A DNA stretch of 43,294 bases from an uncultured Candidatus Woesearchaeota archaeon. Its GTDB lineage: Archaea > Nanobdellota > Nanobdellia > Woesearchaeales > B29-G15. The stretch lies in assembly GCA_903915225.1 (NCBI GenBank), contig CAIWSB010000058.1:1-43294 (forward strand), read 5' to 3'. The notes under the pieces are model-generated. The model did not search any database. It was not told the DNA's origin and worked only from the letters and a program-made list of their open reading frames with translations. Shown here piece after piece: positions 1-43,294 of the stretch. The position numbers were made by a program, and so were the translations under genes. Position 1 is the first letter of the stretch, and every line of letters starts with the position of its first letter.

Positions 1-396
1 AACATCAAAATAGCTAAATTCGCCATTATATTCCTTTAACCCAAGAGTGGATATAAGGAATTTTTTTGTGGAGCCTGATGCCAATGCTGCCTGGATTTCA
101 GGCCTCGAAGGCAAGTAATCCTTCTTAATCCCTAATTGGGTGGCTGCCTCTCCAATATTTGCAAAAATGGGGTTGGCTGTCTTGCTGCCAAGATAAACAA
201 TATCTTTACCGGACTCAAGTCTGTATAGGGTAAAATTACTTGTCCAGAACCAGTGTTGCTTTAGCTGCTGCTCCAATTCCCCTTCGGGATTTGCTCGATA
301 TTCATTTAGTAATTCAGCCGCGGTCAAGATTGTGCCTGCCTTAAGTTGATGGTAGCACTGAAACATATTCCCTATTGCAGTTTCCAATTGAGCCAT
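1..396 (-). CDS. Partial hypothetical protein, N-terminal 132 residues
   Basis: An open frame on the minus strand begins with ATG at 396 and runs off the left edge without a stop, so only the first 132 codons are present. The protein starts MAQLETAIGNMF and is soluble-looking, with no signal peptide or membrane helix. It contains a charged helical stretch (LLNEYRANPEGELEQQLK) and then a mixed region with LYRLESGKDIVYLGS. A G-rich run just upstream of the ATG could act as a ribosome binding site, and an A/T-rich box lies about 55 bp upstream. I do not recognise the family. The reading frame has no internal stops over 396 bases, which supports it being real. Confidence 0.7.
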   Translation of the reverse strand, partial: MAQLETAIGNMFQCYHQLKAGTILTAAELLNEYRANPEGELEQQLKQHWFWTSNFTLYRLESGKDIVYLGSKTANPIFANIGEAATQLGIKKDYLPSRPEIQAALASGSTKKFLISTLGLKEYNGEFSYFDV

Positions 397-445
397 TTTA
401 CCCCCCCCGCATTAATTCCACCCAATTTGTTAACTAAACCCTAAT

Positions 446-457
446 AGTTTAAAAATA
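446..457 (-). promoter_or_regulatory. TATA-like box for the partial gene at the left edge
   Basis: On the minus strand this reads TATTTTTAAAC and is the only strong A/T box upstream of the ATG at 396. Its spacing would give a leader of roughly 30 nt that holds the G-rich Shine-Dalgarno-like run. The rest of the gap between 397 and 539 shows no gene. Confidence 0.35.
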
Positions 458-539
458 TTGCCCCACTATATAGTAATTAATATGCATGGCTTGATGGATG
501 TGTGGCGAAACCTGCCTTTTATACGTTTAGGGTGCAATA

Positions 540-1664
540 TCAGAACACAGCTAGGATTTCCCGAATATCCTTCAGGGTTTTCTCAAAAGAGTACATATCC
601 ACGACAGTCGCCCTGGCTGCACGACCCATGCTGTAGCGCGTTTTCTCGTCATTTATCAGCCCAATTATCCTTCTTGAGAGTTCGTAGGGGTCTTTTTGAG
701 GGAAGAACACCCCGTTCTTACCCTCCCGCACGTAGTCTTTAACTTGCCCCACCTTTGTAACTATTACAGGAACCTCGCAGGACATTGCCTCAAGTGTTGA
801 TAAGGAGGTTGTCTCAGTGAGCGATGGGAGGACATAAACATCCATTGCCTGGAGGTAGGGGATTACATGATCCTGGGCACCGAAATAGAGCACATCGTTC
901 TTATCCTTGAAGAGCGTATCCACATCCTTCACTCCTGCACCCACTACTACAAGTTTTAAACCGGGGATCTGGCGGCGGGCCCGCATGAAGCCGCGATATA
1001 AGGTAAGCAGGTCTTTTTCGCGGCCTATTCTGCCGCAATATCCAACCACCTTGGCCTGCCCATCAAGCCCAATCCTCACCTTGGCACGGGGCTTGCTGAG
1101 CGGCGGCAGAAATTTGTTTGTGTCAACCCCCAGAAAAACAGGCTTTGCCGGTGCTCTTATCTTATTGGCTTTCAGCTGATCAACAAATTCCAATGTGGGA
1201 ATCATTAATAGCGTGCATTTGTTGTAAAGGACTCTCGCAATGGCTTTTGTCCCTGTGTAAACTATCCCCCTTAGATAATTTTTAGATAGGCTCTTTGAAA
1301 ATAACTCCCATTCAACAGAATGTATATAGGCCAGGAGTTTCTTTTTCATTGCACTGGCTGTCAATATGGCTGTTGCGCCTATTGGCCCAATTGTGTGTGT
1401 CCAAACAATATCTGCCCAAGCAACCTCGGCCCTGATCTTCCTTATTTTTGGCTTTGAGAACACATAATCTGCGGCCTTAAGCTTTGAGAGCGGCAGTCTC
1501 ACAATTGTTACCCCATCAATGGAATCCAATTCTCCCTGAAACCTTGGAACCAGAACACGAATCTCATATTCATCTTTTATCCTGGGGATAAGCTCACTAA
1601 GGAACCTGGCAACCCCGTCCCATCTGGGAAGGAAAGAGTCTGAGCAGAGGAGGAGCTTCTTCAT
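540..1664 (-). CDS. Glycosyltransferase family 4 (GT-B fold)
   Basis: A 374-residue glycosyltransferase that should transfer a sugar from a nucleotide-sugar donor, probably at the inner face of the membrane or in the cytoplasm. The N-terminal acceptor domain opens with a beta strand and SDSFLPRWDGVARFL (residues 8-22), typical of GT4. The C-terminal donor domain has GRIGREKDL (211-219) and the E-x7-E nucleotide-sugar motif at Glu284 and Glu292 (TETTSLSTLEAM). Length is normal for the family. Its ATG overlaps the stop of the upstream PIG-L deacetylase by 4 bases, so the two are translationally coupled. A GT4 enzyme paired with a GlcNAc deacetylase recalls bacillithiol (BshA/BshB) and GPI-type pathways. 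The actual substrate cannot be read from the sequence. Confidence 0.9.
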   Translation of the reverse strand: MKKLLLCSDSFLPRWDGVARFLSELIPRIKDEYEIRVLVPRFQGELDSIDGVTIVRLPLSKLKAADYVFSKPKIRKIRAEVAWADIVWTHTIGPIGATAILTASAMKKKLLAYIHSVEWELFSKSLSKNYLRGIVYTGTKAIARVLYNKCTLLMIPTLEFVDQLKANKIRAPAKPVFLGVDTNKFLPPLSKPRAKVRIGLDGQAKVVGYCGRIGREKDLLTLYRGFMRARRQIPGLKLVVVGAGVKDVDTLFKDKNDVLYFGAQDHVIPYLQAMDVYVLPSLTETTSLSTLEAMSCEVPVIVTKVGQVKDYVREGKNGVFFPQKDPYELSRRIIGLINDEKTRYSMGRAARATVVDMYSFEKTLKDIREILAVF

Positions 1665-2311
1665 TTTATCTTCACAAAACCCTCAGCAAATCTGGTGCTG
1701 TTCCTAACACCATTCATCATGGCCCCGAAAAGGAGGCCGCCGAACATTAGCAGAACGACACGCTTTTGGCTCTTGAAAACACGCAGGGCCTTTATTTTTT
1801 TGGAGAACGTGTGGGTAATGTCCACATACATCTTCGGAGCTCTGCTCCTGCGGAGTATAAGCGGGTTCCAGATGTTGAAGGAGAATACCTCCACAGCGTC
1901 CATGTTCTTAGTCAAGTTCATTACAAACTTAACAACAGCCTGATGGTCTGGGTGCGGGTCGTCAAATGAGTGGGTTAGGATTCGCTTTACGTGGTAGCCG
2001 GCAATCAATTGCCGTATCCTTTCCTTAACTTTATCCCTCTGGAGTTCCTCAGGGAATTTGCCTTCGTGGAGCCCCATAAAAACGTCTCTGTGTGCCCCTA
2101 CAATTGCAGATGCGCGCTTGGCCTCAGCCTTCCTCATGCTACGGGTAACACTCTTACGGAGCCAGGGATGGGAGCTCTCGCCATATGAGAACATCACAAT
2201 TACAACCTTTTTGCCTTCTGCGCTGTATTTTGCCAGGGTGCCTCCCGCGCCAATAATCTGATCGTCAGGATGGGCACAGAGCACCAGAATGCCCTCGTTA
2301 TTTGCGGCCAT
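1661..2311 (-). CDS. PIG-L/LmbE family GlcNAc deacetylase
   Basis: A 216-residue zinc-dependent N-deacetylase of the PIG-L family, which removes acetyl groups from GlcNAc-linked substrates. The first metal motif is AHPDDQ at residues 13-18, where most members have AHPDDE. The two residues used for metal binding (His14, Asp17) and the catalytic Asp16 are retained. The second metal motif HPDH is at 120-123. A hydrophobic stretch near 184-201 could associate with the membrane. The stop overlaps the ATG of the downstream glycosyltransferase by 4 bases, so they form a two-gene operon. A TATA-like box 26 bp upstream of the ATG suggests a leaderless mRNA starting at this gene. The exact substrate is not known. 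Confidence 0.9.
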   Translation of the reverse strand: MAANNEGILVLCAHPDDQIIGAGGTLAKYSAEGKKVVIVMFSYGESSHPWLRKSVTRSMRKAEAKRASAIVGAHRDVFMGLHEGKFPEELQRDKVKERIRQLIAGYHVKRILTHSFDDPHPDHQAVVKFVMNLTKNMDAVEVFSFNIWNPLILRRSRAPKMYVDITHTFSKKIKALRVFKSQKRVVLLMFGGLLFGAMMNGVRNSTRFAEGFVKIK

Positions 2312-2333
2312 TTAGGCAAGAGTGGGGCTATCC

Positions 2334-2343
2334 ATTTAAAAGG
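2334..2343 (-). promoter_or_regulatory. TATA box of the PIG-L/glycosyltransferase operon
   Basis: On the minus strand CCTTTTAAAT is centred about 26-27 bp before the ATG at 2311, which predicts a leaderless transcript. No Shine-Dalgarno sequence is seen. Confidence 0.55.
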
Positions 2344-2374
2344 TTTTTGGCATTTCTCGAGAAGGATAAGCCCA

Positions 2375-3253
2375 TCAACGCACTAGTGAGGAAATGCCCT
2401 TTGTAAGCCGGAGTATCTCTGATGTTGCGTACAACTCCCTCAACCGGGTCGTATCCTGGCAGCAAGCAACTGCCTTAGATAGACGTTCGCACTCTTTGCA
2501 CAATTCCTGCCAAATCTTCAATGAACCTTCAAAATCCTCTTTAAGGAAGCACCCTATTGCTGAATCTAACACTCCCCTTGTTTTCTTAATGGATACAAGG
2601 TCAATACCGCTCAGAATTATTGCTGTTATTCTATGGAGTTTCTCTGCAACCATCCTGAAGTCCAGGGCACGAATTAATGGTATTTGGTTCTCTTTTGTGA
2701 ACTCTCCTTCAGAAAGGAAGCGGCGGACCTGCATTACCAAGAGGTAATAGAACCGCGTGGTTGTTTCCCTCATTTCCATTAGCTTCATGAGGTTTTTGCC
2801 TGCTGCTGCCTCGTCAAGCATTCCCAAGGCCAGGAAGTGCATCCTGCGGAGGCACTCCTCAATTGAGAGCTCGTCAATCCTGAAGCATTTCACAACAACC
2901 TTTGTTTTTGTCTCCTCAATTATCTGGACATTCATGAATTTCTTGAGGAATGTGTAGAGCTCTTTCCTGCTGGCTTCGGATATGTTCGGATCCACAACAA
3001 TTGTTATCCTCTCTGAGGCATGGAAATACTCGCGGAAAAATCTCCTTGTGAAGTATTCATCATACTCAATGCTTGCCTGTGCAGGTTTCTCTGTCTGAAT
3101 GAACTCTGGGGCTATCGTTAGGTTTCCCTTCTCTGAAACATTTATCTTCAGCAGGGTTCCTTTCTTGACCCCTACCGTCCTCGTCCATCCCTTTGGCAAG
3201 CTTATGAGAAATGACTTGCCTATCTCCTGAACACGCCGCTCTGAAATGCCCAT
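2375..3253 (-). CDS. AbrB-domain/PhoU-domain regulator
   Basis: A 292-residue archaeal PhoU-type protein. The N-terminal 45 residues form an AbrB/SpoVT-like swapped-hairpin DNA-binding domain (GKSFLISLPKGW, then TVGVKKGTLLKI). The remainder is helical and resembles PhoU, which in other organisms binds metals and controls phosphate transport. The role here is likely regulation of phosphate or ion uptake, but no transporter lies nearby. I chose ATG at 3253 because AGGTGAT, a good anti-16S match, sits 6 bases upstream. A GTG three codons earlier would bury that site. It is divergent from the aldolase-like pair and shares the A/T-rich gap with it. Confidence 0.82.
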   Translation of the reverse strand: MGISERRVQEIGKSFLISLPKGWTRTVGVKKGTLLKINVSEKGNLTIAPEFIQTEKPAQASIEYDEYFTRRFFREYFHASERITIVVDPNISEASRKELYTFLKKFMNVQIIEETKTKVVVKCFRIDELSIEECLRRMHFLALGMLDEAAAGKNLMKLMEMRETTTRFYYLLVMQVRRFLSEGEFTKENQIPLIRALDFRMVAEKLHRITAIILSGIDLVSIKKTRGVLDSAIGCFLKEDFEGSLKIWQELCKECERLSKAVACCQDTTRLRELYATSEILRLTKGISSLVR

Positions 3254-3262
3254 AATAATCAC

Positions 3263-3351
3263 CTTTTATATTAATAGTTTAAACTACTTTAAAGATTTAA
3301 AGAGTATATTTATACCTTTCGCTTCCCCTCGTCTAATACGGGGGTGGTAAC
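3263..3351. promoter_or_regulatory. Divergent promoter region
   Basis: This gap between two divergent genes holds several TATA-like boxes. TATATTTATA at about 3305-3314 would serve the plus-strand aldolase-like gene, with a leader of about 16 nt containing GGGGTGG. GTTTAAAC near 3278-3285 or TTTAAAG near 3288-3294 would serve the minus-strand AbrB-PhoU gene. Confidence 0.5.
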
Positions 3352-4431
3352 ATGACTGGCAAGACACTTTTGGTTGGGGGAACATTCGGGCTGTTTAAGG
3401 GAGACGCCTCTGGAATCGCCGGCATCATTGGAAAGGCAGTCAAGGCAGATGTAATAGTAAAAGGGGGCACTTACGGTGATTTGGAGGAGGCTGTTGAATC
3501 TGTAGGACAATATGGGGTAATATATTGGTTCCCGGATGTGCCAAATGAATTACCAAAGCTAGTCGGACAGATAAAGGAAAAGGCACCGCATAGCATCCTG
3601 GTCACATCGAAAAGGAACGATGAAGATAAGTATAGCATTATGGATATAGTACATCATGCCCTGGGCACAAAGAGCAACCTTGTGCTGGAGTTCTCCCGCG
3701 CTGAAGAGGAATGGGGATCCGGGCGGTGGTGTGGGCGTGTTCTGGACCCATTGGGGAATTGCTACCTAGACTACTGCGGGGATTTCCTTCAAGTGGGAAA
3801 AGTACTCGCTGAAAGAGTGGAAGAACTTAAAAATTTCAGCAGGGTTCCCAGTAAAAGTATCGGCCCGGAGATTTTGGCCCCTGATGAACCAGAGTTTCTT
3901 GAGTTGGTAAGAGGCTATGCGAATGACTTCCACGACATAATTCACCCGGTGAAAACGAACAGGTTCCTGGGGAATGCCTCATTCAGATGTGAGGCAGGAT
4001 TCCCATCTTTCCGCCAGGATGGACTGGTTTATGTATCAAAGCGCGACATTGACAAGCGCGAGTTGACGCGTGAGGGGTTTGTTGCTGTCGAGCCGGGGCA
4101 GCTGTCAGTTGTCAATTATTATGGGGATGCAAAGCCATCTGTTGACACGCCAATACATCTACAGCTGTACAATTACTACCCTGCTGTGCGGTACATGCTT
4201 CATAGCCACACATATGTATTAAGGAAGCCATTCACTGAAAAGCCAATCCCCTGCGGGGCTGTTGAGGAGTGGCTGGCAGTGAAATCAGTAATGGAAAACA
4301 GAGATTCAACTGATTTTGCAGTTAACCTCCGCGGGCATGGATCCATTGTTCTTGCCTCCAACATCAAGTATCTTGAAAAAATACCCTTTATGGAAAGGCC
4401 GGTTCCGGAAATGCAGATGGGATACGGGTGA
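3352..4431 (+). CDS. Class II aldolase/adducin-like protein with extra N-terminal domain (paralogue A)
   Basis: A 359-residue two-part protein. The C-terminal ~170 residues match the class II aldolase/adducin fold: VYVSKRDIDK, then an H-x-H metal pair in LHSHTYV, then NLRGHGSIV with the third histidine. These resemble the zinc ligands of fuculose-phosphate aldolase. The N-terminal ~170 residues begin LLVGGTFGLFKGDASG, followed by VIYWFPDVPNELPKL. They look like an alpha/beta nucleotide-type domain, but I do not recognise the family. The downstream gene is a tandem paralogue with the same architecture, separated by only a few bases, so the two may form a hetero-oligomer. The substrate is unknown. 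Translation is supported by GGGGTGG upstream of the ATG. Confidence 0.78.
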   Translation: MTGKTLLVGGTFGLFKGDASGIAGIIGKAVKADVIVKGGTYGDLEEAVESVGQYGVIYWFPDVPNELPKLVGQIKEKAPHSILVTSKRNDEDKYSIMDIVHHALGTKSNLVLEFSRAEEEWGSGRWCGRVLDPLGNCYLDYCGDFLQVGKVLAERVEELKNFSRVPSKSIGPEILAPDEPEFLELVRGYANDFHDIIHPVKTNRFLGNASFRCEAGFPSFRQDGLVYVSKRDIDKRELTREGFVAVEPGQLSVVNYYGDAKPSVDTPIHLQLYNYYPAVRYMLHSHTYVLRKPFTEKPIPCGAVEEWLAVKSVMENRDSTDFAVNLRGHGSIVLASNIKYLEKIPFMERPVPEMQMGYG

Positions 4432-4436
4432 GCAAA

Positions 4437-5642
4437 ATGGAAAAAATACTTGTGGGTGGAGTGTTCGGGGGCTGGAAGGGGAGCTTTGAGGCCCAAGCCA
4501 TGTCGAAGATTGCATATAAGCTGGGCGAGGCCCTGAAAGTGGATGCGCTCTTCAACGGTGGGGATGAGAAGGATTTGGAAGGCATTGTCAATTTTGCGGT
4601 TAATCAAAAGTTCCCGGTAATCTATTGGCTCCCCACGTTTGAAAACAATTATAATTCCAAATGGAAGGAACTCAACAATAAAATTGGGTCAGCTGGTACA
4701 AATATAATCCGTGGAGTTACCAATCTCAATGGAAAAGAGCCACTTGTTACAAAATTATTGGATTCAAATAATTACTCAAACCCCGAACTAGTGCTAGAAA
4801 TATTCATGGACCTCGGGGGCGCCTTGAATGCCCGGGTGCTCGACTCAATAGGAAATCTCTACCTTGATGACTGCGACGATTTTGTCAGGATAGCCAGGGT
4901 GCTGGATAAGAGAGTGGAAGAGATGAAAGGCTACAAAAGGGTGCAATCCAGGGGTGGAATTGATACAAAAGCCCCGGCTGAAATGCATTTCACAAGGCTT
5001 TTGCTGGATTATTTCAAGAAGAACAAGGGGCTTGTCGCAACATATGGGAACCAAGGAGGTTATGGTCCGCACGATTCTTTTATTGAGAGTGCCTCATTCA
5101 TGTACGGCCAATGGCATCCCAACTTTAACAGCCTAGGCACGATTTTTTTGAATACTTATGAATTAAAATCTTTGGCAAAAGAAGAGGAGAAAATTTATGG
5201 GAGGCTACAAAATACAAAAGAATGGGCCGAACGGAGGATATTCTCACCTGTGAGCCTGCGCTCACCTGCTGATTCGGAGATTAGGGTTGATGGGAGACCG
5301 GTACTCAATTATACGGCAATTGAGTCTGGGTATCCAGATCAGGGGGAGGATGCCAGCATGCACATGAATCTTTACCAATATTTCAAGAATGCAAGGTACA
5401 TTATCCACACGCACTCATATGTTGAGAATGCCCCATTCACAAGTGGTGGGGTTGCAATTTCAGGGAAAACCAATGGCTCTGAGCTCATTTGGGGTGCGGT
5501 TAAGGATGGAGAAGCCACAAATTTCTCTGTAAACCTATGCGGCCATGGCTCTGTTGTGGTTGCAGAAGATGTGGAACATCTGAGAGAAATAAAATTCATC
5601 GCCAGGCCAGTGCCGGAACCCCAACTGTTCTATAGCAAATAA
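4437..5642 (+). CDS. Class II aldolase/adducin-like protein with extra N-terminal domain (paralogue B)
   Basis: A 401-residue paralogue of the upstream gene with the same two domains: an N-terminal domain starting EKILVGGVFGGWKGSF with VIYWLPTFENN, and a class II aldolase-like C-terminal domain with the metal pair in IIHTHSYV and the third histidine in CGHGSVV. It is longer than paralogue A through insertions after the N-terminal domain and before the H-x-H motif. I place the start at ATG 4437, with GGTGAG a few bases upstream formed by the end of paralogue A. A GTG at 4428 overlapping the upstream stop is the alternative. Both paralogues keep all three histidines, so both may be catalytic. 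Function is not known beyond the fold. Confidence 0.75.
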   Translation: MEKILVGGVFGGWKGSFEAQAMSKIAYKLGEALKVDALFNGGDEKDLEGIVNFAVNQKFPVIYWLPTFENNYNSKWKELNNKIGSAGTNIIRGVTNLNGKEPLVTKLLDSNNYSNPELVLEIFMDLGGALNARVLDSIGNLYLDDCDDFVRIARVLDKRVEEMKGYKRVQSRGGIDTKAPAEMHFTRLLLDYFKKNKGLVATYGNQGGYGPHDSFIESASFMYGQWHPNFNSLGTIFLNTYELKSLAKEEEKIYGRLQNTKEWAERRIFSPVSLRSPADSEIRVDGRPVLNYTAIESGYPDQGEDASMHMNLYQYFKNARYIIHTHSYVENAPFTSGGVAISGKTNGSELIWGAVKDGEATNFSVNLCGHGSVVVAEDVEHLREIKFIARPVPEPQLFYSK

Positions 5643-5647
5643 AAAAA

Positions 5648-5721
5648 TGGGACGACTGGGATTTGAACCCAGGACATCCAGATCTTCAGTCTGGCGCTCT
5701 CCCAGGCTGAGCTACCGTCCC
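5648..5721 (-). tRNA. tRNA-Phe (GAA)
   Basis: A complete 74-nt cloverleaf on the minus strand. The acceptor stem GGGACGG pairs with TCGTCCC (one G-T pair). The anticodon stem CCAGA/TCTGG encloses loop CTGAAGA with anticodon GAA. The T-arm CTGGG/CCCAG encloses TTCAAAT. The discriminator is A, and CCA is not encoded, consistent with the CCA-adding enzyme nearby. A run of seven T follows the 3' end and is a likely terminator. Confidence 0.97.
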
Positions 5722-5743
5722 ATTAACCGTGCAGAAAGCCGGT

Positions 5744-6418
5744 TTATTTAAATACTTTTGCCACGGTCGAAGGGCCCCGCCGGCCAATCCTTGGACCGTC
5801 GCTAACCTCAAATCCATTGGCCCGCAAGGCATCCCTCACTGAACGGGCGCAGCTGAATGTTGTGAGCACACCGCCAGGAAGCAAGTGGTTGCGAATCTCT
5901 GTAATAAATTTCTGCTGCCACAAATCTGGGGCATGCTTTGGGGAGAAAGGGTCAAGGAAAACCAAATCTGCACGAAGACGCAGCCCGGGAAGGGTTTTCC
6001 TCACATCACCCACAATAAGATTTAATGAAAAATTGTCCGAATAGACACTGCCATGCCCGGCCAACCCCCGGATGGCAGAATAGCTTTCTTCAATGAACTC
6101 AGGCACATTTATTTTTGCTGCCTGCCCAATTATCCATTTATCAATTTCAAAAGCATAAAGCTCCATGAATCCAGTTTCAGTGGCTTGCTCCAAGAAGGTA
6201 TGGAGCGCAGCTGTCGTGTTGTAACCGAGGCCGAAGCAAATGTCAAACACAACAAAGGCCCGTGATGCGAGGCGCTCAACCCCTGTGGGGGCAATGAACT
6301 TGCCAAATGCCTCCTCAAGTGCGCCAGTAACAGAATGGTATGTCTCCCCTGCTTCCTTGTTAAAGAACGTGAGGCTGCCGTCAGCTGTCTTCAAGCTCCT
6401 CTTTGAATTCACCTTCAC
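5744..6418 (-). CDS. MnmC-like SAM-dependent methyltransferase
   Basis: A 224-residue Rossmann methyltransferase resembling the methyltransferase domain of MnmC (DUF752), which acts on the wobble uridine of tRNA in bacteria. Visible features are the SAM-binding segment FDICFGLGYNTT near residue 58, an acidic strand end (YAFEIDKW), and the substrate-side motif VFLDPFSPKHAPDLW near 155. The oxidase domain of bacterial MnmC is absent. The start is uncertain. GTG at 6418 overlaps the helicase gene by 38 bases, and a second GTG lies two codons on. It is downstream of, and probably co-transcribed with, the Hel308 fragment, and it borders a tRNA gene. A role in tRNA modification is inferred. Confidence 0.82.
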   Translation of the reverse strand: MKVNSKRSLKTADGSLTFFNKEAGETYHSVTGALEEAFGKFIAPTGVERLASRAFVVFDICFGLGYNTTAALHTFLEQATETGFMELYAFEIDKWIIGQAAKINVPEFIEESYSAIRGLAGHGSVYSDNFSLNLIVGDVRKTLPGLRLRADLVFLDPFSPKHAPDLWQQKFITEIRNHLLPGGVLTTFSCARSVRDALRANGFEVSDGPRIGRRGPSTVAKVFK

Positions 6419-7895
6419 CCACCTGCGCCTTTATTCCCTTTGCTGTTTTCTCACCTAAGATATATGTCAATTCTGAGAGGCTCACACGCTTGATGTCGCC
6501 AATGTCCTTTATGCGGTTTGTGAACAGCCTACGTGCACGGACACGGCCAATGCCCTTGAGCCTGAGGAGCGGAATCAGCTCATCCTTAACTCCGTATTTG
6601 AGCCTGGTCCTGAGGCGCTCAATCTGGGCGTTATGGGCCTTGAGGTTGAGTATTGTTGCAAGCTCCTTCATTGAGTAGAATAACCAGTCTCCAATCTCTA
6701 GTTTATATCTTGTTTCACCTGGGCGGATGCCAAACTTCTCCATTAGCTCCTCCTCATCTGTCTCATCCATCCACTCCATGAGCATCATTGATGTCTTAAC
6801 TGAGTTGATGAAATCCTCATAGCTTGAATCGAAATAAGAGGGCTCTTCCACAACCAATTCCTCTGCGTGCTCACCTATGAATTCCTGGTATGCGTCGTAT
6901 TCACGCTGCCTCACCCTCAGCAAAGGCCTCATCTCCAGTGTTGAGCAGATTAATTGTACAAATGATAGCTCTGTGGCCTTACTGCCCAGTTTTTTTATTC
7001 CCTCAACAAGTTCATGGGCTGTCAAAGGGTCAAGGTAAAGCTCGGCAACGCGCTTGCCCTGCAGGGTCGCCCTCAGCTTTTTGCTGTTCAAATCTGAGGC
7101 AGATACAAACCCCTCATCAGCTGCCCCTGTTATGAAGCCCCAGCCTTCCAGCATTGAAAGTATTCGCAGGATTGTCCCATTCAGCGCAGCCATATCTTCA
7201 TATTGCTTGGCCCAGAATGTCTTTGAGAAGAACGCAAGGAGCTGCTCCTCGGTCCTGCAAAGCCCTGTTGCGATTAGCGAGAGTAGGTACGTCCGAAGCA
7301 CTGGCTCAACAGCAAGCTTTGAGTAAATATTTTCCGGCTTGCCCTTGATGAACATTTCAATAATTTCATCAGCCTGTCCTTCTGTCTTGGCAATAGCTAT
7401 CGCCTCTCCAAATTCTTCCATGCCCGGGCGCCCTGCGCGGCCTGCTGCCTGGTGGTATTCAAGAACAGGTATGAACTCCATGCCTCGGGCAGTGTACCTT
7501 TTCAAATCGCGGATTATACTCCTGAATGCCGGCAAATCAACGCCTGCTGCCATTGTGGTTGTGCAGCAGATTATCCCAATGTTGCCGCTGCGAAAATTGT
7601 CTTCTATAAGCTCCTTCTGCTTTGGATGAAGCCCTGCATGGTGGAAGGCAATCCCTTTCCTGAGGCACTTGGCAAGCCGCTCGCACTGTGATGTGGGGCG
7701 CGGAAGTGCAGAAAGCGCCTTCTCAGCAAGCTCTGATGGACATGGCTTATTGGCTCTCTGGGCAATGAGTTCTGCGCAACGTTCTGCAGAGGATTTTGTG
7801 GCCACAAATACAAGCGCCTGCTTACCTATCTTAAGGGTATCCAGTGCAAGGTCCACAACAGGCTCCCCGGAGGGCGTATCAATTCGCTTTATCAC
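6381..7895 (-). CDS. Hel308-type helicase, C-terminal half only (split or truncated)
   Basis: A 504-residue protein corresponding to the second half of the archaeal DNA repair helicase Hel308, which is normally about 700 residues. It begins in the linker before RecA domain 2. Motif IV is at 26-34 (QALVFVATK), FHHAGL at 84-89, motif V TTTMAAGVDLPA at 112-123 and motif VI QAAGRAGRPG at 149-158. Winged-helix, ratchet and helix-hairpin-helix regions follow (LLRLKGIGRVRARRLF near 455). RecA domain 1 with Walker A and DExH is missing. An in-frame TAA lies 8 codons before the GTG start, and no matching N-terminal half is nearby. A TATA-like box 26 bp before the GTG suggests it is expressed alone. 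It cannot hydrolyse ATP unless partnered with a separately encoded first half. Confidence 0.85.
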   Translation of the reverse strand: MIKRIDTPSGEPVVDLALDTLKIGKQALVFVATKSSAERCAELIAQRANKPCPSELAEKALSALPRPTSQCERLAKCLRKGIAFHHAGLHPKQKELIEDNFRSGNIGIICCTTTMAAGVDLPAFRSIIRDLKRYTARGMEFIPVLEYHQAAGRAGRPGMEEFGEAIAIAKTEGQADEIIEMFIKGKPENIYSKLAVEPVLRTYLLSLIATGLCRTEEQLLAFFSKTFWAKQYEDMAALNGTILRILSMLEGWGFITGAADEGFVSASDLNSKKLRATLQGKRVAELYLDPLTAHELVEGIKKLGSKATELSFVQLICSTLEMRPLLRVRQREYDAYQEFIGEHAEELVVEEPSYFDSSYEDFINSVKTSMMLMEWMDETDEEELMEKFGIRPGETRYKLEIGDWLFYSMKELATILNLKAHNAQIERLRTRLKYGVKDELIPLLRLKGIGRVRARRLFTNRIKDIGDIKRVSLSELTYILGEKTAKGIKAQVGEGEFKEELEDS

Positions 7896-7917
7896 ACCTT
7901 GCGGACAAGCGAGCAGG

Positions 7918-7929
7918 ATTTAATAATTT
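7918..7929 (-). promoter_or_regulatory. TATA-like box of the Hel308 half-gene
   Basis: On the minus strand AAATTATTAAAT is centred 26-28 bp before the GTG at 7895. This fits the leaderless spacing seen elsewhere in the window and supports that GTG as a real start. Confidence 0.5.
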
Positions 7930-7966
7930 GTGGGTTCTCGAAAACCTTTTATAGGTGGAACCCACA
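7929..7966. promoter_or_regulatory. Perfect 9-bp inverted repeat flanking the cca TATA box
   Basis: TGTGGGTTC at 7929-7937 is mirrored exactly by GAACCCACA at 7958-7966. An inner ACC/GGT pair surrounds CTTTTATA (about 7946-7952). The enclosed TATA box is 26 bp from the ATG at 7976. The arms lie in the divergent gap between the helicase half and cca, so they could be an operator for a dimeric repressor. The 3' arm would lie just upstream of the predicted transcription start, so an RNA hairpin is less likely. Confidence 0.5.
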
Positions 7967-7975
7967 CTCACGGCA

Positions 7976-9226
7976 ATGGGAGAAGATATTCTCAAAACAG
8001 CCTTGGAGCAGGTGAAACCGAGTGAAAATGAGCGTTTAGATGTTAAGGGCAAGGTTGACTGCTTTAGTGCTCTGCTGGAGAAAGCCACAAAACAGGAGGT
8101 CTTCGTTGGGGGCTCATTTGCCAAGGGCACATGGCTAAAGGGTATTGCAGATGTGGATATCTTTTTGAGATACCCCCTCTCTGAATTCAAAGCCAAGAGT
8201 GGTAAATTATCAGACTTGCTCGAGTCAAAACTCAAGGTCGCTTTCAAAGGTATTGAGAGGCTCCATGGCAGCAGGGATTACTTCCGGGTGGAATACCAAG
8301 GGCTAAGGTTTGAGGTTGTGCCAATATTGAGCATTAAAAAAGCCAATGAGGCTGTGAATATAACTGACATAAGCCCGCTGCATGTGGGATGGGTGAAGAA
8401 GCACACCGGCCCCGAAGGATGGAAAACTGTGCTCCTGCTTAAGGCATTTCTCAGGGCAAATGGGCTCTATGGCGCAGAGAGCTACAGGCGCGGGTTTTCA
8501 GGGTATGTGTGTGAGATTCTTTGTGCCCATTTTGGGGGTTTTGATGAGCTTATAGATGCCGCAACAAAATGGAAAAAGAGCACTGTTATTGACCCGGCTT
8601 TCTACTACAAAAGCTCCGAGGAAGCAACGCTCTCCTTAAACACATCCAAGTTGGGGGCACTAGTGCTCATTGACCCGGTTCAGGCAACCAGGAATGCAGC
8701 TGCTGCGCTGAGCCTGGAAAGTTTAACCCTGTTTGCAAAGCTGGCTCGGGAATTTAAAAAAAGCCCCTCAATTAGGTTTTTCACAAAGGAGATTATTGAA
8801 GAGGGTAAGCTACGGCAGCAGCACCGTGACAAGCCAGTGGTTTGGCTAACCCTCACTCCGCTTCGTGGCAAGGAGGATGTGGTGGGTGCAAAGCTGCTCA
8901 AAGTGTTTGAGCATATTGGCGATAAGGCCGAGGAATTCGGCTTCTCAATAATCAAACGGGGCTGGGAATGGGATAAAAACAAGAGGGCAAGTATGTGGTT
9001 TGTCTTTAAGGCCGAACTTAGCCCAGAGCACGAGGTTTCGGGCCCCCCTGTTAGTGCCGGAGCCCATGTCAAAAATTTCCGTGCAGCCCACGGGAAGTGT
9101 GTTGAAAAGAGAGGGAGGCTTGTGGCAATAGAGAAGCGTGAGTTTACAAAACCCCTTAGTTTACTGAAGTGGCTTGCCTCACAGGAGTATGTGAAAGAGA
9201 GGGTATCAAAGGTAGACATCAAATGA
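7976..9226 (+). CDS. cca: CCA tRNA nucleotidyltransferase, archaeal class I
   Basis: A 416-residue enzyme that adds or repairs the CCA end of tRNAs using CTP and ATP without a template. This is essential here because the tRNAs in the window do not encode CCA. The nucleotidyltransferase signature GGSFAKGTWLKGIADVD is at 45-61 with catalytic Asp59 and Asp61. The third carboxylate position appears as Glu in RFEVVPIL, where archaeal enzymes often have Asp. Central and tail domains follow, and the length is near normal. I chose ATG 7976 rather than the upstream GTG at 7955, because the TATA box is 26 bp before the ATG and the GTG lies within the promoter palindrome. The stop overlaps the start of the PAP2 gene. 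Confidence 0.93.
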   Translation: MGEDILKTALEQVKPSENERLDVKGKVDCFSALLEKATKQEVFVGGSFAKGTWLKGIADVDIFLRYPLSEFKAKSGKLSDLLESKLKVAFKGIERLHGSRDYFRVEYQGLRFEVVPILSIKKANEAVNITDISPLHVGWVKKHTGPEGWKTVLLLKAFLRANGLYGAESYRRGFSGYVCEILCAHFGGFDELIDAATKWKKSTVIDPAFYYKSSEEATLSLNTSKLGALVLIDPVQATRNAAAALSLESLTLFAKLAREFKKSPSIRFFTKEIIEEGKLRQQHRDKPVVWLTLTPLRGKEDVVGAKLLKVFEHIGDKAEEFGFSIIKRGWEWDKNKRASMWFVFKAELSPEHEVSGPPVSAGAHVKNFRAAHGKCVEKRGRLVAIEKREFTKPLSLLKWLASQEYVKERVSKVDIK

Positions 9227-9798
9227 ATAGAAAAGCTGAAATCGCCATCCTAATTGTAATTTTCATTATTAGCTTCTTCCTTGACAAATGGGTTTCAGCA
9301 TCTGTTGTCTTTCTGCACAATCCTCTGAATGACATAATTATGCATTGGATTACCGATCTTGGCTCTGTTATCGTTGTGCTGCTGCTAATGACTTCGCTTT
9401 TCCTTTGGGAGGAGAAGAAAAGAAAATGGATAATTGTCCTGTTGCTGGGCGTGGGAGTTGCGGCAGGTATTAGCAGCCTGATCAAGTTTCTGGTGGGCAG
9501 GCCCCGCCCGGTCATACCGCAGGGATTATTTCCAGGAAGCTCTTTTCCATCCGGGCACACCACGGTTGCCTTTGCCACACTGCCTGTATTGGATAAGGAG
9601 TTTCCCAAGCTGAAAACCTTCTGGTTGGTGTTCATAATACTAGTAGGGTTCAGCAGGCTTTACTTCAACTACCACTTCCTGTCTGATGTTATTGGGGGAG
9701 CGCTCCTGGGTTATATTGTGGGGCATTATTTTGTGGTGGTGGAGGAAATCAAAGGGATATTTGGAAAATTCACAAGGAGGGCTTTTCGATGGATGTGA
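9223..9798 (+). CDS. PAP2-family membrane phosphatase
   Basis: A 191-residue integral membrane phosphatase of the PAP2/undecaprenyl-diphosphatase type, probably removing phosphate from an isoprenoid or lipid phosphate at the membrane. The three-part active-site signature is complete: KFLVGRPRP, then SSFPSGHT, then SRLYFNYHFLSD. About five to six transmembrane helices alternate with these motifs. The ATG at 9223 overlaps the cca stop as ATGA. It is followed by a CTP-dependent lipid kinase-like gene overlapping its end, so the two probably act on opposite sides of one polyprenol phosphate cycle. That pairing is inferred from adjacency and family chemistry. Confidence 0.88.
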   Translation: MNRKAEIAILIVIFIISFFLDKWVSASVVFLHNPLNDIIMHWITDLGSVIVVLLLMTSLFLWEEKKRKWIIVLLLGVGVAAGISSLIKFLVGRPRPVIPQGLFPGSSFPSGHTTVAFATLPVLDKEFPKLKTFWLVFIILVGFSRLYFNYHFLSDVIGGALLGYIVGHYFVVVEEIKGIFGKFTRRAFRWM

Positions 9799-10373
9799 GG
9801 TTTGAGCTGCGCAGGCAGCTCACCCATATGGCAATAGGGCTAGCCATTATCCTAATTTTTAAGTTTACCAGCATCAGCCCCTTTTGGCTTTTTGTGTTGG
9901 CGCTATGCTCGGGTTTAGGGTTTTACTTTAACAAGCAGATTAAGCACCCAGCTCTGGAATGGCTCCTAAACAATTTTGAGAGAGATAACCAACGCAACAA
10001 GTTCCCGGGCAAAGGGTTCTTCTTTCTGCTGCTGGGCTGCTTCCTGACCCTTATTGCCTTCCCCAGGGACGCTGCATTGGCGGGGATATGCGTGCTCAGC
10101 TTTGGGGATTCTGTTTCAACAATAATAGGGAAACACCTTGGCAAGATAAGGCACCACATTAACGGCAGAAAGACCTGGGAAGGTACGCTGGCTGGATTTG
10201 CTGCCAGTGCTGTGGCAACCCTCTTTTTTGTGTCCCCGCTGGAAGCCCTTTTGGCATCGTTTGTGGGAATGGGTATTGAGCTCTTAGAGGAATTTCCGCG
10301 CGGCAACAGCGTGGAGGATAATCTTACTATTCCATTCTTCTCAGCCCTTGCACTTAGAATTCTTCGGCTCTAG
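9789..10373 (+). CDS. CTP-dependent dolichol/phytol kinase-like membrane protein
   Basis: A 194-residue polytopic membrane protein of the SEC59/VTE5 (dolichol or phytol kinase) and CTP-transferase superfamily. Recognisable segments are the N-terminal ELRRQLTHMAIG, the central LSFGDSVSTIIGKHLG and the basic INGRKTWEGTLAGF, which form the CTP-binding and catalytic surface. C-terminal EEFPRGNSVEDNLTIP matches the family ending. Several hydrophobic helices lie between. GGAGG lies about 8 bases before the ATG, which overlaps the PAP2 stop. In archaea such enzymes can phosphorylate geranylgeraniol or dolichol for lipid or glycan carrier recycling. Which alcohol is used is not known. Confidence 0.82.
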   Translation: MDVRFELRRQLTHMAIGLAIILIFKFTSISPFWLFVLALCSGLGFYFNKQIKHPALEWLLNNFERDNQRNKFPGKGFFFLLLGCFLTLIAFPRDAALAGICVLSFGDSVSTIIGKHLGKIRHHINGRKTWEGTLAGFAASAVATLFFVSPLEALLASFVGMGIELLEEFPRGNSVEDNLTIPFFSALALRILRL

Positions 10374-10993
10374 ACTATGTAAACCCTACTGCCAATAACC
10401 ACTACATTATACACCTCTTTCTTGAGTGATGCCTGGTTCTCTGGCTTCACGGGCTGGAATGTCTCGGGGTGGAGAAGCATGAGATACGGTTGGTGCTGGG
10501 AAACGTGCGCCTCTTCGGACTTGAGCTGCTCCAGAACCTGGCCCTCTTTGTATTCAAATGATATGTTCTTGTTGGCAGCCAAATCCAAAGCAACAATCCT
10601 CTTTGAGACCTTGAGAATCTTCAGGGGTTTCCCTTGATAAATCACTACATCGCCGGGCTGGTGAGGGAATGCCCTGAAGTATATCACAGAGCGTCGCACT
10701 GGCTTGCCTGTGAGCCTGTTTCTTGTCACTAACTTCTCAGAGCCCTTTCTATAGCCCCCATACCTTAGCTCCAGCTGGCTCCCGAGATGGTGCAAGAGGC
10801 TCCTGTCAGTTAGATAAAAGTCAAACCCCTCCCTGAACTCAGTGACTTTCGAAATTGCATAAGTGCCTTTGGTGGCTGCATCCCTGATGAAATGAAAAAT
10901 CCTATCAAGTTTCTCTGGGTTTTCACACCTAAGCTGGATGATACCGCAGTAGGCCTGGTTGGGGCCCTTCTCCAGAAGTTTCTCTGGTCTCAT
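10370..10993 (-). CDS. Nmd3-like protein without the N-terminal zinc domain
   Basis: A 207-residue protein resembling the core of archaeal NMD3, the homologue of the eukaryotic 60S subunit assembly and export adaptor. Family-like stretches are GFDFYLTDRSLLHHLGSQL, then LVTRNRLTGKPVRRSVIYF, then PGDVVIYQG leading into a beta-rich tail. The usual N-terminal region with several CxxC zinc knuckles is absent, making it shorter than typical archaeal NMD3. The start ATG at 10993 has GGAGGG 6 bases upstream, so a longer N-terminus is unlikely. It converges with the kinase gene and overlaps it by 4 bases at CTAG. Its likely role is on the large ribosomal subunit. Confidence 0.72.
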   Translation of the reverse strand: MRPEKLLEKGPNQAYCGIIQLRCENPEKLDRIFHFIRDAATKGTYAISKVTEFREGFDFYLTDRSLLHHLGSQLELRYGGYRKGSEKLVTRNRLTGKPVRRSVIYFRAFPHQPGDVVIYQGKPLKILKVSKRIVALDLAANKNISFEYKEGQVLEQLKSEEAHVSQHQPYLMLLHPETFQPVKPENQASLKKEVYNVVVIGSRVYIV

Positions 10994-11014
10994 ATATCCC
11001 TCCAAAACCGATAG

Positions 11015-11024
11015 CTTTTTAATT
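11015..11024. promoter_or_regulatory. Shared symmetric TATA-like box between divergent genes
   Basis: CTTTTTAATT reads as a TATA-like element on both strands. It lies about 26-27 bp from both ATG 10993 (minus) and ATG 11047 (plus), so one box could serve both directions. The Nmd3-like gene also has a Shine-Dalgarno site, so its real start of transcription may lie further upstream. Confidence 0.4.
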
Positions 11025-11046
11025 CTTGCGCCATCTTTATGGGTAA

Positions 11047-11736
11047 ATGGGGAATACGGTGTTGAAGAAGCTATGGCGGTTTATTTGGCACAGCAACAGC
11101 ATCTGGAGCTGGATTGCCAATGTGATAATTGCCTTTGTTCTTATCAAGTTCATAATCTACCCCGGAATCGGGTTTGTACTTGGCACTTCCTATCCTGTTG
11201 TGGCCGTTATGAGTGAGAGCATGGACCATCGCCTGATGCACCCGTGCATCCTGCTTGACACAAAGGATAACAAGTGTGCAAAGACAGATAGTATGCTCTG
11301 GGAGATATGCGGGAAGCAGAACAGGAGCTTCTCTAACTATGAGTACTGGAATACCTGCGGTTCATGGTATAAGAATAACCTTAGCATTACAAAATCTGAG
11401 TTTGAGGGTTACCCCTACAGCCATGGGTTCAGCAAGGGGGACATAATGATAATCCGCGGTAGGAACCCGGCAGACATAAAGGTGGGGGACATTATTGTGT
11501 TTAAGGCAGGCCAACCCAACCCAATAATCCATAGGGTTGTAAAGATAACAAAGCAGAACGAGAAGTACGTGTTCACAACCAAGGGTGACCATAATCCCAG
11601 GAGCTACCCACAGCCCCCAATTATGGAGAAGGAAATTACAGAAGATCGTGTGTTGGGTGTGGCGGGTTTTAAAATCCCCTGGCTGGGATGGATAAAGATT
11701 AAATTCACGGAGATAATGAGTTCATTGCTGAGGTGA
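11047..11736 (+). CDS. Signal peptidase I, archaeal/ER type (S26B)
   Basis: A 229-residue membrane-bound signal peptidase that removes Sec signal peptides outside the cytoplasm. An N-terminal transmembrane helix (residues 20-38) precedes the catalytic serine in VMSESM (Ser58). The second catalytic residue is His162 in IIHRVVKI, the His form typical of archaea and the ER rather than bacterial Lys. KGDHN near 179-183 holds the conserved Asp. Between Ser58 and the GDIMII strand (131-136) there is an insertion of about 65 residues containing four cysteines (67, 77, 88, 104), possibly disulfide-bonded. It is followed by tfs, whose ribosome binding site overlaps its stop. Confidence 0.93.
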   Translation: MGNTVLKKLWRFIWHSNSIWSWIANVIIAFVLIKFIIYPGIGFVLGTSYPVVAVMSESMDHRLMHPCILLDTKDNKCAKTDSMLWEICGKQNRSFSNYEYWNTCGSWYKNNLSITKSEFEGYPYSHGFSKGDIMIIRGRNPADIKVGDIIVFKAGQPNPIIHRVVKITKQNEKYVFTTKGDHNPRSYPQPPIMEKEITEDRVLGVAGFKIPWLGWIKIKFTEIMSSLLR

Positions 11737-11741
11737 TAATA

Positions 11742-12056
11742 ATGCTCTTTTGTCCGAAATGCGGTTCGATACTCAAGGCGGGGAAGCAGAAAGGTATGTT
11801 GGAGTGCGTCAAGTGCAAGCATATACTCAAATCACAGGGTGATTCAACACTCTCAGAATCCGTGACAGGGGGTCATAAGAAGGTTGAGATTGTTGAGGAG
11901 GAAATCCAGGTGCTGCCAAAGACTCCTGAGGAATGCCCAAAATGCAAGAACAATGAGGCTTACTACTGGCTCCAGCAGACCCGTGCTGCAGATGAGGCTG
12001 CCACAAAATTCTTGCGCTGCACAAAATGTGGGCACACCTGGCGTGATTATTCCTGA
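11742..12056 (+). CDS. tfs: Transcription factor S (TFIIS-like cleavage factor)
   Basis: A 104-residue archaeal TFS that stimulates transcript cleavage by stalled RNA polymerase. The N-terminal zinc ribbon is FCPKCGS...CVKCKH. The C-terminal ribbon is ECPKCKNNEAYYW...RCTKCGHTW and carries the acidic loop RAADEAAT, whose Asp-Glu pair reaches the polymerase active site. I use ATG 11742, with GAGGTGAT 4-10 bases upstream and overlapping the signal peptidase stop, rather than an ATA-preceded alternative three codons earlier. It overlaps the convergent FAD gene by 10 bases. Identity is secure. Confidence 0.96.
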   Translation: MLFCPKCGSILKAGKQKGMLECVKCKHILKSQGDSTLSESVTGGHKKVEIVEEEIQVLPKTPEECPKCKNNEAYYWLQQTRAADEAATKFLRCTKCGHTWRDYS

Positions 12057-13462
12057 GCCTTTCTGGCTTTTAATACACCCTCTGCAGCCATTATGCCTGT
12101 AATAGCCGCACCGATTATTCCCCTGGACTTGCCGCAGCCATCCCCGGCAACAAATATGCCTGGGAGATTGGTCTCAAGATTGCTGTCTGTCTTGTATTTG
12201 GTGTCATAGAACTTAACTTCCGGCGCGTAGAGCAATGTGCTATCCTTGCTTATGCCGGGGAGCACCATGTTGAGCATATCCAGGCTTTCCATCATGTTTG
12301 TGATTATCCTGTAGTTCAGCCCCAAACCCAGGTCACCACAGCAGATTGCCTTGAGGCTTGGCTTAACTTCGTTTGCACGTATATCCCTCATCCTAGTGCG
12401 CTTACCACGCCTGAGGTCGCCGAGCCTTTGCAGAAGTATCTTGCCTCCCGAGATGAAATTGCAGAAACTTGCAATCCTCCTCCCGTATTTTGTGGAGTCA
12501 ACAACAGGTTCTGTGAGGTTGATTGTGTATAGTAAGGCAAAGTTAGTGTTTTTTGTTCTCTTGCTACGAAGCGCATGACCGTTCACCAGGAGCAGCTTGT
12601 CAACCTGCTCCATTGTGATATACCCGTGCGGGTTTGTGCAGAATGTGCGGACTTCGTTCTGGTATGTTGGCGTTACCATCCTGAATTTTGGGTCATAAAT
12701 AACTCTAGTAATCTCATCCATTTCCTTGGCCAGCAGCTCAACCCTTACGCCCACATCAATGGGGCCGAATGAGGTAATTATCCCAAGCTTTTTGGCCAAA
12801 TCCCTAAACCAGTACGCGCCTCCTCGGCCAGGGGCAACAATCAAGTGCTTTGACTCAAACATAGTTGAGCCTCCCTTGACAAAGAAGCGGTTGTTTTTTA
12901 GTATGTCTTCAACCTCAAAGCCCAGCTTGAATTTTACCCCTTGCTCCACCAGCTTCTGCTTGAGGTTAGAAATCACCTTGGGGGTTTTGTCTGAACCGAT
13001 GTGGCGCTGCAGCGCAGGGACTAGCTTCACTAATGGCTCCCTGTCCGGATGGTTTCGCTTCAGGTACGCATCAACCTTTTCAGTACGCCTTACCCATTCA
13101 CCCACGCGCCTGGACTGGCCGTAGAGCTTGTTCTCGACGCCGCATTCAAGGAATATTTTATCAACTTGTTTTATCAGGCTGTCTGCCCTCGCTGCTGGAA
13201 TTCCCAGCTCAGAAAGGTTCATCCCTATCTCATGGCTTATGTTCAGTTTACCATCTGAGAATGCACCTGCACCGCCGACTCCGTACATTATTGCGCACAC
13301 AGGGCAGCGCTTACAGGAGATGCTTGTGAAGCTTGTCTTGCACTTCCTGGCAGAAATATCCAGCCCTTTATCCACAACGAGTACGCTAAGCTTTTGCTTG
13401 GATAGAGTGTCGGCAGCCAGAAGCCCGGCCGGACCGGCCCCAATAATAATCACATCATACAT
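12047..13462 (-). CDS. FAD-dependent dehydrogenase (COG2509-like)
   Basis: A 471-residue flavoprotein. The N-terminal dinucleotide-binding motif is VIIIGAGPAGLLAAD followed by VLVVDKG. A cysteine cluster CKRCPVC near residue 55 could hold a metal or redox pair. GVGGAGAFSDGKLN is characteristic of this family of uncharacterised FAD dehydrogenases. The C-terminal FAD motif is GIFVAGDGCGKSRGIIGAA. No membrane helix is present. The electron donor and acceptor are unknown. A TATAAAAAG-type box (about 13494-13502) lies 30-35 bp before the ATG, giving a short leader. It is monocistronic and convergent with tfs. Confidence 0.85.
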   Translation of the reverse strand: MYDVIIIGAGPAGLLAADTLSKQKLSVLVVDKGLDISARKCKTSFTSISCKRCPVCAIMYGVGGAGAFSDGKLNISHEIGMNLSELGIPAARADSLIKQVDKIFLECGVENKLYGQSRRVGEWVRRTEKVDAYLKRNHPDREPLVKLVPALQRHIGSDKTPKVISNLKQKLVEQGVKFKLGFEVEDILKNNRFFVKGGSTMFESKHLIVAPGRGGAYWFRDLAKKLGIITSFGPIDVGVRVELLAKEMDEITRVIYDPKFRMVTPTYQNEVRTFCTNPHGYITMEQVDKLLLVNGHALRSKRTKNTNFALLYTINLTEPVVDSTKYGRRIASFCNFISGGKILLQRLGDLRRGKRTRMRDIRANEVKPSLKAICCGDLGLGLNYRIITNMMESLDMLNMVLPGISKDSTLLYAPEVKFYDTKYKTDSNLETNLPGIFVAGDGCGKSRGIIGAAITGIMAAEGVLKARKAQE

Positions 13463-13524
13463 TTTAGAACTTCATCTGAATTCGAGTAGGCCATATAAAA
13501 AGATTTGTTTACTCAAGAATATAA

Positions 13525-13722
13525 TTAGAATTTCTTGTACTTCCCGGCAACTTCAATGAGATCCACTTGCCCCAAGAAAACCCCCCTGCAGCAGTATCTC
13601 TCAAGCCCAAGGTCGTCCATGACTGCCTTGCCCTGCTCGCCCTTGGCAACTCGCTGCTTGAATGTCTCCCACAAATGGCCAACTGGCTTTCCGCAGCTCC
13701 AGCATCTCACCGGTATTATCAT
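13525..13722 (-). CDS. rpoN: RNA polymerase subunit N (Rpb10)
   Basis: A 65-residue zinc-binding subunit of archaeal RNA polymerase that supports the D/L assembly platform. It has the atypical zinc site VRCWSCGKPVGHLW near the N-terminus and RYCCRG at 43-48. Length is standard. It is the last gene of the ribosomal/polymerase cluster, 7 bases after rps9. This archaeal RpoN is unrelated to bacterial sigma-54. Confidence 0.97.
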   Translation of the reverse strand: MIIPVRCWSCGKPVGHLWETFKQRVAKGEQGKAVMDDLGLERYCCRGVFLGQVDLIEVAGKYKKF

Positions 13723-13729
13723 TGTTCGC

Positions 13730-14128
13730 TCACCTGTAGGATTTTTGCCTCTTGGCCCTGGGCTTACTCCTGCCTGGCTTTGAGGTTTCGTTTCTTCTCA
13801 CATCTGCAACTACCAAGTTCCTGTCATACTTCAGGAAAACATCATTCAAAGAGGAATCAAATTGGGCCAGCGCGCGGGCAACAGCAAGCCTCGCTGCCTC
13901 TGCCTGCCCCGAGGTCCCGCCACCCGAAACCTTAACTGAAATGTTCACCTTTTTGGCTGCCTCTGAGCCAAGCATCAATGGTTCCATTATCTTCATCCTG
14001 TAGACTACAGGGTTGTAATTTTCGATTAGGATGTTGTTCACACGCACAATCCCTGAACCCTCCTTAAGGGTGGCCCTAGCAATTGCACGTTTTCTCTTGC
14101 CTGATACGGTAATAAGTTTCTTACTCAT
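13730..14128 (-). CDS. rps9: Ribosomal protein S9 (uS9)
   Basis: A 132-residue small-subunit protein whose C-terminal tail reaches the P-site tRNA. Family features are SGKRKRAIARATLKEGSG near the start, the SGGGTSGQAEAARLAVARAL segment near 70-90, and the basic tail KPGRSKPRAKRQKSYR. The start overlaps the rpl13 stop by 4 bases, so the two are translationally coupled. The order rpl18e-rpl13-rps9-rpoN is the conserved archaeal arrangement. Confidence 0.97.
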   Translation of the reverse strand: MSKKLITVSGKRKRAIARATLKEGSGIVRVNNILIENYNPVVYRMKIMEPLMLGSEAAKKVNISVKVSGGGTSGQAEAARLAVARALAQFDSSLNDVFLKYDRNLVVADVRRNETSKPGRSKPRAKRQKSYR

Positions 14129-14553
14129 TTTTTATCCCTTTTAGTGCCTATCCTGGAGCAAACCTCAACAAGAGTTATGTAGCGTGAGATTGGGAGCTTG
14201 TTGATTGAAGCATTTTCAATTGTGATTGCGGGCTTGCCCTTGAGAGCCTCAGGAACATCTGAGTAGCATTTCACTCTGCGGAATGCATCCCTGCCCCTTA
14301 CTCGGTTCCATGGTAGCATACCACGCACTGAGCGTCTCATCATTGCCCCGGGGCTCTTGGACATGTAAGGCCCGTGTAGGATTGTGCCCAGGGTGAACTT
14401 GCCCTTGTAGCGCTCAATGCTCTTCGTGGGTGAGCCGCTCAAATAAATTTTGTTGCAGTTGATAATTGTGACCTGCTCGCCTTCGAGTGCTTTGCGGGCT
14501 GCAAATGAGGCGACCCGGCCAAGGAGCAAATTTGAACCATCTATTAATATCAT
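14125..14553 (-). CDS. rpl13: Ribosomal protein L13 (uL13)
   Basis: A 142-residue large-subunit protein. It begins MILIDGSNLLLGRVASFAA and contains the conserved RRSVRGMLPWNRVRGRDA segment that contacts 23S rRNA. I use ATG 14553, directly after the rpl18e stop, rather than an in-frame TTG at 14562 that would overlap it. It overlaps rps9 at its 3' end. Confidence 0.96.
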   Translation of the reverse strand: MILIDGSNLLLGRVASFAARKALEGEQVTIINCNKIYLSGSPTKSIERYKGKFTLGTILHGPYMSKSPGAMMRRSVRGMLPWNRVRGRDAFRRVKCYSDVPEALKGKPAITIENASINKLPISRYITLVEVCSRIGTKRDKK

Positions 14554-14554
14554 T

Positions 14555-14893
14555 TTAACCAATAATCCTCAACCCTTTAACCTTGGTTGAACTTGATGCA
14601 AATTCAGCTATTGTGAGCTTCTTGCCTTCAATCTTCTCAAGTGCAGACTTGGAATAAGAGAGAGCTATTACATTAAGCTTGTGTTTCAGCACGCCTGATC
14701 CAAGGACTTTGCCTGGCACAATTATCCACTCATCAGCCTTTGTTACCTTGGATAGCTTTGAGAGGTTGACATCCCGCGCGGCTCGTGTCGGCCGTGACAG
14801 CTCGTCGGCTATTGCCCTGAATAGCCTTGAGTTCTCTTTCCTTGAGCGCCCATACAATGTTTCGATGAGCCCTTGAAGCACTTGGTTTTTCAT
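14555..14893 (-). CDS. rpl18e: Ribosomal protein L18e
   Basis: A 112-residue archaeal/eukaryotic-specific large-subunit protein of the L15/L18e fold. Family-like segments include RPTRAARDVNLSKLSK, then WIIVPGKVLGSGVL and LTIAEFASSSTKVKGLRIIG. It directly follows tRNA-Leu and precedes rpl13 with a 1-base gap. The tRNA-Leu/L18e/L13/S9 order is also known in haloarchaea. Confidence 0.96.
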   Translation of the reverse strand: MKNQVLQGLIETLYGRSRKENSRLFRAIADELSRPTRAARDVNLSKLSKVTKADEWIIVPGKVLGSGVLKHKLNVIALSYSKSALEKIEGKKLTIAEFASSSTKVKGLRIIG

Positions 14894-14906
14894 TTTTCAA
14901 AGGATA

Positions 14907-15012
14907 TGCGGGAGATGGGATTTCTGCAACATTTCTTGTTGTTTCGAACCCACGAACCCACTAAGGGACAAGGCCCTCAACCTTGCGCATTTGACCGCTT
15001 TGCTACCCCCGC
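14907..15012 (-). tRNA. tRNA-Leu (GAG) with a 22-nt insertion (intron) in the T-loop
   Basis: On the minus strand the acceptor GCGGGGG pairs with CTCCCGC (one G-T). The D-arm is GCA/TGC. The anticodon stem CAAGG/CCTTG encloses loop TTGAGGG with anticodon GAG. The long variable arm CCC-TTAGT-GGG is typical of tRNA-Leu. The T-stem GTGGG/CCCAT is intact, but its loop is 29 nt instead of 7. TTCGAA is followed by 22 extra bases (about 14921-14942) and then T. The extra bases contain a CAAC/GTTG hairpin. Removing them gives a normal 84-nt tRNA-Leu with T-loop TTCGAAT. Exact splice points are ambiguous by one or two bases because of flanking A residues. CCA is not encoded. The gene sits inside the ribosomal operon. 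Confidence 0.93.
14921..14942 (-). other. Candidate noncanonical tRNA intron (T-loop, around position 59/60)
   Basis: These 22 bases split the T-loop of tRNA-Leu(GAG). They can form a CAAC-AAGAAAT-GTTG hairpin, and TTC in the loop can pair with GAA at the 3' side of the insert. The result is a relaxed bulge-helix-bulge rather than a perfect one. Archaeal splicing endonuclease is known to remove introns outside the anticodon loop. Confidence 0.75.
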
Positions 15013-15015
15013 ATA

Positions 15016-15813
15016 TCATTTTTTTATCAATTTTGCAAGCTCGAGTAGCTTGTTTTCAAATATCTCTGTTGCTTCAAGCCCTATGTCCTTGAAGCTGAGC
15101 TGTCCCCAGGACTCGATGTACAGCACATGCTTTGTTTCATCCTGTTCCAGCTTAACACTACCATGCGGGCAGGCCTCAACACAGGCCTTGCAGAGGTGAC
15201 AGTCGAGGAGCTTCTTATCGTTTATGGAGAGCTTGCCCCCCTTGGATTCCAATATTCCCTGCGGGCAGGCCTCGACACAGGCCTTGCAACCGTCCTTGCA
15301 TTTCTCTGTGATTTTGAGTAATGGATAATATTTGTAGTATATCAAACCGGGTGACCATTTGACATGTTCCTTGCCCTTACCGAGCACAGCTATTGCCTCA
15401 AACTCAAGCTCCTGGTTCTTGTCCAGCTTGACAATTGGCATTTCCGGGTAAACGCACTCAATCTTTGGATCCTTGAATTTAATGTGTTTTGCATAAACCA
15501 TCTTTGGGCCTTTCTCCTTGAGGCTCATCACAACCTGGCATTGCCCGCAGCCTGCGCCCTTGCATGTGCAGTTCTCCTTTAGTGAAAGGGATTTCAGCTC
15601 GGTTGTCAATGGCAATAGCCCCAGTCTTAGGGCTATTATCTCATCATAGAGCGCCGAATCATTCTTTCTGAACTCAACATCCTCTATTGCCAGCACAGGC
15701 ACCTCATTAGCCATTAGCCTCCTCATGGAGTTGAGGAACCAATAATCAACACCGTCGACCTCAAAGCAGGCCTTTTGGTTTCCCTTCTCCTTGCTAACAA
15801 GCTCAAGTTTCAT
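15016..15813 (-). CDS. rpoD: RNA polymerase subunit D with two 4Fe-4S motifs
   Basis: A 265-residue alpha-like assembly subunit of archaeal RNA polymerase. The N-terminal dimerisation part has LNSMRRLMANEVPVLAIEDV. A zinc-like CTCKGAGCGQC follows near 85. A ferredoxin-like insertion near 175-225 has two cysteine sets, CKDGCKACVEACP and CHLCKACVEACP. It can therefore hold two 4Fe-4S clusters, as in some but not all archaea. The tail ESWGQLSFKDIGLEATEIF is conserved. The gene's start codon overlaps the end of rps11, and tRNA-Leu follows 3 bases after its stop. Confidence 0.96.
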   Translation of the reverse strand: MKLELVSKEKGNQKACFEVDGVDYWFLNSMRRLMANEVPVLAIEDVEFRKNDSALYDEIIALRLGLLPLTTELKSLSLKENCTCKGAGCGQCQVVMSLKEKGPKMVYAKHIKFKDPKIECVYPEMPIVKLDKNQELEFEAIAVLGKGKEHVKWSPGLIYYKYYPLLKITEKCKDGCKACVEACPQGILESKGGKLSINDKKLLDCHLCKACVEACPHGSVKLEQDETKHVLYIESWGQLSFKDIGLEATEIFENKLLELAKLIKK

Positions 15814-16214
15814 TATACCCTCCTGCCCCTGCGCCCGCCCTTCTTCCTGCAGCCGTCATGGGGTTGTGGGGTGACATCCTCTATTGTGCCTATTTTCATT
15901 CCCATTCTGGATAATGCACGGACAGCCGCCTGTGCACCCGGGCCAGGGTTGTGTGGGCCGTTGTGGCCGCCTGGAGCCTTAATCTTGACATGGAGAGCAT
16001 TGATTCCATGGTCTTTGGCAATCTGGGCAGCCTCCTTAGCGGCAATCATTGCTGCTGTTGGCGAGGATTCCATCCTGTCTGATTTGACAATCATTCCACC
16101 TGACCTGGTGGCAATTGACTCTGTGCCAGAAATGTCTGTTATGTGAACTATAGTATCATTATAAGAAGAGTAGATGTGAGCAACGCCCCATCGTGTCTTT
16201 ATTGTCTCTACCAT
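15813..16214 (-). CDS. rps11: Ribosomal protein S11 (uS11)
   Basis: A 133-residue platform protein of the small subunit. Conserved segments are [33 protein letters not shown] and the glycine-rich [19 protein letters not shown], ending in a basic [10 protein letters not shown] tail. It lies between rps4 (1-base gap) and rpoD (1-base overlap) as in other archaea. Confidence 0.97.
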
Positions 16215-16215
16215 T

Positions 16216-16767
16216 TTATGCTGCCCCCTTTACTGCTTTCTTTGGCTTCACCTGCTTCGCCATCTCAGGGTGTTCTGGATTGTTAAATTGAGAATCAGCC
16301 GCGACCCTGATCAGGGCCTCTTCTGCCCGCGTGGTGACGTGAGAGGGTGAAGTCAGCTTGCGGTTGCCTGCGCAAATGTGGCCATGAACAATAATCTGCC
16401 TCGCCTGCTTCATTGAGTGGGCAATGTTTTTTCTAAATACCAATGTCTGAAGTCTTCGCTCAAGCAAATCCTTGAGTTGGATACCAAGAAGCCTGTCTGT
16501 GTCGCAGTTCTCACTCTCAACAAGCCCGAGCGTGTAGAGCCTCGCAGCCATCTGCTTCTTTTCCCTCTGGGCCTGCTCGCTCTTGTCTGCAATCATGCCC
16601 CTGACACGGTCAGTGACCTTTTTCCTTATGGAATCCATCTTCCAGAGCTCCCTTTTTGTGGGTATGCCATACTCTTTTACCAAAACCTTTTCAGACTCAA
16701 GCCTAGCCCGCATCCAGGGATGGTTCGGGGTCACGTACTTCTTCTTTGGAAATTTTGGGTCTCCCAT
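16216..16767 (-). CDS. rps4: Ribosomal protein S4 (uS4)
   Basis: A 183-residue 16S rRNA-binding assembly protein. It begins with the archaeal-type [19 protein letters not shown] and contains the S4 RNA-binding domain ([35 protein letters not shown]). The C-terminal [10 protein letters not shown] extension is lysine/alanine rich. It follows rps13 by one base. Confidence 0.97.
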
Positions 16768-16768
16768 T

Positions 16769-17251
16769 TTACTCTGCCTTGTTATCCTTCTTCTTTATAA
16801 CGCCAAGTGTCTTGCCTTTGTTCCTTCTGAAATTGGACTTGGTACGCTGGCCGCGCACTGGAAGGCCCTTGGCATGCCTGATGCCCTTGTAACTCTTTAT
16901 TTTCTTCATAAGCTTTATGTCAGACTCCCTGGTGAAGGCAATGTCTGGGCCAAATAGGTGCTTGGTTACGCCTGTTTCTGGGTCAATGCGCCTGTTCAGA
17001 ATCCACTCGGGCATTCCGTAGTTCTCCGGATGTGCAATGACCTGGTTTATCTGCTCAACCTCTGCATCAGTCAGGTCTCCAGCAAGTTTTCTTTTGTCTA
17101 TCTTAGCTAGGGTGCAGATGGCGTTGCCGAAAAGGAAGTTTATTCCCTTTATCTTTCTCAATGCATAAAGAACCTGTTTCTTGCCCTCTATGTCTGCGCC
17201 ACCGACTCGCACGATGTGCCTGAAATCCTTGCCTATAGCTTTCTGTTCCAT
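16769..17251 (-). CDS. rps13: Ribosomal protein S13 (uS13)
   Basis: A 160-residue small-subunit head protein that contacts the tRNAs and large subunit. Conserved parts are FRHIVRVGGADIEGKKQV, the helix-turn region and the C-terminal KGIRHAKGLPVRGQRTKSN. It is the first gene of the cluster. No Shine-Dalgarno site is seen directly before the ATG. A TTTTTTAAA box about 31-39 bp upstream on the minus strand, and TTTATAAAG further up, are promoter candidates. Confidence 0.97.
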   Translation of the reverse strand: MEQKAIGKDFRHIVRVGGADIEGKKQVLYALRKIKGINFLFGNAICTLAKIDKRKLAGDLTDAEVEQINQVIAHPENYGMPEWILNRRIDPETGVTKHLFGPDIAFTRESDIKLMKKIKSYKGIRHAKGLPVRGQRTKSNFRRNKGKTLGVIKKKDNKAE

Positions 17252-17281
17252 GGTGTGATTTAAAAGGGAACCAATCCCCCT

Positions 17282-17290
17282 TTAAAAAAT
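17282..17290 (-). promoter_or_regulatory. TATA-like box of the ribosomal/RNA polymerase operon
   Basis: On the minus strand TTTTTTAAA lies about 35 bp before the rps13 ATG, giving a leader under 10 nt. A second box, TTTATAAAG at about 17332-17340, could drive a leader of about 57 nt. Which is used cannot be told from sequence. Confidence 0.4.
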
Positions 17291-17399
17291 TTCCTGTGCT
17301 CTGATTTCTCGCATTTAGCAAATAGGGGGCTCTTTATAAACTTAATGGGTTGATTCAACAGAGAGTAGACTCTGGCTAGTTTTTTAATGAAAAGAAAAA

Positions 17400-17419
17400 G
17401 AAAATGGGGGAAAACCCCC
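17400..17419 (-). terminator. Hairpin plus T-rich terminator
   Basis: On the minus strand GGGGG-TTTT-CCCCC (17406-17419) forms a 5-bp stem eight bases after the stop of the 250-residue gene. It is followed by a T-rich tract extending to about 17387. This is the clearest hairpin/T-tract terminator in the window. Confidence 0.7.
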
Positions 17420-17426
17420 GTTAAGT

Positions 17427-18179
17427 CTACTGGCTGTAGATTTCCTTGGCCTTCTGCTGGATTCTGGCAGCAAACACGTCCCTGTTCATCTCATCCATGC
17501 TCTCAATAGACTGCTGGAGGGCTCCAAACAGAGACCCAAACATGACCCCACCCTCACCAAAGGATTTGGTGAATTCCTGGAAGCCTGTAAAGACCTGTTT
17601 TATAGCTTCGTAAGCCTCCTCTCCTGCTGCGATATATGCCTCTGCCGTTGGATATAATTTCCTTGTCACTTCACCCTCTGCCTCAGGAGTCACTACCTTT
17701 TCCAGACCGTCCCTTTTGGCGACATTGACATACCCTGCAATGACCTTATCATTATTGCCAAGTCCCTTATCCAAGAGCGCGTTAAACTTACTCTTCAATT
17801 GGGCAAAGGCAGCATCACTAATAATTCCTGTCCCAGTTACAACCGTCTGATACAATTGATCAAGTTGGGCCATTAACTCCTCTCGTGTTATGTACTGATT
17901 CCTGGCTGAGCTCAGGGCTGCCTGTTTCAGAATATCTGGGCTAGCGAAGGTAGCGGATATTTCAGTGTCAAGCTCTTCCTTCATTTCAGCAATCTCATCT
18001 TCAGAAAGACCCTCCTTCTCATCAGCAGGCATTGCTGTAAGTACTGACACAACCATATCGCCCACAAATTTCTTTATCATGTCGGTGTATTTTGGTTCCT
18101 GCATCAGCTTGTAATTCTCATCTGCGGCCTTCTGGATTAACACTTCTTTCACTTGCTCTTCTAGTGTTTGCATTTTCAT
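17427..18179 (-). CDS. Uncharacterised acidic helical protein
   Basis: A 250-residue protein I do not recognise. It is predicted almost entirely helical and acidic, with Glu/Asp-rich segments (MPADEKEGLSEDEIAEMK) and no cysteine, signal peptide or membrane helix. A glycine/phenylalanine patch FGEGGVMFGSLFGALQQ sits near 210. The gene is monocistronic, with its own TATA-like box (ATAAATAT near 18202-18209) about 26 bp before the ATG at 18179 and a hairpin terminator after its stop. A second ATG at 18173 has GAGGGA at better ribosome-binding spacing, so two starts are possible. It lies between the ribosomal operon and the MinD-like cluster. No function is assigned. Confidence 0.75.
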   Translation of the reverse strand: MKMQTLEEQVKEVLIQKAADENYKLMQEPKYTDMIKKFVGDMVVSVLTAMPADEKEGLSEDEIAEMKEELDTEISATFASPDILKQAALSSARNQYITREELMAQLDQLYQTVVTGTGIISDAAFAQLKSKFNALLDKGLGNNDKVIAGYVNVAKRDGLEKVVTPEAEGEVTRKLYPTAEAYIAAGEEAYEAIKQVFTGFQEFTKSFGEGGVMFGSLFGALQQSIESMDEMNRDVFAARIQQKAKEIYSQ

Positions 18180-18201
18180 TCCCTCATTTAGTTTGTATTA
18201 G

Positions 18202-18209
18202 ATATTTAT
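18202..18209 (-). promoter_or_regulatory. TATA box of the 250-residue unknown gene
   Basis: ATAAATAT on the minus strand is centred about 26 bp before ATG 18179, the leaderless spacing. A second A/T box (GTTTATAAAT, about 18236-18246) lies further upstream. Confidence 0.45.
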
Positions 18210-18288
18210 GCCCCCGTGGCAGGCAAAGAGGAGGGGATTTATAAACCTTACGGGGAGTTACTACTCTAAAATTAAGAAATTTTTTGCC

Positions 18289-19065
18289 TCAGAATCCCAA
18301 TTTCTTAAGAAGCGCCTTTAGGGCGCTGTGCTCATCCTCTTTTTTGAGGGTTTCAGCGTATTTCTCGCCCAGGAGGGTTGCTGCCAGCTTCTTGAAGCTG
18401 GTTGTTGCAGGTGAATCGGGAATTAGGTGCACCAAGGGCTGGTTGAAGCGCTGGGCATTCACCATTGCATTGTCCTCTGGGATTACGACAAGCACTGGCC
18501 TGCCTGTGACTTTACTGACGTCATCGCTTGTGAGCTCCTGAGGTGTGCCCTCTGAACGGTTGATAGCAATACCCAACACAGTTACACCAATTTGCCCTGC
18601 AAGCCTTATTGTCTTCAAGCCGTCCTGCATTGAGGCAGCGTCTGGTGTTACAACAACAATCAAGGCATCACAGGCCTTTATTGCCATATTCACATCCTCT
18701 CCAAACCCCGAAGGGATGTCTAGGATTACAACCTCGCAGCTCTTCATCTCCTCTAACAGCTGTTTGGCTATGTGGAGTTTCTTGTCCAGCTCCATCACGG
18801 TCGAATCGCCGGGGATTAGCTTAAGCCCGGAACTGTGCACATAAACCATCTCATCAAGACGACGTCCTTCGTTTATTGCCCGGTGGATTGTGTTCTCCTC
18901 CTTGGCTTTAAGCCCCAGATTTACAGCAAGGTTTGGCTTGAAAAGGTCACCGTCAACTACAACAACCCTCCGCCCGAAATTGTTAAGTGCAAGACCAAGA
19001 TTTAAGGAAACTATTGTTTTGCCCACTCCGCCCTTACCCGAGACTATACCCAGCACCTTTGCCAT
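18289..19065 (-). CDS. MinD/ParA-family ATPase
   Basis: A 258-residue deviant Walker ATPase of the MinD type, which cycles on and off the membrane or DNA to position cellular structures. The deviant Walker A is SGKGGVGKT at 9-17 with the signature Lys11. Switch and Walker B regions are VVVVDGDLFKPN and VILDIPSGFG. The C-terminal SALKALLKKLGF forms a short amphipathic helix like the membrane-targeting tail of bacterial MinD. It is the third gene of an operon, 2 bases after a small helical protein. No MinC or MinE homologue is visible, so the two upstream proteins may be its partners. That is an inference from adjacency. Confidence 0.88.
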   Translation of the reverse strand: MAKVLGIVSGKGGVGKTIVSLNLGLALNNFGRRVVVVDGDLFKPNLAVNLGLKAKEENTIHRAINEGRRLDEMVYVHSSGLKLIPGDSTVMELDKKLHIAKQLLEEMKSCEVVILDIPSGFGEDVNMAIKACDALIVVVTPDAASMQDGLKTIRLAGQIGVTVLGIAINRSEGTPQELTSDDVSKVTGRPVLVVIPEDNAMVNAQRFNQPLVHLIPDSPATTSFKKLAATLLGEKYAETLKKEDEHSALKALLKKLGF

Positions 19066-19067
19066 GA

Positions 19068-19592
19068 TTAGCCCCTCTCAAACTTGAGATCAATTCTTAC
19101 CCCGTGGGTGATGTCCTCAAGATTCTCTTCCCCACCATCCTCTGCCAAGGTGAGTATTCTTGAGGTAATCCTAAGTAATGTCTCGGTCAATTTAAAGTAT
19201 TCCTCAATGCTGTCGATGTCAACCTCAACAATGATCCCTTTTAGTGTTACACTCATCCTCACGCCACGGCGGTATTCGTTTGAGCGTATTGGCTCGCCCT
19301 TGTCCAACTTCCTCATGACAAGGTAGAAATTGAGGAGCTGCTTGAATTCAGGGTGGGGATAGAACTTTTCAACTGTCTCAATCCTAGACATGACATTGCT
19401 CGGCACTTCCTTTATCTTGCCCTGCTCCACCTTAAGCTTCAGGAGTGCCATTATGCAATTGTCAAACACTGCAATGAGCTTCTTGAGTATGCTCTTGAGG
19501 ATGTCAACGGTTCTTGTGTACTTGAGGCTGACGTAAAGGAGATGGTCCGTTCTCATCAGCTCTTGCTTCGCATTATCTAAATATGTATTCAT
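19068..19592 (-). CDS. Uncharacterised helical protein upstream of the MinD-like ATPase
   Basis: A 174-residue protein of unknown family. The N-terminal half is helical and begins MNTYLDNAKQELMRTDHLL. It continues with an ILKSILKKLIAVFDNCIMALL segment that could be buried in a helical bundle. The C-terminal part contains GVRMSVTLKGIIVEVDIDSIE and further helices. Its N-terminal plan resembles the gene upstream (a helix, then D-L-L-Y/F-V, then a second helix with an aliphatic face), so the two may be distant paralogues. I prefer ATG 19592 over a TTG three codons earlier. It overlaps the upstream gene by 20 bases and is followed 2 bases later by the ATPase. Confidence 0.75.
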   Translation of the reverse strand: MNTYLDNAKQELMRTDHLLYVSLKYTRTVDILKSILKKLIAVFDNCIMALLKLKVEQGKIKEVPSNVMSRIETVEKFYPHPEFKQLLNFYLVMRKLDKGEPIRSNEYRRGVRMSVTLKGIIVEVDIDSIEEYFKLTETLLRITSRILTLAEDGGEENLEDITHGVRIDLKFERG

Positions 19593-20058
19593 TTTTCTCA
19601 ATTATCCTGTTGTTCAGCTTGACGAATTCCTTGGCCACCTGGACAAAGCCCTTCAGCTCGTCAACGCTTATTGCTCTCATTTGGTAATCCTTAGAGAATA
19701 TAATAAACTTTCCATGCTTTGTGAACTCAACGGGGGCAAGCTTGCGCTCCACAAGCAGGTCGCGGGCCTTGACAACGGAGTCAACAAACCTGCGGTCAAT
19801 GTTGTATTGGGGCATTACCTTCTGGATGAAAAGGTTGAGCTTCGACTCGTAGTTGTCATGGAAGGGTGGGATGCGCTTAAACAGCCGCTCGTAATACAGC
19901 ACCGAGCCCATGCTGTTTGTGAATGTGAGAAAAATATTCTCCAGGATTGCCATGAGGAGCTTATCATCCTTTACCAGGGGGTATGTCACAAAAAGCATAT
20001 GGTCGGCAATTTTAAGGCACCGCTCTGCCTTTTCGCGAGACTCCTGGAATTTCTCCAT
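19573..20058 (-). CDS. Uncharacterised helical protein, first gene of the MinD-like operon
   Basis: A 161-residue soluble helical protein. It starts EKFQESREKAERCLKIADH and continues MLFVTYPLVKDDKLLMAIL. A C-terminal region FTKHGKFIIFSKDYQMRAIS precedes a final helix. The family is not recognised. The pattern resembles the next gene and is loosely HEPN-like in size and helical content, but the RxxxxH motif of HEPN nucleases is not evident. A TATA-like box centred at 20083-20084 is 26 bp before ATG 20058, so the three-gene operon with the MinD-like ATPase is likely transcribed as a leaderless mRNA from this codon. Confidence 0.75.
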   Translation of the reverse strand: MEKFQESREKAERCLKIADHMLFVTYPLVKDDKLLMAILENIFLTFTNSMGSVLYYERLFKRIPPFHDNYESKLNLFIQKVMPQYNIDRRFVDSVVKARDLLVERKLAPVEFTKHGKFIIFSKDYQMRAISVDELKGFVQVAKEFVKLNNRIIEKNEYIFR

Positions 20059-20078
20059 ATATATTTAGTATAGAACTA

Positions 20079-20090
20079 TCTATAAAAAGT
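20079..20090 (-). promoter_or_regulatory. TATA box of the MinD-like operon
   Basis: ACTTTTTATAGA on the minus strand is centred about 26 bp upstream of ATG 20058. It lies in the 32-base gap after the nac stop, which shows that nac and the MinD operon are separately promoted. Confidence 0.55.
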
Positions 20091-20435
20091 TTATGTTTGG
20101 GGCTTTAGCTCCAGGATTGTCTTTGCAATGTCGCCCTCATTTTTCTTTAGGGCCTTTTGGGCTACCTCTTTTGAGGCTCCGGTCTGTGCAACTACCAGGT
20201 CAACGTCATCATCGCTTATTTCAGGCTCTGCGCTAATTGCGCTCTCTGAAACCTCGCCGCCTATCTGGAATGTGTCTGCGCCCATCATCTTAACCTTGGT
20301 TACAGAGGGGTTGTTGATGGTTATTATGCGGTCATCGCACCTTATAATTACTTCCTTGGCCGGAATCTCAACCTGGGAAATCCCCATGCGTCTCATTACT
20401 GATTCCATCTGCCTGGGGTTCATCTTGGGCATCAT
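20091..20435 (-). CDS. nac: Nascent polypeptide-associated complex protein (archaeal NAC)
   Basis: A 114-residue ribosome-associated chaperone that binds emerging polypeptides. It begins MNPRQMESVMRRMGISQVEI, followed by the NAC beta-barrel (IIRCDDRIITINNPSVTKVKMMG). The C-terminal UBA domain is VDLVVAQTGASKEVAQKAL...GDIAKTILEL, as in all archaeal NACs. GAGGT lies upstream of the ATG. It directly follows the sec61-beta gene, so protein targeting and early folding genes are co-transcribed. Confidence 0.96.
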   Translation of the reverse strand: MMPKMNPRQMESVMRRMGISQVEIPAKEVIIRCDDRIITINNPSVTKVKMMGADTFQIGGEVSESAISAEPEISDDDVDLVVAQTGASKEVAQKALKKNEGDIAKTILELKPQT

Positions 20436-20445
20436 AAGAAATACC

Positions 20446-20601
20446 TCACATCAGGTGAAGCACAATCTCAGCAATAACTATCAGGGAAATAAAAATAATA
20501 ACGTACCCCGGCTTTATCCTGAACCTGCTCTCTTCCTCATCAAAGTACCTTACCAGGCCTCCCTGGGATGAGGGCATGAAAACCTTATCGTTTCTTGACA
20601 T
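20446..20601 (-). CDS. Sec61-beta / SecG-type translocon subunit
   Basis: A 51-residue tail-anchored subunit of the archaeal Sec translocon. The sequence MSRNDKVFMPSSQGGLVRYF is followed by DEEESRFRIKPG and one hydrophobic helix (YVIIFISLIVIAEIVLHLM), which matches the archaeal Sec61-beta plan (G-L-[VI]-R-Y-[FY]-[DE]-E, then I-x-P, then a C-terminal helix). The gene is short and easily missed. A TATA-like box ATATATTTAAAG is centred 26-28 bp before the ATG, so a leaderless start is likely. nac follows 10 bases later in the same operon. Confidence 0.92.
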   Translation of the reverse strand: MSRNDKVFMPSSQGGLVRYFDEEESRFRIKPGYVIIFISLIVIAEIVLHLM

Positions 20602-20623
20602 GGGGTTACGAGAGTGCACGAAG

Positions 20624-20635
20624 CTTTAAATATAT
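20624..20635 (-). promoter_or_regulatory. TATA box of the sec61-beta/nac operon
   Basis: On the minus strand ATATATTTAAAG is centred about 26-28 bp before ATG 20601. A similar box (GCTTTAAAATATTC, 20661-20674) lies just beyond it and points the other way, towards the structured element at 20684. Confidence 0.55.
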
Positions 20636-20660
20636 TTTGGTAGACCGGGCTGTGCAGAAC

Positions 20661-20674
20661 GCTTTAAAATATTC
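20661..20674 (+). promoter_or_regulatory. TATA-like box upstream of structured element R1
   Basis: GCTTTAAAATATTC lies 20-26 bp before the first conserved bases of the structured element (GTAGCAA at 20683). The same relation holds for the other two copies of this element, which supports a promoter for a small RNA. Confidence 0.4.
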
Positions 20675-20682
20675 TTGTGGAT

Positions 20683-20827
20683 GTAGCAACAACTTTGGCG
20701 GCCGTCGTCGCTTACGCTCCTCCCCGGGCACCCCGTGGGGGGCGCTCAGAAATCATTCGGATTTCTGGCGTCCATCGGCTGCGCCTCTGGGCATCCCCCA
20801 CCCGGGCGGCGCCACTATTACCGTTGC
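20683..20827 (+). ncRNA. Structured intergenic element R1 (candidate small RNA or palindromic repeat)
   Basis: This GC-rich block fills the gap between sec61-beta and rfcL and has no convincing ORF. It opens GTAGCAACAACTTTGGCGGC, then CGTCGTCGC, and closes CCCGGGCGGCGCCA...CCGTTGC. TGGCG (20696-20700) can pair with CGCCA (20810-20814), and CCCGGG (20723-20728) with CCCGGG (20801-20806). Inside are CCCC-GT-GGGG (20731-20740) and a perfect 7-bp hairpin AGAAATC/GATTTCT (20748-20766). It aligns with element R2 at 26.3 kb over the first ~60 bases, and with R3 at 34.4 kb at both ends. It could be a noncoding RNA family or a miniature mobile repeat. Because it lies directly upstream of rfcL in the same orientation, a leader role there is also possible. 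Confidence 0.55.
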
Positions 20828-20884
20828 GAAAATTAAGACAATTGTTTAAAAAAATTAATAAAGTGTCAGAGCTTATTTTTGCAG

Positions 20885-22096
20885 ATGGGAGATATGTGGA
20901 CTAAGAAGTATTCGCCCGAGAACTCCAAGAGCGTGCTCGGGCAGGAGAAAGGGCTTTCTGAGCTCAAGAGCTATATCTCGGGCTATAAGCATGGCGGCGA
21001 TGCTGCACTTATCTACGGCCCAACCGGGTGTGGCAAAACAGCTGCGGTACAAGCAATTGCCAAGGAGCTTAACCTGGAGCTTGTTGAGCTCAATGCCTCG
21101 GATTTAAGGAATAAGGATGCAATAAACAGCATAGTTGGTTCAGCGAGCAAGCAGATGAGCCTTTTCATGCGCGGAAAAATCATACTTGTGGATGAGATTG
21201 ATGGCCTTGCGGGCCGAGAAGATAGGGGAGGACTCCAGGAATTGCTGAAGCTTATCACGGAAAGCAGCTTCCCGATTGTGATGACTGCAAACGACCCTTT
21301 TGAACAGAAATTCTCTGCGCTGCGCAAGGCTGCAAAGATGATTCAGTTCAACAAGATTGAGGTGCCGGATTTGCTTTCCGCGCTCAAGAATGTGTGCAAA
21401 GGCGAGGAGCTCGCTTATGATGAGGACGCACTTGAGGCGGTTGCAAGGCGTGCTGACGGGGACCTCCGCGCTGGTTTAATTGACCTTTTCCTGCTCACCC
21501 GCGGCGAGAAACGCTTAACAATGGAACAGGTTAGCATTTTGTTTGACAGACGCAGGATTATCACAATAATGGATGCACTCACAAGGATTTTCAAGACCAA
21601 GGAATTGGACGTTGCACTCTCAGCAATGGACAATGTTGATGAAGATATTGATGAGATAATTATGTGGGTGGATGAGAATATTCCAGCTGAGTACAACAAG
21701 GCCCTGGACCTTATGAGGGCATATGACTGCCTCTCGCATGCCGATGTTTTCAAGGGTAGGATTGCCAGATGGCAGCACTGGAGGCTTTTGGTTTATGTGA
21801 ACTCACTCATAACAGCAGGGGTTGCGCTGGCAAAGGATGAGAAGTATAAAACGCCTGGAAAATACAAGCGCCCGGGCCGCCCGCTGAAAATATGGATATG
21901 GAACAGGAAGAACCAGCTCAGGAATTCTATTGCAGCAAAGCTTGCAGCTGTTACGCACTCATCAAAGCACTACGCATTCCAGGAGACCGTGCCGTATCTG
22001 CAGGCGATTTTCCTGAATGACAAAACCAAGCGCGACCAGCTCACTCTCGAGCTGGGGCTTGATGAGAAAGAGATTGAGTGGCTGAGCGAAAATTAG
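20885..22096 (+). CDS. rfcL: Replication factor C large subunit
   Basis: A 403-residue AAA+ subunit of the clamp loader that opens PCNA at primer-template junctions. It begins MWTKKYSPENSKSVLGQ. Walker A is GPTGCGKT at 45-52, Walker B LVDEIDG at about 101-107, and sensor 1 lies near VMTANDPF. The AAA+ lid and collar domains follow. It is shorter than many archaeal large subunits (about 450-500) and I do not see a C-terminal PCNA-interacting motif. The start is ATG 20885 or ATG 20894. TTAATAAA about 26 bp before the first supports a leaderless 20885. The small subunit is not in the window. Confidence 0.93.
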   Translation: MGDMWTKKYSPENSKSVLGQEKGLSELKSYISGYKHGGDAALIYGPTGCGKTAAVQAIAKELNLELVELNASDLRNKDAINSIVGSASKQMSLFMRGKIILVDEIDGLAGREDRGGLQELLKLITESSFPIVMTANDPFEQKFSALRKAAKMIQFNKIEVPDLLSALKNVCKGEELAYDEDALEAVARRADGDLRAGLIDLFLLTRGEKRLTMEQVSILFDRRRIITIMDALTRIFKTKELDVALSAMDNVDEDIDEIIMWVDENIPAEYNKALDLMRAYDCLSHADVFKGRIARWQHWRLLVYVNSLITAGVALAKDEKYKTPGKYKRPGRPLKIWIWNRKNQLRNSIAAKLAAVTHSSKHYAFQETVPYLQAIFLNDKTKRDQLTLELGLDEKEIEWLSEN

Positions 22097-22223
22097 ATAT
22101 TAAGTTTGAACTTGCGCTGAATCCCATATCAAAATTCTAGACTTAGTGAAACAATTTGGTCTTTGAATCCAAACTCAGACATAAGGTTTATTAGTTACTT
22201 AATAGTAGTTAAAAAACGTAAAG

Positions 22224-22231
22224 CTTTTAAA
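22224..22231 (+). promoter_or_regulatory. TATA box of the orphan 325-residue gene
   Basis: CTTTTAAA is centred 26 bp before ATG 22254, predicting a leaderless mRNA. The rest of the gap from 22097 is A/T rich with no other feature. Confidence 0.5.
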
Positions 22232-22253
22232 CAAGAGGGGTTTCTCCTAAATA

Positions 22254-23231
22254 ATGCCAAATCCAACTAATTTTGTTTCAGATTCACAAGAGAATTCTCT
22301 TTTGGAGATAATTAGACCTCTAGCAGAATCTATTGGTATGGATCCAAAAGATGATGCCTGGAGATGTAGATGGGGTAGTGCACTAGAAAGTATGATAGAA
22401 AGGGGGTTGGAGGATAAGAATTTTGGCCGAATTCTCAAAGAATTTGCATTGAAAACGGCACTTGATGTTGCTAGAGGAATATATCTCGGTTATCTCAAAC
22501 CCAACGGAGAGATTATTCCAATTCAATTTGATATCCATTATAAAATTACCCTACTGCTTGATAAGATAAATGGGATAGGAATCCCCTATATGGGTAGAGC
22601 TTCAATGGAATTTTGGATGGAAGTCGCAAAAAAATTTTCTGAAACTCCGATTCCTGAATCGGTTTTTAACAGTATCCGGGGCGAGTTCAAGCTTAATCAG
22701 GAGAAAAGTGTTACTGAGGCAGTAAAAAAGGCAACTCAAGCTGCTGGAGAAGTAGTTTCAGCTGAGAGTAACATGAGAAAATGGCTAAAGGTGGCTGAGT
22801 GGTATGCCGGTGAGCCCCTCCCACAAAAAAAGATAGATGTTGTAGAGAGAACATATCTTGTTAATGAGCCTAAAAGGAGGAATAAATATCTCGGAGAAGC
22901 ATGGAGAGCCGGAAAAAGTTGTCCCGCTTCTGAGATTCGGGAAGTTCTCCATATGGCTTTGATTCTAAGTAAATATAGAGAGAATGTGGAGATTCCTAAA
23001 ATAGGAAAGATTTCAAGGGAATATATTCTTGAGAGGGATTCATTTTCAAAAGGGAATTTGGAAAACAATCTGCTGGCAGCTTGGAATCATAGCCCAAGGA
23101 AGGTTGACAAGGCAGTCACTTTTATGGTTGGGTGGGGTATTAGAGCAAAGCTCTTGCTTAATCCCCTGTTTAATTGGTCTTCAATTCAAGGTACAACTTT
23201 AGGGTATAGTCCGCAAATTTTAATGTACTAA
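22254..23231 (+). CDS. Orphan protein of unknown function, A/T-rich
   Basis: A 325-residue protein I cannot place. It is soluble-looking and largely helical. It has a tryptophan-rich N-terminal stretch (DAWRCRWGSALESMIERG) and repeated short helices ending in similar motifs such as FWMEVAKKFSETPIPESV and WLKVAEWYAGEPLPQKKI. These two segments suggest an internal helical repeat of roughly 65-75 residues, and further copies may be present around YLGEAWRAGKSCPASEI. Base composition and codon use are visibly more A/T-rich than the flanking rfcL and radA genes, which suggests recent acquisition. It has its own leaderless-type promoter and is monocistronic. Confidence 0.75.
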   Translation: MPNPTNFVSDSQENSLLEIIRPLAESIGMDPKDDAWRCRWGSALESMIERGLEDKNFGRILKEFALKTALDVARGIYLGYLKPNGEIIPIQFDIHYKITLLLDKINGIGIPYMGRASMEFWMEVAKKFSETPIPESVFNSIRGEFKLNQEKSVTEAVKKATQAAGEVVSAESNMRKWLKVAEWYAGEPLPQKKIDVVERTYLVNEPKRRNKYLGEAWRAGKSCPASEIREVLHMALILSKYRENVEIPKIGKISREYILERDSFSKGNLENNLLAAWNHSPRKVDKAVTFMVGWGIRAKLLLNPLFNWSSIQGTTLGYSPQILMY

Positions 23232-23297
23232 TAGAAACGGCCCAAAACGATTAGTCATGTCAATTAAAAAAAGAGATAAAAAAGAATCTTAAAAATT

Positions 23298-24251
23298 TTA
23301 GATATCCTCAAGCCCTTCCTCCTTGACCATGAATCCTGCTTCCCCTTCTGGCAGGTGGGGCGAGTCAATCAGTTTGGCTACCCTGCATCCCTTCTTGCCT
23401 TTCCTGAGGTAAATCCTGTATGTGGATGCGTGGGCAACTATGTGTCCGCCAATGGCCTTTGTTGGGTCGCCGAAAAACACATCGGGCGTGGCCATAACCT
23501 GGTTTGTCACAAAGACGCAAATATTATTGGTGTCGGCAAGCCTCATCAGGGTGTGCATGTGCCGGTTCAGCTTCTGCTGCCTCTCAGCAAGCGTGCCCCG
23601 GCCGATGAACTCAGCCCTGAAATGGGCAGTCAAGGAATCCACAACCAGAAGGCGGACGCGCAGTTTGTCCTCCTTCATCAGGTCCTCAACCTTCTCAGCA
23701 AGGAGCATCTGGTGATCCGAATTGTACGCACGGGCAACCTTTATGTGCTCCAGCACATCCTTTGGGTCAAGCCCTGCGCCCTTGGAGAGCTGCTCAATCC
23801 TCTCAGGCCTGAATGTGTTCTCTGTGTCAATATAAACAGCATAGCAGCCAGGGTCCAGCTTTTGAACCATCACAGCCAGCACATGGGCAATCTGTGTCTT
23901 ACCAGAACCGAACTCACCGAATGCCTCAACAATTGAACCTGTCTCAAACCCGCCGCCCATTAGCTTGTTAAGGGCCTCGCTGGATGTCAAAATCCTAAGC
24001 ACTTGTGACCTTCGCTCTAGCAAATCTGCGCCCGATTGGAAGCCCATCTTGAGCTTGTCGCGGGCATAATTAATCATCTTCCTGACAATTGCTGTGCCTA
24101 GCCCTGTTGCCTCCTCCAATTCTGCGGGGGATGCAACTGCAATTGCCATCAGGTTGTCATAGCCTCCTTCCTGGAGCTTGGTTGCTGTCGCCAGCCCCAC
24201 TCCCGGGAGATCACTTATTTTAAACTCATCATTTTTTGCGATTTCAATCAC
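23298..24251 (-). CDS. radA: DNA repair and recombination protein RadA
   Basis: A 317-residue archaeal recombinase that forms filaments on single-stranded DNA and drives strand exchange. The N-terminal helix-hairpin-helix domain has [19 protein letters not shown]. Walker A is GEFGSGKT at 112-119, Walker [12 protein letters not shown], followed by the L1 region and [12 protein letters not shown]. Length is typical. The start is GTG at 24251, because in-frame stops lie directly upstream. It is the second gene of a two-gene operon behind a small probable single-strand DNA-binding protein, which makes functional sense. Confidence 0.97.
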
Positions 24252-24260
24252 CTTTAATCA

Positions 24261-24557
24261 TCATATCTCTTCAATCTCCTCACCGCTGAGGGTAATTTCC
24301 GCCTCGGATGCCAACCCGAGGTCTTTGAAGGTAACGTATTCGTATGCCTTTTGCAGCACGAGAACAGCCTTTGGCAGGTCATTCACCCGAAGTGAGCTGG
24401 TCTTGGCCCATTTGCCGGACTTATCCTTGTAACTCCGGTCCAAGCTCACGGTATAGAATTCGCCCTTCTCTCCGTTCGGCCTCACAGCCGAGTTCTTCCA
24501 TATTGTGGCCACCAAGGGGCCAGCCTTAAACTTCCTTTCTGGTTTGTTCTTTTCCAT
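24261..24557 (-). CDS. Small protein, probable ssDNA-binding fold (PC4-like)
   Basis: A 98-residue basic-to-acidic protein. It opens KNKPERKFKAGPLVATIWKN, then GEFYTVSLDRSYKDKSGKW and RVNDLPKAVLVLQKAYEYV, and ends in an acidic tail EITLSGEEIEEI. The pattern of a curved sheet followed by one helix resembles PC4/Pur-alpha type single-strand DNA-binding proteins, but there is no diagnostic motif, so the fold is a guess. GGAGGT sits 9 bases before ATG 24557, which decides the start over an upstream in-frame extension. It is co-transcribed with radA, fitting a role as accessory DNA-binding factor. A TTTATAAAG box near 24671-24680 would give a leader of about 90 nt. Confidence 0.65.
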   Translation of the reverse strand: MEKNKPERKFKAGPLVATIWKNSAVRPNGEKGEFYTVSLDRSYKDKSGKWAKTSSLRVNDLPKAVLVLQKAYEYVTFKDLGLASEAEITLSGEEIEEI

Positions 24558-24670
24558 TCTCTCGACCTCCTTCCTATTCGGTTTTTGTTTCAACCCATCT
24601 CTGGGTGGGGTCGGCTGCACCACGGACAAAGCCAGTCAATGCAGCAACATGAACTAGTGTGGCGGATTTC

Positions 24671-24680
24671 TTTATAAAAC
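24671..24680 (-). promoter_or_regulatory. TATA box of the radA operon
   Basis: GTTTTATAAA on the minus strand is the only strong box between the DUF3179 gene and ATG 24557. It predicts a ~90-nt leader with no evident open frame, unlike the leaderless promoters nearby. Confidence 0.45.
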
Positions 24681-24713
24681 TGCGTGCCCATGCTGTCCAG
24701 TGGTCCAGTGCTC

Positions 24714-24736
24714 AAAAAATTGGTCCTCCTCCAATT
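24714..24736 (-). terminator. Hairpin plus T-tract terminator after the DUF3179 gene
   Basis: On the minus strand AATTGG-AGGAGGA-CCAATT is followed by a T-run, after an earlier T-rich stretch directly beyond the stop codon at 24770. It separates the DUF3179 gene from the radA operon. Confidence 0.65.
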
Positions 24737-24769
24737 ATCTGAAGATTAAAACAAAAAAATAAGAAAAAA

Positions 24770-25684
24770 CTATTGTCCTGTTGAGTAAACCAGCGTGTCT
24801 GGGTGGAACGCATACCAGGCGAACCAATAACCGCGGGTCCTGTCCAAAGCCTCTCCAGTGTCCTTTCTTATCGTATTTACAGTTCCATCCTTCTGCCTTT
24901 CAATGAGGATGTCAACTTCTCCAATGCGGTCCTCAATAGTTCCCAGGGTTGTGATGTCTGCCTCCTTGTAGGCCTTGCTTTGCCCCTCAACCTGCAGCCC
25001 ATAAACCACCTCTTTTGTGGGGAGCAAGTCACTTAAAGGTTCTGCCGGGAAGCGCAGATCTGGATAATTGGCATATCCACCGTAAGGGTCGCTACCATAA
25101 TCCCTCTCGAAGCCAGTATCGCGGCTCAGTACTTGGGAATCTGGGTGTTCTGCATTCCATTCGCCCCATTTCACAACATCCACCTTCAGGGGTATTAGCT
25201 CGACACCGAAGCTATTGCCAAATATTGCCCTCCCATCTATCTGGGTCCACATTGTGCTGTCGTTGCTATACATCAACGTATTGGAATTGAGCAAGCTCCC
25301 AGAGTTCAGAAATTTAAATGTGGTGTAATCTACCTCACGAAAATAGACCCTACCGGAGTCAGTTAGCGGGCAATATGTTACCAGCACCGGCTTTCCATTT
25401 ATTGAGTCATTCACTATCTCATGCCATACCAGTATCTCCAGCGGGTAAACCCGCTCAGTCTCTTTGTCCACCAGGGTCATCACAAGGTCAGAATCACTCA
25501 GCCATGCATCTGCCTCTGCAGGAGATTCAAACTTTGGGTTGTCTATAGAGGGAATTTCATTAACCCCATATCCCCTGGAGACTATCTTGTCAAAATCTAT
25601 AGGTGGCGCCGTTGCCGCAACCCCTCCAAAAAGAACAGCCAGCCCTATTGCACTGGCACCCACAAAAGACTTTATTTTTTTCAT
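24770..25684 (-). CDS. DUF3179 domain protein, secreted or membrane-anchored
   Basis: A 304-residue exported protein. The N-terminus KKIKSFVGASAIGLAVLFGGVAA is a signal peptide or anchor. The DUF3179 signature follows: VYPLEILVWHEIVND, then GKPVLVTYCPLTDSGRVYF, then SNTLMYSNDSTMWTQIDGRAIFG, and DTGFERDYGSDPYGGY. The single cysteine in TYCPL is conserved in the family. DUF3179 proteins have no established function and are known mostly from bacteria and haloarchaea. GGAGGTAAGA just before the ATG is a strong ribosome binding site. The gene is monocistronic with a hairpin terminator. Confidence 0.88.
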   Translation of the reverse strand: MKKIKSFVGASAIGLAVLFGGVAATAPPIDFDKIVSRGYGVNEIPSIDNPKFESPAEADAWLSDSDLVMTLVDKETERVYPLEILVWHEIVNDSINGKPVLVTYCPLTDSGRVYFREVDYTTFKFLNSGSLLNSNTLMYSNDSTMWTQIDGRAIFGNSFGVELIPLKVDVVKWGEWNAEHPDSQVLSRDTGFERDYGSDPYGGYANYPDLRFPAEPLSDLLPTKEVVYGLQVEGQSKAYKEADITTLGTIEDRIGEVDILIERQKDGTVNTIRKDTGEALDRTRGYWFAWYAFHPDTLVYSTGQ

Positions 25685-25776
25685 TTTCTTACCTCCCCAT
25701 GGTTGGAAAATGGAGCAAAGCCTTCTGCCTCAAAGTATATTATGTTTGCTAATTATTTAATTGTATCGGTTCTCGC

Positions 25777-26244
25777 CTATAGGGGAAAAATATATGGACG
25801 CAGCACAAGAACTAAAATTGAGAGCCCCACCAGGAGAAATAGTAGAATTGTTTCCCACATTGAGCCTGTTGTTATTGGGCCCCTGATTTTCATTCCAAGG
25901 GGCCAGAGGGGTTTTACTCCTTGCTTTGTAAGCGCATCTAGGAATAAGTGGCTCAAATATCCAAAGAGAAGTCCAACTCCAAGCTCATTTCCTTGAAGAA
26001 CAAAATAAATGATAATTGGGATAGCAATGCTGTGCAGTATTGCGCGGTGCCCGAATATTGTTGAGATTACTCGGGAGAAAGGTTTCAAGCGCCGGCCAAT
26101 CCATGAACCCATTGTATCAAGGTCTGGCAATACAGAGCCCAATGCAATACCTATAAGAAAAAGATAATGGGTTTGATTGGGCAAGAGAATCAAAAAGAGC
26201 ACTGCAATAAATGCCCCAAATGCGAGGTGGGTTCTGAATAGCAC
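25777..26244 (-). CDS. YdjM-like membrane-bound metal-dependent hydrolase (DUF457)
   Basis: A 155-residue protein with about four transmembrane helices. Family landmarks are the N-terminal RTHLAFG, then LGSVLPDLDTMGSWIG, then FGHRAILHS and GYLSHLFLDALTKQGVKPLWP. These place conserved His and Asp residues at membrane boundaries as putative metal ligands. The family is annotated as hydrolases but the reaction is unproven. The start is GTG at 26244, because the nearby ATG is out of frame. It is monocistronic and faces the R2 element across its promoter. Confidence 0.85.
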   Translation of the reverse strand: MLFRTHLAFGAFIAVLFLILLPNQTHYLFLIGIALGSVLPDLDTMGSWIGRRLKPFSRVISTIFGHRAILHSIAIPIIIYFVLQGNELGVGLLFGYLSHLFLDALTKQGVKPLWPLGMKIRGPITTGSMWETILLFLLVGLSILVLVLRPYIFPL

Positions 26245-26262
26245 GTCATTTCACTTCAAACT

Positions 26263-26270
26263 TCTTTTAA
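26263..26270 (+). promoter_or_regulatory. TATA-like box upstream of structured element R2
   Basis: TCTTTTAA is centred about 26 bp before the first conserved bases of R2 (GCAACAA), mirroring the spacing at R1 and R3. On the other strand the same A/T stretch could also belong to the YdjM-like gene. Confidence 0.35.
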
Positions 26271-26286
26271 TGATGATGCCCAAAAA

Positions 26287-26379
26287 GCGGCAACAATATT
26301 GGCGGCTGTCCTCGCGTTGCTCGTCGCCGGCCACCCCGTAGGGGGCAATCCCCCGGCCGGCCAGCGCCAATGTTGCTGC
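26287..26379 (+). ncRNA. Structured intergenic element R2 (candidate small RNA or palindromic repeat)
   Basis: A ~93-nt near-palindrome. The outer stem GCAACA/TGTTGC and TTGGCG/CGCCAA is interrupted by a 3-base bulge (ATA). The inner part has GCCGGCC pairing with GGCCGGC around ACCCCGTAGGGGGC, which folds as CCCC-GTA-GGGG. It aligns with R1 over about 60 bases, from TTGGCGGC through TCGC and GCTC to ACCCCGT.GGGGGC. It lies between two minus-strand genes with no ORF. T-rich sequence follows its 3' end (ATTATTTTATTATA). Confidence 0.55.
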
Positions 26380-26434
26380 TGGATGCATTATGGGATTATT
26401 TTATTATATAGATATAGTTATCTGAAAAAAAGGC

Positions 26435-27637
26435 CTAAATCAACTCTTCATCAATATCAAACTCATCGAGCCCATCATCATCCTCGGGGGCAGGTTTTGT
26501 GGCTGCGGCGGGTTTTGCTGCCACTGTTGGTTTTGGAGCAGGCTTTGAAGCAGGTTTTGGTTCTGGTTTTGGAGCAGGTTTGGGCTCCGATTTTGGAATA
26601 GGTTTGGGTGCGGCTTGCTCAACAGGTTTCTGCTTCTCCTCGCCAACCCTGGCCTTCAATGCCTCTATCTCCTTGTTGACATCAAGCTGCTTGGCATACC
26701 TGGCCACAAATTCTATCCTGTCAAACATTTCATTTTTGTTGGCTTTCCCTGTGAAAACCATAATCAAACCCAGAAGCTCATTCTTTACATCCTCAAATTT
26801 TGCAGGGTCCTGCTGAACCTTGAGCAGCTCTGCCTTGGGCTTGCCTGTGACAGCCTCAACAGTTGAGCCAAAGCAGACCACGCGTATATTGCCTGAGCCG
26901 TCATCCACGATTAGGTTAAGCACATATGAAAAAGCTGGCTTTACAGTGCCGTGTGTATCGCACCGCCAATTTGCGGCATCTTGCTTTACCCTTTTTAGGC
27001 ACTCCGGGCAAACCTCATAGAACCGCAGATCAAAAACCTGGACAATGGTTGCCTTTATCTCAACTGAATCCTCTGTGCCAGTGAGCTCGGAAATCTGCAA
27101 ACGCCGCGCCTGGGGCAACCCTGCTAACTTGACCTCGCCCACAGTCTCCCCTGGCGGATTGAGTATAAGCTTAGATTTGGAAATCAGGTGCAGCTCCTTT
27201 CTGTCACGGTTCTGCCTGGCTTGCGCGCCCACAATTTTGACAATCATTCCCGGAGTTATCTTTTCCATCTGCTTGGTTGTCTCATTCCACAGCACAACCC
27301 GTATCTGGCCGGTCTCGTCACCCATCATAAATGCCCCCACCTTGCCAGGCCCCATCTTGCCCTGGAACTCGTGGACTTCAAACACCTGGAGAACCTTTCC
27401 CAGTGTTTCAACATCACGCATACCGCTCAAGATTTTCCCCACCTTGAGCTTTCCCCCAAGGGAATCAAAGAGCCTTAGGCCAAGCTCGTTGGCCACAATA
27501 TGGGCAGCGCCCTCATTGCTAATTAGCCCCGAGAGCTGGCTCATCTTGGCCTTAATCCTGGACTCAAGCTCGTCTCTGGAAATTTGCTTCTTCTCAAGAA
27601 TCATTGAAATTAGTTCTTCGTAAGGTATGCTTATCAT
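26435..27637 (-). CDS. rpa: Replication protein A-type single-strand DNA-binding protein
   Basis: A 400-residue RPA-like protein. The N-terminal helical region (residues 1-60) precedes a first OB fold with GAFMMGDETGQIRVVLWNE. A second OB fold contains a zinc site (CPECLKRVKQ...WRCDTHG) and VLNLIVDDGSGNIRVVCFG. After residue ~330 comes a low-complexity tail of repeated (K)P-E/A/K-P units rich in Pro, Lys and Ala, ending in an acidic tip DDDGLDEFDIDEELI. The acidic tip on a flexible linker recalls the bacterial SSB tail that recruits partners. GGGGGG before the ATG and a TTTTAAA box near 27676-27684 give it a separate promoter with a short leader. Confidence 0.9.
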   Translation of the reverse strand: MISIPYEELISMILEKKQISRDELESRIKAKMSQLSGLISNEGAAHIVANELGLRLFDSLGGKLKVGKILSGMRDVETLGKVLQVFEVHEFQGKMGPGKVGAFMMGDETGQIRVVLWNETTKQMEKITPGMIVKIVGAQARQNRDRKELHLISKSKLILNPPGETVGEVKLAGLPQARRLQISELTGTEDSVEIKATIVQVFDLRFYEVCPECLKRVKQDAANWRCDTHGTVKPAFSYVLNLIVDDGSGNIRVVCFGSTVEAVTGKPKAELLKVQQDPAKFEDVKNELLGLIMVFTGKANKNEMFDRIEFVARYAKQLDVNKEIEALKARVGEEKQKPVEQAAPKPIPKSEPKPAPKPEPKPASKPAPKPTVAAKPAAATKPAPEDDDGLDEFDIDEELI

Positions 27638-27696
27638 TCTAAACCCCCCGATTGGTGGACTGGGTTGATTTTATTCATTTAAAAGAATTTGGATTC

Positions 27697-28980
27697 TCAA
27701 GGCGATACATCTCTGAATGCCATATTTATCTGGAATTTGACTGGCTTTACAGAGTCTGATGCTGAATTATATAAAAGCGGGCTGTAGGTTGTGTTGACTT
27801 GGACATATATGGTCTCTGGCATTTTGCAGGGCATAACCAGAGGGATACCCATTGATGCTGCAACCTTCTCCAATGAAGTTGTCAGGATGCATACGTACTC
27901 CTTCATCTCGATGTTTGGGAATTTGATTAATGTCAACGGAGGGTATGCCTCAATCTGCCTCCATGTATTCTCTTTTGAATAGAGCCTTACATAGTCATCC
28001 CCTTGTATGCGTATCTCACTCACAATCGTGGGGTCGCCATCTGGGAAATAGCACGCTGCAAAATTCACCGGGGACTCTATTTGCTCAATGGGCTTACCAT
28101 TAGGGTGCTCCAGCTTGGAGAATACCATTTTATCGTTACTGGCAATGCTGAAAACATACTTATCATTTTCTTGGTGCAATCCCATCAAATAGCCCTGGTC
28201 CATGGCGCAATAGCACTGTGTGTCCGGGGCTGTCAGGCAGGTTTCGTACTGCTCAACAAAGCGCCCGAATGTATCGCCCGATGTTGAATCCGCAATATCC
28301 CAATTATCGCCTTGGCCATACACGCCATTAATTATACACTGCCTGTAATCTGGGGAGCCGATGCAGGAATCCTGTATCGAGTTTGCTGCAGTGAAAACCT
28401 GCTCCATTGCACCAACTGCATCGAATGGCATCTTAACGCTGAAGGCAGGCCAAACTTGGTATTTGACAGCCACGGAGGTATCAATGACCAGCGGAGCTTC
28501 GGGCGTTCCAATAAGCTGCCCCGAATCAAGGTAAACCACATAATCCGGCAATCTCCTTACATCTCCCAAGGTTTCAGACAAACCTGTCTCTGGTGAAGAG
28601 ATATAATCCTTTGTGATATAGTTATCAAACCGTTTCCCAAACAATTCCAACAGGCCATTTGATAGCTGCTCCTGGGTTGGCAGGCAGTCCTTGCTCACCA
28701 ATGTCGCGCCATCAATTGTTTTGCATCCAGGAAGGGAGAAATGGGAGAAGTCGATGAGGGATTCTGCTAGTGAGAACTTGCCTGAATTATCAATGTAATT
28801 AAGCCAGATTTCACCTATGTGGTAGTCCAATAGTGACTTAGCCACAATCTGCCCTGAAAGGTAATTCTCATGCCTGTTAATCATCTGCCTGTGGCCTACA
28901 TAGAGCACAGAGATTGCAGCCACATCAATAATTACTAGGAGGAATACAAAGAGCACCCTAGCCTTTTTTCCATTAATCAT
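27697..28980 (-). CDS. Membrane-anchored extracellular protein, last gene of the pilin-like operon
   Basis: A 427-residue protein with a single N-terminal membrane helix (KARVLFVFLLVIIDVAAISVLYVG, residues 6-28). It is followed by a large presumably extracytoplasmic domain with about nine to ten cysteines, including CLTAPDTQCYC, likely disulfide-bonded. The start MINGKKARVL has GKK before the helix rather than KRG. I use ATG 28980, which overlaps the upstream stop as ATGA with GAGG upstream. An in-frame extension would overlap the previous gene by about 90 bases. No known domain is recognised. Its place at the end of the operon suggests a cargo or tip component. Confidence 0.72.
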   Translation of the reverse strand: MINGKKARVLFVFLLVIIDVAAISVLYVGHRQMINRHENYLSGQIVAKSLLDYHIGEIWLNYIDNSGKFSLAESLIDFSHFSLPGCKTIDGATLVSKDCLPTQEQLSNGLLELFGKRFDNYITKDYISSPETGLSETLGDVRRLPDYVVYLDSGQLIGTPEAPLVIDTSVAVKYQVWPAFSVKMPFDAVGAMEQVFTAANSIQDSCIGSPDYRQCIINGVYGQGDNWDIADSTSGDTFGRFVEQYETCLTAPDTQCYCAMDQGYLMGLHQENDKYVFSIASNDKMVFSKLEHPNGKPIEQIESPVNFAACYFPDGDPTIVSEIRIQGDDYVRLYSKENTWRQIEAYPPLTLIKFPNIEMKEYVCILTTSLEKVAASMGIPLVMPCKMPETIYVQVNTTYSPLLYNSASDSVKPVKFQINMAFRDVSP

Positions 28981-29459
28981 CTGCAGTACCTCAGTAATAT
29001 TGTTATCCCGAGATTGTCTTTGGTGTCGATCGGCGGGAGCATAGCAATTGTGCTGCGTTGCTCGCAACTGTAAGTCTCTTCATCGGGTATCTGAAAGAAA
29101 GGGACCTTCCCGCGATAGGCAGCTAGCGCCACGTTATAAATATCCATTCGCCCGGCAATTGTGGTGAGATTTTGTTGGATCTGGTATTTAAGGGCATATG
29201 CTGGCACTGAGCTGTCCCATGCTCCAAGTATTACTAGCAGCTCGCCGAATGTAACGTTCTGGTTATAATATTTCACTTCGGTATTAAGGATACTTCTTCC
29301 ATCAACCCATGCAGCTGAGCCCTCATAGCTGGCCTGGATATCATTGTTGAAACCGGCATGGGAGAGGCGGAATATGAAAAGCATAATCACAACATAGAGT
29401 ATGAACAGGCCTATGGCAAAAAAGTCCACAATCCAGCCTGCAACGCCGCGTTTGTTCAT
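28977..29459 (-). CDS. Pilin-like membrane protein (KRG signal)
   Basis: A 160-residue protein beginning MNKRGVAGWIVDFFAIGLFI. A short basic KRG motif is followed directly by one long hydrophobic helix to about residue 29, as in class III (type IV prepilin) signals. The rest is a polar, presumably extracellular domain with two cysteines (YSCEQRS and YCR) that may pair. No known domain is recognised. The ATG overlaps the upstream stop by 4 bases, and the downstream gene overlaps its stop, so translation is coupled. Processing by a prepilin peptidase is an inference. Confidence 0.7.
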   Translation of the reverse strand: MNKRGVAGWIVDFFAIGLFILYVVIMLFIFRLSHAGFNNDIQASYEGSAAWVDGRSILNTEVKYYNQNVTFGELLVILGAWDSSVPAYALKYQIQQNLTTIAGRMDIYNVALAAYRGKVPFFQIPDEETYSCEQRSTIAMLPPIDTKDNLGITILLRYCR

Positions 29460-29983
29460 GTGTTTGGCCTCGTGATGTCCACCCGCAGGAAGCCCATCTC
29501 GCTCTTATCTGGGTGTCTTATTTCCACATAATATGTCTCTACTAGCCTTATGGCGCCGCCTGTGCCTGGTAATCCAGTCCCGGCCAGTACGCACCAGCGA
29601 TGGTACCAGTCTTCATTACCAATCACGCTTGTAATGGGCTTCATAGAGGCGTTAAAGAGTGTTAGATTGTACGCCCAGAACTGCTTCTCAGGCAACGGAT
29701 CAAAAACAACGTGGAACGCCAGGTCCATATCGTTGAGAGTAAATTTTTGGATATCAATAACGCCCGGGTAAGCTCGCCCATTCTGTGTCAAGATAATTCC
29801 ATTCGGTGAATAGATTATGCTGTTTATCATGAGTTTTGTCTCTGCATTTCTTATATCCACAGTGGTGCGCAACGCTAACCCTGCGAACACAGCCAGGATT
29901 ACTGCCATTGTGACCAGAACAACTATCCTAAATATCCAAAGCACGATATCCCCGCCAAATAGTATTGAGCCCCGCTTATCCAT
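29456..29983 (-). CDS. Pilin-like membrane protein (KRG signal)
   Basis: A 175-residue protein beginning MDKRGSILFGGDIVLWIFRI. The hydrophobic helix extends to about residue 39, then a mostly beta-like extracellular domain follows. A WYHRWCVLAGTG stretch near 125 contains the only evident cysteine. It is alike in plan to the neighbouring genes but not clearly homologous outside the N-terminus. It overlaps the amidase gene upstream by 8 bases and the next gene by 4. Function is unknown beyond a likely membrane or pilus-associated role. Confidence 0.7.
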   Translation of the reverse strand: MDKRGSILFGGDIVLWIFRIVVLVTMAVILAVFAGLALRTTVDIRNAETKLMINSIIYSPNGIILTQNGRAYPGVIDIQKFTLNDMDLAFHVVFDPLPEKQFWAYNLTLFNASMKPITSVIGNEDWYHRWCVLAGTGLPGTGGAIRLVETYYVEIRHPDKSEMGFLRVDITRPNT

Positions 29984-30980
29984 TTATCACACCTGCTATC
30001 TTGCTTGCCAAGGGGTACAAATCTTTGAGCATTGCTAGGGATTTTGCGGACTGGGCGTTTCCCAGCTCCAATACTATTACTGGCTTGCTAAACACGGGCA
30101 TTACTCCCGGGTAATTCCCGGTGTATTGGAGCTGCAGGATAGCATCCACATTATCATCTGCTGCGCGAATTTGGGCTAGCATTTTGCACGCCAATGCTGC
30201 TGCATCTGGTGAGCTTGCAAAGGCCTTGAGCACGTTTTTGCCATCGGGATTATTGCCTATATGTATACTCAATATCAAATCTGAATTTGGCACGAGCTGT
30301 GCAATTGTCACGTCCGGCAGGCGGTAGGTGCCAATGCAGTTTGTTATCCCCAACTCATTCACTGGTCGCGTACTGGTTGCACCAGTGAGTTTTTCATGGA
30401 TTAGCCGAGCAATTTCACACGTGGTTTCACTCTCAACAAATGTGCCGGAATCTGACTCAATTCTAACACCTGTGTCTTTCTCCTCGCCGTGCCCGGGGTC
30501 AATGAGAATCTTTGTTGGATGAAAGCTGGTCTCGGGGCACTGGAGGTTGTTTTTAATCTCCCCTTTTGAATCAGATATAGTGAGCTTTTCCCTGTCATTC
30601 ATGAAGAAGATTGCCTTCGGGTTTTCAAGCTTGACATTTCCAGTAAACAAGGTTTGGTCCCAGATGTAGCCGTAAGTGACACTGGGTTCCCCAGAAGGGT
30701 CTGAAACATGGATGTTGGAGCCATCCCATGAGTAAACAAAACGCGACACTGGAACGCGCGGTGGCGAATAATTAATCAACATCTGGCCGGGGGATGCTTC
30801 TGCGAGGAGCGTAGCCATGCTAAGCTCCCTAGAGAAGAACTTAACCTCAACTGGCGACTTGTTGGCTGCAAACCCTGCGAAGGAGATGAAGGCAATGGCA
30901 ATTACTGCTATGAGGAGAATCTCTGTGAGAGTCCCCATTGATTCAAATATGCCTGCCTCCCCTCTTTTTCCTATTCCCAT
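29976..30980 (-). CDS. Pilin-like anchor fused to N-acetylmuramoyl-L-alanine amidase domain
   Basis: A 334-residue protein. The N-terminus MGIGKRGEAGIFESMGTL leads into a hydrophobic helix (about 17-40) in the KRG style. A linker to ~150 precedes an Amidase_3-type domain with ILIDPGHG (His164), FVESETTCEIARLIHEKL (Glu183 or Glu185), TRPVNEL, LILSIHIGN (His240) and PVIVLELGN (Glu305). These match the zinc ligands and catalytic Glu of murein amidases, so the domain looks active. Archaea lack murein, so the target may be a bacterial wall or a host/self polymer with a similar amide. It overlaps the next gene by 8 bases in the pilin-like operon. Confidence 0.82.
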   Translation of the reverse strand: MGIGKRGEAGIFESMGTLTEILLIAVIAIAFISFAGFAANKSPVEVKFFSRELSMATLLAEASPGQMLINYSPPRVPVSRFVYSWDGSNIHVSDPSGEPSVTYGYIWDQTLFTGNVKLENPKAIFFMNDREKLTISDSKGEIKNNLQCPETSFHPTKILIDPGHGEEKDTGVRIESDSGTFVESETTCEIARLIHEKLTGATSTRPVNELGITNCIGTYRLPDVTIAQLVPNSDLILSIHIGNNPDGKNVLKAFASSPDAAALACKMLAQIRAADDNVDAILQLQYTGNYPGVMPVFSKPVIVLELGNAQSAKSLAMLKDLYPLASKIAGVING

Positions 30981-30983
30981 TGT

Positions 30984-31730
30984 TTATGAGCCAGCTAAGG
31001 CCTTCCTTTGCTCAACCTCATCTGTGTCGTATGAGGCAATGTAGATGAATGTCTCTGGGATTCCAAACGCATTCTTGGCAACTGTCCTTTCAAGGTACAT
31101 GGCTTTAGAGAAAAGTGGAGGGTCTGGAAGAAAAATACTATCTCCGGTGTAGCACAATCCGTTACCGCCAAGTACCAAGGGCCGATATTCTCTACTGCCA
31201 AGCACTTTACTAGGGAGTATTAATTTTGGGCCATGGCAATCGAAGCCAGATACTATGGGCTCATCTTCCTTCACCCTGCTGATGAAATAAACATGACTTC
31301 CAAAATATTTGCACGCAACATTCTTATCCCTGTTATTTTTATCATTAGATACGCCGCTATAATAAATGCAGAGGCAACCCCCGGCACCTTCGTTGCAGGT
31401 GGTGGGGCTGAAGAATTTAAATGGGCCGTTTTGGACAAAGTTATCGGAATAGCTGTAGCCAATCATAACAGCCTTGTTAGGCAAGCTGAGCCACATCTGG
31501 CTTGTGGCAAAGTCCTTCTGGCTTCCAATGAGCGCTTCAACCTCCTTGACAAGGGAATCAAAATGGTCTTTTGCATTTGAGCGCTGGGTATTTGCATAGC
31601 TGCTCAGCCAGTTGCCACCAACAAAGGAAATTGCCAAAAGCATAATTGCTCCGGCAACTATGCCCCCTAGAAGCCCCAGCAGACTCATATCTCCCCGCCG
31701 GGCTAGCTTGCTGACCGGTATTTTTCGCAT
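30984..31730 (-). CDS. Pilin-like membrane protein (RRG signal)
   Basis: A 248-residue protein beginning RKIPVSKLARRGDMSLLGLL. The basic ARRG is followed by a glycine-rich hydrophobic helix (GGIVAGAIMLLAISFVGG). A large extracellular domain with about five to six cysteines follows, including CNEGAGGCLCIYYSG. I chose ATG 31730, which overlaps the upstream gene by 28 bases. ATG in GDMSLL is a later alternative that would remove the signal. No known domain is recognised. It is 3 bases before the amidase gene and part of the same operon. Confidence 0.68.
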   Translation of the reverse strand: MRKIPVSKLARRGDMSLLGLLGGIVAGAIMLLAISFVGGNWLSSYANTQRSNAKDHFDSLVKEVEALIGSQKDFATSQMWLSLPNKAVMIGYSYSDNFVQNGPFKFFSPTTCNEGAGGCLCIYYSGVSNDKNNRDKNVACKYFGSHVYFISRVKEDEPIVSGFDCHGPKLILPSKVLGSREYRPLVLGGNGLCYTGDSIFLPDPPLFSKAMYLERTVAKNAFGIPETFIYIASYDTDEVEQRKALAGS

Positions 31731-31948
31731 TCCTTCACGTCCTTTATGCCATCCCCGTTGGTGTCGCCATCCCTCCAGGGCACAACATTGCAATCCAATT
31801 GGTCGCCTGAATCATCAGCTATCTTAAACAAAGAATCCGCAACTTTCTTTATTACACCACCAGTCAAATATGAATAAACAACCAGAGCCATGATAGCCAG
31901 CACAGCCCCAATTATTATCCACATCATATTTGCATCCCCTTTATCCAC
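31703..31948 (-). CDS. Small membrane protein with one calcium-binding loop
   Basis: An 81-residue protein. The N-terminal MDKGDANMMW precedes a hydrophobic helix (IIIGAVLAIMALVVYSYL). The short outer domain ends with DGDTNGDGIKDVKECEKY, one Asp-rich DxDxNxDG calcium loop like those of the thrombospondin type 3 proteins at 37-40 kb. Two cysteines may form a disulfide. The start is GTG at 31948, supported by GGAGGTGA 6 bases upstream. It overlaps the upstream Cys-rich gene by 8 bases. Confidence 0.75.
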   Translation of the reverse strand: MDKGDANMMWIIIGAVLAIMALVVYSYLTGGVIKKVADSLFKIADDSGDQLDCNVVPWRDGDTNGDGIKDVKECEKYRSAS

Positions 31949-32321
31949 TTGGCTTCACCTCCTTACAGCAAATTTCGCCACTCTTGCAGCCAAAAGTGTA
32001 AACACGATCCCAACCCTTATTACATTTTCCGTTGCAATCATCGCCAATGCAGGGTGAACCACAAGTTGCTCCATCTACAACACACTGGTTGACGCAACAC
32101 TCCTCTGTGTCTGGGTTGGGGCATTTTTGGGGAGCGATGGCAAGTGGTTGGCAAGTGCCCTTAAGCACGCAGACACCGTTCATGCGCGAGCAGTCTTCGG
32201 TCTCCTTAACAAACGGGCCTATCTTGCCGGTGAAGATAAGTATAAGCACAATCATCACAACTAGCGCCAGTGCAGCAACAACGATAATTTCCAGACTCAA
32301 CCCCGCGCCCCGTTTATTCAT
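31941..32321 (-). CDS. Cysteine-rich pilin-like protein (KRG signal)
   Basis: A 126-residue protein beginning MNKRGAGLSLEIIVVAALAL, a close match to a class III signal (KRG, then a helix containing Glu at +7). The hydrophobic helix runs to about residue 32. The outer domain has 14 cysteines in about 80 residues, including an EECC pair and ICC near the end, so it is a compact disulfide-rich module outside the cell. I use ATG 32321 with GGTGAG six bases upstream. ATG 32327 overlapping the upstream stop is the alternative. No family is recognised. Confidence 0.75.
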   Translation of the reverse strand: MNKRGAGLSLEIIVVAALALVVMIVLILIFTGKIGPFVKETEDCSRMNGVCVLKGTCQPLAIAPQKCPNPDTEECCVNQCVVDGATCGSPCIGDDCNGKCNKGWDRVYTFGCKSGEICCKEVKPSG

Positions 32322-32323
32322 TT

Positions 32324-34150
32324 TCATCTCACCATTAGTGTAACATACTGACTAGTGTCATCCCCCATGCCTTCGTCATATAGGAAAGCCACAGTTCTAC
32401 CAGTGAATGCGATAGTATCAATTGCGCTACAAGCATCTCCCATATCCTTATCCTTGAAGTCCACCACGAGGTGGCTTGTAGAGCCAAATGTGAGGGTGGC
32501 TTTGTCAAACGTGCAAGTGGTGTATGTGGAAGAGTATTCCTGCGAATAGACGCATAGCTGGCAATCGTCAACGCTTGGATAACAAGTTACAGGGGGAGTG
32601 CGAAAACCAGGGGACCTAATGTAGCCTGCGCATTGGGGTTCAGTAATTCGTTTGTCCACAACTACTCTTAGCTTTTGTGGGGAAAGGTCCCTCACGAAAG
32701 CTGTAGAATCCAGTCTTTCCATTTCTTCTTGGTACGGGAAGTTCATGCCCTGAATTCTTATCACGTCAGCATCATCATAGGAAAGGATAATGCTTGCTTC
32801 AGCGGGCATCCCTGTTACATCCGTCTCTTGATTTGAGACAGCAGAGCTTTCAATTGAAGAGACGAAGTAATCAAATTGTGCTTTTGAGCTATCATATTCC
32901 GCCTGGATATCCGAGCATTTTGGTACCCTTGTTTCGTCTGGGTATTCAAATGCAAGTGAGACGGCACCTGATGCATCGATAAGGTGGACAACTCGCAAAA
33001 ATTCCGTGGGGTTATCATCACTCCAGTGTATCTTACCGCCTTCGGGGTAGCCATGTCGGCGTATAATATTCACAATATCTCTTACTACATCTACTACATC
33101 TGTTTTAATCAAATTGTAATTCGAATTTGTAGTAGGCCCTATGCCTGTGTCCTTGTCAAAGCTGTTAAGTGCGGCCGCAAGGAAAGCGTCAAGCCGATAT
33201 TTTACCATTTCGTAAACAGTCCTAAACCCCAAAATATCTACAATGGTATCCCTCTCCGGCAGGAATGTTGGCGTCTGAAGCGAAATATTGGTGCTCCCAG
33301 AAGTAATACCTGAGATTGTGAATATCTGGAAATCATTGAGCTCCATTGCAGGGAAGTCATCGCACCTGCAGGATCGGCCATGGCTATTTATTGTGCGGCA
33401 GCTATCCAAGTAGCTGGTGAATGCATCAAAGGCCTGCTGGGCTTGGAGGGCCTGGCCGGCGAGATCGTCGCAGAAGGGCATTTCGCTTATCTTGATATTG
33501 TATCCGTCCCCATTGCCCGGGTTTACGTTTGAAACATATCCAGGGTCGTCGGTCATAGCTCCGCGAACAATCAGGAGGTCATTGCACTTATCATAATGAT
33601 CAACTGGACTTAGTGTTGATGTCCCCTCATACTCTCTTGAGATTTTTATGCCCTTATCTGAGCCTTCAAATAGCGAGGAATATGGTACTTGTGGCTCAAC
33701 CACGTTTTCAGGCCCTTTTTTATAATTCTCAATTGCCGGCACGAAAGCCATCGGGAGGAAGAAATGGTCCTGGGGTTTGGAGGCTGCTGGATTGGCGAAG
33801 TCAAATGTGTTAAATGTGAAATCTGGAGGCATTAGGTATGCATCAGTACCCAAGTCTGTTTTTACAAAGAGCATCTTGAAATTCTGCAGCATCCCTGACT
33901 GGAGTGAGCTACATTTGCATACATCCCCGTAGGGGTTTTGGGCATAGCAGACCTGCAGTCCTTGCATATAGTTCGAAAAGTATTCCTTGGCAGATGTCAG
34001 TGCTCGCTGGTCAATGTCAGCATCACTCTGGCCAAACCATGCCTTGAACAGGGGCTTGGTCTTTTCAATAATAATATCCTTGGCAAAAACCCCCACTGAG
34101 AAGAGGAGTATAAGCACGAGGATTGCGCCAATCAGATGTGAGAATTCCAT
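32324..34150 (-). CDS. Large membrane-anchored extracellular protein of the pilin-like operon
   Basis: A 608-residue protein beginning MEFSHLIGAILVLILLFSVG, a short polar start and one hydrophobic helix, without KRG. The remaining ~580 residues are extracellular by topology. They contain many cysteines (for example CYAQNPYGDVCKC and CQLCVYSQEYSSTYTTC), no recognised domain and a mixture of predicted beta and helical segments. It is the largest protein of the cluster and may be the main structural or binding component. ATG 34150 has GGAGG about 10 bases upstream, formed by the end of the tiny first gene. It is followed by the Cys-rich protein with overlap or near-overlap. Confidence 0.72.
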   Translation of the reverse strand: MEFSHLIGAILVLILLFSVGVFAKDIIIEKTKPLFKAWFGQSDADIDQRALTSAKEYFSNYMQGLQVCYAQNPYGDVCKCSSLQSGMLQNFKMLFVKTDLGTDAYLMPPDFTFNTFDFANPAASKPQDHFFLPMAFVPAIENYKKGPENVVEPQVPYSSLFEGSDKGIKISREYEGTSTLSPVDHYDKCNDLLIVRGAMTDDPGYVSNVNPGNGDGYNIKISEMPFCDDLAGQALQAQQAFDAFTSYLDSCRTINSHGRSCRCDDFPAMELNDFQIFTISGITSGSTNISLQTPTFLPERDTIVDILGFRTVYEMVKYRLDAFLAAALNSFDKDTGIGPTTNSNYNLIKTDVVDVVRDIVNIIRRHGYPEGGKIHWSDDNPTEFLRVVHLIDASGAVSLAFEYPDETRVPKCSDIQAEYDSSKAQFDYFVSSIESSAVSNQETDVTGMPAEASIILSYDDADVIRIQGMNFPYQEEMERLDSTAFVRDLSPQKLRVVVDKRITEPQCAGYIRSPGFRTPPVTCYPSVDDCQLCVYSQEYSSTYTTCTFDKATLTFGSTSHLVVDFKDKDMGDACSAIDTIAFTGRTVAFLYDEGMGDDTSQYVTLMVR

Positions 34151-34151
34151 T

Positions 34152-34301
34152 TTAGACAATCCTCCCAATATTCTTGAGCTGTTCCAGGATGTATGAAAAT
34201 ATCTTCTTGTGGAATATTATAAGCAGAACAAGAACCAGCAGGCCAAGCACAAGCAGGCCTAGCCAGAAAGGTAGATCGCCATCGCCTCTTTTATTCGCCA
34301 T
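34152..34301 (-). CDS. 49-residue KRG microprotein, first gene of the large pilin-like operon
   Basis: A very small membrane protein, MANKRGDGDLPFW followed by LGLLVLGLLVLVLLIIF and a basic amphipathic tail HKKIFSYILEQLKNIG. The KRG and single helix match the other cluster members, but there is no outer domain. A TATA-like box 26 bp before the ATG predicts a leaderless transcript that starts with this gene. It could be a minor pilin, an assembly factor or a leader peptide. Homology across genomes would be needed to decide. Confidence 0.72.
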   Translation of the reverse strand: MANKRGDGDLPFWLGLLVLGLLVLVLLIIFHKKIFSYILEQLKNIGRIV

Positions 34302-34323
34302 TGGCCATTTTTTAACTCCGGGG

Positions 34324-34333
34324 ATATTTAAAC
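34324..34333 (-). promoter_or_regulatory. TATA box of the large pilin-like operon
   Basis: GTTTAAATAT on the minus strand is centred 26-27 bp before ATG 34301. It directly follows the 3' end of element R3, so R3 and the operon promoter are adjacent but separable. Confidence 0.6.
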
Positions 34334-34353
34334 TTATTGAAAATTATGACACG

Positions 34354-34500
34354 GCAGCAACTCTGGCGCCGCCCGGGCGTGGGAAGCTAAGTTTAGCAAC
34401 TATCGGAATTTCGATTTAGTTGCGCCTCAGGGCTTTATGCCCTGACCCGCTACAACTAGGCGGAACCAGTTGCGACGACGGCCACCATTATTTTTGCTAC
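34354..34500 (-). ncRNA. Structured intergenic element R3 (candidate small RNA or palindromic repeat)
   Basis: On the minus strand it starts GTAGCAA with TGGTGGCCGTCGTCGC, as in R1, and ends CCCGGGCGGCGCCA then GTTGCTGC, shared with R1 and R2. The middle differs. It has a perfect 7-bp hairpin TCAGGGC/GCCCTGA (34427-34445) and a 10-bp hairpin GCAACT-ATCG paired with CGAT-AGTTGC with a two-base bulge (34396-34423). A CAACT-GG/CC-AGTTG hairpin is also present. Conserved ends with variable inner hairpins suggest selection on structure. It fills the gap between the two pilin-like operons. No ORF is evident. Confidence 0.55.
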
Positions 34501-34510
34501 ATTCTAAGAA

Positions 34511-34526
34511 ATTGATATATATAGTA
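34511..34526 (-). promoter_or_regulatory. TATA-like box upstream of structured element R3
   Basis: ATACTATATATATCAA on the minus strand lies about 20-26 bp before the start of R3. It is followed by TTCTTAGAATGTAGC, close to R1's TTCTTGTGGATGTAGC. Confidence 0.4.
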
Positions 34527-34537
34527 TAAAAAGAGCG

Positions 34538-35368
34538 TTATTGCCCAAACGTGGTGCATTGCTGGTTCAATATCTCCTGTGAAGAGAGTTCGTAGAGCCC
34601 CACTCCAGAAGTCCAGTCGATGTAGAGATCAGGGCCGTTGGCCACTCCCTCGTACGCCCCCAGGGATACCCCTGCAACAATTACATATATCAAACCCGTG
34701 GTGCCAAAGGTGAAAAAGGAAGTAACACCTGCAATAATGCCGCCACCAATTGCAGCTGCCCCCCCTACATTGAATTTGTCCCAGTATCCCTTGCGCTTGT
34801 CATAGGTAAAGAGAACAACGTATTGCTTGTTGGTGTCAATGGATAAAGTTGATTTGGTTGCATCCTCTATGTCCTCCGGGGTTGGTTTAATCCCAGATGT
34901 AAATTCATAGAAAGAGCGGGAGTCACCGGGCCTTGGAATTGGATGTGTCATGAGGTATAGCTCATAGCCGGCGAGCTGCTGGCCTTTGGCGTCACCCTCG
35001 AAGCTGATGTAAGAGCAAATGATGCAGAAGTTGTGTTCCTCCCCCCTATTGAGTCTAAACAAGCTGGCTGAGCCCTCCTTGAAGTCACTCCAGCATTGGT
35101 AGGTGGCATTGGCTAACCTTGGGAAAACCTTCTCGGGGTCTGCGCTATCCACCTTAAGTACATGGGGGGGGCATTTGATGTCGCTCACAACAAAGTCAAA
35201 CCCTTCATAAACCCTGGGGGCGTTGGCATCAACTGAAGCTCGGCACGTTGTCTTGTCAGTTGACCTCAGCATTGCATCCATCCAGGCACCGTTGATGAAA
35301 AAGTAGATGCCTATGACAAAAAGTGTCAAAACCAGAAGAAACATTGGTCCGGAGATGGCTTTTTTCAT
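34538..35368 (-). CDS. CxxC membrane-anchored protein (paralogue 1) of the second pilin-like operon
   Basis: A 276-residue protein beginning MKKAISGPMFLLVLTLFVIG with one N-terminal helix. The outer domain contains NFCIICSYISFEGD with a C-x2-C pair near residue 115, preceded by CWSDFKEGSASLFRL. Near the C-terminus a second hydrophobic, glycine-rich segment (GGAAAIGGGIIAGVTSFFTFG) may be a membrane hairpin. The gene upstream has an equivalent domain (NYCILCSKITFDEK, CFSKTGEGG), so they are paralogues. I use ATG 35368, one base after the upstream stop. Function is unknown. A metal or redox role for the CxxC is possible. Confidence 0.7.
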   Translation of the reverse strand: MKKAISGPMFLLVLTLFVIGIYFFINGAWMDAMLRSTDKTTCRASVDANAPRVYEGFDFVVSDIKCPPHVLKVDSADPEKVFPRLANATYQCWSDFKEGSASLFRLNRGEEHNFCIICSYISFEGDAKGQQLAGYELYLMTHPIPRPGDSRSFYEFTSGIKPTPEDIEDATKSTLSIDTNKQYVVLFTYDKRKGYWDKFNVGGAAAIGGGIIAGVTSFFTFGTTGLIYVIVAGVSLGAYEGVANGPDLYIDWTSGVGLYELSSQEILNQQCTTFGQ

Positions 35369-35369
35369 T

Positions 35370-36131
35370 TTATTGGAATGTTGTATCTGGTTTGCAGTCG
35401 AGCCTTGGAATATCCCATCCAGAGTCATCCTTGAGAGGGAGGAGCCTGAGCTGGATGGCTGTGCCTGCCTCACCCCCCATGAAAGGTATGGAGGCGCTCC
35501 CTTTTATGTAATGCCATATAACATAGTATGTCTTTTCCGTGTCTATTCCGTTTTCTGTCCTATCAAAGTCTTCACGGGGCGGTCCAGCCACCTGTATCTT
35601 GAGGTCAGCAGGGGTGAGATATTCCCAATAAGTTTTATCATAAAGCAGCATCGTGCCGGTCTTTAGAAACTCGTAAGTGCCCTCTATAATAGGGTAATCC
35701 TCCTGGGTCTTTTCATCAAATGTGATCTTAGAGCAGAGGATGCAATAGTTTTCCTTATCCCATACTTTTGCGTTAAATGGGTCAAGCCCGCCTTCACCTG
35801 TCTTTGAGAAGCATCTCCTGAAGGCCTCAGCTATCTCCCTCTTTATGGCATCCTCATTCTCATTCTTCTGCGGATGCTGAATTTGGACTATTTCAACAGG
35901 GCAGTTTGGCGATCCTATGGGCTTGGCCAGGTCGTGTTGCCCAATCCAACTCCAACCATTGACATCCCTCGAGCCATCCATCAGCATTAGCGACTCTTTG
36001 CACATGTCTGAGGCTGAGGCTGTTGAGAAAATGCCTGTGGCACCCCCTACAATGACAAACAATCCGACAATCGCCACAGTGATAAGTATTATGGACATCA
36101 ATTGGCTTATCTCAAACCCTTTCTTGTTCAT
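35370..36131 (-). CDS. CxxC pilin-like protein (KKG signal, paralogue 2)
   Basis: A 253-residue protein beginning MNKKGFEISQLMSIILITVA, a clear class III-type signal (KKG, then a helix containing Glu and Gln). The hydrophobic helix reaches about residue 32. The outer domain shares with the downstream paralogue the C-x2-C stretch NYCILCSKITFDEK and a helix ending in RRCFSKTGEGG. It lacks the downstream paralogue's second hydrophobic segment. ATG 36131 overlaps the stop of the 38-residue gene upstream as ATGA, which fixes the start. Function is unknown. Confidence 0.72.
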   Translation of the reverse strand: MNKKGFEISQLMSIILITVAIVGLFVIVGGATGIFSTASASDMCKESLMLMDGSRDVNGWSWIGQHDLAKPIGSPNCPVEIVQIQHPQKNENEDAIKREIAEAFRRCFSKTGEGGLDPFNAKVWDKENYCILCSKITFDEKTQEDYPIIEGTYEFLKTGTMLLYDKTYWEYLTPADLKIQVAGPPREDFDRTENGIDTEKTYYVIWHYIKGSASIPFMGGEAGTAIQLRLLPLKDDSGWDIPRLDCKPDTTFQ

Positions 36132-36244
36132 TGGTTGAGCCCCAGCAGTATCTTTCCCACAACAAAGAGGAGCCCCAGTACTGCCAATATGCTGGCAATT
36201 ATGGCAAACATCCAAGAAGTGGTCATCCCTTTTTTATGCCGCAT
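36128..36244 (-). CDS. 38-residue KKG microprotein, first gene of the second pilin-like operon
   Basis: A tiny membrane protein, MRHKKGMTTSW followed by MFAIIASILAVLGLLFVVG and a short tail KILLGLNQ. It mirrors the 49-residue gene that heads the other operon. A TATA-like box centred 26 bp before the ATG predicts a leaderless mRNA beginning here. Its stop overlaps the next start by 4 bases. It could be a minor pilin, but its size alone does not show function. Confidence 0.68.
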   Translation of the reverse strand: MRHKKGMTTSWMFAIIASILAVLGLLFVVGKILLGLNQ

Positions 36245-36265
36245 GCTGCCTAAATTGGGAGCTGA

Positions 36266-36274
36266 ATATAAAAA
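36266..36274 (-). promoter_or_regulatory. TATA box of the second pilin-like operon
   Basis: TTTTTATAT on the minus strand is centred 26 bp before ATG 36244. Confidence 0.6.
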
Positions 36275-36280
36275 GGTTTC

Positions 36281-36293
36281 GGGGTGCTGCCCC
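36281..36293 (-). terminator. Short hairpin after the SPFH gene
   Basis: GGGG-CAGCA-CCCC on the minus strand lies 13 bases after the SPFH stop and is followed within a few bases by CTTTTTATATT. It may end the SPFH transcript. The T-tract doubles as the next operon's TATA box. Confidence 0.45.
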
Positions 36294-36305
36294 GATGCCA
36301 ATCCT

Positions 36306-37232
36306 TTACTTAGATTTACCCTCAAACATTTTACTGAGCCTCTCATCCAGATCAGAGGCATTAAGGATAGTTAAGGGCTTTGCAGCTTTGAGAGCCTCAA
36401 GGAAGTAAATGAAGCTAGGATCTGCCTGCACTTTCTCAGCTGCCTCCTTTGCCCCGCTGGAAACTGCCCTCATCTCCATCCGCTTGGCCATCCCAAGAGT
36501 CAGCACGTGGGAATCTCCAAGATTCTCCCCCATAAGGAGGTACATTATATCAATTGCCTGGTCGCCATACACTTCCTTCAGCTTGGCGCCCCCACGGGTG
36601 ATTTCATCAATCTCTTTTCCAAGCATCTCAATAGCTGCGCCCTTGCGCTTCTTGAACACATCTGTTTCTGTATCAGCCTCTACACGCCTTACTACGCCCA
36701 CCTTTTCTGCTATTATTTTTTCAATCTTCGCCTCCTCTACCTTTTTTACCCTATCTGCAATTCCCCCGGGTGGGAGGAGAGTGGGGAATTCCACTGCAGT
36801 AATTACATACCCCAATGGTGCAATGAAACCGGAAATTGAACCCAGCAATTCTTTTTCCAAATCTTTCCTATCGGTAATTAGTGCCTCATAGCTGGGCCTT
36901 TGCTGGGCCCGCGAAACTACCTCATCATTCACCTTGCTGAATAAGGTTTGAGAAATGTTTTCTACTCCCTTGTAAACTTCCTCTGGATTGCTGGCATTGT
37001 AGCGCACAACCACATTAAAGTTCATGGGCATCTTGTCTGCTGTGCTGACGCTTACCGGCACAGTAAGCTCCTGTTGCCTGGTGTCAATAACATACAGCAC
37101 CCCCATGAGCCCAAGCCAGTTGAGCCCCGTATGGGCCTCTCCGACAATCCTCCCATGCCTTAGCACCAAACCTTTCTCATAATCTCTCAACTTTGCTGTT
37201 AGGCCACTCCTGTAAGATGATATGTTTCCCAT
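36306..37232 (-). CDS. SPFH/Band 7 domain protein without a membrane helix
   Basis: A 308-residue SPFH protein of the stomatin/flotillin class, which usually forms ring-like scaffolds at membranes. The N-terminal KGLVLRHGRIVGEAHTGLNW and DTRQQELTVPVSVSTADKM are the SPFH core. A long charged helix (RVKKVEEAKIEKIIAEKVGV...) forms the coiled coil, then a C-terminal helical tail. No N-terminal hydrophobic helix is seen, unlike stomatins, so membrane contact must be peripheral or through partners. GGAGGTAA 6 bases before the ATG is a strong ribosome binding site. It sits between the pilin-like operons and the calcium-binding surface proteins. Confidence 0.85.
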   Translation of the reverse strand: MGNISSYRSGLTAKLRDYEKGLVLRHGRIVGEAHTGLNWLGLMGVLYVIDTRQQELTVPVSVSTADKMPMNFNVVVRYNASNPEEVYKGVENISQTLFSKVNDEVVSRAQQRPSYEALITDRKDLEKELLGSISGFIAPLGYVITAVEFPTLLPPGGIADRVKKVEEAKIEKIIAEKVGVVRRVEADTETDVFKKRKGAAIEMLGKEIDEITRGGAKLKEVYGDQAIDIMYLLMGENLGDSHVLTLGMAKRMEMRAVSSGAKEAAEKVQADPSFIYFLEALKAAKPLTILNASDLDERLSKMFEGKSK

Positions 37233-37268
37233 TTTAATTACCTCCGTTTGAAATTATTTTGAACATTA

Positions 37269-38510
37269 TTACCCACTCGGGAGCTCAAGTCTCCATCCAT
37301 TTGTGATGCTTGAAACCTTCGAAGGCGAAGTAGACATATTGAAGAATATTGTCAAAAGCGGATCGCCAGATATCCCATCGATTGAGAGGGTATGACGGCC
37401 AGGGGATATTGGAAAGTTAGTCTGGAAAGTGGTTCTTGAATCTGTTGAAGCCTTGAAGTAGTTAACAAGTGGATACCCATCAAACCTCACCACCATATCC
37501 TTCCTATATGTATAAACCACCTCAATCGAGTTGATTACCCCAGACGCATTGCTCACTTCAAGGATATGCGTTTTTGAACTGCCAACTTGCCACGCGAGTT
37601 TATGCGATGTTGCCTCAACATAATCGCTCTTTTTATCATTGTCCGAATCTGCCTTGTTATAGCGCGTCCCCAACATTTTTTCATAGTAGTCATTTAGCCC
37701 GTCGGCATCTGTGTCTGGCTTTATTGGCGATGAGCCGTATGCAATCTCAACCTTGTCATCAAGCCGGTCGCCATCTGTGTCCCTTCTTACGGGGCTTGTT
37801 TTGTAGGTTTTTACTTCCTCATAATCATCTAAGCCATCACCATCTGTATCTTTTACCCGAGGATTGCTGCCAGCCCTTACCTCTTCTGGATCAGTCAGCT
37901 TGTCGCCATCAAAATCCTTGCTTGTTATGGGGGTGCCAAGCCTCGCCTCCTCAGCATCAGCAAGCCCGTCATCATCCGAATCTCCCTTCAATGGGTTTGA
38001 ATGAAAGAGCTTGACTTCCACATAATCGGTAATCCCATCACTATCAGTATCCTTAACCAGGGGGTTGGTTTTCGCTCTATACTCATCATAATCTGAGAGC
38101 TTGTCAAAATCGCTGTCTGGCAGATAGGGTGAGCTGCCAAATTTAATCTCTTGACCATCACTCAGCCCGTCACCATCCTGGTCTGCCTTATTAGCTAGTG
38201 TCTTGTAGGTATATATCTCATCAAAATCAATAAGCTTGTCGCCGTCAGTGTCAATCCGGAAGCCAAAAAGCCCCTTGATGTATTGGCCAAAGGCTTCGCC
38301 ACGATGGTAACCTCCCCCTTTAACAAGTTCAGAGATGGAAATCCTTCCATTCTTGTCCCCATCAAGAATTAGCTCCTGCTTTGCAGGGTGAATAGAGAAG
38401 AATATGCTTGCAGCTGTTACCAGAGTGATGCCAGCTATTGCTAGTTTACCCCAGTTTCTTCTCAGGAAATTCCTAGGTTCAATCTTCTTCTCTAGGCCTG
38501 TATCTGCCAT
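37269..38510 (-). CDS. Thrombospondin type 3 repeat calcium-binding surface protein (paralogue 1)
   Basis: A 413-residue membrane-anchored protein. The N-terminal cytoplasmic part (EPRNFLRRNWGK) precedes a single helix (LAIAGITLVTAASIFFSI). From about residue 45 to 300 there are roughly ten Asp-rich repeats of the DTDGDGLDDYEEV type, each a calcium-binding loop followed by a short helix. These form a stiff calcium-loaded rod. The C-terminal ~110 residues form a beta-type domain. I use ATG 38510 with GTGAG 7 bases upstream rather than an in-frame GTG four codons earlier. The neighbouring upstream gene is a close paralogue in tandem. Confidence 0.85.
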   Translation of the reverse strand: MADTGLEKKIEPRNFLRRNWGKLAIAGITLVTAASIFFSIHPAKQELILDGDKNGRISISELVKGGGYHRGEAFGQYIKGLFGFRIDTDGDKLIDFDEIYTYKTLANKADQDGDGLSDGQEIKFGSSPYLPDSDFDKLSDYDEYRAKTNPLVKDTDSDGITDYVEVKLFHSNPLKGDSDDDGLADAEEARLGTPITSKDFDGDKLTDPEEVRAGSNPRVKDTDGDGLDDYEEVKTYKTSPVRRDTDGDRLDDKVEIAYGSSPIKPDTDADGLNDYYEKMLGTRYNKADSDNDKKSDYVEATSHKLAWQVGSSKTHILEVSNASGVINSIEVVYTYRKDMVVRFDGYPLVNYFKASTDSRTTFQTNFPISPGRHTLSIDGISGDPLLTIFFNMSTSPSKVSSITNGWRLELPSG

Positions 38511-38561
38511 GCGTAAACTCACTTAAGTTTGACATATTATGTGTTTTTATCCGTGTTTACC

Positions 38562-39812
38562 TTATCCTGACGGAAGCGAAATCCTCCAACCCTCCTGGGT
38601 TTTAACTGGTTCGCTTGATGGGGTCGTTGTGATGTAATAAGTCAAATACATAAAAGGATTTTGTTTGAGCCCGGTAACAGAGACTGTGTGGCGCCCGGGA
38701 CCCAGGGGAATATTCGTGGGGATCGATTGGGTCCAGTTCGTTGTCGAGGGGATGTAATTTAAAATGAGGGAGCTATCAACCCATAGCATCATGTTCTGCC
38801 TAGCCGTATGATTGTTCCAAAGAAAGACCGAAGTAAGAGTCCCAGAGGTGTTGCTCATCTCAATGGAGCGGGTCCATGCGCTACCCACCTGCCATTCTAT
38901 CACTTTTTGCGTTGCCTCTTGATAATCACTCTTTTGATCCCTATCTGAGTCCGCTGAGTCAAACCGTGTGCCCAATAATTTTTCATATTGGTCGTTTAGC
39001 CCGTCACCATCCGTGTCTGCTTTTATTGGCGATGAGCCATATGTAATCTCAACTTTGTCATCAAGCCCATCCCCATCTGTATCTCTTCTACTGGGGCTGG
39101 TGCCGTATGTTTTTACTTCTTCATAATCATTCAGTCCATCCCCGTCCGTATCTTTTACCCTTGGGTTGCTACCATACCTAATCTCCTCACTATCTGTTAG
39201 CTTGTCACCATCTATGTCTGCATTGTTGATTGGGGTGCCAAGCCTCACCTCCTCAGCATCAGTGAGCCCGTCACCATCTGAATCTGCCTTATTTGGGTTT
39301 GAATGATAAACCTTGACTTCATCATAATCTATGAGACCGTCACGATCTGAATCACTAGCATGGGGATTAGTACCTGCTCTAAATTCTTCGTAATCATTGA
39401 GTTTATCAAAGTCTGTGTCTGGCATGTATGGTGAGCTGCCAAACTTAATCTCCAACCCATCGTTCAGCCCGTCACCATCTGTGTCTCCCTTATTGATGGC
39501 TGTTTTGTATGTATGAACCTCATCAAAATCAATTAGTTTGTCGCGGTCAATGTCAATGCTAAAGCCAAAAAGCCCTTTAATGTATTGGCCAAAGGCCTCA
39601 CCAGGGTGATAGCCACCCCATTTGACAAGCTCAGAAATTGAAATCCTTCCATTATGGTCCATGTCAAGAAGCTGCTCCTGTTTTGCAGGGTTAATTGAGA
39701 AGAATATGCCTGCAGCTGTTATCAGAGTGACACCAGCAATGGTTAGTTTGCCCCAATTCCTTTTAAGGAAATTTCTCGGCTCAACCCTTTGTTCCAGGTC
39801 TGTATGCGCCAT
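38562..39812 (-). CDS. Thrombospondin type 3 repeat calcium-binding surface protein (paralogue 2)
   Basis: A 416-residue paralogue of the downstream gene with identical layout: cytoplasmic EPRNFLKRNWGK, a membrane helix, about ten Asp-rich repeats such as DTDGDGLNDYEEVKTYGTSP, and a C-terminal beta-type domain. Much of the repeat region is near-identical between the two copies, while the C-terminal domains have diverged. That fits a recent duplication with differing ligands. ATG 39812 overlaps the upstream gene by 32 bases and has GTGAG upstream. The shared calcium rods suggest a cell-surface or adhesion role outside the membrane. Confidence 0.85.
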   Translation of the reverse strand: MAHTDLEQRVEPRNFLKRNWGKLTIAGVTLITAAGIFFSINPAKQEQLLDMDHNGRISISELVKWGGYHPGEAFGQYIKGLFGFSIDIDRDKLIDFDEVHTYKTAINKGDTDGDGLNDGLEIKFGSSPYMPDTDFDKLNDYEEFRAGTNPHASDSDRDGLIDYDEVKVYHSNPNKADSDGDGLTDAEEVRLGTPINNADIDGDKLTDSEEIRYGSNPRVKDTDGDGLNDYEEVKTYGTSPSRRDTDGDGLDDKVEITYGSSPIKADTDGDGLNDQYEKLLGTRFDSADSDRDQKSDYQEATQKVIEWQVGSAWTRSIEMSNTSGTLTSVFLWNNHTARQNMMLWVDSSLILNYIPSTTNWTQSIPTNIPLGPGRHTVSVTGLKQNPFMYLTYYITTTPSSEPVKTQEGWRISLPSG

Positions 39813-41043
39813 TTGTAAGCTCACTTATCGCCTTCTTTACGTTCCTCTCATAATCTGCTTGTTTAGCCGAGTTGCGGGACTTTGTCATCAGCTTCTCAGT
39901 GAGCAGGGAAAGCCCAACGCCCAGCACAGCCCCTCCAAACCCTACTCCCAAGAAATAAAGTGGATTGCCTGTAGCCATGCCTAGACCAATACCGGGCAAG
40001 CCCATAGCGCCCCAACCAAGCTTGTGGTTCAGCCGAATGGGCTCCAATAGAGCTGGTGTTGGCAGTTCAATGCGCTCTGCGTTCAAAAATTCAATGTTGT
40101 AATTCGGCTCCTGGCTTGCACGGTCCTCTTTGCGAAAATAATAGTCCACTTGGGAACGGGAAATCTCATGCCCATCCATTCCATCAAATAAAATATCCCC
40201 GCGAGTCTCAATAATTACCTTGTGCATGTAATTCTCTCGAATAAACTCAGTTGGAGAAGTTGCGTAAACAGTTTGCTGAGGGGCACTGGCTTCGCAGATG
40301 AGTGTGATTGGCACTTGGAAAACCGGGTAATACCACATCTCTGCACCAGGCCAAGGGATTGATAATGCTTCCCTAATTACAATCTTATGGGTGGCTTTCA
40401 AAAGCCCGCTTCTGGACATGTCTGGCTTGCCAATTAACCCCCCGTGTTTGGCCAGCCAAAACCACCGTGCAATTGATTTTATCTCTGATTTTGTTACAAG
40501 GGTTGCAAAGCCGTCCAAGGCTGGGTCAAACCTTGTGTCCTGCGACAACTCACCTGTGTAAAGGTTTTTTGCCTGGATGAGCTCACTTCTAAAATCAACT
40601 GAAAATGGGAAGTAATTTAATACGACCTCGCCCGCAATGTAATCCCTTTGAGTAATACTTATCTCCTCTTTCCAGATATTCTCCGGGGCGGGTGATGATG
40701 CGGGCAGATTAGATAAGAGCTGCTTGAGAAGCTTACCGGTCTTACCTGAAGGTAATGGCCATTCGGGGCGAGAATTTTTTGCTAAAATCTCACTACCTAT
40801 TATTTTGCCCTTGTCTTTAACTGCAGAGGTTATTACAGAGAATTTTGAAAGGAGCTCTCCATAACCTTGCGCGTTGCCAAAAACACCTTCAATGGAATGG
40901 CCATTATTGTGTTCAAGAATCTCTGATACATTACTACTAATGTTGCCCCATGAAAATCCGGGTGACAAAGAAAATACGCCTGAAGGTAAGGCAACCTCGC
41001 CACCAAAAGGTGCACCATCCAAAAGCTCCTGAAGATTTGGCAT
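39781..41043 (-). CDS. Uncharacterised protein with C-terminal membrane hairpin
   Basis: A 420-residue protein of unknown family. The first ~350 residues are soluble, with no recognised motif. The C-terminal part contains a glycine-rich hydrophobic region (GAMGLPGIGLGMATGN, then FLGVGFGGAVLGVGLSLL) that likely forms one or two membrane helices, then a basic tail. It is the first gene of a probable operon with the two calcium-binding proteins, overlapping the next by 32 bases. A TTTAAA box near 41077-41084 and GGGGGA before the ATG give a short leader. Its position suggests a membrane partner of the surface rods. No function is assigned. Confidence 0.72.
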   Translation of the reverse strand: MPNLQELLDGAPFGGEVALPSGVFSLSPGFSWGNISSNVSEILEHNNGHSIEGVFGNAQGYGELLSKFSVITSAVKDKGKIIGSEILAKNSRPEWPLPSGKTGKLLKQLLSNLPASSPAPENIWKEEISITQRDYIAGEVVLNYFPFSVDFRSELIQAKNLYTGELSQDTRFDPALDGFATLVTKSEIKSIARWFWLAKHGGLIGKPDMSRSGLLKATHKIVIREALSIPWPGAEMWYYPVFQVPITLICEASAPQQTVYATSPTEFIRENYMHKVIIETRGDILFDGMDGHEISRSQVDYYFRKEDRASQEPNYNIEFLNAERIELPTPALLEPIRLNHKLGWGAMGLPGIGLGMATGNPLYFLGVGFGGAVLGVGLSLLTEKLMTKSRNSAKQADYERNVKKAISELTNGAYRPGTKG

Positions 41044-41184
41044 TTCCCCCTATTATGAATAATTGAACCATGGATTTAAACGTTTCTTCGTATTTAAGGG
41101 ATTGTGTAAAAGGGGTGGGAATTCCTTAGAAAAATCTGAAAATGCGGGAAAGTTTTCAGGCATTTAATTAAAATCTAATTTTTT

Positions 41185-41298
41185 CATCCTTTTGTTCGCT
41201 TCAAGAACATTAAACCCCGGCCTGCTCCTTATCTGTTGCCTGTGGGCTTGGCTTTACCATAAACCTCTCGCACGAGCTCCTTGACTATGCAGAAGACC
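41185..41298 (-). pseudogene. Decayed 3' end of an Lrp/AsnC-like regulator (direct-repeat copy A)
   Basis: This stretch aligns with 42778-42893, the 3' end of the intact regulator gene and its downstream flank. Shared segments are CATCCTTTTGTT, CATTAAACCCC, GCTCCTTATC, CCATAAACC and TCCTTG.CTATG. On the minus strand it still encodes VFCIVKELVRE, matching VFFIAKELRRE of the intact gene. A net 2-base deletion then shifts the frame, and the rest of the gene is missing. It lies upstream of the radical SAM gene, so the two copies flank that gene as diverged direct repeats of about 115 bp. The remainder of the 41044-41344 gap holds only promoter-like A/T sequence. Confidence 0.7.
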
Positions 41299-41344
41299 GC
41301 CTAGCTAGAAAGAATTATAAGCAATAATACCTCTATTCGGAGAA

Positions 41345-42773
41345 ATGAGAATTGCCCTAATCCAGATGCCTGCATGGGGAATAAGCTTTCCAAGTCTTGC
41401 AATTCCGCTCCTTTCAGCTGTCCTCCAAAGGGAAGGCCACGAGGTATCTTGTTTTGACTTCAATATCCAATTTTATAATAAAATCTCCTCCCTCCCTATG
41501 TTTGAATTATCCAATCTAGATTTTTGGCTTAATGAAAAAAAGAACCAAGAATTATTTGATGAGTACAGGGATTTTTGGGAAGAAAGGCTTCAGCGTGTTA
41601 TTGCTGGAAATCCCCAAGTGGTTGGTTTCTCTGTTCAGTCCTCATCCACATTCTCATCTCTATTGTTTGCTGAATTGATTAAAAACAGATTTCCCGCCAT
41701 TAAGATAATAATGGGCGGACCTGCTTGTTATCCCCATAACAGCGGTCAATTCTTAGCTCAATCTCAGTTCGTTGACGAGGTTTTCGTGGGAGAAGGCGAG
41801 ATAAGTCTGCCATTGTTCCTCAATCAACTCGATGCAGATGGAAACATCTCTTGTCCCGGCCGGCTCTTTAAGAAGGAGGGACGAATTGAATTTTCTGGAA
41901 ACCCCCCCTCCCTTGAAAAATTTAGACGAGTTGCCTTACCCCGATTTCTCAAGTTTTAATCTTACTGAATACAAGGAATTAGAGGTTCTTCCGATTTTAT
42001 CCAGCCGTGGTTGCGTTAACAGATGCGTTTTTTGTAACGAGCGGATACAAAACCTTGGATTCAGATTCCGTTCGGGGGTTAGTCTATTCAAAGAGGTTAT
42101 TTCCCAAATTGAAAAACATCCCGAAGTGACATCCTTTTCTTTTCAAGACTCCCTAGTGAATGGAAGCCCGAGGGAGCTTGGGGTCTTTGCAGACTTGCTT
42201 ATTGATTACCCAAGAAAGGTATGGTGGTGGGGGCAAGCAAATATTCGCAGGGAGATGACAAAGAGTTTTTGTGAAAAATTGAAGCAAGCTGGCTGTATCT
42301 GCTTGGCCTATGGAATAGAATCCGGCTCAAACAGGATTTTGAAGCTTATGAATAAAGGGATAACCAAAGAAGAAGCAGAGGAGGTTATTAGAAACACCTC
42401 AACGGCAGGCATTAGTGTGAGGGCCAATTTCATGTTTGGGTTCCCAGGAGAGGAAGAGGAAGACTTCCAGGAGACATTGGATTTCATCGAAAGAAACCAC
42501 GAGTTCATAAACAGTGTAAACCCGGCGCGTGAATTCGGGATATTTAGGGATACTCCGATGGCCCAAAACCCTTCGCAGTTTGGTGTTAATCTTGCCCAAG
42601 GAGAAAGATATTGGCAAACTATAGATGGAAAAAACAATTATTTGGTGCGGCTAAACAAACACAAGAGATTCTGCGAGTTAGCCACCCGATTGGGAATTGA
42701 ATTAAATACCACTTTTTCTGAGGAAATGTATTCTGCGTGTGAACAAAATTATTTGGCTTCTCAACACCCTTAG
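41345..42773 (+). pseudogene. B12-binding-type radical SAM protein, frameshifted at a C7 tract
   Basis: A gene for a ~475-residue radical SAM protein. The first frame (204 residues) encodes a cobalamin-binding-type N-terminal domain (IALIQMPAWGISFPSLAIP, then VVGFSVQSSSTF and IIMGGPACYP) but not the classical DxHxxG motif. The second frame encodes the radical SAM barrel with the SAM/4Fe-4S motif RGCVNRCVFC (C-x3-C-x2-C) and YGIESGSNRIL. The frames join if one C is removed from the seven-C run at 41902-41908, giving GNPPPLKNLDELPYPDF. It may be a sequencing error, a true mutation or a phase-variable tract. The gene is A/T-rich, has GGAG before the ATG and sits between direct repeats. The substrate is unknown. 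Confidence 0.82.
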
Positions 42774-42777
42774 CAGG

Positions 42778-42893
42778 CATCCTTTTTGTTGGTTTGTTAG
42801 CATTAAACCCCTGCCCGCTCCTTATCCGCAGCAAGCAATGCCGGCTCAGCCATAAACCCCTCGCGCCTCAGTTCCTTGGCTATGAAGAAAACC
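42778..42893. repeat. Direct-repeat copy B (3' end of the intact regulator)
   Basis: This is the partner of the degraded copy at 41185-41298, in the same orientation. It includes the last ~30 codons of the regulator and 25 bases beyond its stop. It begins 5 bases after the radical SAM stop. Confidence 0.65.
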
Positions 42894-43285
42894 TTTCTCT
42901 TGGTTATCTTGAACCTGTGCTCCATATCATCAACAAATGCATCCACATCTGAAACATACCTAAACACACCCTCGCACATCACCTGGTAATCGTTGTTAAG
43001 CTTGAACACATTATTTATGCTGGGGCTCTTGGATAGTGATTGGAGGAGCTTCTCTGCGTCTTCTGAGCTGAAGAACAAGAGCACCAGTGTGTGATAACCT
43101 AGTGCCTCAAAATTTAATATCGATGTATGCCGTTTTATAACCTGGCCGCGGTAGCTTATGAGCTTGGTGAAGATTGTTGAGATTGGTATGCTAGTGCTCT
43201 TGCTAATCTCTGTGAGGCTCTTCCTAGAGTCCTCTCGTAAATGTGTTATGATGTTGAGGTCCTTTGTGTTGAGTTGTGTTTTCAT
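42803..43285 (-). CDS. Lrp/AsnC-like winged helix-turn-helix regulator
   Basis: A 160-residue DNA-binding protein. The N-terminal helix-turn-helix reads LNTKDLNIITHLREDSRKSL, then TEISKSTSIPISTIFTKLIS, which is the Lrp/AsnC pattern. The C-terminal half (LGYHTLVLLFFSSEDAEKLLQSL, then SPSINNVFKLNNDYQVMCEG) resembles a RAM-type effector-binding beta-alpha-beta domain, though shorter than usual. The C-terminal KRKVFFIAKELRREG is also present as a decayed fragment at 41.2 kb. The promoter lies off the right edge. It converges on the radical SAM gene, and the regulated genes are unknown. Confidence 0.82.
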   Translation of the reverse strand: MKTQLNTKDLNIITHLREDSRKSLTEISKSTSIPISTIFTKLISYRGQVIKRHTSILNFEALGYHTLVLLFFSSEDAEKLLQSLSKSPSINNVFKLNNDYQVMCEGVFRYVSDVDAFVDDMEHRFKITKRKVFFIAKELRREGFMAEPALLAADKERAGV

Positions 43286-43294
43286 GAAAATACT

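Follow-up and report, generated by a model that had tools for sequence, protein, structure and literature searches.

The three related elements R1, R2 and R3 in the window, by which we mean the whole 43,294-nt stretch of DNA analysed here, are probably (a probability of roughly 0.7) copies of a non-autonomous family of mobile palindromic DNA that works like the REP/BIME repeats of bacteria. We propose that one strand, when exposed as single-stranded DNA, would fold into a hairpin that has bulges and carries further hairpins at its side, and that an enzyme supplied in trans would recognise the shape of this hairpin, namely the bulges of its 5' arm and a conserved C-G-C centre. Such an enzyme would move or copy the hairpin to new intergenic sites without creating target-site duplications, and tail-to-tail doublets would arise in the same process. 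Because either arm could template the other and shape would be what matters, the sequences of the arms could drift.

Membership and anatomy of the family

The window is contig C58 of a 1.69-Mb, 116-contig assembly that is 97% complete. Most named relatives of its RfcL protein come from Woesearchaeota/Nanoarchaeota MAGs, which makes a DPANN archaeon of the Woesearchaeales type a very probable host. The copies within it, and the parts of R2 to which we refer below, are as follows.

R1, 20683..20828, + strand: long-form copy with extra hairpins in its central loop (76.9 bits; DNA fold)
R2, 26287..26381, + strand: short-form copy flanked by a YdjM-like gene and rpa, these neighbours being assigned by Pfam (100 bits)
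R3, about 34355..34502, - strand: divergent long-form copy (29.2 bits, E=3e-5)
R2 outer stem P1, 5' arm, 26287..26304, + strand: GCGGCAACA, bulge ATA (26296-26298), TTGGCG (DNA fold)
R2 outer stem P1, 3' arm, 26365..26379, + strand: CGCCAA-TGTTGCTGC (DNA fold)
R2 inner stem P2, 26326..26361, + strand: GCCGGCC (26326-26332) pairing with GGCCGGC (26355-26361)

R1 lies between a short minus-strand ORF, which we take to be Sec61-beta/SecG-like, and rfcL (+). All three copies align end to end as one family, with the ends of R3 matching both ends of R1, inverted, at 84% and 88%. When a covariance model was built from 18 copies of the same genome, with R2 included and R1 and R3 left out, it scored R2 at 100 bits (E=9e-26), R1 at 77 bits (E=5e-19) and R3 at 29 bits (E=3e-5), and the similarity of the three is far beyond chance. 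Of the 49 places that the model found across the 1.69-Mb genome at E<=1, 47 reach E<1e-3, and R1 used simply as a DNA query already returned 37 matching pieces. An earlier note on this DNA had described a family of structured elements that are dispersed between genes and conserved at their ends, and had called for a covariance search for further copies, and on both counts the family has proved to be real. A 23-base stretch within an ORF at window positions 7576-7598 also resembles the 3' end of R1 (83%), probably by chance.

The family ranges from about 95 to 150 nt, the common short form being ~95 nt and long forms such as R1 carrying additional hairpins within the central loop. Judged by a simple ORF model, the copies are essentially all intergenic, and where some of them overlap an ORF, it is of a type that models this simple tend to predict falsely. 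The copies occur in every gene configuration (++ 19, -+ 11, -- 10, +- 7) and in mixed orientation to the genes around them, and no gene was found to recur beside them. A general role as terminators was rejected, given that 11 of 47 copies sit between divergent genes. Elsewhere in the window, at 37269-39824 (-), two adjacent paralogues contain bacterial thrombospondin type 3 (calcium-binding) repeats according to Pfam, and a third ORF of like length beside them (39781-41043) matched no Pfam family.

Folded as DNA, R2 consists of P1, a side hairpin P3 and the inner stem P2, which encloses the conserved ACCCCGTA-GGGGG-CAAT-CCCCC centre. The outer stem had been described earlier as nearly perfect with a single 3-base bulge; near perfect it is, and the 3-base bulge is there, but it is not single, as P1 also has a 1-nt bulge (G at 26305, directly after the 5' arm), both bulges being on the 5' arm. 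The outer arms of 89 copies taken from other genomes vary widely yet remain complementary (AAAATCCAGCCA, AAACACCACCA, CGCACGCCACC, GCAGCAACAA and others), and most gaps in the P1 alignment of these copies lie on the 5' arm, which has 89 of one base and 45 of three bases, the corresponding numbers for the 3' arm being 19 and 4. Bulges on the 5' arm recur throughout the family. An identical 65-nt inner hairpin piece is set inside different outer stems in R1 and in a copy (L003) that lies at the end of contig C92; the family is therefore modular, and the two copies reflect modular exchange inside elements. At the centre of some copies the strands CCCC, GGGG and CCCC covary (CTCC-GGAG-CCCTC in 10 copies), as if one G strand could pair with either C strand, or as if a triplex formed.

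Close pairs of elements (<150 nt apart), all from other genomes, the copies of the host genome being single, have a marked polarity, with 28 of 29 tail-to-tail, one head-to-head and none direct. The members of these doublets are either spaced by up to 67 nt or overlap in their 3' arms by 22-28 nt.

Distribution and occupancy of matching sites

Of 99 genomes of the order that were searched with the covariance model, 28 carry copies, as many as 27 in a single genome other than the host, while neither of two genomes of the same genus carries any. Among the positives listed in broader samples, all belong to the same order. The family is abundant, and dozens of family-level lineages share its conserved fold. 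Copies in viral contigs, phages or plasmids were sought and none was confirmed.

Filled and empty sites were compared between species that are only 70-80% identical, so exact junctions are uncertain and loss is not always separable from gain; with this reservation, synteny places R1 as absent upstream of rfcL at the matching site in two genomes (G001 and G002) and reveals a shorter gap at the site of R3 in G001. Similarly, G214 carries a copy where the matching site in G282, 77% identical around it, is empty, and G246 carries a doublet where the site in G203 is empty; conversely, G203 has a copy at a site where G246 has none, with borders that are less certain. At one further site matches occur in both G246 and G203 at almost the same position, and thus some copies may be inherited, this one vertically. 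A second set of weaker matches in these two genomes (L205-L220; 82-102 nt, 27-40 bits) possibly represents an older or distinct subfamily.

No target-site duplications flank the copies, words shared between flanks showing no excess over shuffled pairings. The earlier note had offered a miniature mobile element as its main alternative, with target-site duplications as the sign of mobility; the element fits better than the small RNA that the note preferred, even though the proposed sign is absent. This absence also bears on the kind of element involved. An ordinary MITE, whose terminal inverted repeats allow a DDE transposase to move it, would be expected to be small, palindromic, multi-copy and intergenic, as these elements are. 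On the other hand, the terminal sequences differ widely between copies and between genomes, and a conserved internal architecture with conserved bulges is unexpected of a MITE, which, together with the missing duplications, makes this an unlikely explanation.

Pairing as DNA or as RNA

The earlier note had also suggested looking for compensatory base changes across copies, and these are plentiful. In an alignment that was fitted to the model, and so favours the structure, we counted 657 double changes against 201 in shuffles, with a covariation score of 0.676 compared to 0.177 for shuffled alignments and at most 0.096 when the pairing partners were slid. P2 is the most strongly covarying helix among the copies of the host genome, with 27 double and no one-sided changes. 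The shared fold is thus strongly supported by the double changes. Even strong covariation among repeats is not, however, proof in itself of a functional RNA.

In RNA stems, G-U pairs are expected to be the main exceptions to canonical pairing. The stem mismatches of the elements comprise 40 G.T and 45 A.C over all helices (36 and 33 in P1, 4 and 12 in P2 and P3 together, by our own parsing of the stems, on which the helix counts depend), whereas a small control set from the same sequences, the acceptor and T stems of 12 tRNAs, gave 9 G.T and no A.C, a difference with p=0.003. Given that G.T is no commoner than A.C, unlike in the tRNAs, the pairing is kept in DNA, either through selection on the hairpin or through copying of one arm from the other. 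If copying of the arms were the only process at work, the bulges should have been lost, and therefore we infer that the bulges are under selection.

These data weigh against the proposal of the earlier note that the elements are a new family of independently transcribed, structured small RNAs. The fold with its compensatory changes is real and the copies do lie between genes, both of which speak for such RNAs. A search of the window and 20 related loci with Rfam at gathering scores matched only tRNAs. This lack of an Rfam match counts against the proposal, as do the absence of a G-U preference in the stems, the mixed orientation relative to genes, and a presence that is patchy, lineage-specific and variable at matching sites of related species. 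The TATA-like boxes noted upstream are visible, but they are not a feature of the family: at 20-30 nt upstream of the 49 copies TATA-like hexamers show no enrichment, there is no promoter signal at a fixed distance, and in the intergenic region of R1, before rfcL, gene promoters are expected anyway. We consequently consider small RNAs improbable.

A DNA site useful to the host, such as a nucleoid or topology element, which recombination had spread and selection retained, would account for bulges that are conserved despite drift in the arms and for the intergenic placement of the copies, and it has a precedent in bacterial REPs, which bind several host proteins according to one report (PMC2817692). 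Given that ~70% of the sampled genomes of the order lack the family, those of the same genus included, it is quite improbable that the elements owe their presence to such a role.

Candidate mobilising enzymes and known systems

The mobile-hairpin reading calls for an enzyme acting in trans, and several candidates were sought. Y1 transposases were rejected as the mobiliser, as none was found in the host at E<=10 or in five other high-copy genomes, and no copy of the element lies within 1.5 kb of any of 30 Y1 loci; the weak association between Y1 and the family (16/28 vs 18/71, p=0.004) probably reflects general mobile-element load. No TnpB was found in the host or in any high-copy genome tested. 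Tyrosine recombinases, scanned as one Pfam family, do not track the elements, and two genomes with many copies, G034 and G047, both incomplete assemblies, yielded no match to them. The host may have lost its mobilising enzyme, or a different class of enzyme may be at work.

The attC sites of integrons, folded single strands that are used by a tyrosine recombinase and are reported in Archaea too (PMC9668308), have a similar anatomy (paired arms, an unpaired spacer, an extrahelical base on one arm and a variable tip) with arms that likewise vary in sequence, but attC-like sites are a most unlikely identity for elements that are dispersed or paired tail-to-tail instead of forming direct cassette arrays, whose arms in the host genome do not, by our own reading, fit the core-site motifs RYYYAAC/GTTRRRY, and which are numerous in G034 and G047.

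It is conceivable, and we advance it only tentatively, that the family represents a new class of mobile DNA that is read by shape and not by sequence, spreading horizontally in DPANN archaea while its arms change freely, and served by an enzyme belonging neither to the Y1 transposases nor to the known integrases. In bacteria, mobile repeats that are short and palindromic have been described in detail, and our literature search found no description of them in DPANN archaea. The family is in any case a good test case for structure-read mobility.

The ends of IS200/IS605 elements, and miniature elements derived from these, resemble the family in being hairpins with extrahelical bases and in the lack of target-site duplication. 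A further likeness is that a short motif immediately precedes the 5' end, here T[TC][GC]A at -4 in 15 of the 49 copies of the host genome; ISDra2 uses TTGAT. The family differs from IS200/IS605 in that its host is without tnpA, that tnpB occurs in no high-copy genome tested, and that there is no cargo gene. In both IS200/IS605 ends and REPs, the palindrome is read by the enzyme as a folded single strand (PMC6006769).

Among known kinds of element, the closest is the bacterial REP/BIME/REPIN repeat with its RAYT (TnpA_REP), which comprises short palindromes scattered between genes in numerous copies per genome, patchily distributed and some of them bulged (PMC3733652, PMC6006769), and which often forms inverted dimers with few head-to-tail pairs (PMC3733652). 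Compared with the 20-40 nt of REPs, the elements described here are long (~95-150 nt), with several helices and with 3-nt and 1-nt bulges on the 5' arm; their arms change sequence between copies while staying paired, and their host is archaeal. They also lack a constant GTAG/CGTC tag at the palindrome's foot, GACG being found inside the elements, before the P3 hairpin, in 60 of 89 copies of other genomes and 4 of 49 copies of the host. Although the family thus fails two defining features of REPs, the foot tag and the cognate RAYT, the latter absent from the host, it is REP-like in behaviour, consisting of dispersed, intergenic, multi-copy palindromes (49 places) whose close pairs are inverted (28/29 tail-to-tail) and in no case direct.
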